From Prochlorococcus sp. RS04 (GTDB lineage: Bacteria > Cyanobacteriota > Cyanobacteriia > PCC-6307 > Cyanobiaceae): a stretch of DNA of 64,000 nucleotides. Within the stretch, counting starts at the first letter, position 1; every line of letters starts with the position of its first letter. Positions 1 to 64,000 of the stretch are shown in pieces. The position numbers were made by a program, and so were the translations under genes. Where the stretch lies: NCBI RefSeq assembly GCF_001989455.1, contig NZ_CP018346.1:496001-560000 (forward strand). Direction: 5' to 3'. The notes beneath the pieces are model-generated. The model had not been told where the DNA came from. It saw only the letters and a list, made by a program, of their open reading frames with translations, and ran no database searches.

Positions 1-119
1 TAGAAAAGATTAAAATTTAATAGAATAATCTATTATGAATTGAATCTAGGATTTCTATAAAATAATAATAAAAGAAATTAAGATAAAATAAGTGTTAGTA
101 ATAAATAATCTCGGTGAAA

Positions 120-257
120 ATGAGAAAATTAATAGACAAACATATAACTCTTATAAATTGGTACCAAAAAAAATTCAAATTGAGTGATTATCAATTACTT
201 TGGTTAGTTTTCTTTAAAGGAGTATTAATAACAATAATATTTTTCAAAATTTTTTAA
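120..257 (+). CDS. small membrane protein, 45 aa, hypothetical
   Basis: An ATG-to-TAA reading frame of 45 codons lies upstream of tatA. The first half is basic and aromatic (MRKLIDKHITLINWYQ); the second half (about residues 25-45) is a hydrophobic helix ending FFKIF, so a single-pass small membrane protein is likely. It resembles, from memory, small conserved hypothetical proteins of Prochlorococcus; I cannot assign a function. The organised basic-then-hydrophobic composition is the main support, because A+T-rich DNA rarely yields Trp- and Tyr-containing frames by chance. Confidence 0.5.
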   Translation: MRKLIDKHITLINWYQKKFKLSDYQLLWLVFFKGVLITIIFFKIF

Positions 258-348
258 TATTAAAAAAAGCTTTTCCGAGAATGAAATTTTCACATGGTTT
301 GACTATATTTAAGAGTAGATTTCCTTATTAGTTAAATAGTTATCAGTT

Positions 349-615
349 ATGAATATTTTTGGTGTAGGTTTGCCTGAAGTTACTGTAATACTTGTCTTAG
401 CTCTTTTAATTTTTGGTCCAAAAAAGCTTCCAGAATTAGGGAAACAGCTTGGTAAAACTTTGAAAAGTCTTAAAAAAGCATCGAATGAATTTCAAAATGA
501 AATCGACCAAGTTATGAACGAAGAAGATAAAGATGAATCTCCTAAATCTATAGAAAGCAATCAAACCAACGAAATTAATCAAGAAAAAATAGATTCAGAA
601 AACAGCAAAAAATAA
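349..615 (+). CDS. tatA: Sec-independent (Tat) translocase subunit TatA/E
   Basis: TatA oligomers form the pore of the twin-arginine translocase, which exports folded cofactor-containing proteins across the plasma or thylakoid membrane. The 88-residue protein has the family layout: a short N-terminus, one membrane helix (about residues 5-21), the hinge FGPKKLPELGKQ, then an amphipathic basic helix (to about 55) and an acidic, Asn/Glu-rich tail. Length is normal for TatA/E. It is followed after 4 bases by a hypothetical gene on the same strand, suggesting cotranscription. TatA rather than TatB is favoured by the short tail and the FGP hinge; no tatC is in the window. Confidence 0.93.
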   Translation: MNIFGVGLPEVTVILVLALLIFGPKKLPELGKQLGKTLKSLKKASNEFQNEIDQVMNEEDKDESPKSIESNQTNEINQEKIDSENSKK

Positions 616-619
616 TATC

Positions 620-1012
620 TTGGATAGGCCCATAACCCCCATAGACGAATTTGAAAGAGCATTAGATAAAGCAGCTCTTACTAAAGAAGAATATGAATTG
701 ATAGACTACATCCGCTATACAAGTGTTTTTACACAACCTAGTCTTATTAAAGATTTAAAAAGGCCATCAAAACCACCCCTTTTGTCAGTTCTATGTCAAA
801 TTTGCAGAAAAATTGGTTCGGAGATGCCAGATCATTTCAAAAAAGTAATTGAGTGGTCAATTGAAATAAGTGATCACAATACAAAATGGGATGCTCATTT
901 AATTTGTGCAGAAGCATTAAATATAGACAAAATCCCATTAAGTCCTATTCATGGAACAACTTTATTTGATGTTCTTGTTGTACACAAAGAATTATTTCTA
1001 GGCTTTGATTAA
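620..1012 (+). CDS. conserved hypothetical protein, 130 aa
   Basis: Soluble, mostly helical protein of 130 residues with no signal peptide or membrane segment. It begins at a TTG four bases after the tatA stop, so the two genes are probably one transcript. Visible features are an acidic N-terminal helix (IDEFERALDKAAL), a Pro-rich middle (RPSKPPLL) and a His/Trp-containing C-terminal half (SDHNTKWDAHLICAEAL). I do not recognise the domain. The compact, non-repetitive sequence and tight spacing to tatA support a real gene. Confidence 0.75.
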   Translation: MDRPITPIDEFERALDKAALTKEEYELIDYIRYTSVFTQPSLIKDLKRPSKPPLLSVLCQICRKIGSEMPDHFKKVIEWSIEISDHNTKWDAHLICAEALNIDKIPLSPIHGTTLFDVLVVHKELFLGFD

Positions 1013-1023
1013 ATTAAATTAAA

Positions 1024-1341
1024 TTAATCATCTACAGGCACAGAATCAGTATCTATAACTTCCGAATCATCATACTTATTTATTTTATTTTCAATCCAGT
1101 TATTTATATAACTAACTAAAGGCAATGAACCTCTAAAAATAAAAATAGAGGTAGGCAAAGCGCTTAATAATCCGACTACAGGACTTTTAAAAAGTAATCT
1201 TCCTGCTTTTATGTTAAATAAAATAATAAGCGCTGAGGGGACTATAACTTTAACTACTGTTTTGAGCGCCTCAAGCCAACCAACACGATATATCCACCAT
1301 ATTAAAATTATGCCAACTATATATAGGAATAAGTAAGTCAT
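1024..1341 (-). CDS. hypothetical membrane protein, 105 aa
   Basis: This protein has hydrophobic segments at about residues 2-20 and 32-48, a weaker one around 53-75, and a short acidic tail (DDSEVIDTDSVPVDD). The pattern (IIWWIYRVGWLEALK) is typical of small cyanobacterial inner or thylakoid membrane proteins. It is convergent with the preceding hypothetical gene, with only about 11 bases between the stops. No catalytic motif is visible and no function is assigned. Confidence 0.65.
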   Translation of the reverse strand: MTYLFLYIVGIILIWWIYRVGWLEALKTVVKVIVPSALIILFNIKAGRLLFKSPVVGLLSALPTSIFIFRGSLPLVSYINNWIENKINKYDDSEVIDTDSVPVDD

Positions 1342-1465
1342 AAAAATAGTATAATGATTATCTATTTATCTTGTTCTTACTAAAAAAAGATTTTATAAAT
1401 TTCTTTTACATCAATCAATCAAATTTAGTAATGAGTTTTTCTGAAAAAAAAAATTTTTAATCAAG

Positions 1466-1645
1466 ATGCAATCTGATGAAGACTTAAAAAAGCAGGTTAC
1501 AACATCCTCTACAGCGGATGATGTAGCCCTAATTGGTCAACGCTTAGGTTATGACTTTTCCGGAGATGATCTATTAAGATTTAATGGACAAAAAGTTGAT
1601 AAAATTACCGTAAGAAAGGTAGATCATCCAGGAGAATATCACTAA
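1466..1645 (+). CDS. Nif11-like small protein, 59 aa
   Basis: A 59-codon ATG frame with a compact soluble protein. The stretch ADDVALIGQRLGYDFSGDDL resembles the core of Nif11-type domains (pattern: helix, then G-[YF]-[DE]-[FL]-[ST]-x-x-[DE]-L), which occur both in free-standing cyanobacterial proteins and in leader peptides of ribosomal peptides such as prochlorosins. There is no Gly-Gly cleavage site, no Cys-rich core and no adjacent LanM or transporter, so a precursor-peptide role is not supported. Its stop is one base from the stop of the convergent gene at 1647. Confidence 0.6.
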   Translation: MQSDEDLKKQVTTSSTADDVALIGQRLGYDFSGDDLLRFNGQKVDKITVRKVDHPGEYH

Positions 1646-1646
1646 A

Positions 1647-2156
1647 TTAAGACTTAACCCATATTGCAAGCCCTCCGCCCCTTCCTCGAGCACATAACCA
1701 ATTATCTTTAGTGCTAATTCCTACAAGAGAGAAAAAAGGCATTTTTTTTTCTTCTGGTTTTTTTAATTCCTTATTAAATACTGGAAAACTACTAATACTA
1801 ATTTTCAATTTTTCAAAATAAAAAGCCAATAAAGGTCTAAGCCCTTTTAATTCTGCACTGCCTATAAAAGTAATATTTAATAATCCGAAATTAATTGAAT
1901 TTTTTATTTCATAATTTATTTGATCCTCTTTATTTTTACTTTTTAATTCGAGTCTTGCCGACAATACTTGGAGAATAGAACTGGGTATATTTTTGATTTC
2001 ATCTGAATCCTTTCCCCATACATACTTAAACTTCCATATTCCTAACAATTCCTCATATAAAATTCCGCTACCGTTTTTTTGAGAATTTTTTTCTAAAAGT
2101 TTTATCTCATTAATATTAGGAAATTGTTTCATAATAGATTTTAATCTAAGAATCAA
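1647..2156 (-). CDS. conserved hypothetical protein, weakly plastid-fibrillin-like
   Basis: A 169-residue protein without a signal peptide. The order LLGIWKFKYVWG near residue 37, a middle beta-rich segment, and a C-terminal LCARGRGGGLAIW loosely matches the PAP/fibrillin pattern (an early G-x-W-x-L-x-Y strand and a late RG-GG strand) seen in carotenoid- and lipid-associated plastoglobule proteins. That match is weak and by eye. An internal ATG at codon 9 (MKQFPNINEIKLLEK) is an equally good start. Convergent with the small Nif11-like gene. Confidence 0.6.
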   Translation of the reverse strand: MILRLKSIMKQFPNINEIKLLEKNSQKNGSGILYEELLGIWKFKYVWGKDSDEIKNIPSSILQVLSARLELKSKNKEDQINYEIKNSINFGLLNITFIGSAELKGLRPLLAFYFEKLKISISSFPVFNKELKKPEEKKMPFFSLVGISTKDNWLCARGRGGGLAIWVKS

Positions 2157-2304
2157 ATACTAAGATAACTCTATAAAAAATGTTCTTAGTTAAAAATATC
2201 TCCAAAAAGATTTCTTTATTTCAAAATATTTCCAAAAAAATAATTTTATGGCACACATAAGGAACAATATCTCGTTATTATATTTACATAAAGTAACTAA
2301 ATCA

Positions 2305-2415
2305 ATGGATTTTATTTCCAAAAGCCAAGGATACATCCCTCTAAAAGCAGTCCCTTACATATTTTTCTTAGCTGTTGTACTAAGCATTACAACTTCAACT
2401 AATACATTTGTCTAA
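2305..2415 (+). CDS. small single-pass membrane peptide, 36 aa
   Basis: A 36-codon ATG frame 40 bases ahead of the CrtISO-like gene on the same strand. It has a polar N-terminus (MDFISKSQGYIPLKAV) and one hydrophobic helix (PYIFFLAVVLSIT). The size and topology resemble small photosystem or thylakoid peptides, but the sequence does not match one I know. It could be a leader or upstream reading frame for the oxidoreductase gene. Confidence 0.4.
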   Translation: MDFISKSQGYIPLKAVPYIFFLAVVLSITTSTNTFV

Positions 2416-2455
2416 AACTAATTAGTTTTTAGAGAAGAGTAAAGTAAAATATTTA

Positions 2456-3985
2456 ATGGAAAAGTTCGATGTTGTAATAGTTGGTAGTGGAATAGGAGGA
2501 TTATGTTGCGGTTCGATTCTCGCTTTATCAGGCAGAAAAGTACTTATATGTGAAGCTCATAGCCAGCCAGGAGGTGTTGCTCACAGTTTCAGAAGAAATG
2601 GTTACACTTTCGAATCAGGTCCTTCATTGTGGAGTGGAATAGGTAAATGGCCGACAACTAATCCCCTAGGGCAAATTCTTAAATTACTTGATGAAGAAGT
2701 TGAACTACTTAAATACAAAGGTTGGCAAGTAATTGTACCAGAAGGCAATTTTAATCTTGATGTAGGGGTAGAACCTTTTAAACATACTATTAAAACTTTA
2801 AGAGGTGAGAAATCTGTTAAAGAATGGGAATCATTTATTTCCGGAATAAAACCTCTTAGCCAAATAATAAATGAAATACCTTTACTCTCATTCTCTCCCG
2901 AATCAATAAATTTCTTAGATTTAATAAATTTAACCTCAAAATTTTTACCTAATATCAATCAAATACCAAAAATTAATAAAGGCTTTGGGAATTTAGTAAA
3001 TAATCATCTAGAGGATCCTTTTCTCAGGAATTGGGTTGATTTATTGAGCTTTTTGATAAGCGGCATGTCAATGCATGATACAAATACAGCTGCGATGGCT
3101 ACTTTATTTAACGAATGGTTTGAACCAAATTCATACCTTGAATATCCAAAAGGAGGTAGTGAATCTATCGTAAAAGCTTTAATTAATGGATTTAAAAAAA
3201 ATGGAGGAGAATTAATTCTTTCTTCGAGAGTAAAGACAATTAACTTCAATAAAAATTTAGCCACAGGTATAACTCTGAATAATGGTTCTAGTTATAGTTG
3301 TGAATTTGTTGTCACGAATACTGATGTTTGGAATTTAAAAAAGTTGATTCCAAATGAAATTTCAAAAAAATGGAATACAAAAGTTTTGAACCCTAATAAA
3401 TGTGATTCTTTCCTTCATATACATCTAGGTTTTGATGCTGATGGTCTTGAAAATTTGCCAATACATGCAATACATGTTGATGAGTGGGAAAAAGGTATAA
3501 CCGCAGAAAGAAATATAGTCGTATTTTCAATCCCATCTGTTTTAGATAAAAATATGGCCCCTGAAGGAAAACATGTTCTTCATGGATATACTCCCGCAAA
3601 TGAACCTTGGGAAATTTGGGAAAACCTAAATCCAAAGGAATTAGAATATAGAAATTTGAAAGAAGAAAGATGTTCAATATTTCTTAATGCAGTGCGAAAA
3701 TTCATCCCTGATATAGATGAAAGGATTGATTTAAAGATGCTAGGAACCCCAATCACTCATAAAAAATTCACCAATACCTATTGCGGTAGTTACGGCCCTG
3801 CATTATCTGCAGCAAAAGGTCTTTTCCCAGGCTGCAAAACTCCAGTAAAAAATTTATTTACTTGCGGCGCAAGTACATTTCCAGGTATTGGAATTCCTGC
3901 TGTTTCAGCAAGTGGCGCTTACGCAGCTGAAAAAATTATTGGTAAAAAAGAGTTTAAAACTCTTCTTAAGAAAATAAATTTATGA
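2456..3985 (+). CDS. CrtISO-like phytoene dehydrogenase-family oxidoreductase
   Basis: FAD/NAD(P)-dependent oxidoreductase of the phytoene desaturase/carotenoid isomerase superfamily, 509 residues (normal length). The N-terminal dinucleotide-binding fold is clear: VVIVGSGIGGLCCGSILA, then the FAD ribose acidic residue in ICEAHSQPGG. The C-terminal FAD-contacting segment CGASTFPGIGIPAVSASG is the hallmark of the CrtI/CrtISO group. Likely substrate is a carotenoid or other isoprenoid at the thylakoid membrane. Whether it is the true prolycopene isomerase (CrtH) or a paralogue cannot be decided: the segment after the flavin motif (ESGPSLWSGIGKW) differs from the classical CrtH version as I recall it. 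Confidence 0.8.
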   Translation: MEKFDVVIVGSGIGGLCCGSILALSGRKVLICEAHSQPGGVAHSFRRNGYTFESGPSLWSGIGKWPTTNPLGQILKLLDEEVELLKYKGWQVIVPEGNFNLDVGVEPFKHTIKTLRGEKSVKEWESFISGIKPLSQIINEIPLLSFSPESINFLDLINLTSKFLPNINQIPKINKGFGNLVNNHLEDPFLRNWVDLLSFLISGMSMHDTNTAAMATLFNEWFEPNSYLEYPKGGSESIVKALINGFKKNGGELILSSRVKTINFNKNLATGITLNNGSSYSCEFVVTNTDVWNLKKLIPNEISKKWNTKVLNPNKCDSFLHIHLGFDADGLENLPIHAIHVDEWEKGITAERNIVVFSIPSVLDKNMAPEGKHVLHGYTPANEPWEIWENLNPKELEYRNLKEERCSIFLNAVRKFIPDIDERIDLKMLGTPITHKKFTNTYCGSYGPALSAAKGLFPGCKTPVKNLFTCGASTFPGIGIPAVSASGAYAAEKIIGKKEFKTLLKKINL

Positions 3986-4102
3986 ATCAAGTTATTTTTT
4001 ATAACTCTACAAATACTTAGTTAAGAAATAAGAATAAAGAAAGCAAAAACGTTCAATAATGATAATCTTTATCTGAACATAAACTTAACTTATAGCTCTT
4101 AT

Positions 4103-4306
4103 ATGTTTTTCTTATCAATTCCTCAAGCCTGGCATTTAGTTGGCACTTGGTCAGAACAACTTCCAAACGAGTCAAATCTTATAGGAATGGGCCAAACAGA
4201 ATTAATGATGACTTTGCATTCAATATTCGTTCCTCTCTTACTTGTAATTTCATATTACCTATTCAATAGACTTAACAAAAACGAATCAAAGAAAATTAAA
4301 GGATGA
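4103..4306 (+). CDS. hypothetical small membrane protein, 67 aa
   Basis: A 67-codon ATG frame with an N-terminal amphipathic stretch (MFFLSIPQAWHLVGTW), a polar middle, and one membrane helix (LHSIFVPLLLVISYYLF) followed by a basic tail (NKNESKKIKG). The positive tail predicts that the C-terminus lies in the cytoplasm. Convergent with the conserved gene at 4318. No function is assigned; Trp-rich composition and good topology support a real gene. Confidence 0.6.
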   Translation: MFFLSIPQAWHLVGTWSEQLPNESNLIGMGQTELMMTLHSIFVPLLLVISYYLFNRLNKNESKKIKG

Positions 4307-4317
4307 TCTTTTAAAGT

Positions 4318-4608
4318 TTATTTAGCTGAACTTCTTCTAACTACTTTTCTGCCTGTAGAAGTATCAACTCCGCTTGAATCTTTAGTTTGTGAATTAGATT
4401 CAACATTATCAGCATCACTTTTATCCATTTCTGCGCAAACACCTACTACCATGGCAGCTTGCATTTGATCTGGTAAATCTCCAATAGTTAATAAGGCCTT
4501 TAAAACTAATTGAAGTCGAGTTTGACGATCTATTTCAGGTCTTAGTTTTTTTACAGTATTCCAAAGTTCTTGGGTAACTTCTTTTAAAAGTTCTCGATCA
4601 ACAGCCAA
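4318..4608 (-). CDS. conserved picocyanobacterial hypothetical protein, 96 aa
   Basis: A 96-residue soluble protein. Residues 1-60 form a well-ordered helical domain (AVDRELLKEVTQELWNTVKK ... TIGDLPDQMQAAMVVGV); residues 62-85 are a low-complexity Ser/Asp/Asn linker; the end is a basic tail, TGRKVVRRSSAK. The conserved-looking head, variable linker and basic C-terminal motif suggest the tail is a binding or localisation signal, which is inference. Function unknown. Confidence 0.75.
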   Translation of the reverse strand: MAVDRELLKEVTQELWNTVKKLRPEIDRQTRLQLVLKALLTIGDLPDQMQAAMVVGVCAEMDKSDADNVESNSQTKDSSGVDTSTGRKVVRRSSAK

Positions 4609-4698
4609 ATTAAAACCTTCTTGTATTTCTACTAATCTAACAAAAAATTGGATCTCGTAAAATAATATTCTATAAAAAGATTGTTAGTTAATATTTTT

Positions 4699-4959
4699 CT
4701 ATCCGAATACGAGTTGCATTTGTTGGTGCAATGCATTCTTCTCTTGCAAAAGTTTATCTTTTTCAGTCTTTTTTAAAGTAAAAGTCCTATAAAATTTTTT
4801 TTGAATCTTTATTGGAGTATTTTCAAACTTTACATTTTTGCTTATTAGAGAATTCCACTCTTTTGAATTAAAAGGGGCATAAGGAGAAGATGAAATCACT
4901 TTCATGTCTTGACAATACATCTGTACTAATAGTAGTACAGATTTACTATTATGCAACAA
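4699..4959 (-). CDS. conserved hypothetical protein, up to 86 aa
   Basis: A basic, helical soluble protein ending in a probable short coiled coil (KTEKDKLLQEKNALHQQMQL). Two later ATG codons are in frame (MYCQDMKVISSS), and the second, at about residue 19, may be the true start since the first 18 residues look unlike the rest. No domain is recognised. It lies on the same strand as, and about 90 bases before, the gene ending at 4318. Confidence 0.55.
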   Translation of the reverse strand: MLHNSKSVLLLVQMYCQDMKVISSSPYAPFNSKEWNSLISKNVKFENTPIKIQKKFYRTFTLKKTEKDKLLQEKNALHQQMQLVFG

Positions 4960-5046
4960 CTGAGTCGACTTTTCTTAAATTTTAAAATGCCTTTGAGAAT
5001 GGATTGATTTTTTTTATCTAATTTGTGGGAATTATAAGTTTGATAA

Positions 5047-5130
5047 ATGAATAAAAGTATCATAAGTAACTTATTGATCTCTTTTTTTAGTGTCTTAAGA
5101 CTTTTATTGCTTAAAAACCTCTTAGAATAG
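5047..5130 (+). CDS. possible 27-aa hydrophobic peptide
   Basis: Within the otherwise gene-free stretch 4960-5207 there is a 27-codon ATG frame (MNKSIISNLLISFFSVLRLL...) rich in Leu and Ser that could form one membrane helix. Nothing else supports it: no clear ribosome-binding site and no recognised relative. A+T-rich DNA easily produces Leu/Ile/Phe-rich frames, so this may be chance. Confidence 0.2.
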   Translation: MNKSIISNLLISFFSVLRLLLLKNLLE

Positions 5131-5207
5131 TGAATTTGTTGAAATTAACATTGACAAGATATATTTAATAATCCTTCCTATAAAAAGAATAATGAATTGA
5201 TCGCAAA

Positions 5208-5516
5208 ATGCTTCTTAGTAATTCAAAAAGACTAAAAATCCAAGGAATAATTAAAAGAATTGCTCAAGATAAATCAATTACATTAGAAGAAAGAATATAT
5301 GTCGAGAAATTTGCACACCATAACTCTACAATTTCTCTTTGGCTTAAAAAAGCTAACAGTTTCAGAAGGAATGGTACGAAAAATGATGGGGGGATTGATA
5401 ACCTCTTACAATCATTTGGGATAGATGGACTAGATAAAGAAAATCATTTCAACCCTAATGAAGATGATATATCGGATTGGTTTGGCGGTGCTCCTGGTTG
5501 GCTAAGGAGAAGCTAG
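5208..5516 (+). CDS. conserved hypothetical protein, 102 aa
   Basis: A soluble protein with a helical basic N-terminal half (KRLKIQGIIKRIAQDKSITL then EERIYVEKFAHHN) and a distinctive C-terminus, DDISDWFGGAPGWLRRS. The Trp-Phe-Gly-Gly end and the helical front look conserved rather than random. The overlapping frame at 5477-5755 is not believed. Function unknown. Confidence 0.7.
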   Translation: MLLSNSKRLKIQGIIKRIAQDKSITLEERIYVEKFAHHNSTISLWLKKANSFRRNGTKNDGGIDNLLQSFGIDGLDKENHFNPNEDDISDWFGGAPGWLRRS

Positions 5517-5790
5517 ATCCATTAATTATTCAATTTACCCAGGCTATATTACACAAATATAAACTCATAAAAGATATAAATACCCAAAAAACCCATGGTA
5601 TAAATTTAATCGGAACTAAATATTTTTTTGAAAAGGTTTTCATATTTATTTTTCTTTTAGATTATTTCTTCCTTACAGTTTTTGAAAATAGGTTTAATTG
5701 CTCTATTTATAAATTAAACAATATTCGAAACCTCAAAGATATTAAATTACTTTAAAGTAGATAAACTTTATTAGCCTTAATCTTCACAAT

Positions 5791-5931
5791 CTAAGCAACT
5801 TTATTTTCAATGTTCTTTGAAAAATTTACTATTTTTGCCTCATGATGGTCTGAATCATTCCAAAATTTTATAAGTCTTTCTAATTCATCAATCCTTTTTT
5901 TGGCATTTGCAATTTTTTCAGTAGTTGTCAT
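5791..5931 (-). CDS. small conserved soluble protein, 46 aa
   Basis: A 46-codon ATG frame. The product has an N-terminal charged helix with coiled-coil spacing (TEKIANAKKRIDELERLIKF) followed by WNDSDHHEAKIVNF. I recall very similar small proteins in other Prochlorococcus genomes, but not a function. The charged composition (Lys, Glu, Asp, His) in a 30% GC region is unlikely by chance. Confidence 0.65.
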   Translation of the reverse strand: MTTTEKIANAKKRIDELERLIKFWNDSDHHEAKIVNFSKNIENKVA

Positions 5932-6086
5932 ATAAAATTTTTATCTATCCAATTAATGCATGAAAAAAAAATATTTCAATGGAAGTAACAATTTTTAGAC
6001 TATAAATATTAATTTTTGGTTAATTACTTCAATACATCATAGTCCTCGAGTGGTTGAGTAATTATACTTAAAGAAAAGCTAAATCT

Positions 6087-6596
6087 ATGAAGAAATTAAA
6101 TTCTTTGATTTTGAATAGCACAGTTAACTTTTTAGACTTCATATACTCTGGTAGATCTTTACAAAGGTTTTGGGTTTTAGAAGTTATAGCTAGATCACCT
6201 TATTTTGCATTTCTTTCAGTTCTTCATTTTAAAGAATCTCTAGGAATTAAAAATGAGAAAACAATGATTTTAATGAAAGAACATTTTTATCAAGCTATTA
6301 ACGAAACTGAGCATCTTAAAGAAATGGAGAAAAGAGGAGGAGATAGGTTCTGGATTGATAGATTTTTTGCGAGACACCTTGTTCTTGTGTATTACTGGAT
6401 TATGGTTTTTTATTATTTCCTCTCTCCAGCTAATGCTTATGATGTCAACATAAAAATCGAAGAACATGCATTTGAAACTTATTCCAAATATTTAATAGAT
6501 AATCCAAATGATCAAAAAATAAAAGAAATTGCTCAAGATGAATTAAATCATGTCCAAGAACTTAACGAAGCTTTATCAATGCTTACAACAGTTTAG
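6087..6596 (+). CDS. ptox: plastid-type terminal oxidase (plastoquinol oxidase)
   Basis: Di-iron plastoquinol:oxygen oxidoreductase of the alternative-oxidase/IMMUTANS family; it removes electrons from the plastoquinone pool to oxygen and so acts as a thylakoid safety valve under high light or iron shortage. All six iron ligands expected of the family are visible: Glu32 (RFWVLEVIARSPYF), Glu73 and His76 (NETEHL), Glu125 (IEEHAFETY), Glu152 and His155 (DELNH). At 169 residues it is much shorter than plant PTOX, being a trimmed catalytic core. Its stop overlaps by four bases the stop of the convergent gene. PTOX is known in high-light Prochlorococcus and cyanophages. Confidence 0.92.
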   Translation: MKKLNSLILNSTVNFLDFIYSGRSLQRFWVLEVIARSPYFAFLSVLHFKESLGIKNEKTMILMKEHFYQAINETEHLKEMEKRGGDRFWIDRFFARHLVLVYYWIMVFYYFLSPANAYDVNIKIEEHAFETYSKYLIDNPNDQKIKEIAQDELNHVQELNEALSMLTTV

Positions 6597-7027
6597 ATTA
6601 TTGCTGAGAAATCTATTAGCAATATTGAGAGTATCACCGAAGAAGAAATTAATCCTAGGCTGATCATTAATGAGACGTAACCTTTTTTTCTAGGCAATTT
6701 ATAAAAAGATATTCCAATAATTAATATCATTATTAATGAGAAAAAAATTATAATTTTTTCATTTACTAAATTGAGATGTATAACTAAATTTTTTTCTTCA
6801 AAAAATTTAAGAAATTCAGATAAAACTAATTCCTCTTCTATTTTCTTAAAATAGTCAAATAAGCTTATAAAAGCAGAACTTAATAAAGATAATGCAACAA
6901 GTGCACTAACTGGTTTTGTTAACCTGTTAAGTGTTCTGTTAAAACTTGCCAATAAAATAAGAATAAAAAAAGAGGTTACTAAAGGTATTAAAGGTATAAG
7001 AGTTGTTGAATTTATGAAATTTCCCAC
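6593..7027 (-). CDS. NdhF/NuoL N-terminus-like membrane protein
   Basis: A 144-residue protein with four probable membrane helices (about 8-27, 39-58, 88-107, 119-142). Its sequence follows the N-terminal part of NdhF-type proton-pumping subunits: LIPLIPL start, then SFNRTLNRL, then a later GLISSSVILSILL corresponding to the conserved S-x-x-M-L-G segment. The remaining 450 or more residues of NdhF, including the antiporter core, are absent, and there is no frameshifted continuation downstream. It may be a stand-alone accessory membrane protein derived from NdhF. Convergent with PTOX, another plastoquinone-pool enzyme. Confidence 0.6.
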   Translation of the reverse strand: MGNFINSTTLIPLIPLVTSFFILILLASFNRTLNRLTKPVSALVALSLLSSAFISLFDYFKKIEEELVLSEFLKFFEEKNLVIHLNLVNEKIIIFFSLIMILIIGISFYKLPRKKGYVSLMISLGLISSSVILSILLIDFSAII

Positions 7028-7174
7028 GGAAAAAATATGTATCTAACTTAAAATTTTATATTATTTCGATGCGTTATTTTATTAAATAAAATTTTTTAAA
7101 ATCTAAAATGTAATTAGTACCTATTGCATTCTGTGTAAATTGATACCAAAATTAAATTAGTATTGAAGAATAAA

Positions 7175-7276
7175 ATGTTAGCCATTTCTGAAATTATTAT
7201 TGCAAGTGCTATCTTCCTAGGAGTTGTATATTGGGAAGTCAAATTCCTATATACCAAAACTACTGTAGCGAAATAA
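7175..7276 (+). CDS. small membrane peptide, 33 aa
   Basis: A 33-codon ATG frame, MLAISEIIIASAIFLGVVYW and then EVKFLYTKTTVAK. It has one hydrophobic helix followed by a basic tail, a topology shared by many small photosystem and cytochrome subunits. I cannot match it to a named subunit. It stands alone between the NdhF-like gene and the polyglutamine gene. Confidence 0.45.
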   Translation: MLAISEIIIASAIFLGVVYWEVKFLYTKTTVAK

Positions 7277-7392
7277 ATTCACTCAAAACAGGAAAATTAA
7301 AAGTGTAGAAAATTTAAATAAAATTTAAGAATTTAAGTTGACAAAAAAAGCTCTAAATATGAGAGAATAAACACAAATATTTAACCCCTCTA

Positions 7393-7530
7393 ATGAGCGA
7401 AGTCCAAAATCCTAATACTAACTCAACTCAGCAGCAGCAGCAGCAGCAGCAGCAATCCTATTCAGACAGCAAAATTAACTCTGCTGAGTGCGAGAGACTT
7501 TATCTTGAGATGAAAGAAGCTTGGCTTTAA
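7393..7530 (+). CDS. small polyglutamine-containing protein, 45 aa
   Basis: A 45-codon ATG frame: an Asn/Thr-rich N-terminus, nine consecutive Gln (eight CAG and one CAA, 7429-7455), then SYSDSKINSAECERLYLEMK. The C-terminal half is charged, helical and non-repetitive, which argues for a real protein with a variable N-terminal tract rather than chance repeats. The pure CAG run is a microsatellite that could change length by slippage without shifting frame. No function is recognised. Confidence 0.55.
   Translation: MSEVQNPNTNSTQQQQQQQQQSYSDSKINSAECERLYLEMKEAWL
7429..7455 (+). repeat. CAG trinucleotide microsatellite
   Basis: Eight CAG triplets followed by one CAA, in frame within a 45-codon gene and encoding nine glutamines. 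GC-rich triplets repeated eight times stand out strongly in this A+T-rich region. Confidence 0.95.
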
Positions 7531-7617
7531 ATTTAATTCGTGTTTGAAATAATATTTCTATAATTTTCTTTATTTTGAAGTAATCAATACTTTTTTATTT
7601 TCTATACCCTTTAAATT

Positions 7618-7773
7618 TTGTTTAACCACAAGATTAATTTGTTGAGAAAACTTAAGCAGTTAGAGAAAATTAACGGAAGGCTCGCAATGGGAGGGTTAAT
7701 ATATTTAGTTTTTACAAAACTAGTTTCCAACCGTGCCGACATATTAGACCAGCTTAAATCTTATTTAATTTAA
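7618..7773 (+). CDS. short high-light-inducible (Hli)-like protein
   Basis: An open frame of 51 codons from a TTG (alternatives TTG 7639 or 7642; no in-frame ATG precedes the motif) contains EKINGRLAMGG, the chlorophyll a/b-binding motif of Hli/Scp proteins (E-x-x-N-G-R-x-A-M-x-G; Glu16 and Asn19/Arg21 by the longest start). The rest of the single helix (LIYLVFTKLV) is shorter and less typical than in canonical Hli. Hli proteins bind chlorophyll and carotenoid in thylakoids and protect photosystems under light stress. This copy may be a short divergent member. Confidence 0.6.
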   Translation: MFNHKINLLRKLKQLEKINGRLAMGGLIYLVFTKLVSNRADILDQLKSYLI

Positions 7774-7794
7774 GAAATGAATTAGAAGTATTTA

Positions 7795-7887
7795 TTATCC
7801 AGGAATATTTCGTTCTATATAAGCGTCAGTTAGAGCTAAAATTAACCCCAATAATGTTGAAAATATAGCAATTTCAGTTGATTCCAT
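7795..7887 (-). CDS. small membrane peptide, 30 aa
   Basis: A 30-codon ATG frame on the minus strand (MESTEIAIFSTLLGLILALT and DAYIERNIPG): a short polar N-terminus, one hydrophobic helix and a charged end. Its size suits a photosystem small subunit (PsaM is of this length and layout), but the helix lacks the residues I expect for PsaM, so I leave it unnamed. Confidence 0.4.
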   Translation of the reverse strand: MESTEIAIFSTLLGLILALTDAYIERNIPG

Positions 7888-7984
7888 TTTATTTTTGAAT
7901 TACCCCTAGTTTGCTAAATAATTCAAAGTTCAGCAACAAAACTAATAACTTGCTATAGTACGTATATACTATTAATCATTTATT

Positions 7985-8233
7985 GTGAGCTCAGCAACTC
8001 CTGAGTTTCTTTTCGTTAGGCCTGGTGATTATGTCGCAATTAAAAAAGAAAATTGCGAAGATACTAAGGAAAAGAATGAAAATTATTGGGTCGGTCAAGT
8101 TATCGACTGTATTGGAGGAGCTAGAAATCCAAATTCATGGACCTTGTTTCAAGTTGCCAATATTGACAATGGAGAGATCACTATAATCAACGCTGATATT
8201 GTAGAAAAAATTTTGAAACCTTCTGGAAGTTAA
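7985..8233 (+). CDS. DUF3104-like conserved protein
   Basis: An 82-residue protein starting at GTG. FLFVRPGDYVAIKKE, YWVGQVIDCIGGARNPN and SLFQVANID-type strands (here TLFQVANIDNGEITIINADI) match the small DUF3104 family common in marine Synechococcus and Prochlorococcus. The beta-strand-rich layout suggests an SH3-like barrel. Function unknown in the family. A preceding AT-rich stretch at 7955-7975 could hold its promoter. Confidence 0.75.
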   Translation: MSSATPEFLFVRPGDYVAIKKENCEDTKEKNENYWVGQVIDCIGGARNPNSWTLFQVANIDNGEITIINADIVEKILKPSGS

Positions 8234-8299
8234 TCTTAATCAAACAAACTTCTTTCAGTATTACAGAAACAAAAGGGGAAATGAACGTTTTAAAGGAAA

Positions 8300-9190
8300 T
8301 CATCCCAGTTCCAAGCAGGCAAGTCCATATACTTGATTCATAGGGCAGGGAGGTTGAATACCTTTATACATTCTGTAAGTTTTTGATATTTCCTCAAATC
8401 CCAAACTTGATAAAAGATAATTTGCATAAGGGTTCAGATTAGAGCAATCCAATAAGATTTGAGTATCTAAATCACCAACTAACTCCCTTATTAATAATTC
8501 AGCAAGTGGTGGAGTATCCGCTAAAAGTGGGCCAATTCTCCAGCCTTGCTCATTATCCTCCAATACACAAGGTCTTATCCTGCCAAATCCATGGCACATC
8601 CCATTATTATCGACAATTGCACTGACATTACCATGAGAATTTTTCAACCAGTCATTTAGAAAATGTGGTCTGGGACTAGGTTCTCTTTGATCATCATAAA
8701 TTAAGACTGCTTCAGAAGAAATTTTATTACCCGGGACAACTTTAAAAGAATGAAATTGATCTTTATAGAAATTTCTCAATGGCAAATCTTGAGAACCATT
8801 TAATTTCCATCGATTTGTAATGGAAGATTTTCTAAACCCCCACTTTGCGTAATCATTTAATCTATCTGGGGCAGCCTCAAGACCAATACAATCAACATTT
8901 TTCAAATATTCGAGGGCATGTTTCCATAATCTCACTCCATATCCATTATTCCGGAATTCTTTTTTAACGATAAATAAACCTATAAAACTATAAGAGGAAT
9001 TATATTTTATACACGCAATAGAGCCTATAGGATTATTGTTTAGACAAGCTACCCATACCCCTTGTTTATCTGTATTTCTATAAATTGATAAATCATCCAT
9101 TCCAGGAGAAAATCCTTCTAACCTTGCCCAGTTTGTGACTTCTGGTATTTCATTTATAGATATCAATCTAATTGAAAAATTTTCCCTCAT
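8300..9190 (-). CDS. GNAT-family acetyltransferase, two-domain
   Basis: Transfers an acetyl group from acetyl-CoA to an amine; substrate unknown. The N-terminal half (1-150) is a GNAT domain: IGLFIVKKEFRNNGYGVRLW holds the acetyl-CoA pyrophosphate loop at residues 80-85 (R-N-N-G-Y-G). The C-terminal half (about 165-290) resembles the second acetyltransferase-like domain found in YitH-type two-domain proteins, with a conserved-looking GFGRIRPC segment and a final GLACLELG. Length (296) fits that architecture. No neighbouring gene hints at the substrate. Confidence 0.82.
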   Translation of the reverse strand: MRENFSIRLISINEIPEVTNWARLEGFSPGMDDLSIYRNTDKQGVWVACLNNNPIGSIACIKYNSSYSFIGLFIVKKEFRNNGYGVRLWKHALEYLKNVDCIGLEAAPDRLNDYAKWGFRKSSITNRWKLNGSQDLPLRNFYKDQFHSFKVVPGNKISSEAVLIYDDQREPSPRPHFLNDWLKNSHGNVSAIVDNNGMCHGFGRIRPCVLEDNEQGWRIGPLLADTPPLAELLIRELVGDLDTQILLDCSNLNPYANYLLSSLGFEEISKTYRMYKGIQPPCPMNQVYGLACLELG

Positions 9191-9346
9191 AGAAATATAC
9201 TAACCAAGAAAAATTTGAATTTTTAATAGCAATATTAATAAATTTGATTATTTCTCATAAACCATTCACTTTGATTGAACTGCCTAAAAACCTGAGTTAT
9301 TTACAATTTATCCTCTGATATATTTAATACTATTCAAAGGTAAAAA

Positions 9347-10738
9347 ATGAAAATTTCTGATAAATTTCATTTAGAAGACATCTATAAATTAAAAAATACA
9401 GTTCTCACTGGCAAAACTGAAGATATAAAATGGCGGATCCATCATATCAATATAGTTTCTAAACTTTTGGATGAAAATATAAAAGAGATAATTAAATCAC
9501 TTTTTGTTGATCTCGGCAAATCTGAAATTGAAGGGCTTTCAGAAATTCTTTTAGTGAAACAAGAAATTTCACTCATAAAAAAGAAACTCAATTCTTGGAT
9601 GCGACCAAAAAAGATTGATACACCTTTTTATCTTTTTCCATCATCCTCACAAGTTATTTATGAACCTCTTGGGTGTGTCTTAATTCTTGGTCCTTATAAT
9701 TATCCATTACTTTATGTTTTAAAGCCATTGGTAAATATTTTCTCAGCAGGAAATACTGCAGTTATAAAACCATCAGAGAAATGTCCTGCGACCTCAAAAC
9801 TTATTAAAAAGCTTACTTCCAAATATTTCCGTAAAGATGTCCTAATGACAGTAGAGGGTGATAATAAACAATCCATAAAATTAATTGAACAAAATTTTGA
9901 CCACATTTTTTTTACAGGAAGTACTGAAACTGGAAAATCTATAATGAAATTAGCTTCAAAAAACTTAACTCCATTAACTCTTGAGTTAAGCGGAACAAAC
10001 CCTGTAATTGTCTTCAAAAATGCAAATTTAGAAGTGGCTGCAAAAAGAATTGTTTGGGGCAAATTTTTTAATTCTGGTCAATCCTGTATGGCTCCGAATC
10101 ATATCTTTGTAGATAAAGAAATTGAAAATATTTTTATAGAAAAATTAAAGAAATACATAGTAAGTTTTTACGGAGATAATCCAATTATTTCCGCAAATTT
10201 ATCAAAATTAGAAAAAAAGCAATTTTCATCAACTGTAGAAATTCTCAAACAATATAAAAAAGAAAAAAGAATTTTATTTGGGGGGACTGTTTGTAAAAAA
10301 AAGTTGAAAATATCTCCTACAATCTTAAGAACTAAACTAAATGAAACAGATATTTTGCAGAAAGAATTATTCAGTTCATTGCTTCCAGTAATTGGGATCA
10401 ATGATAAGGAATCAGCTTTAAAACAGATTAGTCAAACATCAAAACCCTTAGCAATCTACTTATTTGGAGGCAATAAAAAAATCCATAAGCATATTTCAAA
10501 AGTAACCAGCTCAGGAACAATTTGTATAAATGATGTTATGTTACCAGTCCTTATTCCAAATTTACCGTTTGGAGGTGTTGGGCAAAGTGGTATTGGCAAA
10601 TTTCATGGTGAAGAAGGGTTTCGCAATTTTTCAAATCAAAAATCTATTACTTCTAAAGGTTTTTTATTTGATTCAAATCTGCGGTATCCTCCCTATGAAA
10701 GAGTAAAGAAATTTTTAAAGTTTATTTTTCAGGTTTAA
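9347..10738 (+). CDS. NAD(P)-dependent aldehyde dehydrogenase (class 3 / fatty-aldehyde type)
   Basis: Oxidises aldehydes to acids using NAD(P)+. The catalytic nucleophile Cys247 sits in FNSGQSCMAP, the general base Glu213 in LELSGTNP, and the coenzyme loop FTGSTETG at 189-196. Length (463) and lack of an N-terminal extension fit the short class 3 (fatty aldehyde) subfamily rather than the roughly 500-residue class 1/2 enzymes. A hydrophobic, basic C-terminus (ERVKKFLKFIFQV) may help membrane association, as in other class 3 members. Substrate in the cell is unknown; membrane-lipid peroxidation products are plausible. Confidence 0.9.
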   Translation: MKISDKFHLEDIYKLKNTVLTGKTEDIKWRIHHINIVSKLLDENIKEIIKSLFVDLGKSEIEGLSEILLVKQEISLIKKKLNSWMRPKKIDTPFYLFPSSSQVIYEPLGCVLILGPYNYPLLYVLKPLVNIFSAGNTAVIKPSEKCPATSKLIKKLTSKYFRKDVLMTVEGDNKQSIKLIEQNFDHIFFTGSTETGKSIMKLASKNLTPLTLELSGTNPVIVFKNANLEVAAKRIVWGKFFNSGQSCMAPNHIFVDKEIENIFIEKLKKYIVSFYGDNPIISANLSKLEKKQFSSTVEILKQYKKEKRILFGGTVCKKKLKISPTILRTKLNETDILQKELFSSLLPVIGINDKESALKQISQTSKPLAIYLFGGNKKIHKHISKVTSSGTICINDVMLPVLIPNLPFGGVGQSGIGKFHGEEGFRNFSNQKSITSKGFLFDSNLRYPPYERVKKFLKFIFQV

Positions 10739-10801
10739 ATTACTTAAATTGTTTTCAAAAAGCTAGCGATTTTAAATTTAAAGATTATCTTTAAATAAAT
10801 A

Positions 10802-11569
10802 GTGAGTTTTATGAAATTTGCATTTTTAGTAATTGCCATATTTATTAATTTTTTTAATCACTCATTGATAAAATCAGAAGAAATATTTTCAGCAAATAAT
10901 AAAATTGAGAATTTTGCTAGAAAAGAATCAATTACTGAAGAAAAAACTGAAATAAAAAAAATTCATATTGTAAAAAGTGGAGATACATTATCGAGTATTT
11001 CAAAACTCTATTCGACAAATAAAGATTTAATTATTAAATTGAATAAATTAAAAGATGAAAATTATATCTTTGTTGGCCAAAATCTTATTATTTCCGAATC
11101 TACTGAAAATAATACAAAAAAATCTGATTTAATTAAAAATTATCATATTGTTCAAACTGGTGAAAATCTTACTGACATATCGAACAAATATAATTTAAAA
11201 GTAATCGAACTGATAGAGATTAATAATATCAATAATGCTGATTCAATAAAAATTGGTCAAAAGCTCACAATAAGAAAAAAGAACACAATTAATTCAGAAA
11301 ATCATGAAACAACTGAAAATAAAAAAAATAATGATTTAATTGAGTTAGATAAAAAAATTTATGGTCCTATAATTATCCAAAGTAAAACATCTAAAGATAT
11401 TAAAGGTAGAAAAGTTTTAAACGTTCTAAATCAAGAAAATAAAAAACTGATTATTTCAATCAATTGTGATAAAAATGAATTAGATGTAAGAATACCTGGC
11501 AGGAAATGGATGGGAAGTAAGCCTGCTAAAGAAGAATTCGAAAATAATTTAATAAATGATTTTTGTTAA
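10802..11569 (+). CDS. secreted LysM-domain protein
   Basis: A peptidoglycan-binding protein exported to the periplasm. An N-terminal signal peptide (MKFAFLVIAIFINFFNHSLI) is followed by two LysM domains at about residues 54-97 (HIVKSGDTLSSISKLY) and 114-157 (HIVQTGENLTDISNKY), separated by a Ser/Thr/Asn linker. The C-terminal 80 residues are basic, end in Cys, and show no catalytic domain such as NlpC/P60 or peptidase M23. The listed start is GTG; the ATG at 10811, directly before the signal peptide, is the more natural start. Confidence 0.85.
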   Translation: MSFMKFAFLVIAIFINFFNHSLIKSEEIFSANNKIENFARKESITEEKTEIKKIHIVKSGDTLSSISKLYSTNKDLIIKLNKLKDENYIFVGQNLIISESTENNTKKSDLIKNYHIVQTGENLTDISNKYNLKVIELIEINNINNADSIKIGQKLTIRKKNTINSENHETTENKKNNDLIELDKKIYGPIIIQSKTSKDIKGRKVLNVLNQENKKLIISINCDKNELDVRIPGRKWMGSKPAKEEFENNLINDFC

Positions 11570-11648
11570 AACTTTAATTAATATGTGTGAATAATTTGTC
11601 TAAGAATATTAATGATGAGTTATTCTACAAAAAGTTAAATTAACAGTA

Positions 11649-11858
11649 ATGGCAATTTCAAGAGGAGATCTCGTAAGAGTAAAAAGACCAGAATCATATT
11701 GGTATAATGAAATCGGTAAAGTTGCTTCAGTTGATACCTCAGGCATTAAATATAACTGTGTAGTCAGATTCGATAAAGTAAATTACGCTGGTATAAGCGG
11801 AACTGATGGTGGAGCAAATACAAATAATTTCGCTGAAAGTGAATTAGAGAAAGCTTAA
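11649..11858 (+). CDS. psaE: photosystem I subunit IV (PsaE)
   Basis: A stromal-side subunit of photosystem I that helps dock ferredoxin and supports cyclic electron flow. The SH3-like barrel sequence is unmistakable: [43 protein letters not shown] and [11 protein letters not shown] short Gly-rich insertion (SGTDGGA) sits in the loop before NTNNF. At 69 residues it is the normal cyanobacterial length. mutM follows after four bases on the same strand. Confidence 0.97.
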
Positions 11859-11862
11859 ATAA

Positions 11863-12741
11863 TTGCCTGAATTACCAGAAGTAGAGACAGTTCGCAGAGG
11901 TTTAGAGCAAAAACTTAATAACTTTATTATTAAAAAAGTAGAAGTCTGTAGGGATTCAACTGTTGCATTCCCAATAAACAAAGATGAATTCATTAAAGGA
12001 CTTCTGAACTCACTTATTTATAAATGGGATAGAAGAGGAAAATATTTAATAGCTCAATTGAAAGAAGTTCAAAATGAGAATGCCCAATTTCATCTAGATA
12101 ATTCAAAAAATAACGGATTTCTTGTAGTTCATCTAAGAATGACTGGATATTTTAAATTTATTGAAAACTCAAGTCATCCTTGTAAACATACAAGAATTAG
12201 ATTTTTCGATAAAAATAATAATGAGCTTAGGTACATTGACGTAAGAAGTTTTGGCCAAATGTGGTGGATTAATAAAGACCTATCACTTAAAAAAATAATA
12301 AAAGGATTAGGTTCATTAGGACCAGAACCATTTTCTAAAGACTTTGATGCGAATTACCTTAAGAAAGTTATTTCAAAAAGAACAAAATCTATAAAAGCTA
12401 TTTTATTAGATCAAACAATAGTGGCAGGAATAGGTAATATTTATGCTGATGAAAGTTTATACTCTGCTGGCATCTCCCCTTTTAGGGAAGCTCGAACAAT
12501 AAAAAAGAATGAGTTAATAAAGCTCAAGGAATCAATTGTAACTGTATTAAAAAAAAGTATAGGTTCTGGGGGTACTACATTTAGTGATTTTAGGGACTTG
12601 GAAGGAGAAAATGGGAATTTTGGTTTACAGACAAATGTCTATAGAAGAACTGGGAAAGAATGTCGTAAATGCGGAAATTTAATTGAGAGACAAAAAATTA
12701 CTGGAAGAAGTACCCATTGGTGTCCAAAATGCCAAAAATAA
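11863..12741 (+). CDS. mutM: formamidopyrimidine-DNA glycosylase
   Basis: A bifunctional DNA glycosylase/AP lyase that removes 8-oxoguanine and formamidopyrimidines, guarding against oxidative damage from photosynthesis. It starts at TTG; after Met removal the catalytic Pro1-Glu2 are present ([14 protein letters not shown]). The beta-turn lysine lies in [10 protein letters not shown], and the C-terminal zinc finger has four Cys (CRKCGN ... WCPKC). Length (292) is typical. It lies four bases after psaE, an arrangement I recall from other picocyanobacteria. The stop runs straight into the terminator shared with the rRNA operon. Confidence 0.96.
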
Positions 12742-12774
12742 AAAAGGGCTTACTCATCAAGAGTAAACCCTTTT
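12742..12774. terminator. bidirectional intrinsic terminator between mutM and 5S rRNA
   Basis: A 14-bp stem (12742-12755 with 12761-12774, one C-A mismatch) closes a five-base loop. On the minus strand, stem bases and the following sequence give a run of T's, ideal for ending the rRNA transcript; on the plus strand the stem ends in TTTT and serves mutM. Confidence 0.85.
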
Positions 12775-12784
12775 AAATATTTTT

Positions 12785-12902
12785 ACCTGGCATTGAGCTA
12801 TTTTCTCAAGGGGCTACCCCCTAAATATTTTCGCCGCTGATGCGTTTCACAACCGAGTTCGAGATGGATCGGAGTGGTTCCACATCGCCATGAACACCAG
12901 GA
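12785..12902 (-). rRNA. rrf: 5S ribosomal RNA
   Basis: On the minus strand the segment begins TCCTGGTGTTCATGGCGATG and contains the conserved GATCCATCTCGAACTCGG core; it ends ...CAATGCCAGG, pairing with the 5' end to form helix I. It is about 117 nt long and lies about 65 bases beyond the 23S 3' end. Edges are accurate to one or two bases. Confidence 0.95.
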
Positions 12903-12967
12903 TAGGTGGAACCTTGAGAACTGCATAGAAAATTATATAAATTAAAAACAATAAATTAAGTTTATTT

Positions 12968-15842
<2,875 letters not shown>

Positions 15843-16098
15843 ATAACTTCAAATATTGAAGCATCAGCTTAATAGAATTGTTATTAATGCATTTGCACAA
15901 ATAATAAATCTGCATCATTAAAGATGCTTATTGTCTTTAAAAATAATCTATGCAGTTGTCAAGGTTCTCTGAAAACAATGAAATTAATTCAATGAGTCCA
16001 GCATCTTAATGATTTCATTAGGAAGCTAGATTCTTTCAGAATTTGATCACAACTCAAAAAATTTCCTTTCTACCAATTATGGAAGAGGTGGTGATCAG

Positions 16099-16171
16099 TG
16101 GAGGTAAGCGGACTCGAACCGCTGACATCCTGCTTGCAAAGCAGGCGCTCTACCAACTGAGCTATACCCCC
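16099..16171 (-). tRNA. tRNA-Ala (TGC anticodon)
   Basis: A 73-nt cloverleaf on the minus strand starting GGGGGTATAGCTCAGTTGG, with anticodon loop CTTTGCAAG (anticodon TGC), T-loop GGTTCGAGTCC and acceptor end TACCTCCA; CCA is not encoded in full. It lies in the 16S-23S spacer, as is usual in cyanobacteria. Confidence 0.97.
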
Positions 16172-16183
16172 AACATAGAGATA

Positions 16184-16257
<74 letters not shown>

Positions 16258-16381
16258 AGGAAAAATAATGGGTGTGACCTAGAAAAACTTAGGAAATGAA
16301 ATTCTTAATAAATTAAAAACGTGAGATACCGATCGACCTAAGGTGACAAAATAATAATATTAAACATTTTGTTGTCTCCCT

Positions 16382-17868
<1,487 letters not shown>

Positions 17869-18469
17869 TTCAAATCCTTTTGTAGATAAATCTACTCAAA
17901 TTGAATTGCTTTATCCAAATAAAAACTTCAGTTTTTGAATTTAGTTTCAGCCTCCTTAAATTTTAAGGATTACATTGAGTGCACATTAAAAATATTTCTA
18001 AAGTGACTTTCCAAGATCTCAGATCCGTTTGCATCAAAGCTAAAAGTTAGCAATTGATGACATTTTTATATATTCTTGACGGGACCTCACACCTTTATTG
18101 CAAATACATCTTGAAATAACTAAAAAAAATTTGGTTATTTCTGACGCAATAAAAGCATCAGTTCCTAAGTTTTTAAATTTTCTAGGTGCAGAGTTAAACA
18201 ACAAGTGTATAACTCATTTAGAAGGGTAAACCCTTCTTCTGGCTGAAAATAATGATTAAAATCAAATCTTCAAAGAATTCACTCATTTACCAAAAATCAG
18301 ATTTAAAGTAATTGCTTGAATAATGCAAAAAGAATATTTCTGCCCAGAAGAAAATACTAAACCATCCGACTGTAATTGTGCAACCTTTTATACAAAATTT
18401 TTTTATTAATTTTTTATTTGATCAAAGTCTCATTAAACAACTAGGCTTAAATAAAGGGATATAAATGAA
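17869..18469. other. gene-free rRNA upstream region with inverted repeats
   Basis: About 600 bases separate the 16S 5' end from the invertase gene, and the rRNA promoter must lie here on the minus strand; I could not identify convincing -35/-10 boxes. Two inverted repeats stand out: a 12-bp-arm hairpin at 18113-18141 (GAAATAAC...GTTATTTC, one wobble) and a perfect palindrome at 18221-18236 (GAAGGGT-AA-ACCCTTC). A 28-codon Cys-containing frame (18323-18409) is too weak to call a gene. Confidence 0.6.
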
Positions 18470-19909
18470 ATGGCAGAAAGATTTAATCAAAAAAATTTAA
18501 GAGTAAGACCAAGTTCTGATGAAGAGAAAATTGTAACAAATGCAAAAAAACACTTCGAAAAGACTTTGGTTGAAATATCAGGCGAGTTGGTAGGAAGCGT
18601 TGCCGCACTAGAACACCCAACAAAAAATAAAAAATTAAATTATGGAGAAATATTTTTAAGAGACAATGTTCCTGTAATGATTTACCTCATTACCCAAAAG
18701 AGGTACGAAATTGTCAAAAAGTTCCTAAGTGTATGCCTTGAGTTACAAAGCTCTAATTACCAAACGCGTGGTGTATTTCCTACTAGTTTCGTAGAAGAAA
18801 ATGGACAGCTCATTGGAGACTATGGTCAGAGATCAATAGGAAGGATTACTTCAGCTGATGCAAGTTTATGGTGGCCGATTTTATGTTGGTATTATGTCAA
18901 TAAAAGCGGTGATAATGCCTTCGGAAAAAGTCAAAGCGTTCAAAGAGGTATTCAACTTCTACTAGATCTAGTTCTACATCCAACATTTGAGGGTACTCCA
19001 GTACTTTTTGTTCCAGATTGCGCATTTATGATTGATAGACCTATGGATGTATGGGGAGCACCCCTAGAAGTTGAAGTTTTACTTCATGGATGTTTAAAAA
19101 GTTGTATTAACTTAATGGAATTAAGTAGAGCAGATCATGTTAGTAGACTTCTAGACCAAAGACTTATTCTTACAAATCAATGGGTTAAGGATTTAGGAAG
19201 TTTTCTTTTAAAGCATTATTGGGTTACCAGTCAAACAATGCAAATTCTAAGAAGAAGGCCAACTGAGCAATATGGTGATGATCAACACTTCAATGAATTT
19301 AACGTTCAACCTCAAGTCGTTCCCTCATGGCTACAAGATTGGTTAGAGAATAGAGGTGGTTACTTAATAGGAAATATTAGAACAGGAAGGCCTGACTTTA
19401 GATTTTACAGTTTAGGCAATTCTTTAGCATGTATGTTCGGAGTACTGCCTCCTGAAGAACAAAGAGCTTTATTTAGATTAGTTTTACATAACAGACAGCA
19501 TTTGATGGCTCAGATGCCCATGAGAATTTGTCATCCTCATATGGATGTCGAAGAATGGCAAAATAAAACTGGATCTGACCCAAAGAATTGGCCTTGGAGT
19601 TACCATAACGGGGGTCATTGGCCAAGTTTACTTTGGTTTTTTGGTACAGCTGTCTTATTGCATCAAAAACATTATGGTTCTGAAGATGTGATTCTCATGG
19701 AAGAAATGAAATCTTTAATAGAGGAATCATATTGGTGTCAACTTAATCAATTGCCTAAGCAAGAATGGGCAGAATATTTTGATGGTCCTACAGGTACTTG
19801 GGTTGGGCAACAATCAAGAACGTATCAAACTTGGACAATTGTTGGATTTTTGTTAATGAATCATTTTTTAAGAAATGAATATAACGATCTAGATATGTTT
19901 AAAATTTAA
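18470..19909 (+). CDS. alkaline/neutral invertase (glycoside hydrolase family 100)
   Basis: Hydrolyses sucrose to glucose and fructose in the cytoplasm. The 479-residue sequence matches the plant-type neutral invertase family through long diagnostic stretches, for example NYGEIFLRDNVPVMIYLI, GRITSADASLWWPILCWYY, CAFMIDRPMDVWGAPLEVEV and WPWSYHNGGHWPSLLWFF. No signal peptide is present, consistent with intracellular sucrose turnover; marine picocyanobacteria make sucrose or glucosylglycerate as solutes. The start ATG at 18470 gives the usual N-terminus length. Convergent with petD with only two bases between the stops. Confidence 0.93.
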   Translation: MAERFNQKNLRVRPSSDEEKIVTNAKKHFEKTLVEISGELVGSVAALEHPTKNKKLNYGEIFLRDNVPVMIYLITQKRYEIVKKFLSVCLELQSSNYQTRGVFPTSFVEENGQLIGDYGQRSIGRITSADASLWWPILCWYYVNKSGDNAFGKSQSVQRGIQLLLDLVLHPTFEGTPVLFVPDCAFMIDRPMDVWGAPLEVEVLLHGCLKSCINLMELSRADHVSRLLDQRLILTNQWVKDLGSFLLKHYWVTSQTMQILRRRPTEQYGDDQHFNEFNVQPQVVPSWLQDWLENRGGYLIGNIRTGRPDFRFYSLGNSLACMFGVLPPEEQRALFRLVLHNRQHLMAQMPMRICHPHMDVEEWQNKTGSDPKNWPWSYHNGGHWPSLLWFFGTAVLLHQKHYGSEDVILMEEMKSLIEESYWCQLNQLPKQEWAEYFDGPTGTWVGQQSRTYQTWTIVGFLLMNHFLRNEYNDLDMFKI

Positions 19910-19911
19910 AT

Positions 19912-20394
19912 TTAAAAAAGTCCTAAAGTTAATGATTTATCAATTGGCAAGCATGCACCAATACCAAGGTATATTGTTAAAAAAGTTCCAAATAAGAAAA
20001 CAGCCATTGCTATTGGTCTTCTAAACGGGTTAGAAAATTTATTAACGTTTTCAATAAATGGTAATATCATTAATCCAAGTGGAATTAATGTTTGAAGTGC
20101 AATACCCAAAAGTTTATTGGGAACAACCCTAAGTATTTGAAAAACTGGATAGAGGTACCATTCAGGAAGTATTTCCAGGGGTGTTGCGAATGGATTAGCT
20201 TTGTCTCCCAACATTGCAGGATCAAGAACTGCTAATCCAACAACACAAGCAATAGTTCCTAGAATAACTACTGGGAAGATATATAGTAAATCATTTGGCC
20301 ATGCCGGTTCTCCATAATAGTTATGGCCCATACCTTTAGCTAACTTTGCTCTCAATTTTGGATCAGATAAATCCGGTTTTTTTAACGTAGACAT
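19912..20394 (-). CDS. petD: cytochrome b6-f complex subunit IV
   Basis: A core subunit of the cytochrome b6f complex with three membrane helices; with PetB it forms the quinol-oxidising site. The PEWY motif of the Qo site is present ([17 protein letters not shown]), as are the N-terminal [20 protein letters not shown] and the tail of the third helix. The 160-residue length is standard. It lies 33 bases downstream of petB on the same strand, the usual petBD operon. Confidence 0.98.
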
Positions 20395-20427
20395 ATGAAA
20401 TACTAATAATGGTTTAAGTATAAGAGT

Positions 20428-21084
20428 TTATAAAGGACCTGAAATGCCCTGTTTACGAATCATTAAAAAGTGCATCAACATAAATACCGCTAATGACCAT
20501 GGCAATACAAAAGTATGAAGACTGTAAAATCTGGTTAAAGTCGATTGTCCAACACTTTCTCCACCTCTAAGAAGTTCAACCATAAAGTCACCAATTACTG
20601 GAATTGCAGCAGGAACACCTGAAACAATCTTAACCGCCCAATAACCTACTTGATCCCAAGGTAGAGAGTATCCTGTCACTCCAAAAGCTACAGTTATGAC
20701 TGCCATTACAACACCTGTAACCCAAGTTAATTCTCTTGGCCTTTTAAAACCTCCGGTAAGATAAACCCTAAAAACATGAAGGATTAACATCAGAACCATC
20801 ATTGATGCACTCCATCTATGCACAGATCTTATTAACCATCCAAAACTTACATCAGTCATTAAATAGCTGACTGAACTATAAGCTTGAGTCACTGTTGGCT
20901 TATAGTAAAAAGTCATTGCAAAACCTGTTGCAAATTGAATTAGGAAGCATACTAAAGTTATGCCTCCTAAACAATAAAAAATATTTACGTGAGGGGGTAC
21001 GTACTTGGAAGTTACGTCGTCAGTTATGTCTTGAATTTCAAGTCTTTCTTGAAACCAGTCATAAACAGATGAAGAATTCGCCAT
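20428..21084 (-). CDS. petB: cytochrome b6
   Basis: A four-helix thylakoid protein that carries haems bL, bH and cn of the b6f complex. Haem ligand histidines occur in [20 protein letters not shown] and in [19 protein letters not shown]; Cys38 (IFYCLGG) is the covalent attachment site of haem cn. The open frame extends 21 codons upstream, but the conserved [19 protein letters not shown]-terminus fixes the start at 21084 and a 218-residue protein. It is the first gene of petBD; the 71-base gap to the divergent ctpA must hold both promoters. Confidence 0.98.
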
Positions 21085-21155
21085 CCAAAAAAAAATTAGC
21101 TTTGATATAAAGAGCTTACTTAAAATTCTTATACTTGGTGTTAACACTTAACCCA

Positions 21156-22451
21156 ATGAATTCATCTTTTAACAAACTTTTAACATTCAAAACTGTGATC
21201 ACTGCATCAATGATCATCGTTTTTTCTATCAATCTTTTGTTGATTGAGAGAGTGGATGCCCTCAGTGATAGCAGGCAATTAGTACTTGACGCTTGGACCT
21301 TGGTAAACGAGGGGTTTTATGATCCAGAAAAGTTTGATGAAATCCAATGGAAAAGAATTAGACAAAAAACATTACAGAAACAAATTGAAACAAGTGAAGA
21401 GGCTTATTCCGCAATTGAAGACATGTTAAGACCTCTAGAAGATCCATACACTCGAGTTTTACGCCCAAAAGATTATGAACTACTGAAATCAAGTAATTTT
21501 GGGAGTGAAATTAATGGTGTTGGGCTTCAATTAGGTGAAGATGATGACAATAAAGTTAAAGTTATCTCTACTCTTGGGGGTTCGCCAGCTGAAGAAGCCG
21601 GAATAGTAAGCGGGGACTTGATAGAGACAGTGGACGGAATCTCATCAGAAAAATTAGGGCTTGCAAGTACTGCCTCTAAGTTAAGAGGTGAATCAGGGAC
21701 AAAAGTTTTAGTTCAGGTATCTTCAGAATCAGGAGAAATTAGGGAAGTCGATCTAGAGAGGAGATCAGTAGATCTCAGACCAGTTAGAACAAAAAGATTA
21801 AGAGACGATTCTCACACAATAGGATATTTAAGGATAACTCAATTCAGCGAAAGCGTACCCAAAAAAGTTGAAGAGGCTCTTCAAGAGTTAAAAGAGAAGG
21901 AAGTTGAGGGATTGATCTTGGATCTTAGAAATAATTCAGGGGGACTAGTAAGCTCAGGTATAGCAGTTGCAGACTCGTTATTGAGTGAGAAGCCTGTAGT
22001 CGAGACAAAAGATAGAAATGGAATCAAAGATGCAATTATCTCTCAAAAAGAGACATCTTTTGATGGACCAATGGTGACTTTAGTGAATAAAGGTACTGCA
22101 AGTGCCAGTGAAATACTAGCTGGTTCTTTACAAGATAATGAGAGGTCAATTCTTATGGGAGAACAAACTTATGGGAAAGGTTTAATTCAATCCCTAAAAA
22201 GTTTGGGAGAAGATAGTGGTATCGCTATAACAGTGGCTAGTTACTTAACCCCCAATGGGAATAATATTCAAGGCCAAGGTATGACCCCTGACAAATTACT
22301 TGATCTTCCGGATGCAAGTGATTATGGAAGTACTGACGATAAATGGGTGAGGAATGCAGAATTATTTCTGGGGTCGGTTCTAGAAAAAGAAGAAGTTTCA
22401 GTTCAAACAATTGGATTAAACAATGAAGAAATTAAATCTTTAAATGGCTAA
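21156..22451 (+). CDS. ctpA: carboxyl-terminal processing protease (CtpA type)
   Basis: A periplasmic/lumenal serine protease; in cyanobacteria CtpA removes the C-terminal extension of the D1 protein so the manganese cluster can assemble. It has an N-terminal signal or anchor (about residues 10-33), a PDZ domain (about 100-185), and the Ser-Lys catalytic dyad in GTASASEILAGSLQ and TYGKGLIQ. The frame opens at TTG 21135, but the ATG at 21156 is preferred because it directly precedes the signal sequence. The domain order fits the CtpA/B/C family; the choice of CtpA among paralogues is by similarity only. Confidence 0.88.
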   Translation: MNSSFNKLLTFKTVITASMIIVFSINLLLIERVDALSDSRQLVLDAWTLVNEGFYDPEKFDEIQWKRIRQKTLQKQIETSEEAYSAIEDMLRPLEDPYTRVLRPKDYELLKSSNFGSEINGVGLQLGEDDDNKVKVISTLGGSPAEEAGIVSGDLIETVDGISSEKLGLASTASKLRGESGTKVLVQVSSESGEIREVDLERRSVDLRPVRTKRLRDDSHTIGYLRITQFSESVPKKVEEALQELKEKEVEGLILDLRNNSGGLVSSGIAVADSLLSEKPVVETKDRNGIKDAIISQKETSFDGPMVTLVNKGTASASEILAGSLQDNERSILMGEQTYGKGLIQSLKSLGEDSGIAITVASYLTPNGNNIQGQGMTPDKLLDLPDASDYGSTDDKWVRNAELFLGSVLEKEEVSVQTIGLNNEEIKSLNG

Positions 22452-22478
22452 AGATTGAAAACAAAAAATCTAAAATAA

Positions 22479-23735
22479 ATGAGCATTAAAAGAATTTTTC
22501 ATGACCCAATTCATAAAGAAATAGTATTTGATGCAGGAAAGCCAGAAGAATTAATGATTATGGAATTAATTGATACAGTTGCTTTTCAAAGACTAAGAAG
22601 AATAAAACAACTTGGTGCGGCATCATTACTTTTTCATGGTGCAGAATCGAGTAGATTTACTCACTCAATTGGAGTCTTTTGTATAGCTAGAAAAATTTAT
22701 AAGAGATTAATTGAAAGTAAATCTTCATTTTGTGAAAATAAATTTGTTCTTTATGGAGCAGCCCTACTTCATGATTTAGGTCATGGACCTTTAAGCCATA
22801 CCAGTGAAAAAATATTCAAGCATGATCACGAAAAATGGTCTGAAAACTTAGTAACAAATTATTCTCCAATCAATACAATCCTCAAAAAGTATGACAACGA
22901 ATTACCAAGAAAAATTGGTGAATTATTTCAACCAAAACAACTATTTTCAAAACCCTTAAAAACATTGATCAGTAGTGAGATAGATTGCGATCGTCTCGAT
23001 TACCTTTTACGCGATAGTTACAACACAGGTACTAATTATGGCTTAGTAGATTTAGAAAGAATAATTTCAGCTCTTACCTTTTCACCTGATGGGAATATCG
23101 GAATCAAACCAAAGGGGATAATCGCTATTGAGCATTTCCTTGTACTTAGAAACTTGATGTATAGAACAATTTACAATCACAGGATAAACGAAATATCAAC
23201 ATGGATTCTGGAAAAAATATTACACACAATAAAACATAATTATGAAAAAAATATTTGGTTAGATAATTCTTTATATAAATGGATTTTTTCACCATCAAAG
23301 GTTGATTTTGATGATTTCATAAGAAATGATGATGTAACGTTTTATTATCACTTGATTAGATGGAAAGATGAATCTTTTGAGCCACTTTCTACACTATGCA
23401 AAATGTTTATTGACAGAGATTTATTAAAGGCGTCAGACATTAGTTTTTTAAGTAAAATAGATAGATTAAAAATCCTTGCATTTGCCACAAAATTATGTGA
23501 AAAGAATGGTTATGATTCAGAAATATATTGCGGGATTAAGGAAAGGTCTTTTAAAGGTTTTGAATCTAATAATGCACTAAAAATATGGGACGGCACTTTT
23601 CAAAGCGCATTAGAAAATAGTTCTGCATTAATAAAAACTTTAATGAGATCCGAAGAAAGCTCTTTTATTATTTATCCAGATATGATCAAAAATGAAATTA
23701 AGAATGAAATTTCACTAATAAAAAACAATATCTAG
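22479..23735 (+). CDS. HD-domain phosphohydrolase (dGTPase-like)
   Basis: A metal-dependent phosphohydrolase of the HD superfamily. Metal-binding residues are visible: His62 (RFTHSIG), His98-Asp99 (LLHDLGHGPLSHTSE) and a later Asp in EIDCDRLDYLLRDSY. The sequence is of the YwfO/SAMHD1-like type often annotated as a dNTPase or HD superfamily phosphohydrolase. The true substrate is not known; dNTPs are most likely. It starts 27 bases after ctpA and lies 10 bases before minC, so it may be cotranscribed with the min genes. Confidence 0.85.
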   Translation: MSIKRIFHDPIHKEIVFDAGKPEELMIMELIDTVAFQRLRRIKQLGAASLLFHGAESSRFTHSIGVFCIARKIYKRLIESKSSFCENKFVLYGAALLHDLGHGPLSHTSEKIFKHDHEKWSENLVTNYSPINTILKKYDNELPRKIGELFQPKQLFSKPLKTLISSEIDCDRLDYLLRDSYNTGTNYGLVDLERIISALTFSPDGNIGIKPKGIIAIEHFLVLRNLMYRTIYNHRINEISTWILEKILHTIKHNYEKNIWLDNSLYKWIFSPSKVDFDDFIRNDDVTFYYHLIRWKDESFEPLSTLCKMFIDRDLLKASDISFLSKIDRLKILAFATKLCEKNGYDSEIYCGIKERSFKGFESNNALKIWDGTFQSALENSSALIKTLMRSEESSFIIYPDMIKNEIKNEISLIKNNI

Positions 23736-23745
23736 ATTTAATTCA

Positions 23746-24408
23746 ATGGAAATCGTTTTAATAAACACTAAAAGTAAATATTTAGAAGTTTTTTCTTTGT
23801 TAAATTTAGATAATATCAATGAAACTTTCAAAAGATTTTCTTCCATCAAGGAACCTTTAGAAGCAAAAATTTTCGCAGTCAATGAGTCAATAAGTTCTCA
23901 TCAATTTTTAAAATTAAAAAATCATTTTGACAAAATTAATATTTGTTCCTTACGCATCTACTCAAATAATAGAGATTCAATAATAAGTGGAAGGTCCTTA
24001 AAAATAGATTCAGCTTACATAAAAGAGCAAGAGATCAAAAACCAGTTACTATTATTCAATTCAAAAAAGAAAGACGATATTCTTCACAAAGGAACAGTAC
24101 GATCGGGCGAAAGAATATCTTCAAACGGAAACCTATGTATTATTGGAGACGTTAATCCAGGAGCAATAGTTTCCGCTAAGAAAAATATTTACGTTTGGGG
24201 CAAATTACTAGGGATCGCATTCGCAGGGAAAAGTGGAAATAAAAATGCCTCTATTGCATCACTTTATCTAAACCCTTTACAGTTAAGGATTGCAGATGTG
24301 ATAGCAATTGGACCAAAAGAAAAGCCCAAAAATTACTATCCAGAAATTGCAGTTATAGATAAACAAACAATAATTATCAAACCTCACTTAATCGAAAATA
24401 AAAATTAA
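23746..24408 (+). CDS. minC: septum site-determining protein MinC
   Basis: An inhibitor of FtsZ polymerisation that prevents division at the cell poles. The C-terminal beta-helix domain (about 105-215) is clear: HKGTVRSGERISSNGNLCII, GDVNPGAIVSAKKNIYVWG and later AFAGKSGNKNASIASL. The N-terminal domain is divergent, as usual. It is first of the minC-minD-minE cluster; a 111-base gap to minD suggests an extra promoter there. Confidence 0.93.
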   Translation: MEIVLINTKSKYLEVFSLLNLDNINETFKRFSSIKEPLEAKIFAVNESISSHQFLKLKNHFDKINICSLRIYSNNRDSIISGRSLKIDSAYIKEQEIKNQLLLFNSKKKDDILHKGTVRSGERISSNGNLCIIGDVNPGAIVSAKKNIYVWGKLLGIAFAGKSGNKNASIASLYLNPLQLRIADVIAIGPKEKPKNYYPEIAVIDKQTIIIKPHLIENKN

Positions 24409-24519
24409 TCAATAATTTGCAATAAATAAATTCAAAATAGATAAATTTAAGAATTACTTAATCTTTAAAATATTTAACTTTCTGCAAGTGGCTTTATTAT
24501 TTGTAAAATCTTAAAAATC

Positions 24520-25335
24520 GTGGGGAAGAATACTCGCACAATACTAATCTGTTCAGGTAAGGGAGGAGTTGGCAAAACAACTTTAACTGCAAACCTAGGA
24601 ATTGCACTTGCTAATAGTGGAGCAACAACTGCTGTATTAGATGCTGATTTTGGCTTAAGAAATTTAGATCTTCTTCTAGGATTAGAAAATCGCATCATTT
24701 ATACGGCTCAAGATGTTCTAGACAAGAACTGTCGTCTCGATCAAGCATTGGTTAGACATAAAAAGGAGCCTAATCTTGCTCTTCTACCTGCTGGAGATCC
24801 AAGGATGTTGGATTGGATGAAGCCCGAAGATATGAAAAAAATTAGTGAGCTACTTAGTGAGAACTTTGATTTTGTCTTAGTAGATTGTCCTGCTGGTGTA
24901 GAAGATGGCTTTAAAAATGCCCTTGCAGCCTGTAAAGAAGCTATTGTTGTTACTAACCCAGAATTATCCGCAGTGAGGGATGCAGATAGAGTAATAGGGA
25001 TTCTTAATACTTCAGATATTGAGCCTATTCAACTTGTAATCAATAGAGTTCGCCCTAATATGATGGCTAGTCAAGAAATGTTATCCATCGAAGATGTTCA
25101 AGGGATCCTTTCTTTGCCTTTATTAGGTATTGTTTTAGAAGATGAACAGGTAATAATAAGTACAAATAGAGGAGAGCCACTGACACTTTCAGATAGTAGA
25201 TCTCCTGCAAAAAGATGTTACTTGAATGTTTCTCAAAGACTTACAAATAAAGATGTACCAATTATCGATCCCAAAAAAGAAGGCAAAAGTCTAAAAGATA
25301 AATTCATGAGATTAATGCAAACAAAGGTTTTTTAA
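24520..25335 (+). CDS. minD: septum site-determining protein MinD
   Basis: A membrane-associated ATPase that recruits MinC and is displaced by MinE. The deviant Walker A motif is [18 protein letters not shown]; switch regions [15 protein letters not shown] and [11 protein letters not shown] follow; the C-terminal amphipathic membrane-targeting helix is [14 protein letters not shown]. It starts at GTG (24520). At 271 residues it is typical. minE follows after one base. Confidence 0.97.
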
Positions 25336-25336
25336 A

Positions 25337-25663
25337 ATGATGACTCTCAGAGATCTTATAAATAAATTACTAGGCAGAGAACCGTCTAGTGCCAATACAG
25401 CAAGAGAAAGATTACAACTTGTACTGGCTCATGACAGAGTTGATATGAGTTCTTTAACAACTGATCTTTTAGATAAAATGAGGAAAGAAATTCTTGATGT
25501 TGTTGCTAAATATGTTGAAATTGATTTTGATGAGGTAGCAGTAAGTTTAGAGACTGAGGATAGAATGACTGCATTAGTTGCCAATTTACCAATCAAAAGA
25601 ACTATTTCAGGAGAAATAAAATTCAAAAAAACTGATAAAGCTAATAAAGATATCAAAAAGTAA
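25337..25663 (+). CDS. minE: cell division topological specificity factor MinE
   Basis: Stimulates the MinD ATPase and sets the position of the division site. The N-terminal anti-MinCD region contains [20 protein letters not shown], and the C-terminal dimer domain includes [16 protein letters not shown]-type sequence. The protein ends with a basic tail. Its start follows the minD stop directly, indicating translational coupling. Confidence 0.96.
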
Positions 25664-25696
25664 TAAATTTAAAAAAAGCTAAAAAAATACTGATAA

Positions 25697-25724
25697 TTGA
25701 CCCTTCCTGATTGTAAGATAAAAT
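25697..25724 (+). promoter_or_regulatory. probable promoter of tRNA-Thr
   Basis: TTGACC at 25697-25702 and TAAAAT at 25719-25724, spaced by 16 bases, form a sigma-70-like promoter just ahead of the tRNA. The -10 box is only four bases from the mature 5' end, so an overlapping TAAGAT at 25714-25719 may be the real -10 box. Confidence 0.4.
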
Positions 25725-25728
25725 GATT

Positions 25729-25800
25729 GCCGGCTTAGCTCAGCGGTAGAGCAGCGCTTTTGTAAAGCGAAGGTCATCAGTTCAAATCTGTTAGCCGGCA
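25729..25800 (+). tRNA. tRNA-Thr (TGT anticodon)
   Basis: A 72-nt cloverleaf: acceptor GCCGGCT paired with AGCCGGC, D-arm AGCTCAGCGGTAGAGC, anticodon loop TTTGTAA (anticodon TGT, reads ACA), T-loop AGTTCAAATCT. The CCA end is not encoded beyond the final A. Confidence 0.97.
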
Positions 25801-25811
25801 TTTTGATTTGT

Positions 25812-25979
25812 TTAATTCTGTTCAATATTCTTCGTTGAAAATAAAAAGACTAAACCTATCAGAGCAATAATAGGAATCAATCTTATTTCGAGAACATACT
25901 CTAAAAAAGATGCAAGGGGCTCAAATATCCAATAAGTAAAAAATTGAATCAATAAAACAAAAAATAATAATAAAAACAT
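25812..25979 (-). CDS. small two-helix membrane protein coupled to tsaC
   Basis: A 55-codon ATG frame whose start overlaps the stop of the upstream tsaC-like gene by one base (TAATG), a strong sign of translational coupling and of a real gene. The product has two hydrophobic helices (MFLLLFFVLLIQFF and LIPIIALIGLVFLF) around a short segment containing WIFEPLASFLEYVLEIR. No function is recognised; its place as last gene of a prmC-tsaC operon does not explain it. Confidence 0.6.
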   Translation of the reverse strand: MFLLLFFVLLIQFFTYWIFEPLASFLEYVLEIRLIPIIALIGLVFLFSTKNIEQN

Positions 25980-26560
25980 TAATACAATTCCCTTACTAAT
26001 ACTTCTCCTTGTCTAATCAGTCTCCAATCTCCACATTTCTTCCACAATATAATAGTACTTGCTTTTCCACTTCTTTTTCCCCAGGGGATAGGACCCAAAA
26101 TTTTCAGAGTAGGGAAGTCTAGAGCAATACCTTCAACTGTAATAGATCCTTTAAAACCTGAAATATTTGCACTTGAAGTTAACAATGGACCTGTTTCTCT
26201 CATGAGAGATTGAGCCATATATGAATTTGGAATCCTCAACCCAAGGGTAAGATCATTGCTTGTGAGGATTGTAGTCTGCTTTTCTGAAGCAGGAATAACC
26301 ATTGTCAGAGCTCCAGGCCAATATTTTGAAGCTATATTTTCGTAATCTTCTTTAGCTGATTCGTGAACATAATCAATTAATTGTTTATGTTCTGCCCCCA
26401 TAAGAATTAAGGGTTTATCTCTATCCCTTTTTTTAAACTCATAAATAATATTTGAAAATTTTGGCAAGCACCCAATCGCAGGTAATGTGTCAGTTGGGAA
26501 AATTATAGGTAAACCACTTTTAAGAGTCTTCAAAGCGGATTTGCAGTCTACTAAATTCAT
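25979..26560 (-). CDS. tsaC: Sua5/YciO/YrdC-family L-threonylcarbamoyladenylate synthase
   Basis: Makes threonylcarbamoyl-AMP from threonine, bicarbonate and ATP, the first step of the universal t6A37 modification of tRNAs that read ANN codons. The family signature is clear: GLPIIFPTDTLPAIGCLP near the N-terminus, KRDRDKPLILM, KYWPGALTMVIPA, LGLRIPN and LLTSSANISG. At 193 residues it is the short TsaC/YrdC form without the Sua5 C-terminal domain. It lies 23 bases downstream of prmC, so both may be one transcript. Confidence 0.9.
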   Translation of the reverse strand: MNLVDCKSALKTLKSGLPIIFPTDTLPAIGCLPKFSNIIYEFKKRDRDKPLILMGAEHKQLIDYVHESAKEDYENIASKYWPGALTMVIPASEKQTTILTSNDLTLGLRIPNSYMAQSLMRETGPLLTSSANISGFKGSITVEGIALDFPTLKILGPIPWGKRSGKASTIILWKKCGDWRLIRQGEVLVRELY

Positions 26561-26583
26561 TTAGATTATGAACTTGTAATAAT

Positions 26584-27453
26584 TTATTTATATCTTCCAA
26601 TGGTAAACCTACCAATACCTGAAAGATCTTTCACAATTTCTATTGATGTAAATTTATTTTTTAAAAAAAGTTGTTTTACTTTTTCGCCTTGATCAAAATG
26701 ATTCTCTAAAATTAGCCAGCCCTTCTCTTTTAAAAATATTGGTGCATTTTGTATTATTTCCCTAATGTGTTTTAAACCATCTTCGCCACCTAATAAAGCA
26801 ACTTTAGGTTCGAAATTTTTAACTTCTTTGGGCAATTTTTCATAAGTATCTTTTGGAATATATGGCGGGTTTGAAATAGCAAGGTCTAATTTACCTTTAA
26901 AATTTTCAAGAGGTGACCACCAATTGCCACAATAAAATTTCAAATTTGATTGTTTGGAAGAATTTATATAATTTTTATTAGCTATTTCTAATGCGTCTTT
27001 ATCTATATCAGTTGCCACCCCTTCGCTAAATGGATAAGCCAATGCCAACGCAATACTTATAGCGCCTGATCCAGTTCCTAATTCAGCAAAAAATAATTTC
27101 TGTGACTTCCTTCTAAATACACTGAAGACAATATCTACTATGAGCTCTGTCTCTGGTCTGGGAATAAGTACTTTATTTGTAACTTTTAATTTTAAGTCTC
27201 TCCAATAAGTTATTCCGCAAAGATATTGAATTGGGCAAGATTTTATTAAATGATCTTCCCAAACAGATTCTAAATATTTTAAGCTTTTTTTTAAATGTAA
27301 GTTTCCATTAGGATTTAAAATTTTCAAGTTTAAATCTCTAGTCGAAATATCGCCTATACAATCAAGTAAAACTTCAAAAGATTGTTGATCACCACCTTTT
27401 GAAAGTTGCTTTTTTTTCCACAATAAAAATTCCTTTACAGAAATGCAAAGCAT
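26584..27453 (-). CDS. prmC: peptide chain release factor N5-glutamine methyltransferase
   Basis: Methylates the Gln of the GGQ motif in release factors RF1 and RF2, using S-adenosylmethionine. Motif I (FAELGTGSGAISIALALA, about 122-139) and the catalytic NPPY (residues 195-198, in LAISNPPYIPKD) are present. The N-terminal helical domain binds the release factor, and a QYLCGITYWRDLKLKV segment links the two. Length (289) is typical of PrmC/HemK. Confidence 0.95.
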   Translation of the reverse strand: MLCISVKEFLLWKKKQLSKGGDQQSFEVLLDCIGDISTRDLNLKILNPNGNLHLKKSLKYLESVWEDHLIKSCPIQYLCGITYWRDLKLKVTNKVLIPRPETELIVDIVFSVFRRKSQKLFFAELGTGSGAISIALALAYPFSEGVATDIDKDALEIANKNYINSSKQSNLKFYCGNWWSPLENFKGKLDLAISNPPYIPKDTYEKLPKEVKNFEPKVALLGGEDGLKHIREIIQNAPIFLKEKGWLILENHFDQGEKVKQLFLKNKFTSIEIVKDLSGIGRFTIGRYK

Positions 27454-27464
27454 TTACTAAAGCA

Positions 27465-27617
27465 TCAGCGTTTTGGTCCAAGTCTACCTTTACTAGAGTC
27501 AGAGTAGAAGCTTGATTTTTCTCCATCTTGAGTAGAAATAAATAAACCAATGAGGAATATTGTTGGCACCCCTACAAATAAAAGACTAGCTACGAATCCA
27601 AAGTTAGTTGTTTCCAT
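27465..27617 (-). CDS. psbM: photosystem II protein M
   Basis: A 50-residue single-helix subunit at the photosystem II dimer interface. The sequence METTNFGFVASLLFVGVPTI then FLIGLFISTQDGEKSS is PsbM; the extended C-terminal tail (SDSSKGRLGPKR) is typical of marine picocyanobacteria. Its start is preceded by an A+T-rich spacer with no obvious operon partner; prmC starts 11 bases downstream on the same strand. Confidence 0.95.
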   Translation of the reverse strand: METTNFGFVASLLFVGVPTIFLIGLFISTQDGEKSSFYSDSSKGRLGPKR

Positions 27618-27722
27618 TTAATTAGATAGTTCTATATCAAGTAATAAGACTATAGACATATAACTTGGAATAAAGTGGAAAAATAAACAAATTTTATAAA
27701 CTGATTAACAGTCTTAAACAAT

Positions 27723-28085
27723 TTAACGTGGTAATTTTTTATTTTCACTAATTTTTTTTAGTTCTTCCAAATTTGAGGGAGGGGATTGTGGTTTTGTTAA
27801 AATTACTGCAGATGACTTTATCAATGTTTGGCATGCTAATCGCCAATTTTCTGGTCTATTTTTAAGTTTTTCTTCTTCAACGGATGTAAGAGGGCTTAAG
27901 GAATTTTTGTTTCCACCTTCAACTGAAATAAAGCAAGTACTGCATTGTCCAGCGCCTCCACAATTTCCCAAAATACCTTTTAGTCCATAAAGCTGTAAAT
28001 TCTCTTTCATTACGAGTTCTCTTAAATTTTCACCAGGATTACATTGAACCTCTAAGTCCTCACGGATAAATCTGATAGTTGCCAT
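27723..28085 (-). CDS. 2Fe-2S ferredoxin
   Basis: A soluble plant-type [2Fe-2S] electron carrier of 120 residues. The cluster ligands are Cys42, Cys48 and Cys51 (NCGGAGQCSTC) and Cys85 (WRLACQTL). The CX5CX2C spacing and the long basic C-terminal extension (SPPSNLEELKKISENKKL) differ from photosynthetic PetF (CX4CX2C), so it is probably a specialised ferredoxin. It is divergent from psbB; in picocyanobacteria a ferredoxin gene next to psbB is recalled but its partner is unknown. Confidence 0.88.
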   Translation of the reverse strand: MATIRFIREDLEVQCNPGENLRELVMKENLQLYGLKGILGNCGGAGQCSTCFISVEGGNKNSLSPLTSVEEEKLKNRPENWRLACQTLIKSSAVILTKPQSPPSNLEELKKISENKKLPR

Positions 28086-28307
28086 TTTTTTAGTTATTTT
28101 TCTTATTTTGGCGTTTTACTTTGAGAATTGTGACCAAAATATTAACAGTTTTTAGCTAAAAATTTCTTGTAAACTTTGTTCTGCTAATGGATTTGCCCAA
28201 TTTTTGCAAGAAAATAAATTTATTTACAAAAATCCCTCAAAGACTAAAAAACCCTTACTATCATGATGTTTAGCTGTTCATACAGCATAGTTACTAGAAA
28301 TTAACCG

Positions 28308-29831
28308 ATGGGATTGCCTTGGTATCGAGTTCACACAGTAGTTATTAATGACCCAGGTCGACTACTTGCTGTGCATCTTATGCATACTGCATTATTAGCC
28401 GGCTGGGCCGGTTCAATGGCTCTATATGAATTAGCCATTTTTGATCCTTCTGATGCTGTTCTCAATCCAATGTGGAGACAGGGGATGTACGTTATGCCTT
28501 TCATGGCAAGACTAGGTATCACAAGTAGTTGGAATGGATGGGATATTACGGGTGCTACTGGAGTTGATCCTGGATTCTGGAGTTTCGAAGGAGTTGCGGC
28601 AGCACACATAGTATTTAGTGGCCTATTGATGTTGGCATCTATTTGGCACTGGACATATTGGGACCTAGATTTATGGGAAGATTCAAGAACTGGTGAGCCT
28701 GCTCTTGATTTACCAAGAATTTTTGGAATCCACCTTCTTTTAGCAGGACTTACATGTTTTGGTTTTGGAGCTTTTCATTGCGCAAACGTAGGGATTTGGG
28801 TTTCTGATCCCTATGGTTTAAGTGGTCATGTAGAACCTGTAGCACCTTCCTGGGGAGTTGAAGGATTTAATCCTTTTAATCCAGGAGGTATTGTAGCTAA
28901 TCATATTGCAGCAGGACTTATGGGTATTATTGGAGGTATTTTTCATATTACCAATAGACCTGGAGAAAGACTTTACAGAGCATTAAAACTTGGAAGTCTC
29001 GAAGGAGTTCTTGCGAGTGCTTTAGCTGCTGTACTATTTGTTTCTTTCGTTGTTTCCGGAACAATGTGGTACGGTTCAGCAACCACCCCAATAGAGCTTT
29101 TTGGTCCTACGAGATATCAATGGGATTCAGGCTATTTCAAAACTGAAATTAACAGAAGAGTACAAGCTTCTATTGATGATGGAGCAACTAAATCAGAGGC
29201 ATATGCATCGATTCCAGAAAAATTAGCCTTCTACGATTATGTAGGAAATAGTCCAGCTAAAGGGGGACTATTCAGAGTTGGAGCTCTTGTTAATGGTGAT
29301 GGTTTACCAACTGGTTGGCAAGGTCACATTGCTTTCCAAGATAAGGAAGGAAACGAATTAGAAGTTAGAAGAATTCCTAATTTCTTTGAAAACTTCCCTG
29401 TCATTCTTGAAGACAAAGAAGGCAATGTAAGGGCCGATATCCCATTTAGAAGAGCTGAAGCAAAGTACTCATTTGAGCAAACTGGCATTACAGCAACTAT
29501 TTATGGAGGAGACCTAGATGGACAAACATTTACAGATCCTGCTGTAGTGAAAAGATTAGCAAGAAAAGCTCAACTTGGAGAAGCATTCAAGTTTGACAGA
29601 GAGACATATAAATCTGACGGTGTATTCCGAAGTTCTCCAAGAGCATGGTTTACATATGCACATTTATGTTTCGGATTGCTATTCTTATTTGGGCACTGGT
29701 GGCACGCTTCAAGAACTCTTTACAGAAATTCCTTTGCTGGTATTGATGCTGAGATTGGCGACCAAGTTGAATTTGGTTTATTCAAAAAGCTTGGAGACGA
29801 AACCACAAGAAGAATCCCTGGAAGGGTTTAA
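28308..29831 (+). CDS. psbB: photosystem II CP47 chlorophyll-binding protein
   Basis: A core antenna protein of photosystem II with six membrane helices and about 16 chlorophylls. The sequence is unmistakable from [20 protein letters not shown] to the C-terminal [14 protein letters not shown]; helix histidines occur in [37 protein letters not shown] and [12 protein letters not shown]. The large lumenal loop between helices V and VI is present. Length (507) is normal. psbT follows after 23 bases. A small inverted repeat (GCTGT-TCAT-ACAGC, 28273-28286) lies in the leader. Confidence 0.98.
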
Positions 29832-29854
29832 CCTAAACTTTATTACTTAATCTT

Positions 29855-29953
29855 ATGGAAGCTTTCGCTTACGTTCTTATTCTAACTCTCGCAGTTGTAA
29901 CCTTATTCTTTGCTGTCGCCTTTAGAGACCCACCTAAATTCGATAGAAAATGA
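29855..29953 (+). CDS. psbT: photosystem II protein T
   Basis: A 32-residue single-helix subunit at the photosystem II dimer interface: [20 protein letters not shown] followed by the tail [12 protein letters not shown]. It lies directly downstream of psbB as in most cyanobacteria and chloroplasts, and an intrinsic terminator follows. Confidence 0.97.
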
Positions 29954-29960
29954 ACCATGA

Positions 29961-29992
29961 AAAAGGCCTCTTTAACAAGAGGTTTTTTTTTA
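29961..29992 (+). terminator. intrinsic terminator after psbB-psbT
   Basis: A six-base-pair stem, CCTCTT (29967-29972) with AAGAGG (29977-29982) around a TAAC loop, preceded by A's and followed by a run of nine T's. Confidence 0.88.
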
Positions 29993-30049
29993 CTTTTCAT
30001 AATTAGAATATTACCCTACTATTAGGGTTGAAGTGCGTTATTTCACCAC

Positions 30050-30529
30050 ATGCAGTGTCCAACCTGTCAAAACACAGATAGCAGAGTTTTGGAATCAAGA
30101 TCTGCTGATAGTGGTAAAAGTGTTCGAAGAAGAAGAGAGTGCTTAAATTGCAGCTTTAGATTTACAACTTATGAAAGAGTCGAAACGATGCCAGTTTCAG
30201 TTATTAAGAAAGACGGTGGCAGAGAATTATTTGATAAACAAAAATTATTTACTGGCATATCAAGGGCATGCGAAAAGACTAACTTCAGTAGTGAAGCAAT
30301 TATTAATTTCGTAGATGGAATTGAATCACAAATCGTTCAAGACTCTAATAAAGATATTAAATCTTCACAAATCGGAGAATTAATACTTAAAAATCTTAGA
30401 AAAGAAAACGAAGTCGCCTATATAAGATACGCCTCAGTTTACAGAAAATTTAATGGGGTAAAAGATTTTATTTCAACTCTTGAATCTCTAAAGGGAAGTT
30501 CAAAAAACCAATTAGCATCAATTTCATAA
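30050..30529 (+). CDS. nrdR: transcriptional regulator NrdR
   Basis: An ATP/dATP-sensing repressor of ribonucleotide reductase genes. The N-terminal zinc ribbon has Cys3, Cys6, Cys31 and Cys34 ([17 protein letters not shown] ... [17 protein letters not shown]), followed by an ATP-cone domain (about 49-139; [20 protein letters not shown]). Length (159) is standard. The expected NrdR-box operators would be near nrd genes, which are not in this window. Confidence 0.96.
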
Positions 30530-30609
30530 AATTCTGCATCTTAAAGTGTAGAATACATATCACAAATGTTTATTGCTATTGGTTTGCAGGCTAGTAGCAT
30601 CCCTTTCTA

Positions 30610-30624
30610 ACTACCTTAGGTAGT
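30610..30624 (+). promoter_or_regulatory. palindrome in the rpsA leader
   Basis: A perfect hairpin, ACTACC-TTA-GGTAGT, ends 14 bases before the rpsA start codon. Because S1 protein autoregulates its own mRNA in other bacteria through leader structures, this is a candidate control element; no function is shown by the sequence alone. Confidence 0.4.
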
Positions 30625-30638
30625 CTGCGATACAACAA

Positions 30639-31730
30639 ATGAACGAAAATTCTTCCCAAACCATTAAAGAACTTTCTGAGGATCAAGAAATTAAAAATTC
30701 GTCTGAGTTAGATAATGATTCAACCTCTCAAAATGAGGAAGATTTATCATTCGAGAAGAGCGATATACCTTCAGCAGACTCTTCCTCTAGCAGAACAAAT
30801 ACTGATTTTGACAACGCAGGATTCACACAAGAAGAATTTGCATCACTTTTGGGTAAGTATGACTATAACTTTAAGCCTGGCGATTTAGTCAAAGGTACCG
30901 TTTTTGCTCTAGAGCCAAAAGGGGCCATGATAGATATAGGGGCTAAAACAGCTGCTTTTATGCCTGTTCAGGAGGTTTCAATAAATAGAGTTGAAGGACT
31001 TAATGATGTTTTACAACCTTCAGAAAGTAGAGAATTTTTCATAATGAGTGAAGAAAATGAAGATGGCCAATTAGCCCTCTCCATTCGAAGAATTGAGTAT
31101 CAAAGAGCTTGGGAAAGGGTTAGACAACTTCAAAAAGAAGATGCGACTATATATTCTGAAGTTTTTGCAACAAACAGAGGAGGGGCTCTCGTCAGGGTAG
31201 AAGGCTTGAGAGGTTTTATCCCAGGCTCTCATATAAGTGCTCGAAAAATCAAAGATGACTTAGAAGGTGAATATTTACCTTTAAAATTTCTTGAAGTTGA
31301 TGAAGAGAGAAATAGATTAGTACTAAGTCATAGAAGAGCTTTGGTTGAGAAGAAAATGAACCGACTTGAGGTAGGAGAAGTTGTTGTTGGTTCTGTAAAA
31401 GGTATTAAACCTTATGGAGCGTTTATTGATATTGGTGGAGTTAGTGGTTTATTGCACATTTCTGAGATTAGTCATGAACATATTGAGACTCCACATAATG
31501 TTTTAAATGTGAGTGACCAAATGAAAGTGATGATAATTGACCTTGATTCAGAAAGAGGACGAATTTCATTATCTACTAAAGCACTTGAACCTGAACCAGG
31601 AGATATGCTAACTGACCCTCAAAAAGTTTTTAGTAAAGCTGAAGAAATGGCTGCTAAATATAAACAAATGTTATTTGAACAAACTGATGAGAACGAAGAG
31701 ATTCCAACAGCTTCAGCTGAAACAGTATAA
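30639..31730 (+). CDS. rpsA: 30S ribosomal protein S1 (cyanobacterial short form)
   Basis: An RNA-binding protein of the small ribosomal subunit that helps mRNA docking. After an acidic, Ser-rich N-terminus (about 1-65) come three S1 domains: one opening FKPGDLVKGTVFALEPKGAM, a second opening around residue 167 (TIYSEVFATNRGGALVRVEG), and a third, canonical one (VGEVVVGSVKGIKPYGAFID). Cyanobacterial S1 has three domains rather than the six of E. coli, so 363 residues is normal. The hairpin in its leader may be regulatory. Confidence 0.94.
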   Translation: MNENSSQTIKELSEDQEIKNSSELDNDSTSQNEEDLSFEKSDIPSADSSSSRTNTDFDNAGFTQEEFASLLGKYDYNFKPGDLVKGTVFALEPKGAMIDIGAKTAAFMPVQEVSINRVEGLNDVLQPSESREFFIMSEENEDGQLALSIRRIEYQRAWERVRQLQKEDATIYSEVFATNRGGALVRVEGLRGFIPGSHISARKIKDDLEGEYLPLKFLEVDEERNRLVLSHRRALVEKKMNRLEVGEVVVGSVKGIKPYGAFIDIGGVSGLLHISEISHEHIETPHNVLNVSDQMKVMIIDLDSERGRISLSTKALEPEPGDMLTDPQKVFSKAEEMAAKYKQMLFEQTDENEEIPTASAETV

Positions 31731-31866
31731 CTTCACTTATTCATTTTGTGCACGAATATCAGAACTTAAGCCTCATTATTCTTATACAAGTATTTTTAAT
31801 TAACAATAATTGATTTGTAACGATAATCTAATTTAGGATATTAACTAATCCCAAAATTATTTGTAA

Positions 31867-33108
31867 ATGAGTGATTTCATTTTCACTTCAGAATCCGTAA
31901 CTGAAGGTCATCCTGACAAAATATGTGATCAAATTAGTGACGCTGTTTTAGACGCTTTATTGACAGAAGATCCAGAAAGCAGAGTTGCATGCGAAACTGT
32001 AGTTAACACTGGTCTTTGTCTACTTACTGGAGAAATAACTTCAAAAGCAAAAGTCGATTATATAAAACTTGTTAGAAATGTAATTAAAGAAATTGGATAT
32101 GAGGGCTATAGAGCAGGTGGTTTTGACGCAAATAGTTGTGCAGTTTTAGTAGCACTTGACGAACAATCACCAGATATTTCTCAAGGAGTAAACGAAGCAG
32201 ATGATGTTAACGATGATTTGGAAGATAATACCGGTGCTGGCGACCAAGGCATAATGTTTGGCTATGCATGCGATGAGACGCCTGAATTAATGCCCTTACC
32301 GATTAGCTTGGCTCATAGATTAGCTATTCAACTTTCCAAGGTAAGGCATGAAAACGTGCTTAATTATCTACTCCCAGATGGTAAAACTCAAGTAAGTATC
32401 GATTATAAAAATGGAGTACCAATATCGATTAATACCATTTTAATTTCAACTCAACATAATCCTGAGATAGATGGTATCACAAATGAAGCAGAAATTCGTC
32501 AAAGAATAAAAGAAGATTTATGGACGCATGTTGTAATTCCTGCTACTGAAGATTTAGAAATCAAACCAAACATTCATACAACAAGATTTCTAGTAAATCC
32601 CACGGGCAAATTTGTCGTAGGGGGGCCTCAAGGTGATGCCGGACTTACTGGAAGAAAAATTATAGTAGATACTTATGGGGGTTACGCAAGACACGGAGGA
32701 GGGGCATTTTCTGGTAAAGATCCCACAAAAGTGGATAGATCAGCTGCTTACGCAGCACGTTATGTAGCTAAAAGTATAGTTAAGGCAAAATTAGCAAAAA
32801 AGGCAGAAGTACAATTAAGTTATGCAATTGGAGTTGCAAAACCGATTTCCATTCTTGTTGAAACTTTTGAAACTGGCGTTATTTCACAAGCTAATTTGAC
32901 TGAGCTCATTAATAAGTACTTTGATTTAAGACCAGCAGCAATTATAAAAGAATTTGATCTAAGAAATCTACCCCAAAAAATGGGTGGTACATTTTTCAGA
33001 AAGACTGCATCCTATGGACATTTTGGCAGAAGAGATCTAAATCTCCCTTGGGAAAAGGTAGAAGAAAAATCAGCCCAATTAGCGGAGGCTTCCAAAGTAT
33101 TTTTATAA
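31867..33108 (+). CDS. metK: S-adenosylmethionine synthetase
   Basis: Makes S-adenosylmethionine from ATP and methionine. Family signatures are present: [20 protein letters not shown] at the N-terminus, the ATP-binding hexapeptide GAGDQG ([15 protein letters not shown]), and the phosphate-binding [19 protein letters not shown]. Length (413) is slightly longer than E. coli MetK and normal for cyanobacteria. The 136-base leader was checked for a SAM riboswitch; none was recognised. Confidence 0.97.
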
Positions 33109-33121
33109 AAATATTTATTCT

Positions 33122-34351
33122 ATGCCTGATAATTTTTATGGGGGATTAGATTTTGGAACTAGTGGCGCAAGAATATCTATAATAAATTTTCATGAGAAAT
33201 TAGTATATTCAAATTCAATTCCTTATTTACATAGCTTTAAAAATCCAAATTCTTGGATCAATGCTTGTGAAAGACTCTTAGGGTGTTTACCTATTGAGGT
33301 AAAAAGTAACCTTCAAAAATTGGCTATATCTGGCACATCAGGAACTTTAACAGCATCAAATTTACGAGGAGAGCCAATAGGAGAAGCAATATCTTATGAC
33401 CAGGCATGTAATGAACATAAGATCCTTCTTGAATCATTAACTTCTGGAGAAAATCATCTGCGAACTCCATACAGTAGTCTTGCTAAAGCATTAAAACTAA
33501 TTGATAAATATGGGACAAATATACTTTTACGACATCAATCTGATTGGATCACTGGTTGGTTTTTAAAAGATTGGACTTATGGAGAAGAAGGTAACAATCT
33601 AAAACTTGGTTGGGATCTAAAAAAAGAATCATGGCCAAAAAGCTATCTCAATACTTCATGGAGAAAATGCCTGCCTCACATAATAAAAAGTGGGAAAATT
33701 ATTGGACAAGTGAATTTTAATTTAGCAGAGAGATTTAACTTGAATAAAAAATTAATATTAATCTCAGGCACTACTGACTCTAATGCAAGTGTAATAGCTG
33801 CAGGTTTAGGAAAAGAAGATGGTCTCACAGTTTTAGGAACAACTATTGTAGTTAAGAAAATTATTGATAATCCTATAAAAAAACAAGGAATTACTAACCA
33901 TAGAGTAAACGGCAATTGGATATGTGGAGGAGCATCAAATGCAGGTTGCGGTATATTGTCTCAGTTTTTCTCTGATTTAGAAATAAAAGAGCTCAGTCGA
34001 CAAATAAATCCATCAAAAAACACTTCTTTAAATCTTTTACCTCTCAATAGTAAAGGAGAAAGATTTCCTGTTAATGATTCTAATTTAAAGCCGATACTTG
34101 GTCCAAGGCCAGTAAGCGACTCACTTTATTTACATGCATTATTCGAGGGTCTAGCTAAGATCGAATTGAAAGGATGGGAAAAGCTAGGCGAACTAACAGG
34201 TTCACTTCCAAAAAAAATTATTACTATTGGTGGAGGCTCAAAAAACCCTCAGTGGAGAAAAATAAGAGAAAATATTATCAATATACCAATAGTTTCATGT
34301 AAAAAAACTACTTCATTTGGTACAGCCTTGTTAGCGATGAACTCAAAATAA
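33122..34351 (+). CDS. FGGY-family carbohydrate kinase
   Basis: An ATP-dependent sugar kinase of the xylulokinase/glycerol kinase family. The N-terminal phosphate-1 loop is GGLDFGTSGARISIINF; the sequence ISGTTDSNASVIAAGLG and the C-terminal adenosine motif ITIGGGSKNPQWRKIREN follow the FGGY fold. At 409 residues it is shorter than XylB (about 480). The substrate is not evident; D-ribulose or xylulose kinases of this short type occur in cyanobacteria and plants. It starts 14 bases after metK on the same strand. Confidence 0.88.
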   Translation: MPDNFYGGLDFGTSGARISIINFHEKLVYSNSIPYLHSFKNPNSWINACERLLGCLPIEVKSNLQKLAISGTSGTLTASNLRGEPIGEAISYDQACNEHKILLESLTSGENHLRTPYSSLAKALKLIDKYGTNILLRHQSDWITGWFLKDWTYGEEGNNLKLGWDLKKESWPKSYLNTSWRKCLPHIIKSGKIIGQVNFNLAERFNLNKKLILISGTTDSNASVIAAGLGKEDGLTVLGTTIVVKKIIDNPIKKQGITNHRVNGNWICGGASNAGCGILSQFFSDLEIKELSRQINPSKNTSLNLLPLNSKGERFPVNDSNLKPILGPRPVSDSLYLHALFEGLAKIELKGWEKLGELTGSLPKKIITIGGGSKNPQWRKIRENIINIPIVSCKKTTSFGTALLAMNSK

Positions 34352-34442
34352 AAGTCTTTTAGGATATTTGATAAAGATATAAAATTTTTAATTAAAAGGG
34401 TTTCACAAACTACACATCTTAATTTAGAGTATATAGGTTAGA

Positions 34443-34515
34443 GCCGGGATAGCTCAGTTGGTAGAGCAGGCGACTGAAAATCGCCGTGTCCCCAGTTCAA
34501 ATCTGGGTCCTGGCA
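34443..34515 (+). tRNA. tRNA-Phe (GAA anticodon)
   Basis: A 73-nt cloverleaf: GCCGGGATAGCTCAGTTGG start, anticodon loop ACTGAAAAT (anticodon GAA), T-arm CCCAGTTCAAATCTGGG, acceptor end TCCTGGCA. Its last 20 bases plus the following terminator are repeated 2.4 kb downstream, marking it as the integration site of the adjacent element. Confidence 0.97.
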
Positions 34516-34523
34516 CCTTTAAA
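34496..34523 (+). repeat. left attachment-site candidate (attL) in tRNA-Phe
   Basis: These 28 bases, from the T-loop of tRNA-Phe through its 3' end and just beyond, are identical to 36865-36892. Beyond them both copies continue, with a one-base indel, into the same CCCTGTC...GACAGGGTTTT hairpin. A 3'-terminal tRNA duplication is the classic footprint of tyrosine-recombinase integration. Confidence 0.85.
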
Positions 34524-34544
34524 CCCTGTCTATGACAGGGTTTT
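34521..34544 (+). terminator. terminator hairpin after tRNA-Phe
   Basis: A perfect stem, AAACCCTGTC (34521-34530) with GACAGGGTTT (34534-34543), around a three-base loop and ending in TTTT. It probably ends the tRNA transcript; a near-identical copy follows the right attachment site. Confidence 0.8.
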
Positions 34545-34557
34545 AACGTTTTTAGAG

Positions 34558-34579
34558 ATGGAGTACACATGGAGTACAC
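34558..34579 (+). repeat. tandem 11-bp repeats, candidate integrase arm sites (left)
   Basis: Two perfect adjacent copies of ATGGAGTACAC (34558-34568, 34569-34579) begin 35 bases inside the left attachment repeat. The same motif clusters near the right end, which fits recombinase arm-type binding sites. Confidence 0.65.
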
Positions 34580-34639
34580 TTATTTTTGTTAAATTGCTTA
34601 TTCAAGAAAAATAAGTATAATGCTTAAAAAAAATTATAA

Positions 34640-36454
34640 GTGGAAAATTTTGATGAGTTATCTGAAGAAGTTTTAATTAGAAAAGCGAAGGAGGAAATAG
34701 GTTTAGAAAATTATGCTAATGCATTAATAATATTTTCAAAGATCTTAGAGTTAAATCCTAAAAACGTAAGTGTATTAATATGGAAAGCAAAATTACACAA
34801 TAATATAGGTGATTATCAAGGTGCTATTGATAGTTATTCTGAGTTAATTAAATTAGTTCCACATAATGAAAGCATTTGGAATTTGAGAGGTGATGCCAAA
34901 GAGAAAATTGCGGATTATAAAGGAGCAATAAATGACTGGTCAGAAGGAATTAAATTAGATCCTGATAATTTTCAAAGGGCAATAAATGTATTTTCAAAAG
35001 AAATTAAATTAAATCCGGATAATCCTGTTTTATTTCTACTTAGGGGTAATGTTAAATATTATTCAGAAGATTTTAATGGAGCAATAAATGACTATTATCA
35101 AGCAGTCAAATTAAATCAAAAGGCAATTGATAATATAAATTTTGAAAATTTATATTCTTTAATCTATGACTGGTCAGAAGTCGGAGCAGTGGATCCGAAA
35201 ATAATAGATGTTACTGATAGATCAACTAGAAAAAAGTTTGCAGAATTATTTGCACTTTCTGGTGATAAAAAAAATGAAATTGGAGATTTCAACGGTTATT
35301 ATCAAGATTATGAAGTTGCGACGAGGTTCAGCGATTATAAAATTTTTAGAAGTTCTAAAAAATATCTTACAAAAGAACACGAGAAAAAAGTCCGTGAAAA
35401 TATTTCAAGATTTTCTTTGAGTATTTTAAAAAATCCCCAAAATAAAGAAGCACTTATTAGTAGAGCAGAAGCAAAGTTGAGTTTATATGATTATGAAGGT
35501 GCAAAAAATGACTATTCACAAGTAATTAAATTAGATCCCAAAAATAAAATAGCATTTTTGAATAGAGCAGAATTAAAGTGGAGTTTATGTGATTTTCAAA
35601 GTGCTTTAAATGACTATTCACAAGTAATTAAAATAGATCCTGAAGATAAAATTAGTTGGATTTTGAGAGGTGATCGCAGATCTGTATATGATGATTTTCA
35701 AGGTGCTATTAGTGACTATTCACAAGCAATTAAATTAGATCCTGAAGATAGTGTTTCATTTTTAAATCGATGTGAGACAAAGATCGAAATAGATGATTTT
35801 GAAAGCGCAATTGATGATTATTATCAATCAGTAAAATTAGATCCAAAAAGTGAGAAAGCAAACCATTTAGATATAATAAAAAATTTATTTTATAAACTTA
35901 ATGATCAAAATATAGATCAAAGATTAAAAGTGAAAATTGAAAGAATTTTTTTCAATTTGGGATTAATTAAATACAAAATTGGTAAGTATGAAGACGCAAT
36001 TTATCATTATTCAAAGTCAATCGAAATGAATACGTCGAATTTTAATTCATTAATAAATAGGGGATTAGCAAAAGAAAAACTTGAATATTGGGAGCGTGCA
36101 AATAATGACTACTTAAAGGCAAAAAAAATAAATCCTAAAAATCAAATGGTGATAAAAAAATTATCAAAACTTAAAAATAAATTTGATAATCATTCAGCAT
36201 CAAAAACTAATAATAAAAAATTAAAAAAATTAGGATTTAATAATAAAAGGAGTTTAGGTTCAAGAAATTTCAAAAGATTAAATGTAGATGAATACAAGCA
36301 AATAATGGATAGTTATGATTTGAACTTGAGTCTTGAAAAAAAAAATTATTACTCTAACAAACTTATTAGAGATGACTTAAATATAGTATTGAGGATTTTA
36401 TCGCCATTTATTATTTTGTTATTAATATCCGCCTTTCTTATCATAGTTTTTTGA
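34640..36454 (+). CDS. tail-anchored TPR-repeat protein
   Basis: A 604-residue protein starting at GTG with tandem tetratricopeptide repeats, typically of the form A-x-x-D-Y-S-x-[AV]-I-K-L-D-P (for example GAISDYSQAIKLDPEDSVSF). Repeats are regular at about 10-170, 270-420 and 435-510, with a degenerate or recombined stretch between (one repeat is shortened near residue 115). The C-terminus has a Lys/Asn-rich linker and one membrane helix (IVLRILSPFIILLLISAFLI) that ends the protein, so the TPR array faces the cytoplasm. TPRs bind other proteins; the partner is unknown. It is the only cargo of the tRNA-Phe element and is very A+T rich. Confidence 0.85.
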   Translation: MENFDELSEEVLIRKAKEEIGLENYANALIIFSKILELNPKNVSVLIWKAKLHNNIGDYQGAIDSYSELIKLVPHNESIWNLRGDAKEKIADYKGAINDWSEGIKLDPDNFQRAINVFSKEIKLNPDNPVLFLLRGNVKYYSEDFNGAINDYYQAVKLNQKAIDNINFENLYSLIYDWSEVGAVDPKIIDVTDRSTRKKFAELFALSGDKKNEIGDFNGYYQDYEVATRFSDYKIFRSSKKYLTKEHEKKVRENISRFSLSILKNPQNKEALISRAEAKLSLYDYEGAKNDYSQVIKLDPKNKIAFLNRAELKWSLCDFQSALNDYSQVIKIDPEDKISWILRGDRRSVYDDFQGAISDYSQAIKLDPEDSVSFLNRCETKIEIDDFESAIDDYYQSVKLDPKSEKANHLDIIKNLFYKLNDQNIDQRLKVKIERIFFNLGLIKYKIGKYEDAIYHYSKSIEMNTSNFNSLINRGLAKEKLEYWERANNDYLKAKKINPKNQMVIKKLSKLKNKFDNHSASKTNNKKLKKLGFNNKRSLGSRNFKRLNVDEYKQIMDSYDLNLSLEKKNYYSNKLIRDDLNIVLRILSPFIILLLISAFLIIVF

Positions 36455-36864
36455 ATAATTTTTGTATTTATAGCACTTTTAGCATAAGAAAAAATTTTTT
36501 CAAAAGAAATCTGCTTTCATATATAACTTTGTGTAAACCCTTATTCATTTTTGATATAAAATTCTTATCGATACTCTTCATCCATTCATCCAACGGGTTT
36601 AGGTGATGAGGTCATTAAGGATACTTTGAAGGGATAATTTAAAGAGACTTATATTTTAACAATGTCTTAAGTCTAGATTATAAATTCAATTAAAATTATT
36701 TTTGGATATTTTTTCTCTAAACAATGTACTCCATTTAGAATCTAAGAGAAAGAAGAAAAATTGATGTGGAACAGATGCAAATGGAGTACACCGAATGGAG
36801 TACGCAATATTCAAATCTTCAACAACCTGCTCTATAACAAAATTTTAATACCTTAAAAACCTAA
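36455..36864. other. non-coding right arm of the tRNA-Phe element
   Basis: About 410 bases without a credible gene on either strand; open frames are short and lack a coherent composition. The stretch carries the three right-hand ATGGAGTAC motifs (36726-36734 inverted, 36781-36791 and 36795-36805 direct) and leads into the right attachment repeat. Confidence 0.6.
36726..36805 (+). repeat. 11-bp repeat cluster, candidate integrase arm sites (right)
   Basis: GTACTCCAT at 36726-36734 is an inverted copy of ATGGAGTAC. ATGGAGTACAC at 36781-36791 is a perfect match to the left repeats, and ATGGAGTACGC at 36795-36805 differs by one base. The cluster ends 59 bases before the right attachment repeat. 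Confidence 0.65.
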
Positions 36865-36914
36865 TTCAAATCTGGGTCCTGGCACCTTTAAAACCCTGTC
36901 CTAGACAGGGTTTT
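36865..36914 (+). repeat. right attachment-site candidate (attR): tRNA-Phe 3' fragment plus terminator
   Basis: 28 bases are identical to 34496-34523, followed by a copy of the CCCTGTC...GACAGGGTTTT hairpin with a different three-base loop and one inserted A. The upstream three quarters of the tRNA is missing, so this is a tRNA fragment and not a gene. Confidence 0.85.
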
Positions 36915-36971
36915 ATACTTTTAAATCATTGAGAACTCGTTATTTTTCGTATTTTTTATAACTTTAAATTT

Positions 36972-37391
36972 TTAGTTTTCGACTCTGCAGACTTGACCAA
37001 TAACACCCAAGATCAGTTTATCTCCATTAGGATCTTGCCAATTAGCTAAATCATTGAAATTTCTATTTGCTTCATCTATTGAGACATCAACATCTCTAAA
37101 TGATTTTTCAAAACAATTTATATCCATTGTATAGAGAATATCCTTAGTAATTTCACTTTTTGTTTTGGGAATAAATTTACTCAATACTCTTACAGAACCA
37201 TCCTCATTCCTTTTTATACTTTGCCTATCCCATAACTGCTCTCCATATTCACTTTTAGGGACTCCAACCCACTCATGAGGTAAAGCTTCTGATTTTTTTA
37301 TTGAAATACAAAAGAAAACGATAATCGAAAGGACTAAATTAATGAAATTTCTAAAAAATATTGAATTAACTTTATTCTTAGAATTAATCAT
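36972..37391 (-). CDS. secreted protein, surface-adhesin-E-like, hypothetical
   Basis: A 139-residue protein with an N-terminal signal peptide (about 1-36; FINLVLSIIVFFCIS ... SEALP). The mature part, EWVGVPKSEYGEQLWDRQSI, then a strand-rich SVRVLSKFIPK and YTMDINCFEKSFRDV, resembles the small surface-adhesin protein E fold (early W, a Y-[VL]-D-x-x-S-I segment, a later D/E-x-x-C strand). The match is by eye and weak. Two Cys (INCFEKS and GQVCRVEN) could form a disulfide. It lies just outside the right end of the tRNA-Phe element. Confidence 0.65.
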   Translation of the reverse strand: MINSKNKVNSIFFRNFINLVLSIIVFFCISIKKSEALPHEWVGVPKSEYGEQLWDRQSIKRNEDGSVRVLSKFIPKTKSEITKDILYTMDINCFEKSFRDVDVSIDEANRNFNDLANWQDPNGDKLILGVIGQVCRVEN

Positions 37392-37539
37392 GACTATTTA
37401 GGGAATACAAAAATTTTTTATTAGTAGGAAATAAAAAATTAAAAATATGTAAAAATTTTTATTGATTAGTATTTCTATTATAGATAGAATCAAATATTAA
37501 AATTAAGAATTTACTTCCAATAAATTTATTAGAAAAATA

Positions 37540-38175
37540 ATGAATAAAATACAGAAATTTTTCTCAGTAGTTTTTTTTATAGCAATATTTGTTGTATTAA
37601 TTTATTTAATCCAAAATTATGGCATTGAACCTCTAAGGAACAAAATAGAAAGTATGGGGATTTGGGCTCCTTTTGGAATATTCATACTCAGAGGAGTAAG
37701 TATTATTTTACCTGCCCTTCCAAGTTCAGCTTATTCTCTGCTAGCTGGTTCATTACTAGGATTTCAAAAAGGTTACATGACAATAATCTTTTCTGATATC
37801 GTTTTTTGCCAAGCTGCTTTCTTTATCGCAAGAAATTATGGTCGGGTTCCTGTACGTAATTTAGTAGGCCCGAAAGCAATGCAAAAGATTGAAAGTTTCA
37901 ATCAAAACCAGCTAGAAGAAAATTTCTTTCTTATGACAGGTTTACTAATGACTGGCCTTTTTGATTTTCTAAGCTACGCAATTGGTATTGGAGGAACTCG
38001 CTGGAAAATCTTTACTCCTGCATTATTAATAAGTCTTCTAATCAGTGACTCGATACTAGTAGCAGTAGGAGCTGGAGTTAGCCAGGGGGCAGGATTATTT
38101 CTAGGGATTGCTCTTTTGGGAATGTTTGCTTTAGCGACTATTTCAGGATTGGCAAAAAATAAAATGCCTAAATAA
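37540..38175 (+). CDS. TVP38/TMEM64 (DedA-like) family membrane protein
   Basis: An integral membrane protein of 211 residues with about five hydrophobic segments. The SNARE-associated/DedA core is present: ILRGVSIILPALPSSAYSLL, then AGSLLGFQKGYMTIIFSDI, then a second half with FLSYAIGIGGTRWKIFTPAL. This superfamily includes lipid scramblases and proteins affecting membrane homeostasis; the substrate here is unknown. The gene is monocistronic by its spacing. Confidence 0.85.
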   Translation: MNKIQKFFSVVFFIAIFVVLIYLIQNYGIEPLRNKIESMGIWAPFGIFILRGVSIILPALPSSAYSLLAGSLLGFQKGYMTIIFSDIVFCQAAFFIARNYGRVPVRNLVGPKAMQKIESFNQNQLEENFFLMTGLLMTGLFDFLSYAIGIGGTRWKIFTPALLISLLISDSILVAVGAGVSQGAGLFLGIALLGMFALATISGLAKNKMPK

Positions 38176-38292
38176 CAAAACAGTTGATGATTCTTTAATC
38201 AAAGAAGAAAGATATGACATTTTCGCAAACAATAACTATATAAATAATGATTCATGCAAGAATAGAAATCGATTAATTTTTAAAGTTATTAG

Positions 38293-38472
38293 ATGACTCC
38301 ATTTAGACCAACTTCATATGATCGCCCTGGAGAACAAATATCAACTACTCCTTCTGGATTAAAAGTAACTTCTGCAAAGAGATTAATGGTGGATTCAATG
38401 GTAAGAATGATACAAAAAGCAGAAAATCATTCCGTAGAAGATAAACTTGACGAAGAATCTAACAATAATTAA
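38293..38472 (+). CDS. small conserved protein overlapping cpeS, 59 aa
   Basis: A 59-codon ATG frame encoding a basic, then acidic soluble peptide ([20 protein letters not shown] ... [18 protein letters not shown] ... [11 protein letters not shown]). Its end overlaps the proposed cpeS start by 26 bases, suggesting coupled expression. The organised composition supports a real gene. It is not a recognised linker or lyase; the position implies a role with the residual phycoerythrin. Confidence 0.55.
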
Positions 38473-38998
38473 TCAATTCATTGATAAAAGTATAGGGGAG
38501 TGGAAATCTATTAGAAGTACTCACACTTTAGCTTTTCAGGAATTTGAAAACTCAACTAGTAAAATATATATAAAACATATCAACAACAAAAATAAAAAAG
38601 TCGTTGAAATTTTTAAAAATTATAAATTTAGTTTAAACCTAGAGAGCATCGCCATTTCTATAAACTGGCAAGCTATTAGTGATTGGGACAATAATGATAT
38701 CCGTGAAGGAGATGAAACTATTCTGATTTTTTTACCCAAAGATGAAAATTCAGGAATTGTTTTAAGAAATAAAGGTTATACAGAATCCTTTATTTCATCA
38801 TCCAATTATTTTGTTGATGAACAAAATAATTTACACATTAAAACTATTTATAAATCAACAGTTTCCGAAGAAAGAATTTCCTTTTTATCCACTCATGTAA
38901 GATCTAGATTTTCTACTATTAGAAATCTTGAAAATAACTCAGTTATACAGACGTCCCATACTTCAGAGATAAGGAATTTAGCTAGTTTAAAAGATTAA
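38447..38998 (+). CDS. cpeS: CpeS-type phycoerythrobilin lyase
   Basis: CpeS/Ycf58-family lyases attach phycoerythrobilin to the Cys82-equivalent of phycobiliprotein beta subunits. [20 protein letters not shown] is the conserved start of the lipocalin-like fold, and [20 protein letters not shown] matches the C-terminal half, which carries an Arg-rich segment in other members. At 183 residues it is normal. It starts at TTG 38447, within the end of the preceding small gene; no in-frame ATG is nearby. It is convergent with, and overlaps by 17 bases, the only likely substrate gene, cpeB. Confidence 0.85.
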
Positions 38999-39494
38999 TT
39001 ATCCTTTCAAATTGAAACTCTGTTTCAGATATTAATTTAGGAAGAAAGCCTTTGTTTCCACGCATATTATTAACTGTTGAATTCAAATCAGAGATAGTTG
39101 CATCTCTCATTAATTCAAAAACCCTTCTTGCATTTCTTAAAGGTACCCCAAGAGCAAGATAAGTATTTTTAAGATCCTTCAAACAACTTTTTTCTAAAAC
39201 TGATTCGTCATTAGAAATTAAAAGATAAGCAACAATCCTTAGGATTATTTCTCCATCTCTTAAACAAACGGACATCTTGTTAGTTGTATTTAAAGATATT
39301 TTTGAATTAAGTGAATCTTGATTTTCGCAAATCATTGCTGTTACAGAGTCTGCTGCTATTGCATGTGAATTATTTGTTATAGAGTTTATTGCATCTAATC
39401 TTGAGTTTGCAGTATTAATAAATTCTTTAATATTGCTTAAATCATTTAATTTCTTTTCGGCTGACAAGAGTTGATTATCCTTTGAAACTGACAT
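38982..39494 (-). CDS. cpeB: degenerate phycoerythrin beta subunit
   Basis: A phycobiliprotein-fold protein of 170 residues. Diagnostic stretches are [29 protein letters not shown] and [19 protein letters not shown], then [20 protein letters not shown]. Cys77 is the Cys82-equivalent bilin site and is kept, with its Arg-Asp; Cys56 matches Cys61 but its partner Cys50 is Ala45; the Cys155/165 site is absent. So at most one singly linked bilin is expected, at the site CpeS serves. No cpeA or linker genes are nearby, as in other high-light Prochlorococcus, where this protein is thought to be a minor pigment or light sensor rather than an antenna. Confidence 0.92.
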
Positions 39495-39671
39495 TCCTGT
39501 AGTAAAAAATTAAAGACCGATATTAAGAATAATACAAAGCTAGTAAAAACAATACAATTTCAAACTTAACGCAACGCTTCTTAATTAATAACTTGATTCC
39601 AAAGTGATAGTTGAAATAATTCAAATAAAAATTTTTTTTCCGCTAATATAAAAATACACTCTAATAAAGTT

Positions 39672-39878
39672 TTGGATCAACAAGATTTAAAATTATCAAA
39701 GAAACTTATTTCCTTATATAAAAAGAGATTGGAAAAAGAAATTCTTGACAGAAGTATAAAATTAAAGATGCCTCAAAATAAATTTGAAGAAATAATTAAT
39801 AACAATAATGAACTTATCAATTTAAAAAAAACGTTAGAAGATCTAGAAAAGGAATCTGAATCTCATAGTAAAGTCTGA
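39672..39878 (+). CDS. small coiled-coil protein, 68 aa, hypothetical
   Basis: A highly charged helical protein beginning at TTG, 22 bases before the helicase gene. Lys/Glu/Leu heptad-like spacing (LISLYKKRLEKEILDRSIKL, later LKKTLEDLEKESESHSKV) predicts a coiled coil. No domain is recognised. The close spacing suggests cotranscription with the UvrD-like helicase. Confidence 0.55.
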   Translation: MDQQDLKLSKKLISLYKKRLEKEILDRSIKLKMPQNKFEEIINNNNELINLKKTLEDLEKESESHSKV

Positions 39879-39900
39879 TTTTTGAAAAACCCTTCCAAAA

Positions 39901-42309
39901 GTGCCTCAAACCAACAATTTCCTTTTTAAGTCCTTAAACAATCAACAACTTCAAGCAGTAAAACATGTTTATGGACCACTATTAGTTATAGCTGGTGCAG
40001 GTAGCGGAAAAACTAAGGCTCTCACTCACAGAATTGCAAACCTTATTGAGGGTAACTCTATAGATCCCTATAACATTCTTGCAGTCACTTTCACTAACAA
40101 AGCTGCCAAAGAAATGAAAGCAAGATTAGAGGTTCTTCTAGCCCAAGAATTAGCTTTTAATCAATTTGGTCAGCCTTGGACAACTCTCAAAGAAATTGAC
40201 CAAAATGAATTAAGAACAAACGTTCACCAAGAGAGGCTTAAGGACCTTTGGATCGGTACTTTCCATTCTTTATTTTCGAGACTTCTTAGATACGATATTG
40301 AAAAATATACTGATCCAGAAGGCCTAAAATGGACAAGGCAATTTTCAATTTACGATGAAACAGATTCTCAAACATTAGTAAAAGAAATTATTAGTCAAGA
40401 TATGAATCTTGACCCAAAAAGATATGATCCCAAAAAGATTAAAAGATTAATAAGTAATGCTAAAAATCAATGCTTAACTTCAAATGATCTTTTAGAAAAA
40501 GCAGATAATAATTTTGATAAAACAGTTGCAGAAGCCTACAAGAGATATAGAATTTCGCTATCAAAAAACAATTCTTTAGACTTTGATGATCTTCTACTTT
40601 TGCCTGTTTTCTTATTGAGGCAAAATGATATAGTCAGAGATTACTGGCACAAAAGATTTAAACATATTTTAGTTGACGAATATCAAGATACAAATAGAAC
40701 ACAATATGAACTTATAAAATTAATTACGGCTGGAAATACTGAACCAAAAAAATTCTTCAATTGGGAAGATCGATCAATTTTTGTAGTTGGGGATGCTGAT
40801 CAAAGTATTTATAGTTTTAGAGCAGCTGACTTCAGAATTTTAATTGGTTTTCAAGAAGATTTTAAAACTTCCATCAACGACGATACAAAATCATCCTTAA
40901 TTAAATTAGAAGAAAATTATAGGTCATCTTCCAATATCCTTGATGCTGCAAACTCACTAATTGAAAACAACTCCGAAAGAATTGATAAAGTTTTAAAGGC
41001 TACTAAAGAAAAAGGGGAACTTTTAACGTTACTCAGCTGTGATGATGAAATTTCCGAGGCAGAAGCAATTACCAATAAAATAAAATCACTCAATAACTAT
41101 AATCAAAACCCAATTTGGAAAAATTTTGCAATTTTATATCGAACTAGAGCTCAGTCGAGAGTACTAGAAGAATCTCTTGTAAGGTGGCGCATTCCTTATA
41201 CAATTTTTGGAGGATTGCGTTTTTATGATAGAAGAGAGATTAAAGATGCTATAGCATATTTGAAAGTTCTGGTTAATTCTTCAGATAACGTTAGTCTTTT
41301 ACGAATCATAAATGTTCCTAGAAGAGGAATTGGTAAGACTACTATTCAAAAACTTAATGAACTATCTAATAGGTTAAATATTCCATTATGGGAGGTTCTT
41401 AATGATAAGCAAAGTCTTGAAGAAACAATAGGTCGATCATCAAAAGGAATTAATAAATTTACTGAAGTTATGAATGATCTAATGTGTTACCTAGAAAATT
41501 CAGGTCCCGCTCAACTACTACAACTTATATTAGAAAAAAGTGGTTATTTAAGTGACTTGCTCTCTAGTGGGACTGAAGAATCTGAAGATAGAAGAAATAA
41601 CTTACAAGAACTAATTAATGCAGCTACTCAATATGAAGAAGAGACAGAAAGTGGAGATGTAGAGGGATTTCTTTCTACAGCAGCCTTAACAACTGATAAC
41701 GATACGAAGAAAAATAATCCTAACTCTGTAACTCTCATGACTCTGCATAATAGTAAAGGTTTAGAATTTCAAAATGTTTTTATCACTGGGCTAGAACAAG
41801 GTCTCTTCCCTAGCCATAGATCAATAGATACTCCCTCACTTCTTGAAGAGGAAAGAAGATTATGCTACGTAGGTATTACTAGAGCTAAAGAAAGAGTTTT
41901 CTTAAGTCATGCTAGAGAAAGAAGATTATGGGGTGGAATGCGTGAAGCAACAATTCCTTCAATATTTCTTTCAGAAATACCTGAGGATCTAATGGATGGC
42001 GAATTACCACAAACTGGTGGTGCTTCAATTAGAAGAGATTTGCATCTTGATCGTTTAACAAGAGTTGATCGCAACAATCCAAATGAATTTGTTAATAAAC
42101 CAATAAATGCAGTAAGAAAATTATATTCAGGGCCAAGTAAAGGAAAAAGCTGGATAGTTGGAGATAAGCTAATTCACTCAAAATTTGGGAAAGGTGAAAT
42201 TATACATATTTTTGGGAGTGGGGAAAAAATATCATTAGCAGTAAAATTTGGCGATAAAGGAAGTAAAATTCTAGATCCTAGATTAGCTCCAATTCGTTAT
42301 GTAAGTTAA
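39901..42309 (+). CDS. UvrD/Rep/PcrA-type DNA helicase
   Basis: A superfamily 1A 3'-5' DNA helicase of 802 residues for repair or replication restart. Motifs in order: I AGAGSGKTKALTHRI, II VDEYQDTNR, III FVVGDADQSIYSFR, IV LEENYRSS, V VTLMTLHNSKGLEF, VI YVGITRAKER. The C-terminus ends with a tudor-like segment (GDKLIHSKFGKGEIIHIFG) typical of PcrA/UvrD from bacteria other than E. coli. It starts at GTG (39901). The name uvrD or pcrA cannot be decided from sequence alone. Confidence 0.93.
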   Translation: MPQTNNFLFKSLNNQQLQAVKHVYGPLLVIAGAGSGKTKALTHRIANLIEGNSIDPYNILAVTFTNKAAKEMKARLEVLLAQELAFNQFGQPWTTLKEIDQNELRTNVHQERLKDLWIGTFHSLFSRLLRYDIEKYTDPEGLKWTRQFSIYDETDSQTLVKEIISQDMNLDPKRYDPKKIKRLISNAKNQCLTSNDLLEKADNNFDKTVAEAYKRYRISLSKNNSLDFDDLLLLPVFLLRQNDIVRDYWHKRFKHILVDEYQDTNRTQYELIKLITAGNTEPKKFFNWEDRSIFVVGDADQSIYSFRAADFRILIGFQEDFKTSINDDTKSSLIKLEENYRSSSNILDAANSLIENNSERIDKVLKATKEKGELLTLLSCDDEISEAEAITNKIKSLNNYNQNPIWKNFAILYRTRAQSRVLEESLVRWRIPYTIFGGLRFYDRREIKDAIAYLKVLVNSSDNVSLLRIINVPRRGIGKTTIQKLNELSNRLNIPLWEVLNDKQSLEETIGRSSKGINKFTEVMNDLMCYLENSGPAQLLQLILEKSGYLSDLLSSGTEESEDRRNNLQELINAATQYEEETESGDVEGFLSTAALTTDNDTKKNNPNSVTLMTLHNSKGLEFQNVFITGLEQGLFPSHRSIDTPSLLEEERRLCYVGITRAKERVFLSHARERRLWGGMREATIPSIFLSEIPEDLMDGELPQTGGASIRRDLHLDRLTRVDRNNPNEFVNKPINAVRKLYSGPSKGKSWIVGDKLIHSKFGKGEIIHIFGSGEKISLAVKFGDKGSKILDPRLAPIRYVS

Positions 42310-42314
42310 AACTC

Positions 42315-43562
42315 ATGAACGATATCTCTGATTATATCCAAGGGGAATTAATCAAAACTCCATTTAATCTATATAACCTTATTACTAAATACATAGAATC
42401 TAATGACAATACTAAAGTGGCTTTTGTTGGCGGTTATTTAAGAGATCTGTTAATTAGTAAATTCCACAAAAAATCGTTTTCTAAACCTATAGATATTGAT
42501 CTTGTTATTGAAGGATCCTCTATTTCTCTTGCAAAATTTATAAAAAAAAATATTGTAAATGTAGATTTATGTTTAATCAAGGAATTTAATTTATATAACA
42601 CTGTCGAAATAAATATTAATGACTATAAAATTGATATTGCTTCTGCAAGAAAAGAAATTTATTCTGCTCCAGGCTTAAATCCCACAGTAAATAAAAGTAC
42701 TATTGAGGATGATCTTAAGAGGAGAGATTTCACTATAAATTCAATAGCCTTCGAGGTCTCGACAAGGAAAATCTATGATCTTTATGGAGGAATCTCTGAT
42801 ATAAAAAGTAAAAGATTGAACTTACTTCACAGTAATAGTATTTCAGATGATCCAAGTAGATTAATTAGATGTGCAAAATATGCTTCAAGGTTAGATTTCA
42901 ATATTTCAAATAATTCCCTCAAACAATCTCAAGAAACAGTTAGACAATGGCCATGGGAAAGTTCTGAAAAGCATCAGAAAATGATTTACCCTCCTGCACT
43001 AGGCATACGAATAAGGATGGAACTAGCTGAAATATGCAAACACGATAATTTGACTAATGTGATTTCGATAATTCATAAATGGAAAATTATCTCAATCTTA
43101 AATGAAAATATTAAAGTCGATAAAAGATTTTTAAGAGGACTAAATTGGATTAAGAAGTTAAATGGAAATCATATGCTTTACTTATTAAAAGATTCAGAAG
43201 ATTTAGAAAAAGCATGTAAAAGATTTTTGATAAATAATAGTGAGATAAAAATATTAGATGATTATATAAATATCAAAAAGATATTAAATACAAACCAAAA
43301 AAATTTCAATCATTTTTCTCCATCAAGTTGGACAGAATTTATTGAGGACAGAAACCTTAATGATGAGACAGTCAAATTATTAATTTGTGATGGAGGACCG
43401 TACTGGCGTAACTTATTTAAGTGGTTATTTATTTACAAATTCATAAAATCAAAAAAAGATGGAGAAACATTAAAAAAAGAAGGATGGGACCAGGGGAAGG
43501 AGATGGGAAAGGAAATCAAAAGACTAAGATATTTGGAAATTGACAAATTAAATAGAAATTAA
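42315..43562 (+). CDS. tRNA nucleotidyltransferase / poly(A) polymerase family protein
   Basis: A class II nucleotidyltransferase that adds CCA to tRNA 3' ends or A residues. The head domain shows FVGGYLRDLLISK and the metal-binding IDIDLVIEGSS; RRDFTINSIAFE and LYGGISDIKSKRL are the RNA-binding and adjoining motifs of the family. Length is 415. All tRNA genes in this window lack an encoded full CCA, so a CCA-adding enzyme is needed; cyanobacteria often split the CC and A activities, and this gene may be either. It begins five bases after the helicase stop. Confidence 0.85.
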   Translation: MNDISDYIQGELIKTPFNLYNLITKYIESNDNTKVAFVGGYLRDLLISKFHKKSFSKPIDIDLVIEGSSISLAKFIKKNIVNVDLCLIKEFNLYNTVEININDYKIDIASARKEIYSAPGLNPTVNKSTIEDDLKRRDFTINSIAFEVSTRKIYDLYGGISDIKSKRLNLLHSNSISDDPSRLIRCAKYASRLDFNISNNSLKQSQETVRQWPWESSEKHQKMIYPPALGIRIRMELAEICKHDNLTNVISIIHKWKIISILNENIKVDKRFLRGLNWIKKLNGNHMLYLLKDSEDLEKACKRFLINNSEIKILDDYINIKKILNTNQKNFNHFSPSSWTEFIEDRNLNDETVKLLICDGGPYWRNLFKWLFIYKFIKSKKDGETLKKEGWDQGKEMGKEIKRLRYLEIDKLNRN

Positions 43563-45734
43563 TTACATTTTTACAACCTCTCCAACCTTGTACCATTTAT
43601 CCTTTAGAACATTTTCATATTTACGATTGCAACTAATCAACAAGGGGCCACATGTTTGAGGATCTAATAGTAATGATATTTTCTCGTTAAAAGTCTCTTG
43701 ATCTAATGAATTTTCGTTTAAAAAATTAATTATTCTTTTCTGCTTATTTACTTTATAAATTTTGTCAAAAATTTCTTTATTAGATTCATACAAAGTACTT
43801 TTAACGTCTTTTCTTATTAAATCAAATACTCCAGGATAAGCTTTAAATGCAAATAAATCTAATAAAACTTTTAGTGGCTCAAGATTATTGCTTTGCCTAT
43901 ATAAATTAGATGATTCAACCATTTCTTTAAGATGTCCAATAAATCCATATCCAGTAATGTCAGTCGCAGCATTGACTAATGATTCTTTAAATTGATTTTG
44001 AAAAAGATAAATTTCATCAATCAAATATTGCTGACTCTTTACTAAATTATCAATTACTTCTGAAGAACTACCTAGCATAGTAATATTTTGCATTTGACCG
44101 GCAAAGTAAATCCCAACGCCCAGAGGTCTAGACATCATGAGAATATCTCCAATATTCATTCCAGATTTAAGCCATGGTTTTGCTCCATTTTTTAAAATAC
44201 CTTGAACTGTTAAAGAAATATCCATTCCCAATGAATAAGGTTTATTTACTAAACTTCTTGCCTCAAAAGTATGGCCTCCAAGTAATTCACCTCCATGATC
44301 CTCAACTGTTGATTTAATACCTTGAAGTGATTGAGAAAAGAGGTAACTCTGAAATTCCCTTTCAACTTTTGGTAATGAAATTAAAGCCTGCGCTGATGAA
44401 AGTTTGGCTCCGCATGCCCACAAATCTGAGCAAGCATGCAAAGTAGTAATTTTTGCATTAAGCCAAGGATCACTTACCAAAGCAGGAAATCCATCTACAC
44501 TTTGCAAGATAACATCTTGACCATTTTGATATATCTCAACTGAATCTTCAGGTGATGAGGCAAAAGAATTTAAATTAGAATTTATTAATGATTTATTCAA
44601 AACTAACTGAGGAATTTTAGCTGCACATCCTCTGCAATCATTCAATGAAATATTTTTTTCACTACTCTTCATCATTAGCCTTTTTGATCTGAACTTTTTA
44701 ATAAAGTTGAGATCAATTTTATGCTTTAATATCCAAAAAATAAAAGAAGGGCCGAAAACAAAATTGCGATAAATAGCAAAAGCCTTTGGATGATGGCTTG
44801 GAAATATATTTACTATTTGCAATCCGATCTTTTGAGGAAACCACTTTTTTAATGATCTCCCTTCTATATCTTTTTTTAGATTTTGCACTAATGTATTTAC
44901 AACTTTTACTGCAAAAACTCCCGATGCTGGCCTTTTTGCTGAACCTACAACTGAGCAATCCCCGACAGCAAAGATTCCAGAGAAACTTTTTGTCTGCAAA
45001 TTCTGATTTGTGATTATCCTGCCATGAGAATCCGAATCTAATAATTTTTTTTGTACCCATAAAGGAGATGTATTTCCAGTACATAAAAGAATCTTGCCAT
45101 AATCAAAATTAAGTTTTTCAACTAAATCAATATTGGAATTCCTTAAACTTTTTAGAATTTTATTATTAATTTTTCTTGAATCACATAATAGTTTTAAAGG
45201 TCTATCTCCCCATCTTTTTCTCAAAGCATATGATACTTCAATTGCAGCAAGGCCACTCCCAACAATTACAAATGGAAGTTCATTAACTGAGTCAAAAATA
45301 TCCTCTTTGAGTATTGATTGATAAGCCCTTAAAAAAGGTTTAATTGAAAAAGCATTTCGATTTTTAACTAGTGATTCAAATTCTTTTGGAATTATTGTTT
45401 GACTTCCATAATTAAGCACCAACTTCGAATAATAAACTGAAGGTCTATTACTTAAAACAATTTTCTTTAAATTGAAATCAATATCCTTTACTTCTTCTTC
45501 TATAAAAGATACTTTTGCATTTTTTGCTAAAGATTTTATATCAATTAAACTCTCTTCTAAAGTGATTGATTTTGAAATCACCGATGGGAATATCGCCGAA
45601 TAAACCAAATGAGAATCTCTAGATATAATTGAAACAGGAATTGCTGGCATTAATTTCGGAAACATTAACCATTTCTTCAATAAAGAAACATTTGAGTGTC
45701 CCCCTCCAATTAGTACCAGATGATTAAAAGTCAT
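43563..45734 (-). CDS. selD: pyridine nucleotide-disulfide oxidoreductase fused to selenophosphate synthetase (SelD)
   Basis: A 723-residue fusion. Residues 1-350 are an NDH-2/sulfide:quinone-oxidoreductase-like FAD protein: LVLIGGGHSNVSLLKKW, then FVIVGSGLAAIEVSYALR, and GIFAVGDCSV. Residues 360-723 are SelD: DCRGCAAKIPQ (catalytic Cys370, no selenocysteine), then VDGFPALVSDPWLNAKI, GELLGGHTFEARSL, SRPLGVGIYFAGQM and AATDITGYGFIGHLKEM. SelD makes selenophosphate from selenide and ATP; with no sign of selenoproteins the likely use is 2-selenouridine in tRNA. The fusion, known in cyanobacteria, suggests an oxidoreductase that supplies selenide. Confidence 0.93.
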   Translation of the reverse strand: MTFNHLVLIGGGHSNVSLLKKWLMFPKLMPAIPVSIISRDSHLVYSAIFPSVISKSITLEESLIDIKSLAKNAKVSFIEEEVKDIDFNLKKIVLSNRPSVYYSKLVLNYGSQTIIPKEFESLVKNRNAFSIKPFLRAYQSILKEDIFDSVNELPFVIVGSGLAAIEVSYALRKRWGDRPLKLLCDSRKINNKILKSLRNSNIDLVEKLNFDYGKILLCTGNTSPLWVQKKLLDSDSHGRIITNQNLQTKSFSGIFAVGDCSVVGSAKRPASGVFAVKVVNTLVQNLKKDIEGRSLKKWFPQKIGLQIVNIFPSHHPKAFAIYRNFVFGPSFIFWILKHKIDLNFIKKFRSKRLMMKSSEKNISLNDCRGCAAKIPQLVLNKSLINSNLNSFASSPEDSVEIYQNGQDVILQSVDGFPALVSDPWLNAKITTLHACSDLWACGAKLSSAQALISLPKVEREFQSYLFSQSLQGIKSTVEDHGGELLGGHTFEARSLVNKPYSLGMDISLTVQGILKNGAKPWLKSGMNIGDILMMSRPLGVGIYFAGQMQNITMLGSSSEVIDNLVKSQQYLIDEIYLFQNQFKESLVNAATDITGYGFIGHLKEMVESSNLYRQSNNLEPLKVLLDLFAFKAYPGVFDLIRKDVKSTLYESNKEIFDKIYKVNKQKRIINFLNENSLDQETFNEKISLLLDPQTCGPLLISCNRKYENVLKDKWYKVGEVVKM

Positions 45735-45744
45735 TTACATCTCA

Positions 45745-46638
45745 ATGAATAAAGAACATTTATTACCAATTGAAAAATCAAGATTAGGTGTGATTGGTGG
45801 AAGCGGATTTTATTCAATGGATCAAATAGAGTACTTAAGAGAACTAGAAATCAATACTCCCTATGGTAAACCTTCTGATTCAATAAAAGTATATAATCTT
45901 GGAAACCTAGAGATAGCATTCATTCCTAGACATGGAAGAACACATAGTTTAAACCCTTCTGAAATCCCTTATAAAGCTAATATTTGGGCTCTAAGATCAA
46001 TAGGAGTAAGATGGATTATTGCTCCGTCAGCAGTTGGGTCATTACAAGAACAGATAAGGCCACTTGACATAGTGGTTCCAGATCAATTTATAGATCGGAC
46101 AAAAAATAGACCCGCAACCTTCTTTAACGAAGGAGCTGTTGCTCACGTAACTATGGGAGATCCTTTCTGCACAAATTTATCACGTATATTAAGTGAAATC
46201 GGAGAAAAAAATATTCCTGGCGGTAGACAATTGCATAGAGGGGGTACCTATCTAGCAATGGAAGGTCCCGCTTTCTCAACTAGAGCAGAATCTAATTTAT
46301 ATAGGAGTTGGGGATGTTCAATAATTGGAATGACGAACCACACGGAAGCAAGATTAGCTAAAGAAGCTGAAATAGCTTACTCCTCCTTATCTATGGTTAC
46401 TGATTATGATTGCTGGCATCAAACTCATCAAGAAGTTTCTGTAGAGATGGTTTTGGATAATCTTAGATCGAATACTGAAGTGGCTAATAAAATAATATTT
46501 GAAGTAGCTAAATTAATTGAAAAAGAAAGACCAAAAAGCAAGTCTCATTTTTCATTAAAAGATGGATTAATAACCCAAAAAGAAAATATCCCAAGATCCA
46601 CAGTAGAGAAACTTAGGATATTTACTGATTCTTATTAG
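45745..46638 (+). CDS. mtnP: S-methyl-5'-thioadenosine phosphorylase
   Basis: Phosphorolyses methylthioadenosine to adenine and methylthioribose-1-phosphate in methionine salvage and polyamine metabolism. Family landmarks are GVIGGSGFYSM, FIPRHGRTHSLNPSEIPYKA (phosphate binding), and AMEGPAFSTRAESNLYRSW with IIGMTNHTEARLAKEAEI (nucleoside site). Length (297) is typical. It is divergent from the selD fusion with only ten bases between start codons, so each promoter overlaps the neighbouring gene. Confidence 0.93.
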   Translation: MNKEHLLPIEKSRLGVIGGSGFYSMDQIEYLRELEINTPYGKPSDSIKVYNLGNLEIAFIPRHGRTHSLNPSEIPYKANIWALRSIGVRWIIAPSAVGSLQEQIRPLDIVVPDQFIDRTKNRPATFFNEGAVAHVTMGDPFCTNLSRILSEIGEKNIPGGRQLHRGGTYLAMEGPAFSTRAESNLYRSWGCSIIGMTNHTEARLAKEAEIAYSSLSMVTDYDCWHQTHQEVSVEMVLDNLRSNTEVANKIIFEVAKLIEKERPKSKSHFSLKDGLITQKENIPRSTVEKLRIFTDSY

Positions 46639-46681
46639 GCTTATTTGATATAAGTGATTATCAGGTCAAAGTAAGGATTTG

Positions 46682-46879
46682 TTAGCCTCCAGCTCCAACT
46701 CCTTGGTATGAACCATAGAAGAATATTCCTAAAACAAAGATAACTGCAATTCCACCTGCTGTAGCAACAAGCCATAGAGGAAGAGTTCCTTCAGTCCATC
46801 TTCTTTCCCATGCAACTGCTGGTCTACCGTCAGGAAGTCTATCTGGAATTCTTCCATCAGGTCCTTTTAATTTACTCAT
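46682..46879 (-). CDS. psbJ: photosystem II protein J
   Basis: A single-helix photosystem II subunit near the QB site. The helix [20 protein letters not shown] and end [13 protein letters not shown] are diagnostic. The N-terminal extension ([20 protein letters not shown]) makes it 65 residues, longer than the usual 40, as in marine picocyanobacteria. Last gene of psbEFLJ, nine bases after psbL. Confidence 0.96.
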
Positions 46880-46888
46880 GATTTTAAT

Positions 46889-47008
46889 TTAATTGAAAAA
46901 GTAACTGGAAAATAAAATTCCCAATACAAAAACTGATAATAAGCCTAAATATAGGCTTGTACGATTAAGTTCAACTGGAACTTTGTTAGGATTTTCGTTT
47001 ACTTGCAT
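46889..47008 (-). CDS. psbL: photosystem II protein L
   Basis: A 39-residue subunit at the dimer interface needed for QA function: [20 protein letters not shown] then [19 protein letters not shown]. The open frame extends further upstream, over psbF, but the conserved Met fixes the start at 47008. It lies 11 bases after psbF. Confidence 0.97.
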
Positions 47009-47019
47009 GATAGTTAAAT

Positions 47020-47166
47020 TTATCGGGCTACGAATTGCATAGCAGCAATAGAACCTAAAAAGAATACTGATGGAATAGCTAGAGCGTGCACTGCTAGCCA
47101 ACGGACAGTAAATATAGGATAAACGCGGACTTCCGCAGCCTGCATTGGAGCTTGAGAATTAGTCAT
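47020..47166 (-). CDS. psbF: cytochrome b559 beta subunit
   Basis: A 48-residue subunit sharing the cytochrome b559 haem with Psb[21 protein letters not shown] carries the haem-ligand His in [10 protein letters not shown]. It starts two bases after psbE ends, which predicts coupled translation of the two haem partners. Confidence 0.98.
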
Positions 47167-47168
47167 TG

Positions 47169-47417
47169 TTATTTTGTTCTTAAATCTAGTTGAGATTTAG
47201 CTTCATATCTTTGTGTTACGACAGGTGCTTTAGATTCAGATGATTGGAAATAACTATCTGGACGAGGAGTTCCGAAAGCATCGTAGGCTAAGCCTGTATA
47301 TACAAATAAGAAGCCTGCTATAAAGATAGCTGGTAATGTTACTGCATGAATAATCCAGTATCTAATACTGGTGATTATTTCAAAGAATGGGCGTTCACCC
47401 GTTGAACCTGCGGCCAT
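47169..47417 (-). CDS. psbE: cytochrome b559 alpha subunit
   Basis: The larger subunit of cytochrome b559 in photosystem II. The N-terminus [20 protein letters not shown], the haem-ligand His in [13 protein letters not shown], and [16 protein letters not shown] identify it. A GTG two codons upstream (47423) also opens the frame; the ATG at 47417 matches the family N-terminus. First of the psbEFLJ operon and downstream of ycf48, which helps assemble this region of photosystem II. Confidence 0.97.
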
Positions 47418-47552
47418 AATCACAAATGTTTACCCTATGATCTTACAGTGTAAAATCATAAGTTCGCGAAGAAATTAACAGGTTGGTTACAGACAGTTGC
47501 TAAATCTTTAAAAAATTAATTTTTTTTTCACTATTAACTGAATTTATTCAAG

Positions 47553-48569
47553 TTAACTATTCCATTTAAGGATGTAACCACGCTCGCCAAGTACAAATCC
47601 TTTTTGATTGTCTAAAGCCTCCTTATCAAGAAAAACTATTTTAATGTAGTTTGTTGGCAATTCCGAAGCAATAGGATCTTTATTCCAACTTTTACCTTGA
47701 TCTTTACTTACTATTAAAGTTCCATTACCCCCGCCAGCCCATATATCACCATTTGGGTCCCACCCCATATCCAAATAATTGTATCCATTAAGAATTGGGA
47801 TGATGGGTTTTGACCAATTTTCTAGGTCATTAGTATCTTCATTAAATCTAATTTCTGCTCCTCTAGAAAGCATCCATAAACTTCCCTCTGGATTAAAACC
47901 AATACTTTGAACTCTTTTGCTACTGGCTCTTTGATGAGCTACCCATGCATCACTATCCTTTTCCAAAGTAGAGAAGAAATTACCTAGACTACTTACACTG
48001 ACATAATCTCCTTTACTAGTTCTTCTTAAATCTCTTACACCTCCAGAACCAGATGCATCTACAACTTTTGCATTCCATGATTCACCACTATCTGATGTTT
48101 CATAAATAGCACCTGCAGTAGTAGCCAATTCTGCAATGCCAGCGTCGACAGTTGTTATTAGAAATGGTTGGCCTGGTAATTTGTTTCCTAAAGATAAACG
48201 TGTCCAATTCTTTCCTGCATCAAGTGTATGCATAACTAATGAAGGCTGACCTATTAACCATCCCTCTTCACCTTTAAAATCAATATCTAGGAGACGAAAG
48301 TTCTCATCACTTGGTAAATCTAAATTTCTTTTTTCCCAAGTTTCTCCTCCATCATTAGATTCCATAATAAGTCTATTGGAACCTACTAAAAATCCATTTT
48401 TATCATCTATAAAATCAACATCTAAAGCATTAGCCTGATCCTCAAACTGAATTGTTTTCCAAGGGCTGCTATCGCTCATCTTTACTCCCGTAGATGAACA
48501 ACTGCTCAATACAAAACAAAGAAGAACTGGTAAAAGAAGATTGGGAATGCTAGTAATAATTTTTTTCAT
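47553..48569 (-). CDS. ycf48: photosystem II assembly/stability factor Ycf48 (HCF136)
   Basis: A lumenal assembly factor that binds newly made D1 and is needed early in photosystem II assembly and repair. The signal peptide ends in a lipobox ([11 protein letters not shown], Cys at about 24), so it is a lipoprotein. The rest is a seven-bladed beta-propeller with repeats of the type D-x-G-E-T-W/D-x-G-K-S-W ([44 protein letters not shown]). Length (338) is typical. It lies between rubA and psbE on the same strand, a conserved arrangement for photosystem II assembly. Confidence 0.96.
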
Positions 48570-48578
48570 TTATATATA

Positions 48579-49007
48579 TTAGTGCAAAGAGTACAAAGAA
48601 AGGAACATAGCAGCAGCAAACGCCAGACCTCCAAAAATCAATATGTTTTTTTGTCCAGGAGGTAAACTATTAAAACCAAAGCCATAAACTAAATTTTCTT
48701 CAAAACCACTAGGTTTAGATTTAGGACCTATGTCCTTATAAAAATTTTTACCAGCTCGACAAACAGGGCAAGCGAAGGTATTCCCGTCCAACTCTGAAAA
48801 AGGTGTATTTTTAGGTATGTTTAATTTTTTATTTCCTTCAGACGGATCATAAATGTATCCACAACTTCTACATTCGAATCTATTTTGTTCTAAATTAGGG
48901 ACAGCTGGTTCAACTTTTACTTCTGAGAAATTTTCAGAAGGTTTTTCTTTCTCAAGGTTTTCAACTATTTTGTTTTCCTCAGAGGCTGGTTGAATGTTTT
49001 CACTCAC
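48579..49007 (-). CDS. rubA: rubredoxin RubA, membrane-anchored
   Basis: A thylakoid-membrane rubredoxin needed for assembly of photosystem II (in cyanobacteria and chloroplasts) and linked to photosystem I. The iron site is CRSCGYIYDPSEGNKK with FACPVCRAGKNFY: two CxxC pairs. An acidic N-terminal extension (about 1-40) precedes it, and the C-terminus ends in one membrane helix (NILIFGGLAFAAAMFLSLY). It lies nine bases before ycf48; the start is 76 bases from the divergent ndhC. Confidence 0.95.
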   Translation of the reverse strand: MSENIQPASEENKIVENLEKEKPSENFSEVKVEPAVPNLEQNRFECRSCGYIYDPSEGNKKLNIPKNTPFSELDGNTFACPVCRAGKNFYKDIGPKSKPSGFEENLVYGFGFNSLPPGQKNILIFGGLAFAAAMFLSLYSLH

Positions 49008-49083
49008 GGTTTATTATTGTTCTTTAAGAACTCTAAAAGATTTTGCTTAATTAAGCGACTTTTATTCAAAATTAATTTTTAAG

Positions 49084-49446
49084 ATGTTTTTATTAAATGG
49101 CTATGAATATTTTTTAGGTTTCCTTCTAATTGCCTCAGCTGTACCAATCTTAGCTTTAGTTACTAATCTCATCGTTGCCCCAAAAGGCAGAACAGGGGAA
49201 AGAAAACTTACATATGAATCTGGAATGGAGCCTATTGGAGGAGCATGGATTCAATTTAATATTCGTTATTACATGTTTGCCTTGGTTTTCGTTATATTTG
49301 ATGTTGAGACAGTATTCCTTTATCCTTGGGCTGTTGCCTTCAATAGATTAGGCTTATTAGCTTTTATTGAGGCTTTAATCTTCATTGCAATACTTGTTAT
49401 TGCCCTGGCATACGCATGGAGAAAAGGTGCTTTAGAATGGAGTTAA
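49084..49446 (+). CDS. ndhC: NAD(P)H-quinone oxidoreductase subunit 3
   Basis: A three-helix membrane subunit of the NDH-1 complex, which here uses ferredoxin to reduce plastoquinone in cyclic electron flow and respiration. [20 protein letters not shown] is the conserved loop at the quinone channel and [18 protein letters not shown] is helix 2. At 120 residues it is normal. First gene of the ndhC-ndhK-ndhJ cluster. Confidence 0.97.
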
Positions 49447-49450
49447 AAAA

Positions 49451-50185
49451 TTGAATCCACAATTATCACCAAAAGCAATAAGAGAAATTCGAGAAGGGAC
49501 TTGCAACCCTCTTGGTGCACCGCAAGTTACTACAGATTTAAGCGAAAACATTATATTGACAAGTTTAGACGATCTTCATAATTGGGCTAGACTAAGCAGT
49601 CTATGGCCTCTCTTGTACGGAACAGCTTGTTGTTTTATAGAATTTGCAGCCCTAATCGGATCTAGATTTGATTTTGATAGATTTGGATTAGTACCTAGAA
49701 GCTCGCCAAGGCAAGCAGATTTGCTAATAGTCGCAGGAACAGTAACTATGAAGATGGCTCCAGCCCTAGTGAGACTTTATGAACAAATGCCTGAACCAAA
49801 ATATGTTATTGCAATGGGTGCATGCACAATCACGGGGGGAATGTTTAGCGCAGACTCTACAACTGCTGTAAGAGGTGTTGATAAATTGATTCCAGTTGAT
49901 TTATACCTTCCAGGATGCCCACCAAGACCAGAAGCAATTTTTGATGCTGTCATCAAATTAAGAAAAAAAGTTGGAAACGAATCAATATTAGAGCGCACAA
50001 AAACTGAACAAACCCACAGATACATAACATCTGATCATGAAATGAATCTTGTTTTCTCAGAAAATACAGGTGAATATCTAAACAAAACTTCAGATAACGT
50101 CATAACCTCCTCCAAAAAAGAAAAAATAACTGAATTACCTGAAGACACCGAAAAAGCTGAAATTATTGATACTTTAGAAGATTAA
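49451..50185 (+). CDS. ndhK: NAD(P)H-quinone oxidoreductase subunit K
   Basis: Carries iron-sulfur cluster N2 next to the quinone pocket of NDH-1. The cluster Cys residues appear in [27 protein letters not shown] and [17 protein letters not shown]. The C-terminal tail (about 190-244) is longer and acidic. It starts at TTG four bases after ndhC and its stop overlaps the ndhJ start (TAATG), so the three genes are translationally linked. Confidence 0.97.
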
Positions 50186-50715
50186 TGGAAAAAGACGGTT
50201 TAGCTAAATCCCCAGATACTTCAATAGAAAAAGAAGGCTTCATAAGCCAATCTTTGTCTAAAGATGGAATTTTAAATCAATCTTTACCTGATGATCACAT
50301 AGGAATTGAAAACATTTCTGTGGAACCCAACAAATTATATGAAGCAGTTTCTGCCTTAAAAAATTACGGTTTCAACTATCTCCAATGTCAAGGAGGATAT
50401 GATGAGGGACCAGGCAAGAATCTTGTTAGTTTCTACCATTTTATAACTGTTGATGATTTGCAAAGAATCGAAAAAATTAAAGAAGTCAGATTAAAAGTTT
50501 TCTTAAAAAGAGATTCTGATTTATCAATCCCTAGCTTATATAAAATTTTTAAAGGAAGTGATTGGCAAGAAAGAGAAACTTTTGATATGTATGGAATAAA
50601 TTTTATTGATCATCCCAATCCCAAAAGATTATTAATGCCTGAAGATTGGAGAGGATGGCCATTGCGAAAAGATTATATTCAGCCAGATTTCTATGAACTT
50701 CAAGATGCTTATTAA
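50185..50715 (+). CDS. ndhJ: NAD(P)H-quinone oxidoreductase subunit J
   Basis: A hydrophilic-arm subunit of NDH-1 (the 30 kDa/NuoC family). The signature [20 protein letters not shown], followed by [18 protein letters not shown], is diagnostic. The first 30 residues are a polar extension. Its start codon shares one base with the ndhK stop; its stop overlaps the end of the convergent YvcK-like gene by four bases. Confidence 0.97.
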
Positions 50716-52097
50716 TTTAATTTCTTTAATTTGCGATAAATAAACATAACTGCTCTTGCTAGCCTTCTTGGATCATGTCTAAGAGTTGGAGTTATTCTCT
50801 TTGAGTATAATGGTGCTTGCAAAACATAGTAACCTTCAGATAATAATTTTGCCTTATCACATAGTACAGGCTCTGCTCCTCTACTTTCGTAATATTCTAC
50901 AAGTGGAGACTTTTCAAATTGAATCTGAGATAAGACTGAGTTAAAAATTCGAGTATTAACTCCAAAATTCGATAATTGTTTTTCTATTGCTTTGACATGT
51001 TGATAAACATCTAGGCCATCTGTTTCTCCTGGCTGAGTCATCAAATTACTTATATAAATTTTGGGAGCACTACTTTTCAATAAGGCATCTACTATCTCCG
51101 GCACTAAGAGATTAGGTAATAACGAAGTGAATAGACTGCCTGGACCAAGAACGATTACATCAGCTTCTTTTATAGATTCAAGAGCGCTAGGAAGAGCTGA
51201 AGGATTTTCTGGAAAATAACCAATCCTCGAAATTAATTTCTTAGATTTGCTGATCTTGCTTTCACCATAAATTTTTTCACCATCTTCTAATTCAGCCCAT
51301 AATATAACATCAATATTTGTTGCAGGTAAAACTTGACCTTGTACCGCCAAGACCTTACTAGAGGCTTGAACTGCTTTTTCTAAACTACCCGTAATTGTTG
51401 TTAAAGCTGACAAGAAGAGATTTCCAAAACTATGGCCTTCCAGACCACTTCCCCCTGAAAATCTGTACTGAAATAATCTAGTTAAAGTAGGTTCCTCGTT
51501 TGATAAAGCTGCCAAACAATTTCTAATATCTCCTGGAGGTTGCACACCTAATTGTTTTCTGAGAATTCCACTACTTCCACCATCATCAGATACAGTTACG
51601 ATTGCTGTAATATTGCTACTATAATTTTTTAAGCCTTTCAGTAAGGTAGATAAACCTGTACCACCCCCAATCGCAACAATATTTGGACCTCTGTTTAATT
51701 TACTTTTAACTCTTAATGCATCAACTAAATATGTATCTTTTTCTGGAACAAGCGCTTTTTGAATAGAATTAATACTTCTATTTTGTCCAATCCCGATTAA
51801 TAATAGTCCAATAACAAAAATCAATGGCCCCATTAATGAGACAGGCAAAATACTTGTTAAACCTGTCATTACCCCAAAAAAGATTTCAATTAGCCAATAG
51901 AGCGGTCTTAAATTTGTCCAAATTACCAAACCTAATAATGTAGTCAAAAATCCTATCGCGGATGTAAGCATCCATCTTTTTATTACCAATCCTGGCAAAA
52001 GCCAACTCAAGATTCTGAAGATTTTGTTTAACAAGACAAAATTTGTCTTTTTAAAGTTTTTATAGTACCTTCTTACCCTTTTTTTACGCTTATTCAT
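50712..52097 (-). CDS. YvcK/CofD-like (gluconeogenesis factor) family protein with membrane domain
   Basis: The C-terminal ~320 residues are a YvcK/UPF0052 domain: [41 protein letters not shown] and [17 protein letters not shown]-type sequence (here [19 protein letters not shown]). YvcK proteins bind nucleotide sugars and influence carbon allocation and cell-wall synthesis in Firmicutes. Here an N-terminal region of about 110 residues adds two or three membrane helices ([16 protein letters not shown] and [16 protein letters not shown]), tethering the protein to a membrane. Length is 461. The convergent ndhJ overlaps by four bases. Confidence 0.9.
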
Positions 52098-52224
52098 TTA
52101 AAAACCTCTTAAATATTTTTCTCAAATTTCTAGACTATATAAAATCATTATAAATCAAATTCATACATCCTTTTTTTATTTCTAAAAATTGGCAAAATGA
52201 AATATATAGATTTTTTATATAAGT

Positions 52225-53010
52225 TTGAAAAAATCAAAGCATGCAGTTGAAACAAAAAACCTCTCGATAAGCTGGGGCGAAGTTAATGTGCTTAATCAAA
52301 TAAATTTTGAACTTAATGATGGAGAGAAATTAGCTATTGTTGGCCCCTCAGGTTCTGGTAAATCAACCATATTAAAAATATTAGCAGGACTCATTTTACC
52401 TACCAAAGGAGAATTAAGAATATTTGGTGAGAAGCAAACATATTTGAGATTAGATCAAAATAATCCTCCTGATGTAAGGCTAGTTTTTCAGAACCCGGCT
52501 TTATTAGGTTCTTTAACAATTGAAGAAAATGTAGGTTTTCTCCTTAAGAGAAATAAAAACCTATCTAAAAAGTTAATTCATGAAATAGTACGTGAATGCT
52601 TAGCTGAGGTAGGATTATTTAATGTTGAGAATAAACTTCCAAATGAATTAAGCGGAGGCATGCAAAAAAGAGTAAGTTTTGCTAGAGCATTAATTAATGA
52701 TCAAACTCTTAATGCAAAGTCTAAACCTTTATTACTTTTTGATGAACCAACTGCCGGCCTTGATCCAATTGCCTCATCAAGAATTGAAGATTTAATTAAT
52801 AAGACAAATGATAAAGCTAGCGGATCATCTATTGTAGTTAGCCATGTTCTTAGTACTATAGAAAGGACTTCAGATAAAGTTTTAATGCTTTATGGAGGCA
52901 AATTCAGATGGGCAGGCTCGATTGATGAATTTAAAAAGAGTAAAGATCCCTATGTATTTCAATTTAGGAATGGGAAACTTGATGGTCCAATGCAACCAAA
53001 AGACATTTAG
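52225..53010 (+). CDS. ABC transporter ATP-binding protein, MlaF-like
   Basis: An ATPase component of an MCE-type lipid transporter. Walker A is IVGPSGSGKSTILKIL, the signature is NELSGGMQKRVSFARAL, and Walker B is LLLFDEPTAGLDPIASSR; an H-loop SHVLSTIERT follows. Sequence and pairing with the MCE gene six bases downstream match MlaF/TGD3. It starts at TTG. The MlaE-like permease is not adjacent and must be elsewhere. Confidence 0.92.
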   Translation: MKKSKHAVETKNLSISWGEVNVLNQINFELNDGEKLAIVGPSGSGKSTILKILAGLILPTKGELRIFGEKQTYLRLDQNNPPDVRLVFQNPALLGSLTIEENVGFLLKRNKNLSKKLIHEIVRECLAEVGLFNVENKLPNELSGGMQKRVSFARALINDQTLNAKSKPLLLFDEPTAGLDPIASSRIEDLINKTNDKASGSSIVVSHVLSTIERTSDKVLMLYGGKFRWAGSIDEFKKSKDPYVFQFRNGKLDGPMQPKDI

Positions 53011-53015
53011 AAATT

Positions 53016-53861
53016 ATGCGTAGAAGCTTACGAGATTCAATAGTTGGGTTTTCCTTATTAGGAGGAATTTTAATATTCACATTTTTTTCTTTTTGGATAA
53101 GAGGAGTGAGATTATCTTCGAAAAATTGGTACCTCTTTGCTGAATTCAATAACGCAAGCGGTTTATCAAAAAAATCCCCAGTTACTTACAGAGGAATCTT
53201 AGTTGGATCAATAGAAGATATCTTGTTCACGAATGAATCAATCAAAGCAAAAATAGTTTTAAATAATCCTGAAATTATTCTCCCAAGGCCAGCATTTGCA
53301 AGGGTAGTAACAAATTCTTTCCTTGGAGGAGATGTACAAGTTGCGTTAGAAACTAGTGACAAGACAATTCCTAAAAACATTGCAAAGCCTATATCCGAAA
53401 AATGCGATACCAAATTAATTATTTGTCAGGGAGACACTATCACAGGTAAACAACTATCAAGTCTCTCAAATATAACTACTAGAATAAGTCAACTTTTAAA
53501 AGACACAAATCAAGAAAACTTAATTGAAAACATCGTTAATTCAATTGACCAATTTGATAGAACACAAGAAAATCTTGATGAATTAATTTATTTATCGAAA
53601 CAAGAGCTACAAAGAGTTGAACCTCTAATAAAAGAAATTACAATTGCTGCTAATCATTTGAATAACATTTTGTCTACCATTGATGATAAAGAAACCCTTA
53701 ATGACATTAAATTGACAATTAATGCCACTAGGTCCATCTCAACCAAAATAGATGATATGACCGATGATTTTGAAAAATTAACACAAGATAAAGAATTAAC
53801 TAAATCAATAAGGGATTTAACGATTGGGCTTTCAAAATTCCTTAACGAAATTTATCCATAA
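53016..53861 (+). CDS. MCE-domain lipid-transport protein, MlaD/TGD2-like
   Basis: A substrate-binding protein of an MCE system, probably moving lipids between the envelope or thylakoid membranes. One N-terminal membrane helix (SIVGFSLLGGILIFTFFSF) is followed by an MCE domain (about 38-115; LFAEFNNASGLSKKSPVTYR, GILVGSIEDI, VTNSFLGGDVQVALE). The remainder is a helical, probably coiled-coil tail that may form a tunnel or needle, as in PqiB/MlaD relatives. Cotranscribed with the ATPase gene. Length (281) fits cyanobacterial homologues. Confidence 0.9.
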   Translation: MRRSLRDSIVGFSLLGGILIFTFFSFWIRGVRLSSKNWYLFAEFNNASGLSKKSPVTYRGILVGSIEDILFTNESIKAKIVLNNPEIILPRPAFARVVTNSFLGGDVQVALETSDKTIPKNIAKPISEKCDTKLIICQGDTITGKQLSSLSNITTRISQLLKDTNQENLIENIVNSIDQFDRTQENLDELIYLSKQELQRVEPLIKEITIAANHLNNILSTIDDKETLNDIKLTINATRSISTKIDDMTDDFEKLTQDKELTKSIRDLTIGLSKFLNEIYP

Positions 53862-53868
53862 AAAATAT

Positions 53869-56046
53869 TTAGAATTCATTGATAGCATTTAAAGCCATAG
53901 CCGCGATTGCTTTATCTGTAGCTTTTGGCAATTGAACGTATTTCCCTTGAGCAGCCTCTGCTAACTCTTTACCAAATCCACTTGCTATAAATTTTCTCTC
54001 TGTATCAATTACTAAGAGTTTTATCCCGAGCATGGGATATTTTGCAGCGATATCTAGAACCTCCTGTTTTAAATTGACATTTTCATTATCTTTTCCCTCA
54101 ACCTCATTTTGTCCTAAAGATAATCCTAATGGAACATTTCCTCTTCCATCGGTAATTCCAACAACAATAACTTGACCTATATCTCCAGTTGAAAGAGCAT
54201 TTTTTGCGACTTTTGCTGATTGCGTTAGTCCATGAGCCAAAGGCGATCCACCTCCGCAAGGCATTGTTTCTAATCTTCTTTTCGCTGCAGTTATTGATCT
54301 AGTTGGAGGCAAAAGAACTTCTGCCTGATTACCTCTAAAGGGAATTAGGGCAACTTCATCTCTGTTCTCATATGCCTCGGTCAAAAGTCTAATAACTGCA
54401 CCTTTAGCACTTTGCATTCTATTAAGAGCCATAGACCCACTAGCATCAACAAGAAAAATGACTAAAGCACCTGCCTTTTTTTGAAGAAGCTTAGCCCTAA
54501 AATCATTTTCTTCTATGATTATTGATTTATTAGGATTCCTTAATCTTCTGGATTTTTGATAAGGAGCAGCAGCTCGAAGGGTAGCGTCTACAGCAATTCT
54601 TTTTACTTTACCTCTTGGAATAATAGGTTTTACATATCTTCCTCTACTGTCACTAAATATGACTGATCTACTCCCGCTATTCCCTGCTTTAGCTTTAGCT
54701 GATGAAAAAAGCAATAAATCAGGATCAACCATACATGCCTCGGGATCTAATATGAATTCTTCAGGTATTTCGGGAGTAGATTCATCTTCTCCATCAGAAT
54801 TATCTTCTTCTTGTTCTTGATCTTGCTCATTATCATTTTCACTAGTCTCAGGTTCAGAATCTTCATTGTTTGATTGAGGTGGGGGTGGGGGACTCTGATC
54901 CTCTGGAGGAGGTGGTTGAATATCATCATCTTCTGGAGGTATTTGCATTGCTCTTGGAAGAATAACTAACCTTACTGCGACTTTTAGATCTTCAGAATTT
55001 ACATTCTCATCGCCTCGAAGTGCTGCATTAGCCTTTGCTACTTTTACTGCAAATAATTCTGACCTATGTCCTTCTACTCCACCTCTAAGAGCTTCATTCA
55101 CTAAATAGGTTATTTGCTCTTTTGTTATCTTGACATCCTTTAACCATTGCCTTGCCAAAATTAATTGAGTGGATAAATTATCAGATTCTTCCGACCATTT
55201 TTCTGAAAATTTAATATTATTTTCTGCGTGTGATAAAACAGATTTTGTAATCTCAACTCTTTGAGCATTATCAATAGATTGATCTGCGGAAAGAACAATA
55301 GCAAAACGATCTAAAACATGATCTCTTAAAGTACCTTCTTCAGGATTATACGTTGCAATTAAAAGTGACTTACAAGGATGAGAAAGGCTTAAACCATCTC
55401 TCTCAATATTATTTTTCTCTCTTCCTGTCGCTTCAAGAATTAAATTTACAATGCCATCATCCAGTAAATTAATATCATCTACATAAAGAACACCTCTATG
55501 AGCCTCTGCTAAAATTCCAGGTTGAAAAACTTGTTCCCCAGTACTTAATGATGCAGCGACGTCAATTGATCCAACAAGCCTGTCTTCAGTTATGCCAATG
55601 GGAACTTGAATAAATGGAGCTTCTCTTACTTTTTTCGGAATTTCTTCAATTTGATTCAAATAATCATTTCCAATTACCTCCTCCAACAATTTATTAGTAC
55701 TAATATCCCATTCCTCTGGTTTATCTGGATCTAGGTTCCTACCAATAGGTCTTAATAAAGTTTGACTATTACTAATAGTTTGCTTTTCCATTATTGATTC
55801 ATTATCTAATACCTCTATAGGAGGGAGTAATGTATGCAAGCCCCTAGCTAATACTGACTTACCGGTACCTCTTCCGCCAGCGATAATCACTCCTCCTAAA
55901 CTGGGATCAACTGCTGCCAAAAGCAAAGATAACTTCAATAAACTATGACCTGTAATTGCCGCCAAAGGGAAAGCTCTAAAAGAATCCTTTGACTTCGTTA
56001 AATCTTTTTTTTCTCCTTTTTCTTGTAACTCGGGGTTCAAAATCAC
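53869..56046 (-). CDS. chlD: magnesium chelatase subunit D
   Basis: With ChlI and ChlH inserts Mg2+ into protoporphyrin IX, the first step committed to chlorophyll. The N-terminal AAA+ domain has the Walker [15 protein letters not shown], with [20 protein letters not shown] as Walker B. A Pro/acidic low-complexity linker follows (about 375-435; [12 protein letters not shown] and a Glu/Asp-rich stretch). The C-terminal von Willebrand A domain has the MIDAS motif [11 protein letters not shown]. Length (725) is typical. Divergent from folK with 36 bases between. Confidence 0.96.
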
Positions 56047-56082
56047 TTTAAAAATGTCTGATATAGAATTTATCCAATAACT

Positions 56083-56658
56083 TTGTTTTTTGTAGTGGAA
56101 TTATCAAATCTTAATATCAAAAATGGACTATGTATATCCCTCGGAGCAAATATTGATAGTAAATTCGGAAGCCCTCTGGAGTCACTATTAATTTGCAAAC
56201 CAAAAATAGAGGAAATAATAAATGAGTGGGGAGATAGTTCTAACAAAAAGAAAGAAGAGAAAAGCAAATTTCATGCAAACTTTTTTTGGTCTTCAATTTA
56301 TGAGACATTACCCCATGGTGTTGAAAATGAGCAGCCAAATTATTTAAATACTTTATTGCTAATAACAAGTAATTCTTTTCCAAAACCATCAAATAAAAAG
56401 GCGAAATTACTTTTAAAAGAGCTAAAAAAGTTAGAAAGATTTTTCGGACGAGAAGAGACGCCAAAGGGCAAGAAATGGCTATCAAGATGTCTCGATTTAG
56501 ATATTCTTTGGTGGGAAGATTTTCATACGGTTGACGAGGAATTAACATTACCTCACCCTAGATTCATGAATCGGAATTTTGTTATTACGCCACTATCTGA
56601 AATCTTAAGTAGAAGCCAAAAAATCACAAAGTTTGATGCACCAAAATGGACTATATAA
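56083..56658 (+). CDS. folK: 2-amino-4-hydroxy-6-hydroxymethyldihydropteridine diphosphokinase
   Basis: Transfers pyrophosphate from ATP to the pterin in folate synthesis. The family signature [20 protein letters not shown] with [19 protein letters not shown] is clear; [15 protein letters not shown] is the N-terminal substrate loop. The reading frame opens at TTG 56083; GTG 56095 is an alternative. At 191 residues it is slightly longer than E. coli HPPK (159). Confidence 0.92.
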
Positions 56659-56709
56659 ATGATTTACAAAACCAAAAGATAACTGTTAGGCTATTTTTAT
56701 TTAAAAATT

Positions 56710-57273
56710 ATGGGCAAAAAAAACCTTATAAGAAGATCAATTTTTAAAGAAAAAATATCTGAGTTAAAGTCAAAAAAATTTAGTTTCGAAATAAATAGAA
56801 TTGAGCTTCCAAATGGACATGAAGGTGAATATGGATACATTAAGCATCCTGGGGCAGCGTTAGCCGTACCTATTACAAAAGACAATAAAGTTATCATTCT
56901 TCGGCAATATAGATTTGCTGTTTCAAGATATTTATTAGAATTTCCAGCAGGTACATTAGAAATAGGTGAAACACCTATTAATTCAATTCAAAGAGAAATA
57001 AAAGAAGAGACTGGATTCAGTGCAAACAAATGGGATGAAATAGGAACTCTTGTCCCTGCTCCCGGTTATGCAGATGAAGAAATTTATTTATTTTTAGCCC
57101 GTGATTTAAACAAACTCAATTTCGAGGTTAAAGGAGATTTAGATGAAGATATAGAAGTATTAATTTTAGATCCAGACGAACTAGATAATCTTATTTCTAG
57201 TGGGGATGAAATTCTTGACGCAAAAACTGTGACGGCTTGGTTTAGAGCTAAACAATTTTTAGATAAATCATGA
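56710..57273 (+). CDS. Nudix hydrolase, ADP-ribose pyrophosphatase-like
   Basis: Hydrolyses nucleoside diphosphates linked to another moiety. The Nudix box is complete: GTLEIGETPINSIQREIKEE followed by TGF. A preceding AVPITKDNKVIILRQYRF strand and a following LVPAPGYADEEIYLFLAR are typical of the ADP-ribose/ADP-sugar pyrophosphatase (NudF/NUDT5) subgroup. Length is 187. The stop overlaps the photolyase start by four bases (ATGA), so both are translated from one transcript. Confidence 0.9.
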   Translation: MGKKNLIRRSIFKEKISELKSKKFSFEINRIELPNGHEGEYGYIKHPGAALAVPITKDNKVIILRQYRFAVSRYLLEFPAGTLEIGETPINSIQREIKEETGFSANKWDEIGTLVPAPGYADEEIYLFLARDLNKLNFEVKGDLDEDIEVLILDPDELDNLISSGDEILDAKTVTAWFRAKQFLDKS

Positions 57274-58703
57274 ATAAACCTAGAATACTTTTTTGGCATA
57301 GAAAAGATTTAAGAATATTTGATAATCAAGCTTTAATCAAAGCATTTTCATTATCAAATGCTATTACTTCAACTTATATATTTGATAAAAATTACTCACA
57401 CGATTTCAATGCAAGTTCAAGAGCTTGGTTTCTAGGAAATTCACTACAAGAATTAGCAAATAATTGGGGGAAAATGGGTAGTAGACTCGTTATAGCAGAT
57501 GGAGATCCGGTATTAATAATTCCTCAATTAGCAAAGACAATAGATGCCAAATTTGTTTTTTGGAATAGATCAATTGAACCTTATGAGATTAATCGCGATT
57601 TACAAATAAAAAAAAATTTAAAAGAACAAAATATTCAAGTTATTGAAACTTGGGATCACTTATTAGTAGAACCTTTAAAAATATTTACAGGGAATAATAA
57701 TCCTTATTCAGTTTATGGACCTTTTTATAAAAACCTTAAATCAAAAATGAATTTATTAGGTTCATATGAACAAGATAAAGTTGGTTTCCAGTTTAAAGAT
57801 ATAGATATTAAACTCGAAGATAAGACAATAAATTCATCTGATTCGGTTCTAGAGAAATTTATCAAAAATATCAAATTTCCAGGTTCGAATATTTGTCCGT
57901 GTAGACCTGGAGAGAACGCTGCAGAAACACTATTAGAAAACTTCATTAACGAAAAAAAAATATATTCTTATAATTCTGCAAGAGATTTTCCTTCCCTTAA
58001 TGGGACATCATTTCTAAGTGCATCTCTCAGATTCGGCACGATCAGCATTAGAAAAGTTTGGAACGCCACATTAAATTTAAATTCAGATTTTGTAAATCAA
58101 GAAAATTACCTATCAATTGAAACTTGGCAAAAAGAACTTATTTGGCGTGAATTTTATCAACATTGCTTGTTCCATTTCCCAGAGCTAGAGAAAGGTCCAT
58201 ATAGAAAAAAATGGGATCACTTTCCATGGCAAAACAATAATGAATGGTTTCAACATTGGAGCAACGGAGAGACCGGAGTACCTATAGTTGATGCTGCAAT
58301 GCGTCAACTAAATAGTACTGGCTGGATGCATAACAGATGTAGGATGATAGTAGCTTCATTTCTGGTAAAAGATCTTATATGCAGTTGGCAAATGGGCGAA
58401 AAAAAATTTATGGAGATGCTAGTTGATGGAGATTTAGCTGCAAATAATGGGGGATGGCAGTGGAGCGCCAGTAGCGGTATGGATCCAAAACCACTTAGAA
58501 TTTTTAATCCATATACCCAAGCAAAAAAATTTGATCCTACTTGCGAATATATAAAATATTGGATTCCTGAGTTATCTAAAGTATCTAATTCAGACCTATT
58601 AAATGGGGAGATATCTAATTTAGAAACAACTAATTATTCAAGCCCTATTGTCAATCACAACATACAACAAAGATTATTTAAATCGCTTTATGCTGAAATT
58701 TGA
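57270..58703 (+). CDS. phr: deoxyribodipyrimidine photolyase
   Basis: Uses blue light and FADH- to split cyclobutane pyrimidine dimers. The N-terminal domain (LFWHRKDLRIFDNQALIKAF) binds an antenna chromophore; the C-terminal FAD domain has WQKELIWREFYQHCLF, GVPIVDAAMRQLNSTGWMHN, RMIVASFLVKDLICSW and NNGGWQWSASSGMDPKPLRI, all typical of class I CPD photolyases. Length (477) is normal. Coupled to the Nudix gene, and its 3' end overlaps the convergent aminotransferase gene by 16 bases. Confidence 0.94.
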   Translation: MNKPRILFWHRKDLRIFDNQALIKAFSLSNAITSTYIFDKNYSHDFNASSRAWFLGNSLQELANNWGKMGSRLVIADGDPVLIIPQLAKTIDAKFVFWNRSIEPYEINRDLQIKKNLKEQNIQVIETWDHLLVEPLKIFTGNNNPYSVYGPFYKNLKSKMNLLGSYEQDKVGFQFKDIDIKLEDKTINSSDSVLEKFIKNIKFPGSNICPCRPGENAAETLLENFINEKKIYSYNSARDFPSLNGTSFLSASLRFGTISIRKVWNATLNLNSDFVNQENYLSIETWQKELIWREFYQHCLFHFPELEKGPYRKKWDHFPWQNNNEWFQHWSNGETGVPIVDAAMRQLNSTGWMHNRCRMIVASFLVKDLICSWQMGEKKFMEMLVDGDLAANNGGWQWSASSGMDPKPLRIFNPYTQAKKFDPTCEYIKYWIPELSKVSNSDLLNGEISNLETTNYSSPIVNHNIQQRLFKSLYAEI

Positions 58704-59893
58704 ATTTCCTCTATACAATTCTTTAAAACTTTATTTAAATTTTCTGCTACATAAACTTGCTCTTCACAAGAAATTTCAGGAAACATTGGAAGACTAAGAA
58801 CTTCTGTACAAATTCTCTCTGTATTAATGAGTTTTGTTCTAGAAAAATTTTTCTTTTTGTAAGCTATTTGTGCGTGTATTGGAATTGGATAATAAATAAT
58901 TGAATTTATACCTTTTTCAAAAAGTTGTTGTTTTACCAAATTCCTTAAGGAATAGTATTTTTTGCAATCAGTCTCAAATAAATTTGAAAAATCTTCATTT
59001 AAAAAATATTTATCGTTTCTTAATTTGATGACAAATTGATTCCAAGAATGGGAAATTGAATCAGAGCTAATTTTTGGAAAACTAATAAATGGATTTTTTT
59101 CTAACAAGTCAAGGTAATTATTAGCAATTTTTTGGCGATTATTAATCCACTTAGAAATATATTTAATTTTAATGTTTAATATGGCAGCTTGAATGGTATC
59201 AAGTCTGCTGTTATATCCAATTTGGGTATGATGATATCTTATTGGGCTGCCATGAACAGCCAGTTCTCTAATTTTTTTTGCAATCTTTTGATCTGAAGTT
59301 GTTACTGCTCCACCATCCCCAGCAGCTCCTAAATTTTTTGTAGGGAAAAAGCTAAAACAGCCTATATCACCGATACTACCAACTTTGGAATTTTTCCACA
59401 TTGTGCATGTTGCCTGAGCACAATCTTCTATTATTTTTAAGTCATATTTCTTGGCCAAAGATTTTATTAAGGTCATATTCACTGCATTACCAAATAGATG
59501 CACTGGCATAATTGCCTTGGTATTAGAATTTATTTCTTGTTCTATTAGTTCAGTATTAATAAGATAAGTTTCTGGATCTATATCTACCAAAACAGGATTA
59601 GCACCAACAGCACTAATAGCCTCTGCAGTTGCAAAAAAGCTAAAAGATGAGGTAATAACTTCATCACCCACACCAATATCTAATGCGCGCAAAGCTAAAA
59701 CTAAAGCATCAGTTCCACTATTACAACCAATAGTATTTTCAACACCAATCAGATTTGAAAAACTCTCCTCAAATTTGGCAATTTCTTGTCCTCCAATATA
59801 CTTACCCCCTTTTAAAACTTTAAAAACCTCACTCTCAATTTCTGAGCCAATTTCTTGGTACTGCCTATTTAAAGTAAATGGAGGTATCTGCAT
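58688..59893 (-). CDS. DegT/DnrJ/EryC1-family aminotransferase
   Basis: A PLP-dependent enzyme that commonly aminates nucleotide-linked keto sugars for lipopolysaccharide or glycan synthesis. Signs are NTIGCNSGTDALVLALRALD (PLP pocket), VDIDPETYLI, MPVHLFGNAVNM, IEDCAQATCTMW (Asp binds the ring nitrogen) and the catalytic Lys in CFSFFPTKNLGAAGDGGAV. Length (401) is standard. It stands alone without other sugar-biosynthesis genes, so its product is unknown. Its stop lies inside the convergent photolyase gene. Confidence 0.92.
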   Translation of the reverse strand: MQIPPFTLNRQYQEIGSEIESEVFKVLKGGKYIGGQEIAKFEESFSNLIGVENTIGCNSGTDALVLALRALDIGVGDEVITSSFSFFATAEAISAVGANPVLVDIDPETYLINTELIEQEINSNTKAIMPVHLFGNAVNMTLIKSLAKKYDLKIIEDCAQATCTMWKNSKVGSIGDIGCFSFFPTKNLGAAGDGGAVTTSDQKIAKKIRELAVHGSPIRYHHTQIGYNSRLDTIQAAILNIKIKYISKWINNRQKIANNYLDLLEKNPFISFPKISSDSISHSWNQFVIKLRNDKYFLNEDFSNLFETDCKKYYSLRNLVKQQLFEKGINSIIYYPIPIHAQIAYKKKNFSRTKLINTERICTEVLSLPMFPEISCEEQVYVAENLNKVLKNCIEEIQISA

Positions 59894-59946
59894 AGTAAAT
59901 ATATTAACCCTAAACCATATTTCTATGGGTAAAAAAATTTTTTAAT

Positions 59947-60546
59947 TCATTTAAACCAACTTGGTTCTTTATCAGGAGTCCATTTTATATTGCAACCTAA
60001 AGAAGGCATCTGATTTGAAGGATAAGAATTATCTTGATTCAAATCATTTACAGCAGAGCGCAAATCTTTCCCAGATAGAGGGATATTATTACCTGGTTTA
60101 CTATCGTCTAATTGGCCATGATAATACAATAAAAAATCACCATCTCCTTCATTTGAAAAAAGATAAAAATCTGGGGTGCAAGCCGCTTTTAATTCCTTAG
60201 CAAAATTTTGATTTTCATCATATAGATAAGGAAAACTCCATCCCTGTGTTTGTGCCTGTAATCTCAAATATTTAGGAGAATCTGAAGGATGAGTGACAAT
60301 ATCATTACTAGAAATTGCAACAGTTTGAACTGTATTTTCAATGTCTTTACTTAAAATGAAAATTTGATTCTCAATATATTTAACAAATGGGCAATGGGCA
60401 CAAATAAACATTAAAAGTAAATGCCGATTATCTAGATTATGAGAATTAAAATATTCATTTTTTGAAGAATTAGCATTTAACATTTCGAAATTCGGTAATT
60501 GAAAACCTAATTCCAAAACCATAGAATTTGTTCTTACCATTTTCAA
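59947..60546 (-). CDS. thioredoxin-like/peroxiredoxin-like protein
   Basis: A thioredoxin-fold protein of the AhpC/TSA-redoxin type. The motif MFICAHCPFVKYIE resembles the redox site of thioredoxin-like family members (Cys-x-x-Cys, here CAHCPF), and IQTVAISSND-type strand (VQTVAISSNDIV) plus YLYDENQNFAKELKAACTPD are characteristic. Length is 199; the substrate is unknown. Two N-terminal Met codons are possible (60546 or two codons later, MVRTNSM). Confidence 0.85.
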   Translation of the reverse strand: MKMVRTNSMVLELGFQLPNFEMLNANSSKNEYFNSHNLDNRHLLLMFICAHCPFVKYIENQIFILSKDIENTVQTVAISSNDIVTHPSDSPKYLRLQAQTQGWSFPYLYDENQNFAKELKAACTPDFYLFSNEGDGDFLLYYHGQLDDSKPGNNIPLSGKDLRSAVNDLNQDNSYPSNQMPSLGCNIKWTPDKEPSWFK

Positions 60547-60645
60547 GTTAAAAATTCTTTGATATTTGAAAATTATTGTATATTTTGCAGTAATCCGTAA
60601 AGATAGGTACTTTTATATAGGAGAATAATAGAAATAATAAACAAA

Positions 60646-61428
60646 ATGCTTCTAAATCTAACTGGCAAAAAAATTCTTGTTACGGGGATTGCCAACAATC
60701 GTTCAATAGCATGGGGTATCGCTCAACAACTTTCAAAAGCTGGCGCAGAACTTGGAATCACATATTTACCTGATGATAAGGGAAGGTTCGAATCTAAAGT
60801 TAGAGAACTAACTGAACCTTTAAACCCATCCTTATTTTTGCCTCTTGATGTTCAAAATCCAGCTCAAATTGAAGAAATCTTTAAAAATATAAAAGACAAT
60901 TGGGTGCAAATTGACGGATTAGTTCACTGCCTAGCATTTGCAGGACGCGATGAATTGATTGGAGATTATAGTGCTACCACTTCAGAGGGTTTTGATAGGG
61001 CTCTTAATATAAGTGCGTATTCGTTAGCACCTTTGTGTAAAGCAGCAAAACCACTTTTTAGTGATGGCGCTGGAGTTGTCTCATTAACTTATTTAGGTTC
61101 AGAAAGGGCGATTCCTAACTATAACGTGATGGGAGTTGCTAAAGCAGCTTTAGAAGCTTCAGTAAGATATCTTTCTGCAGAACTTGGTCCAGAAAAACAA
61201 GTCAGAGTTAATGCAATAAGTGCTGGGCCTATAAGAACACTTGCGAGTTCTGCTATAGGTGGCATTTTAGATATGATTCACAATGTTGAAGAAAAGGCTC
61301 CTTTGCGCAGAACAGTCACTCAAACAGAAGTAGGAAATACAGCTGCTTTTTTATTAAGTGATCTCTCTAGCGGCATTTCAGGCCAAACAATTTATGTTGA
61401 TGCGGGTTACTGCATTAATGGAATGTAA
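60646..61428 (+). CDS. fabI: enoyl-[acyl-carrier-protein] reductase (NADH)
   Basis: Catalyses the final reduction in each cycle of fatty-acid elongation. The NAD loop is VTGIANNRSIAWGIAQQL; the catalytic site has YLGSERAIPNYNVMGVAKAA, with the Tyr and Lys in Y-x6-K spacing; the C-terminus includes ISGQTIYVDAGYCINGM. Length (260) is typical. hisB follows after 20 bases. Confidence 0.96.
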   Translation: MLLNLTGKKILVTGIANNRSIAWGIAQQLSKAGAELGITYLPDDKGRFESKVRELTEPLNPSLFLPLDVQNPAQIEEIFKNIKDNWVQIDGLVHCLAFAGRDELIGDYSATTSEGFDRALNISAYSLAPLCKAAKPLFSDGAGVVSLTYLGSERAIPNYNVMGVAKAALEASVRYLSAELGPEKQVRVNAISAGPIRTLASSAIGGILDMIHNVEEKAPLRRTVTQTEVGNTAAFLLSDLSSGISGQTIYVDAGYCINGM

Positions 61429-61448
61429 ACTAAGTATTTTGCATAAAA

Positions 61449-62054
61449 ATGTCATCTCTAAGGCAATCTGAAATAAAAAGAAAAACGAATGAAACAGATA
61501 TTTCTGTATTTATAAACTTAGATGGAAATGGAATTTCTGAGATTGATACCGGGATTCCATTCTTAGATCATATGCTTCATCAAATATCCAGTCATGGTTT
61601 GTTCGATTTAAAAATAAAAGCAATTGGAGATACCCATATTGATGATCACCATACAAATGAAGATGTAGGAATCGCATTAGGCAAAGCATTTTCAAAAGCC
61701 TTGGGAGAAAGAAAAGGAATAAGTAGATTTGGACATTTCTTTGCCCCATTAGATGAAGCATTAGTTCAAGTAACTTTAGACTGTTCCGGCAGACCACATC
61801 TATCTTATGATCTTCAATTAAATGCTCCTAGAATTGGCAATTATGATACTGAACTAGTAAAAGAGTTTTTTATTGCCTTTGCAAATAACAGTGGCATTAC
61901 TCTGCATATTAATCAAATAAGAGGTAGCAATTCACATCATATTGTTGAGGCTTGCTTTAAAGCTTTTTCACGAGCAATGAGAATGGCTACAGAAATAGAT
62001 CCAAGAAGATCTGATTCAATTCCAAGCAGTAAAGGAATGCTGGAAAATCAATAA
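61449..62054 (+). CDS. hisB: imidazoleglycerol-phosphate dehydratase
   Basis: Dehydrates imidazole-glycerol phosphate in histidine biosynthesis. The metal-binding motifs are [17 protein letters not shown] and [19 protein letters not shown] in the first half and [20 protein letters not shown] in the second. At 201 residues it is the monofunctional form, without the phosphatase domain found in enterobacteria. Downstream of fabI in the same direction. Confidence 0.96.
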
Positions 62055-62094
62055 ACAAGGAATTTTTTCGAATCAGCCACAATTCAGTTGATTT

Positions 62095-63612
62095 TTGGCG
62101 AAGATAGATAAAAGTAATTATTTTGTTGTGACTAATTTACAAGATAAAAAAATAAATAAAATTAAAAGCTTTAATAAAGAAGATTGGTCAAGTGCGTATC
62201 AAAATGTAGAAAAGGAATTAACCAAGGAGCCTCTAAAAATTAGCAAAGGTGATAATATCAAAAATTTAAATGGAACATTATTAAGAAATGGACCAGGCAT
62301 ATTAGAAAGAGGTGGACAATGGGTTCATCACCCATTTGACGGTGATGGAATGATCACATCCATAAAGTTCGAAAATGGTCAGCCGTTTTTAACAAATAGA
62401 TTTGTTAAAACTAAAGGCTATTTGGAAGAAGAAAAAATAAATAAATTCATTTATAGAGGTGTTTTTGGGACACAAAAAAATGGAGGGATTTTAAATAATG
62501 CATTAGATCTAAAATTTAAGAATATAGCTAATACTCATGTCGTTAAATTAGGAGATGAAATTCTCGCATTATGGGAAGCAGCCGGTCCACATGCAATGGA
62601 TCCTGATAGTCTTGACACTATTGGTTTAACAACATTAAAAGGGGTACTCAAGCCTAACGAAGCATTCAGTGCCCATCCCAAAACAGACCTAAACTCGAAT
62701 GCATCTTCAGAACTTTTAGTCACTTTTGGAGTACAAACCGGGCCAAAAAGTACCATTAGATTAATGGAATTTGATAATACTGGTACAAATTCTGGAGAGC
62801 TCATTTTTGATAGAAAAGATACCTTTAATGGCTTTGCATTCCTTCATGATTTCGCAATTACAACTAATTGGGCAATATTTTTACAGAATGCTATTGATTT
62901 CAATCCTCTTCCATTTGTAATGGGTCAAAGAGGAGCAGCACAATGTCTAAAGTCAAACCCAAATAAAAAGGCAAAGTTTTTTATCATCCCCAGAGAAAGT
63001 GGATTATTTAGAGGACAGCCTCCTTTAACAATAGATGCTCCAGAAGGATTCGTTTTTCATCATGTAAACGCATTTGAAAAAGATTCCAAAATCGTATTAG
63101 ATAGTATTTTTTATGATGATTTCCCATCAGTTGGTCCAGACGAGAATTTTAGAGATATTGACTTTGATAAATATCCAGAAGGAAAACTAAAAAGATCAAT
63201 TATCGATCTAAAGACAAAAACTTGTGAACTTGAAACTTTCAGTGAACAATGTTGTGAATTTGCTGTTGTTAATCCTAAAAACTTAGGATTAAAAGCAACT
63301 TTTAGTTGGATGGCAAGCACATCTCAAAAGCTGGGGAACGCTCCACTTCAAGCAATAAAAAAAATAAATTTAACTTCTAAGGAAGAGATTTCTTGGTCAG
63401 CAGGTCCAAGTGGATTTGTTAGTGAACCAATTATGGTTCCATCAGAAAACTCTTCACAAGAAGATGAGGGATTTTTATTTATACTTCTATGGAACGGAGA
63501 AAGAAGAGGAAGCGATTTAGTGATATTAGACGCAAAAGACTTAAAAGAATTAACTGTTTATGAATTACCCATTTCAATTCCTCATGGCCTTCATGGATCT
63601 TGGGTTAATTGA
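62095..63612 (+). CDS. carotenoid cleavage dioxygenase (retinal pigment epithelial protein family)
   Basis: A non-haem iron enzyme that cleaves carotenoid double bonds. GTLLRNGPGILERGG and HHPFDGDGMITSIKFENG, then TNRFVKTKGYLEEEK, are conserved starts; the iron-binding His residues lie in the segments AFSAHPK, FAFLHDFAIT, VFHHVNAFEKD and SIPHGLHGSW. Length is 505. It starts at TTG (62095). The exact substrate and bond are unknown; apocarotenoid production from zeaxanthin or alpha-carotene is possible in Prochlorococcus. Confidence 0.92.
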   Translation: MAKIDKSNYFVVTNLQDKKINKIKSFNKEDWSSAYQNVEKELTKEPLKISKGDNIKNLNGTLLRNGPGILERGGQWVHHPFDGDGMITSIKFENGQPFLTNRFVKTKGYLEEEKINKFIYRGVFGTQKNGGILNNALDLKFKNIANTHVVKLGDEILALWEAAGPHAMDPDSLDTIGLTTLKGVLKPNEAFSAHPKTDLNSNASSELLVTFGVQTGPKSTIRLMEFDNTGTNSGELIFDRKDTFNGFAFLHDFAITTNWAIFLQNAIDFNPLPFVMGQRGAAQCLKSNPNKKAKFFIIPRESGLFRGQPPLTIDAPEGFVFHHVNAFEKDSKIVLDSIFYDDFPSVGPDENFRDIDFDKYPEGKLKRSIIDLKTKTCELETFSEQCCEFAVVNPKNLGLKATFSWMASTSQKLGNAPLQAIKKINLTSKEEISWSAGPSGFVSEPIMVPSENSSQEDEGFLFILLWNGERRGSDLVILDAKDLKELTVYELPISIPHGLHGSWVN

Positions 63613-63614
63613 AT

Positions 63615-64000
63615 TTAAGCAAAAATTTCAATTAAATCTGGAATAATTTTTTTTAATGCTTTACCCCTATGACTACAAGAGTCTTTAATATCATTTTTCA
63701 TTTCTGCGAAAGTTAACCTGGTAGAACTCTCCTCAAAAATTGGGTCATACCCAAAACCACTTTTTCCTCTGGGGTTTAAAATAATATTGCCATGACATTT
63801 GGCCTCAGATTCAATAATCACTTCACCATTTGGGGAACAAACACAAATATTAGCAATAAAGAAAGCACTTCTATTTTGAACTCCATCAAGTTCTCTTAAA
63901 ACTCGTTCAATTCTCTTCTGATCATTTTCTGCATATCTTGATGAGTAAATGCCAGGCTTACCAGCTAGTGCTTCAATACAAATTCCTGAATCATCTGCTA
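63615..64000 (-). CDS. rdgB: XTP/dITP pyrophosphatase RdgB, partial
   Basis: A nucleotide-pool cleaning enzyme that hydrolyses inosine and xanthosine triphosphates. The gene's 5' end lies beyond the window edge; the frame is open from base 64000. Family motifs are visible: ADDSGICIEALAGKPGIYSS, then FGYDPIFEESSTRLTFAEM, then SHRGKALKKI. The substrate-specificity loop GFGYDPIF is intact. It is convergent with the carotenoid oxygenase, with two bases between stops. Confidence 0.93.
   Translation of the reverse strand, partial: ADDSGICIEALAGKPGIYSSRYAENDQKRIERVLRELDGVQNRSAFFIANICVCSPNGEVIIESEAKCHGNIILNPRGKSGFGYDPIFEESSTRLTFAEMKNDIKDSCSHRGKALKKIIPDLIEIFA

Follow-up and report, generated by a model that had tools for sequence, protein, structure and literature searches.

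How did a short segment of DNA that encodes no integrase come to lie at the end of a tRNA gene, between two copies of that tRNA end, and which enzyme could move it? The question arises at the tRNA-Phe (gaa) gene that ARAGORN places on the forward strand at 34443-34517 of the window, i.e. the 64,000 nucleotides of the Prochlorococcus sp. RS04 genome analysed here. The last 22 bases of this putative integration target form, together with the adjoining TTTAAA, a 28-bp sequence (TTCAAATCTGGGTCCTGGCACCTTTAAA, 34496-34523, +) that recurs identically at 36865-36892 (+). We read the two copies as the left and right att cores of a 2369-bp element, the left one providing the tRNA gene with an element-supplied 3' end and the right one being the displaced original 3' end. 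The initial annotation had described 28 identical bp followed by one indel, which holds, as a single A is inserted directly after the right core, ahead of the second terminator hairpin, whereas the tRNA part of the repeat comprises 22 bases and not 20. The first terminator-like hairpin (inverted repeat I11, 34518-34549, +) is read as element-borne and the second (I23, 36889-36915, +) as native, a near-identical sequence being located directly 3' of the tRNA in an empty site of a relative (L219); they appear to be two distinct terminators.

Just inside the cores are clusters of an 11-bp repeat. At the left, two exact copies of ATGGAGTACAC follow each other with a period of 11 (34558-34568 and 34569-34579, both +). 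At the right, an exact copy (36781-36791, +) and a copy with one mismatch (36795-36805, +) are arranged with a period of 14, and an inverted copy, also with one mismatch, is positioned about 55 bp inside this direct pair (36724-36734, -). The att cores are thus flanked by repeat clusters with the geometry of recombinase arm-type sites, as initially proposed. The single gene between them (34640-36454, +) has a GTG start and encodes a 604-aa TPR protein (TPR_2 profile, E=5e-41) with a C-terminal segment judged by eye to be hydrophobic, and two recombinase profiles gave no match within the element, in agreement with the annotation of one TPR gene and no integrase. We consider it likely (roughly 78%) that the element is an integrase-less passenger at the 3' end of tRNA-Phe, which would be bound at its arms and mobilised in trans by a tyrosine recombinase of a divergent family.

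The repeat is concentrated in the element. Five matches to ATGGAGTACAC with at most one mismatch are found in the window, whereas 100 shuffles average 0.36 matches and never reach five. The whole genome (one contig of 1,656,222 bp) contains 13 such matches, five in the element and eight elsewhere, and 14 matches to a reversed control pattern. As all three exact copies in the genome lie within the element, together with five of the 13 matches, the motif is not scattered at similar density. The motif pair is present in 5 of 266 genomes of the genus and, among the matches listed, all five pairs are at tRNA-Phe.

Empty sites with a single tRNA end, expected from the initial annotation, are frequent in relatives: 68 of 80 tRNA-Phe loci are empty, with the next gene beginning 81-98 bp 3' of the tRNA, 10 are occupied as defined by a second att, one is probably occupied (L087, which runs off its contig end) and one is uninformative (L064, a contig without the tRNA). 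Among the 79 loci that were chosen regardless of occupancy 10 or 11 are occupied and an integrase was seen in none of those, which implies that surveys based on integrases would miss much of the gene traffic. Prochlorococcus is a very abundant photosynthetic organism. Using tblastn with 15 ordinary tyrosine recombinases, which we read as tycheposon-type, we detected none in the 80 loci, and profile A2, built from the same 15 proteins, gave no match in 27 element sequences. In a non-random sample of 26 two-ended elements (10 from one search, the others chosen for the motif, a second att match or an integrase match) 23 lack an integrase, two carry a broken one and one an intact one: the profile of the divergent integrase family, applied to these 26 and the partial L087, matched only L217 (intact), L204 (one in-frame stop) and L237 (a fragment).

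At the level of sequence, these elements share one end plan, in which the repeat varies by class and agrees between the two ends of the same element. The end-pair test covered the 23 of 26 elements that are longer than 600 bp, three shorter ones being left out, and in 18 of them a 9-mer of the left tandem pair agrees with one of the right pair at 8 or more positions; none of 20,000 permutations reached the observed sum. Of 506 comparisons between different elements 128 also reach 8 shared positions because the arm classes have several members. Tandem pairs were found in 36 of 750 interior windows, none of which shares its pair with a second window, and 19 of 23 elements have an inverted copy in their right end, as compared to 18 of 680 interior windows. 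The plan extends to tRNA-Cys, where the left pair matches the right one in seven of nine fetched two-ended elements and the integrase family is present in none of the 10 elements fetched (from at least 17 two-copy genomes, of which three others are known integrase carriers and four have no listed coordinates).

The mover probably belongs to a divergent family of tyrosine recombinases encoded at tRNA-Phe or tRNA-Cys. Genes of this family adjoin a tandem pair as well as an end resembling that of tRNA-Phe or tRNA-Cys in all nine listed genomes of the genus that have the family and, in a wider search, in 18 of 21 loci (both judged by eye), the repeats being located at the integrase-proximal end of the carriers. 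Arm and integrase sequences covary in a set of 24 integrases (Mantel r 0.56 for the N-terminus and 0.48 for the rest, both p=0.0001; L204, L235, L236, L237, L257, L265 and L266 excluded, four arm strings put in register manually, and a distance of +3 added where periods differ), a covariation that could arise from shared descent alone and that is inflated by near-identical integrases. We also considered that the element is a passenger whose repeats are bound by a directionality factor or regulator instead of the recombinase. The direct, tandem and differently spaced copies (period 11 at the left and 14 at the right in the window) would be compatible with such sites, the arm role being deduced from sequence patterns, but integrase-less elements carry the repeats at either end, carriers have them at the end next to the integrase, and the repeats vary with the integrase sequence, making this alternative unlikely.

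Likewise, the mover might be encoded elsewhere in the same chromosome, by the gene for a 389-aa tyrosine recombinase at 357.5 kb. A 389-aa match is present in many of the genus genomes listed, a PF00589 match of some kind occurs in at least 85 of 87 near-complete genomes, and a single-mismatch motif is positioned at 359.3 kb, 1.4 kb beyond the gene. This recombinase, however, does not track the arms: over 11 genomes, its N-termini are 88-98% identical between genomes with different arms when G119 is left out, whereas those of the host genome (G000) and G119, which have the same arms, are 76% identical. Moreover, exact ATGGAGTAC is absent from the 16 kb around this gene, as it is from the 16 kb around the recombinase at 1,414 kb, and the repeats adjoin genes of the divergent family instead. 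We therefore disfavour the 389-aa protein and regard its being the mover as very improbable.

Regarding the divergent family, integrase-bearing elements at the same tRNA were found as anticipated, but none has exact ATGGAGTACAC arms, the nearest being ATGTAGTAC and TGCAGTACA with 7 of 8 bases. For ten of the 23 integrase-less tRNA-Phe elements, an integrase carrier with an exactly matching 8-base arm exists at the same tRNA (a raw count from hand-entered arms, without chance control), and 13, including all five of the window's class, have no 8/8 match. L081, which lacks an integrase, and L217, which has one, correspond in their ends: the right ends are 93% identical over 133 bp and the left ends 81% over 145 bp, and blastn gives no match between their interiors. 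Between the window element and the carrier L204, the left ends match over 62 bp (82%), and the match at the right is confined to the 23-bp att end.

Integrase-less elements have evidently moved, as those of the GGAATGTTAG class are far more alike inside than their host flanks: in nine of ten compared pairs the interiors are 82.5-94.3% identical and the flanks 67.2-76.4%. In all, four of 14 pairs (L019/L201, L034/L239, L201/L206 and L217/L237) speak against transfer in this comparison, which lists only pairs with a match of at least 200 bp, and the one pair of the window's own class (L014/L132) shows 86.0% inside and 81.5 and 84.0% in the flanks. These data bear on the possibility that the element is a dead relic, i.e. 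what deletion has left of a formerly autonomous element, which is without its integrase and by now only decaying or passed on vertically. Such derivatives would be CIME-like. CIMEs are ICEs or IMEs that have decayed and that move in tandem when another element comes in, according to the available part of the source (PMC5704250), and like them the window element has kept attL and attR and lacks integration and transfer genes. The broken integrases in L204 and L237 demonstrate that loss by decay occurs, minimal forms of 142-252 bp exist (L051, L207, L068 and, at tRNA-Cys, L280), and no integrase of the family was found in the host genome among the matches listed. Yet 23 of the 26 elements have no integrase remnant at E 0.01, the window element among them, while matched end pairs are kept in 18 of 23, the members of the nine integrase-less pairs resemble each other far more than their host flanks do, and by blastn the window element shares only its ends with L014, L133 and L132, save for a 94-bp stretch near the right end with L132. 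We thus find a relic improbable; in contrast to CIMEs, the matched end repeats, the small cargo and the transfer seen in one class point to passengers moving on their own ends.

The recombinase family itself seems to be known already. Flamholz, Biller and Kelly (2023) described a picocyanobacterial integrase (cluster158946) at tRNA-Phe and tRNA-Cys that is distinct from tycheposon integrases, and their preprint states that the movement of the elements is not yet known (PMC10187409). The divergent family is apparently theirs, judging from shared traits: both occur in Prochlorococcus and relatives, at tRNA-Phe and tRNA-Cys, both are tyrosine recombinases missed by sequence profiles, and a serine recombinase can be located near the integrase, here in L217. 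The window element has the tRNA-Phe location and no family integrase, either in itself or, among the matches listed, in G000; it and 22 other two-ended elements differ from the described system in lacking one, and att duplications, arm repeats and integrase-less passengers do not feature in the available part of that description (PMC10187409). The initial suggestion of a passenger of a tycheposon-like system stands as regards a passenger with integrase-bearing relatives, mobilisation in trans being deduced; the recombinases at these sites, however, are divergent and not of the ordinary type of other Prochlorococcus islands. Tycheposons are likewise cargo elements at tRNA genes in Prochlorococcus, but as far as the source extends they measure 4-200 kb and carry a tyrosine recombinase (PMC10872708), in contrast to 2369 bp without one, and the tRNA-Phe/Cys family is distinct from theirs (PMC10187409). 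Dependence on an enzyme encoded elsewhere is shared with MITEs and CALINs, which, in the portion of the source at hand, use transposases and integron integrases, respectively (PMC11389934), whereas the passengers described here would use a tRNA-targeted tyrosine recombinase.

We propose that the 2.37-kb passenger, made up of two att cores, a set of arm-type sites at either end and a single cargo gene, owes its insertion, and would owe any excision, to a tyrosine recombinase of the divergent family that a related integrase-bearing element provides in trans. The tandem repeats would be bound by the N-terminal arm-binding domain of the recombinase, the copies inside either end being direct and the one some 54-58 bp deeper on the right being inverted. 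Each recombinase would read its own repeat, so that a passenger would answer only to matching enzymes, and the window copy would await its cognate enzyme. Specific att and arm sites can be named from this end plan, which also predicts the integrases to which each passenger should respond. More tentatively, and with slightly less than an even chance in our estimation, many one- or few-gene elements at tRNA-Phe and tRNA-Cys would form a population-wide system with private arm-site codes, moved between picocyanobacteria, even across genera, by rarer integrase-bearing elements that read the codes. In effect, it would be akin to integron cassettes, but scattered and based on tRNA genes.

A viral source was considered and set aside. 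The 20 of 104 listed phage records that match the element DNA do so over the tRNA end, mostly in annotated tRNA genes. The cargo protein matches three phage records with 22-23% identity. A defence role of the cargo was also discarded: among 10 cargo proteins one, the TPR protein of L014, gave a TPR-model match at 5e-6, and the matches of two others reached no better than 0.006. As regards packaging in virions, as in a phage satellite or VEIME, IMG/VR yielded no match to the exact Phe att, the motif pair or integrase relatives, and hence no circle or attP was seen there. Two related arm patterns occur in the viral search on one contig each (L286 and L287) and the tRNA-Cys end on three (L288-L290), none of the five matching the divergent integrase family. 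L286 is a phage-like contig with one GGAATGTTAG pair, for which we have no explanation. L288 and L290 match ordinary recombinases, the match in L288 being located directly beside its tRNA-Cys.

The host genome, a single contig of 1,656,222 bp with an estimated completeness of 100%, carries 2369 bp 3' of tRNA-Phe (34443-34517) that close with a second copy of the tRNA 3' end, the att core being 28 bp long. Two ATGGAGTACAC repeats are located at the left end, 40 bp past the tRNA, and two direct copies and one inverted copy precede the right core. All three exact genomic copies of ATGGAGTACAC lie within the element; at up to one mismatch 8 copies occur elsewhere in the chromosome, compared to 14 for a reversed control pattern. 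The element's only cargo gene specifies a TPR protein of 604 aa that ends in a hydrophobic tail. TPR cargo recurs in two other fetched elements, L014 and L081, spanning two arm classes, and a DUF2130 protein is present in both L014 and L132.

Using the conserved kinase gene upstream of tRNA-Phe we gathered 80 loci (79 Prochlorococcus, 1 Synechococcaceae). Sixty-eight are empty, the next conserved gene beginning 81-98 bp past the tRNA, and 10 contain a second att copy at a distance of 125 bp to 7.6 kb. L087 is probably occupied as its contig ends before the downstream gene and a repeat pair is visible by eye; the contig of L064 stops short of the tRNA. Thus, the segment is not fixed in relatives, and the empty sites with a single tRNA end that had been predicted do exist.

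Additional loci from genus genomes brought the total to 26 distinct two-ended elements. Depending on the class, the distance from the tRNA to the left-end direct copies is 40-51 or 94-154 bases; right-end direct copies begin 123-71 bases ahead of the right core, and an inverted copy lies 54-58 bases further inward in 19 of the 23 elements longer than 600 bp, with none at one mismatch in L210, L217, L237 and L066. Two elements deviate from this plan, L066 (right pair absent) and L036 (three att copies). In L036 (11319-12632) the tRNA-Phe end occurs three times in a row, which suggests two elements or remnants in tandem. Grouped by repeat, ATGGAGTACAC is shared by the window element, L014, L132, L133 and L051, TGCAGTACA by L015, L043 and L204, GGTATGTAAG by L019, L201 and L207, GGAATGTTAG by L034, L068, L202, L205, L206, L239, L241 and L242, GGTATGGAAG by L036 and L203, and GGTATGGAAC by L081, L210 and L217; GGAATGGTAC is found in L237 and a single ATGTAGTAC-like copy in L066.

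A script searching tandem 9-mers at each end of the 23 elements independently returned matching left and right pairs in 18, and none of 20,000 permutations reached the observed sum of left-right matches. Matches also occurred in 128 of 506 cross-element comparisons because the classes hold several members, and in an interior control 36 of 750 windows contained any tandem pair, with 0 matching a second window. Matching failed for L036, L066, L133, L201 and L241. Minimal forms of 142-252 bp (L051, L207 and L068 at tRNA-Phe, L280 at tRNA-Cys) consist of two att cores enclosing either one arm pair or just a single arm and are apparently collapsed elements.

An integrase-bearing element, or carrier, at tRNA-Phe is L217 (genome G182, 5.3 kb), in which a 513-aa protein adjoins the right end and which also contains a serine resolvase. 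Neither this protein nor the L204 piece had a Pfam match, four family members gave no match better than E 0.03 in NCBIfam and PHROGs, and a family profile search of PDB sequences yielded none at E 1. The alignment of this divergent family conserves arginine, lysine, R-H and tyrosine in that order, and its comparison with 15 ordinary tyrosine recombinases gave a probability of 83.6% (E 8e-6). Relatives are present in at least 9 of 266 genus genomes, five at tRNA-Phe (G182 and G034 intact, G137 split over two contigs, G134 damaged by one stop, G215 a fragment) and four at tRNA-Cys (G086, G158, G238, and G053, assigned from end sequence alone); by eye, a tandem pair adjoins the att end in 9/9. 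A wider search found matches in at least 39 of 400 genomes and at least 14 of 59 genera. Among 21 loci inspected by eye (20 from other genera, 1 from G137), 18 have a period-11 tandem pair preceding a tRNA-like end (8 tRNA-Phe-like, 10 tRNA-Cys-like) and L257, L265 and L266 have none. The Phe-targeting members cluster in a tree built from 24 integrases, whose sequences also covary with those of their arms.

On common traits we take this family to be that of Flamholz, Biller and Kelly, whose paper describes a novel integrase upstream of tRNA-Phe/tRNA-Cys in Prochlorococcus and Synechococcus, often with a small serine recombinase nearby, distinct from tycheposon integrases and of a mechanism given as not yet known (PMC10187409). 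A non-exhaustive literature search, covering portions of its sources, returned no account, for this family, of arm repeats or of passengers lacking an integrase (PMC10872708, PMC11389934, PMC12416821, PMC10803314, PMC11481560, PMC5704250, PMC10187409).

Some carriers and integrase-less passengers share ends. L081, with its TPR gene and no integrase, and the carrier L217 are 93% identical over 133 bp at the right end and 81% over 145 bp at the left, with no blastn match between their interiors. Both ends are likewise common to L210 and L217 (72-75% identity), and to L015 and L043 versus L204, whose integrase is broken (72-84%). In a table of 8-base arms compiled by hand without a chance control, 10 of 23 integrase-less tRNA-Phe elements (L015, L043, L019, L201, L207, L036, L203, L081, L210, L066) and 4 of 9 tRNA-Cys elements (L277, L278, L283, L285) match a carrier at the same tRNA in 8 of 8 positions, the carrier for L019, L201 and L207 being L256 from another genus. 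No such match was found in this table for the window class (5) or the GGAATGTTAG class (8). The expected carriers at tRNA-Phe were recovered, but not with the same motif: the best arms for the window element agree in 7 of 8 positions (L238, L204), the right-arm period being 14 in all three. The window motif pair occurs in five genomes, none of which is among the nine where a family integrase was matched, many genomes being incomplete.

Interior and flank identities were compared for 14 element pairs sharing at least 200 bp. Within the GGAATGTTAG class (L034, L205, L239, L241, L242) interiors are 82.5-94.3% identical in 9 of 10 pairs, compared to flanks of 68.9-75.2% upstream and 67.2-76.4% downstream (downstream match in 5/9). 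The tenth pair, L034/L239, shows the opposite (interior 80.4%, flanks 88.7 and 89.1%), as do L019/L201, L201/L206 and L217/L237; for L014/L132 of the window class the values, 86.0% versus 81.5 and 84.0%, favour neither direction. Similar interiors with dissimilar flanks from 60 bp outward fit site-specific transfer, a pattern shown by one class, which is not that of the window element.

Lambda integrase bridges arm repeats and att cores. From the sequences and distributions observed here we infer binding, joining and excision by analogy: a matching recombinase would most likely bridge att cores and arm repeats and join the passenger circle onto the tRNA end, the passenger restoring the tRNA 3' end and supplying its own terminator, and excision would need the same enzyme plus probably a directionality factor. 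No divergent-family integrase is among the matches listed for the host genome, and the window element should therefore stay put until one arrives. The host also has a weakly matching tyrosine recombinase with a 437-aa open frame (G000 C1:1414312; L135:7746-8915), followed by a gene that by eye resembles part of a DNA ligase.

Of 239 genus genomes, 17 contain two copies of the tRNA-Cys end. Ten of these two-copy genomes, chosen from those without a known integrase, were fetched, and 0/10 loci contain a divergent-family integrase. Matching pairs occur at both ends of 7 of 9 two-ended elements (not L276 and L282), and the 197-bp minimal form L280 has the same arms as L281 from a different genome. 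One phage-like IMG/VR contig, with neither a tRNA nor a recombinase match, has a GGAATGTTAG tandem pair close to its start (L286:1977-1998) and may be a chimera or contain captured DNA. In another IMG/VR contig, of 67% G+C, an ordinary tyrosine recombinase directly adjoins tRNA-Cys (L288:9784-9854).
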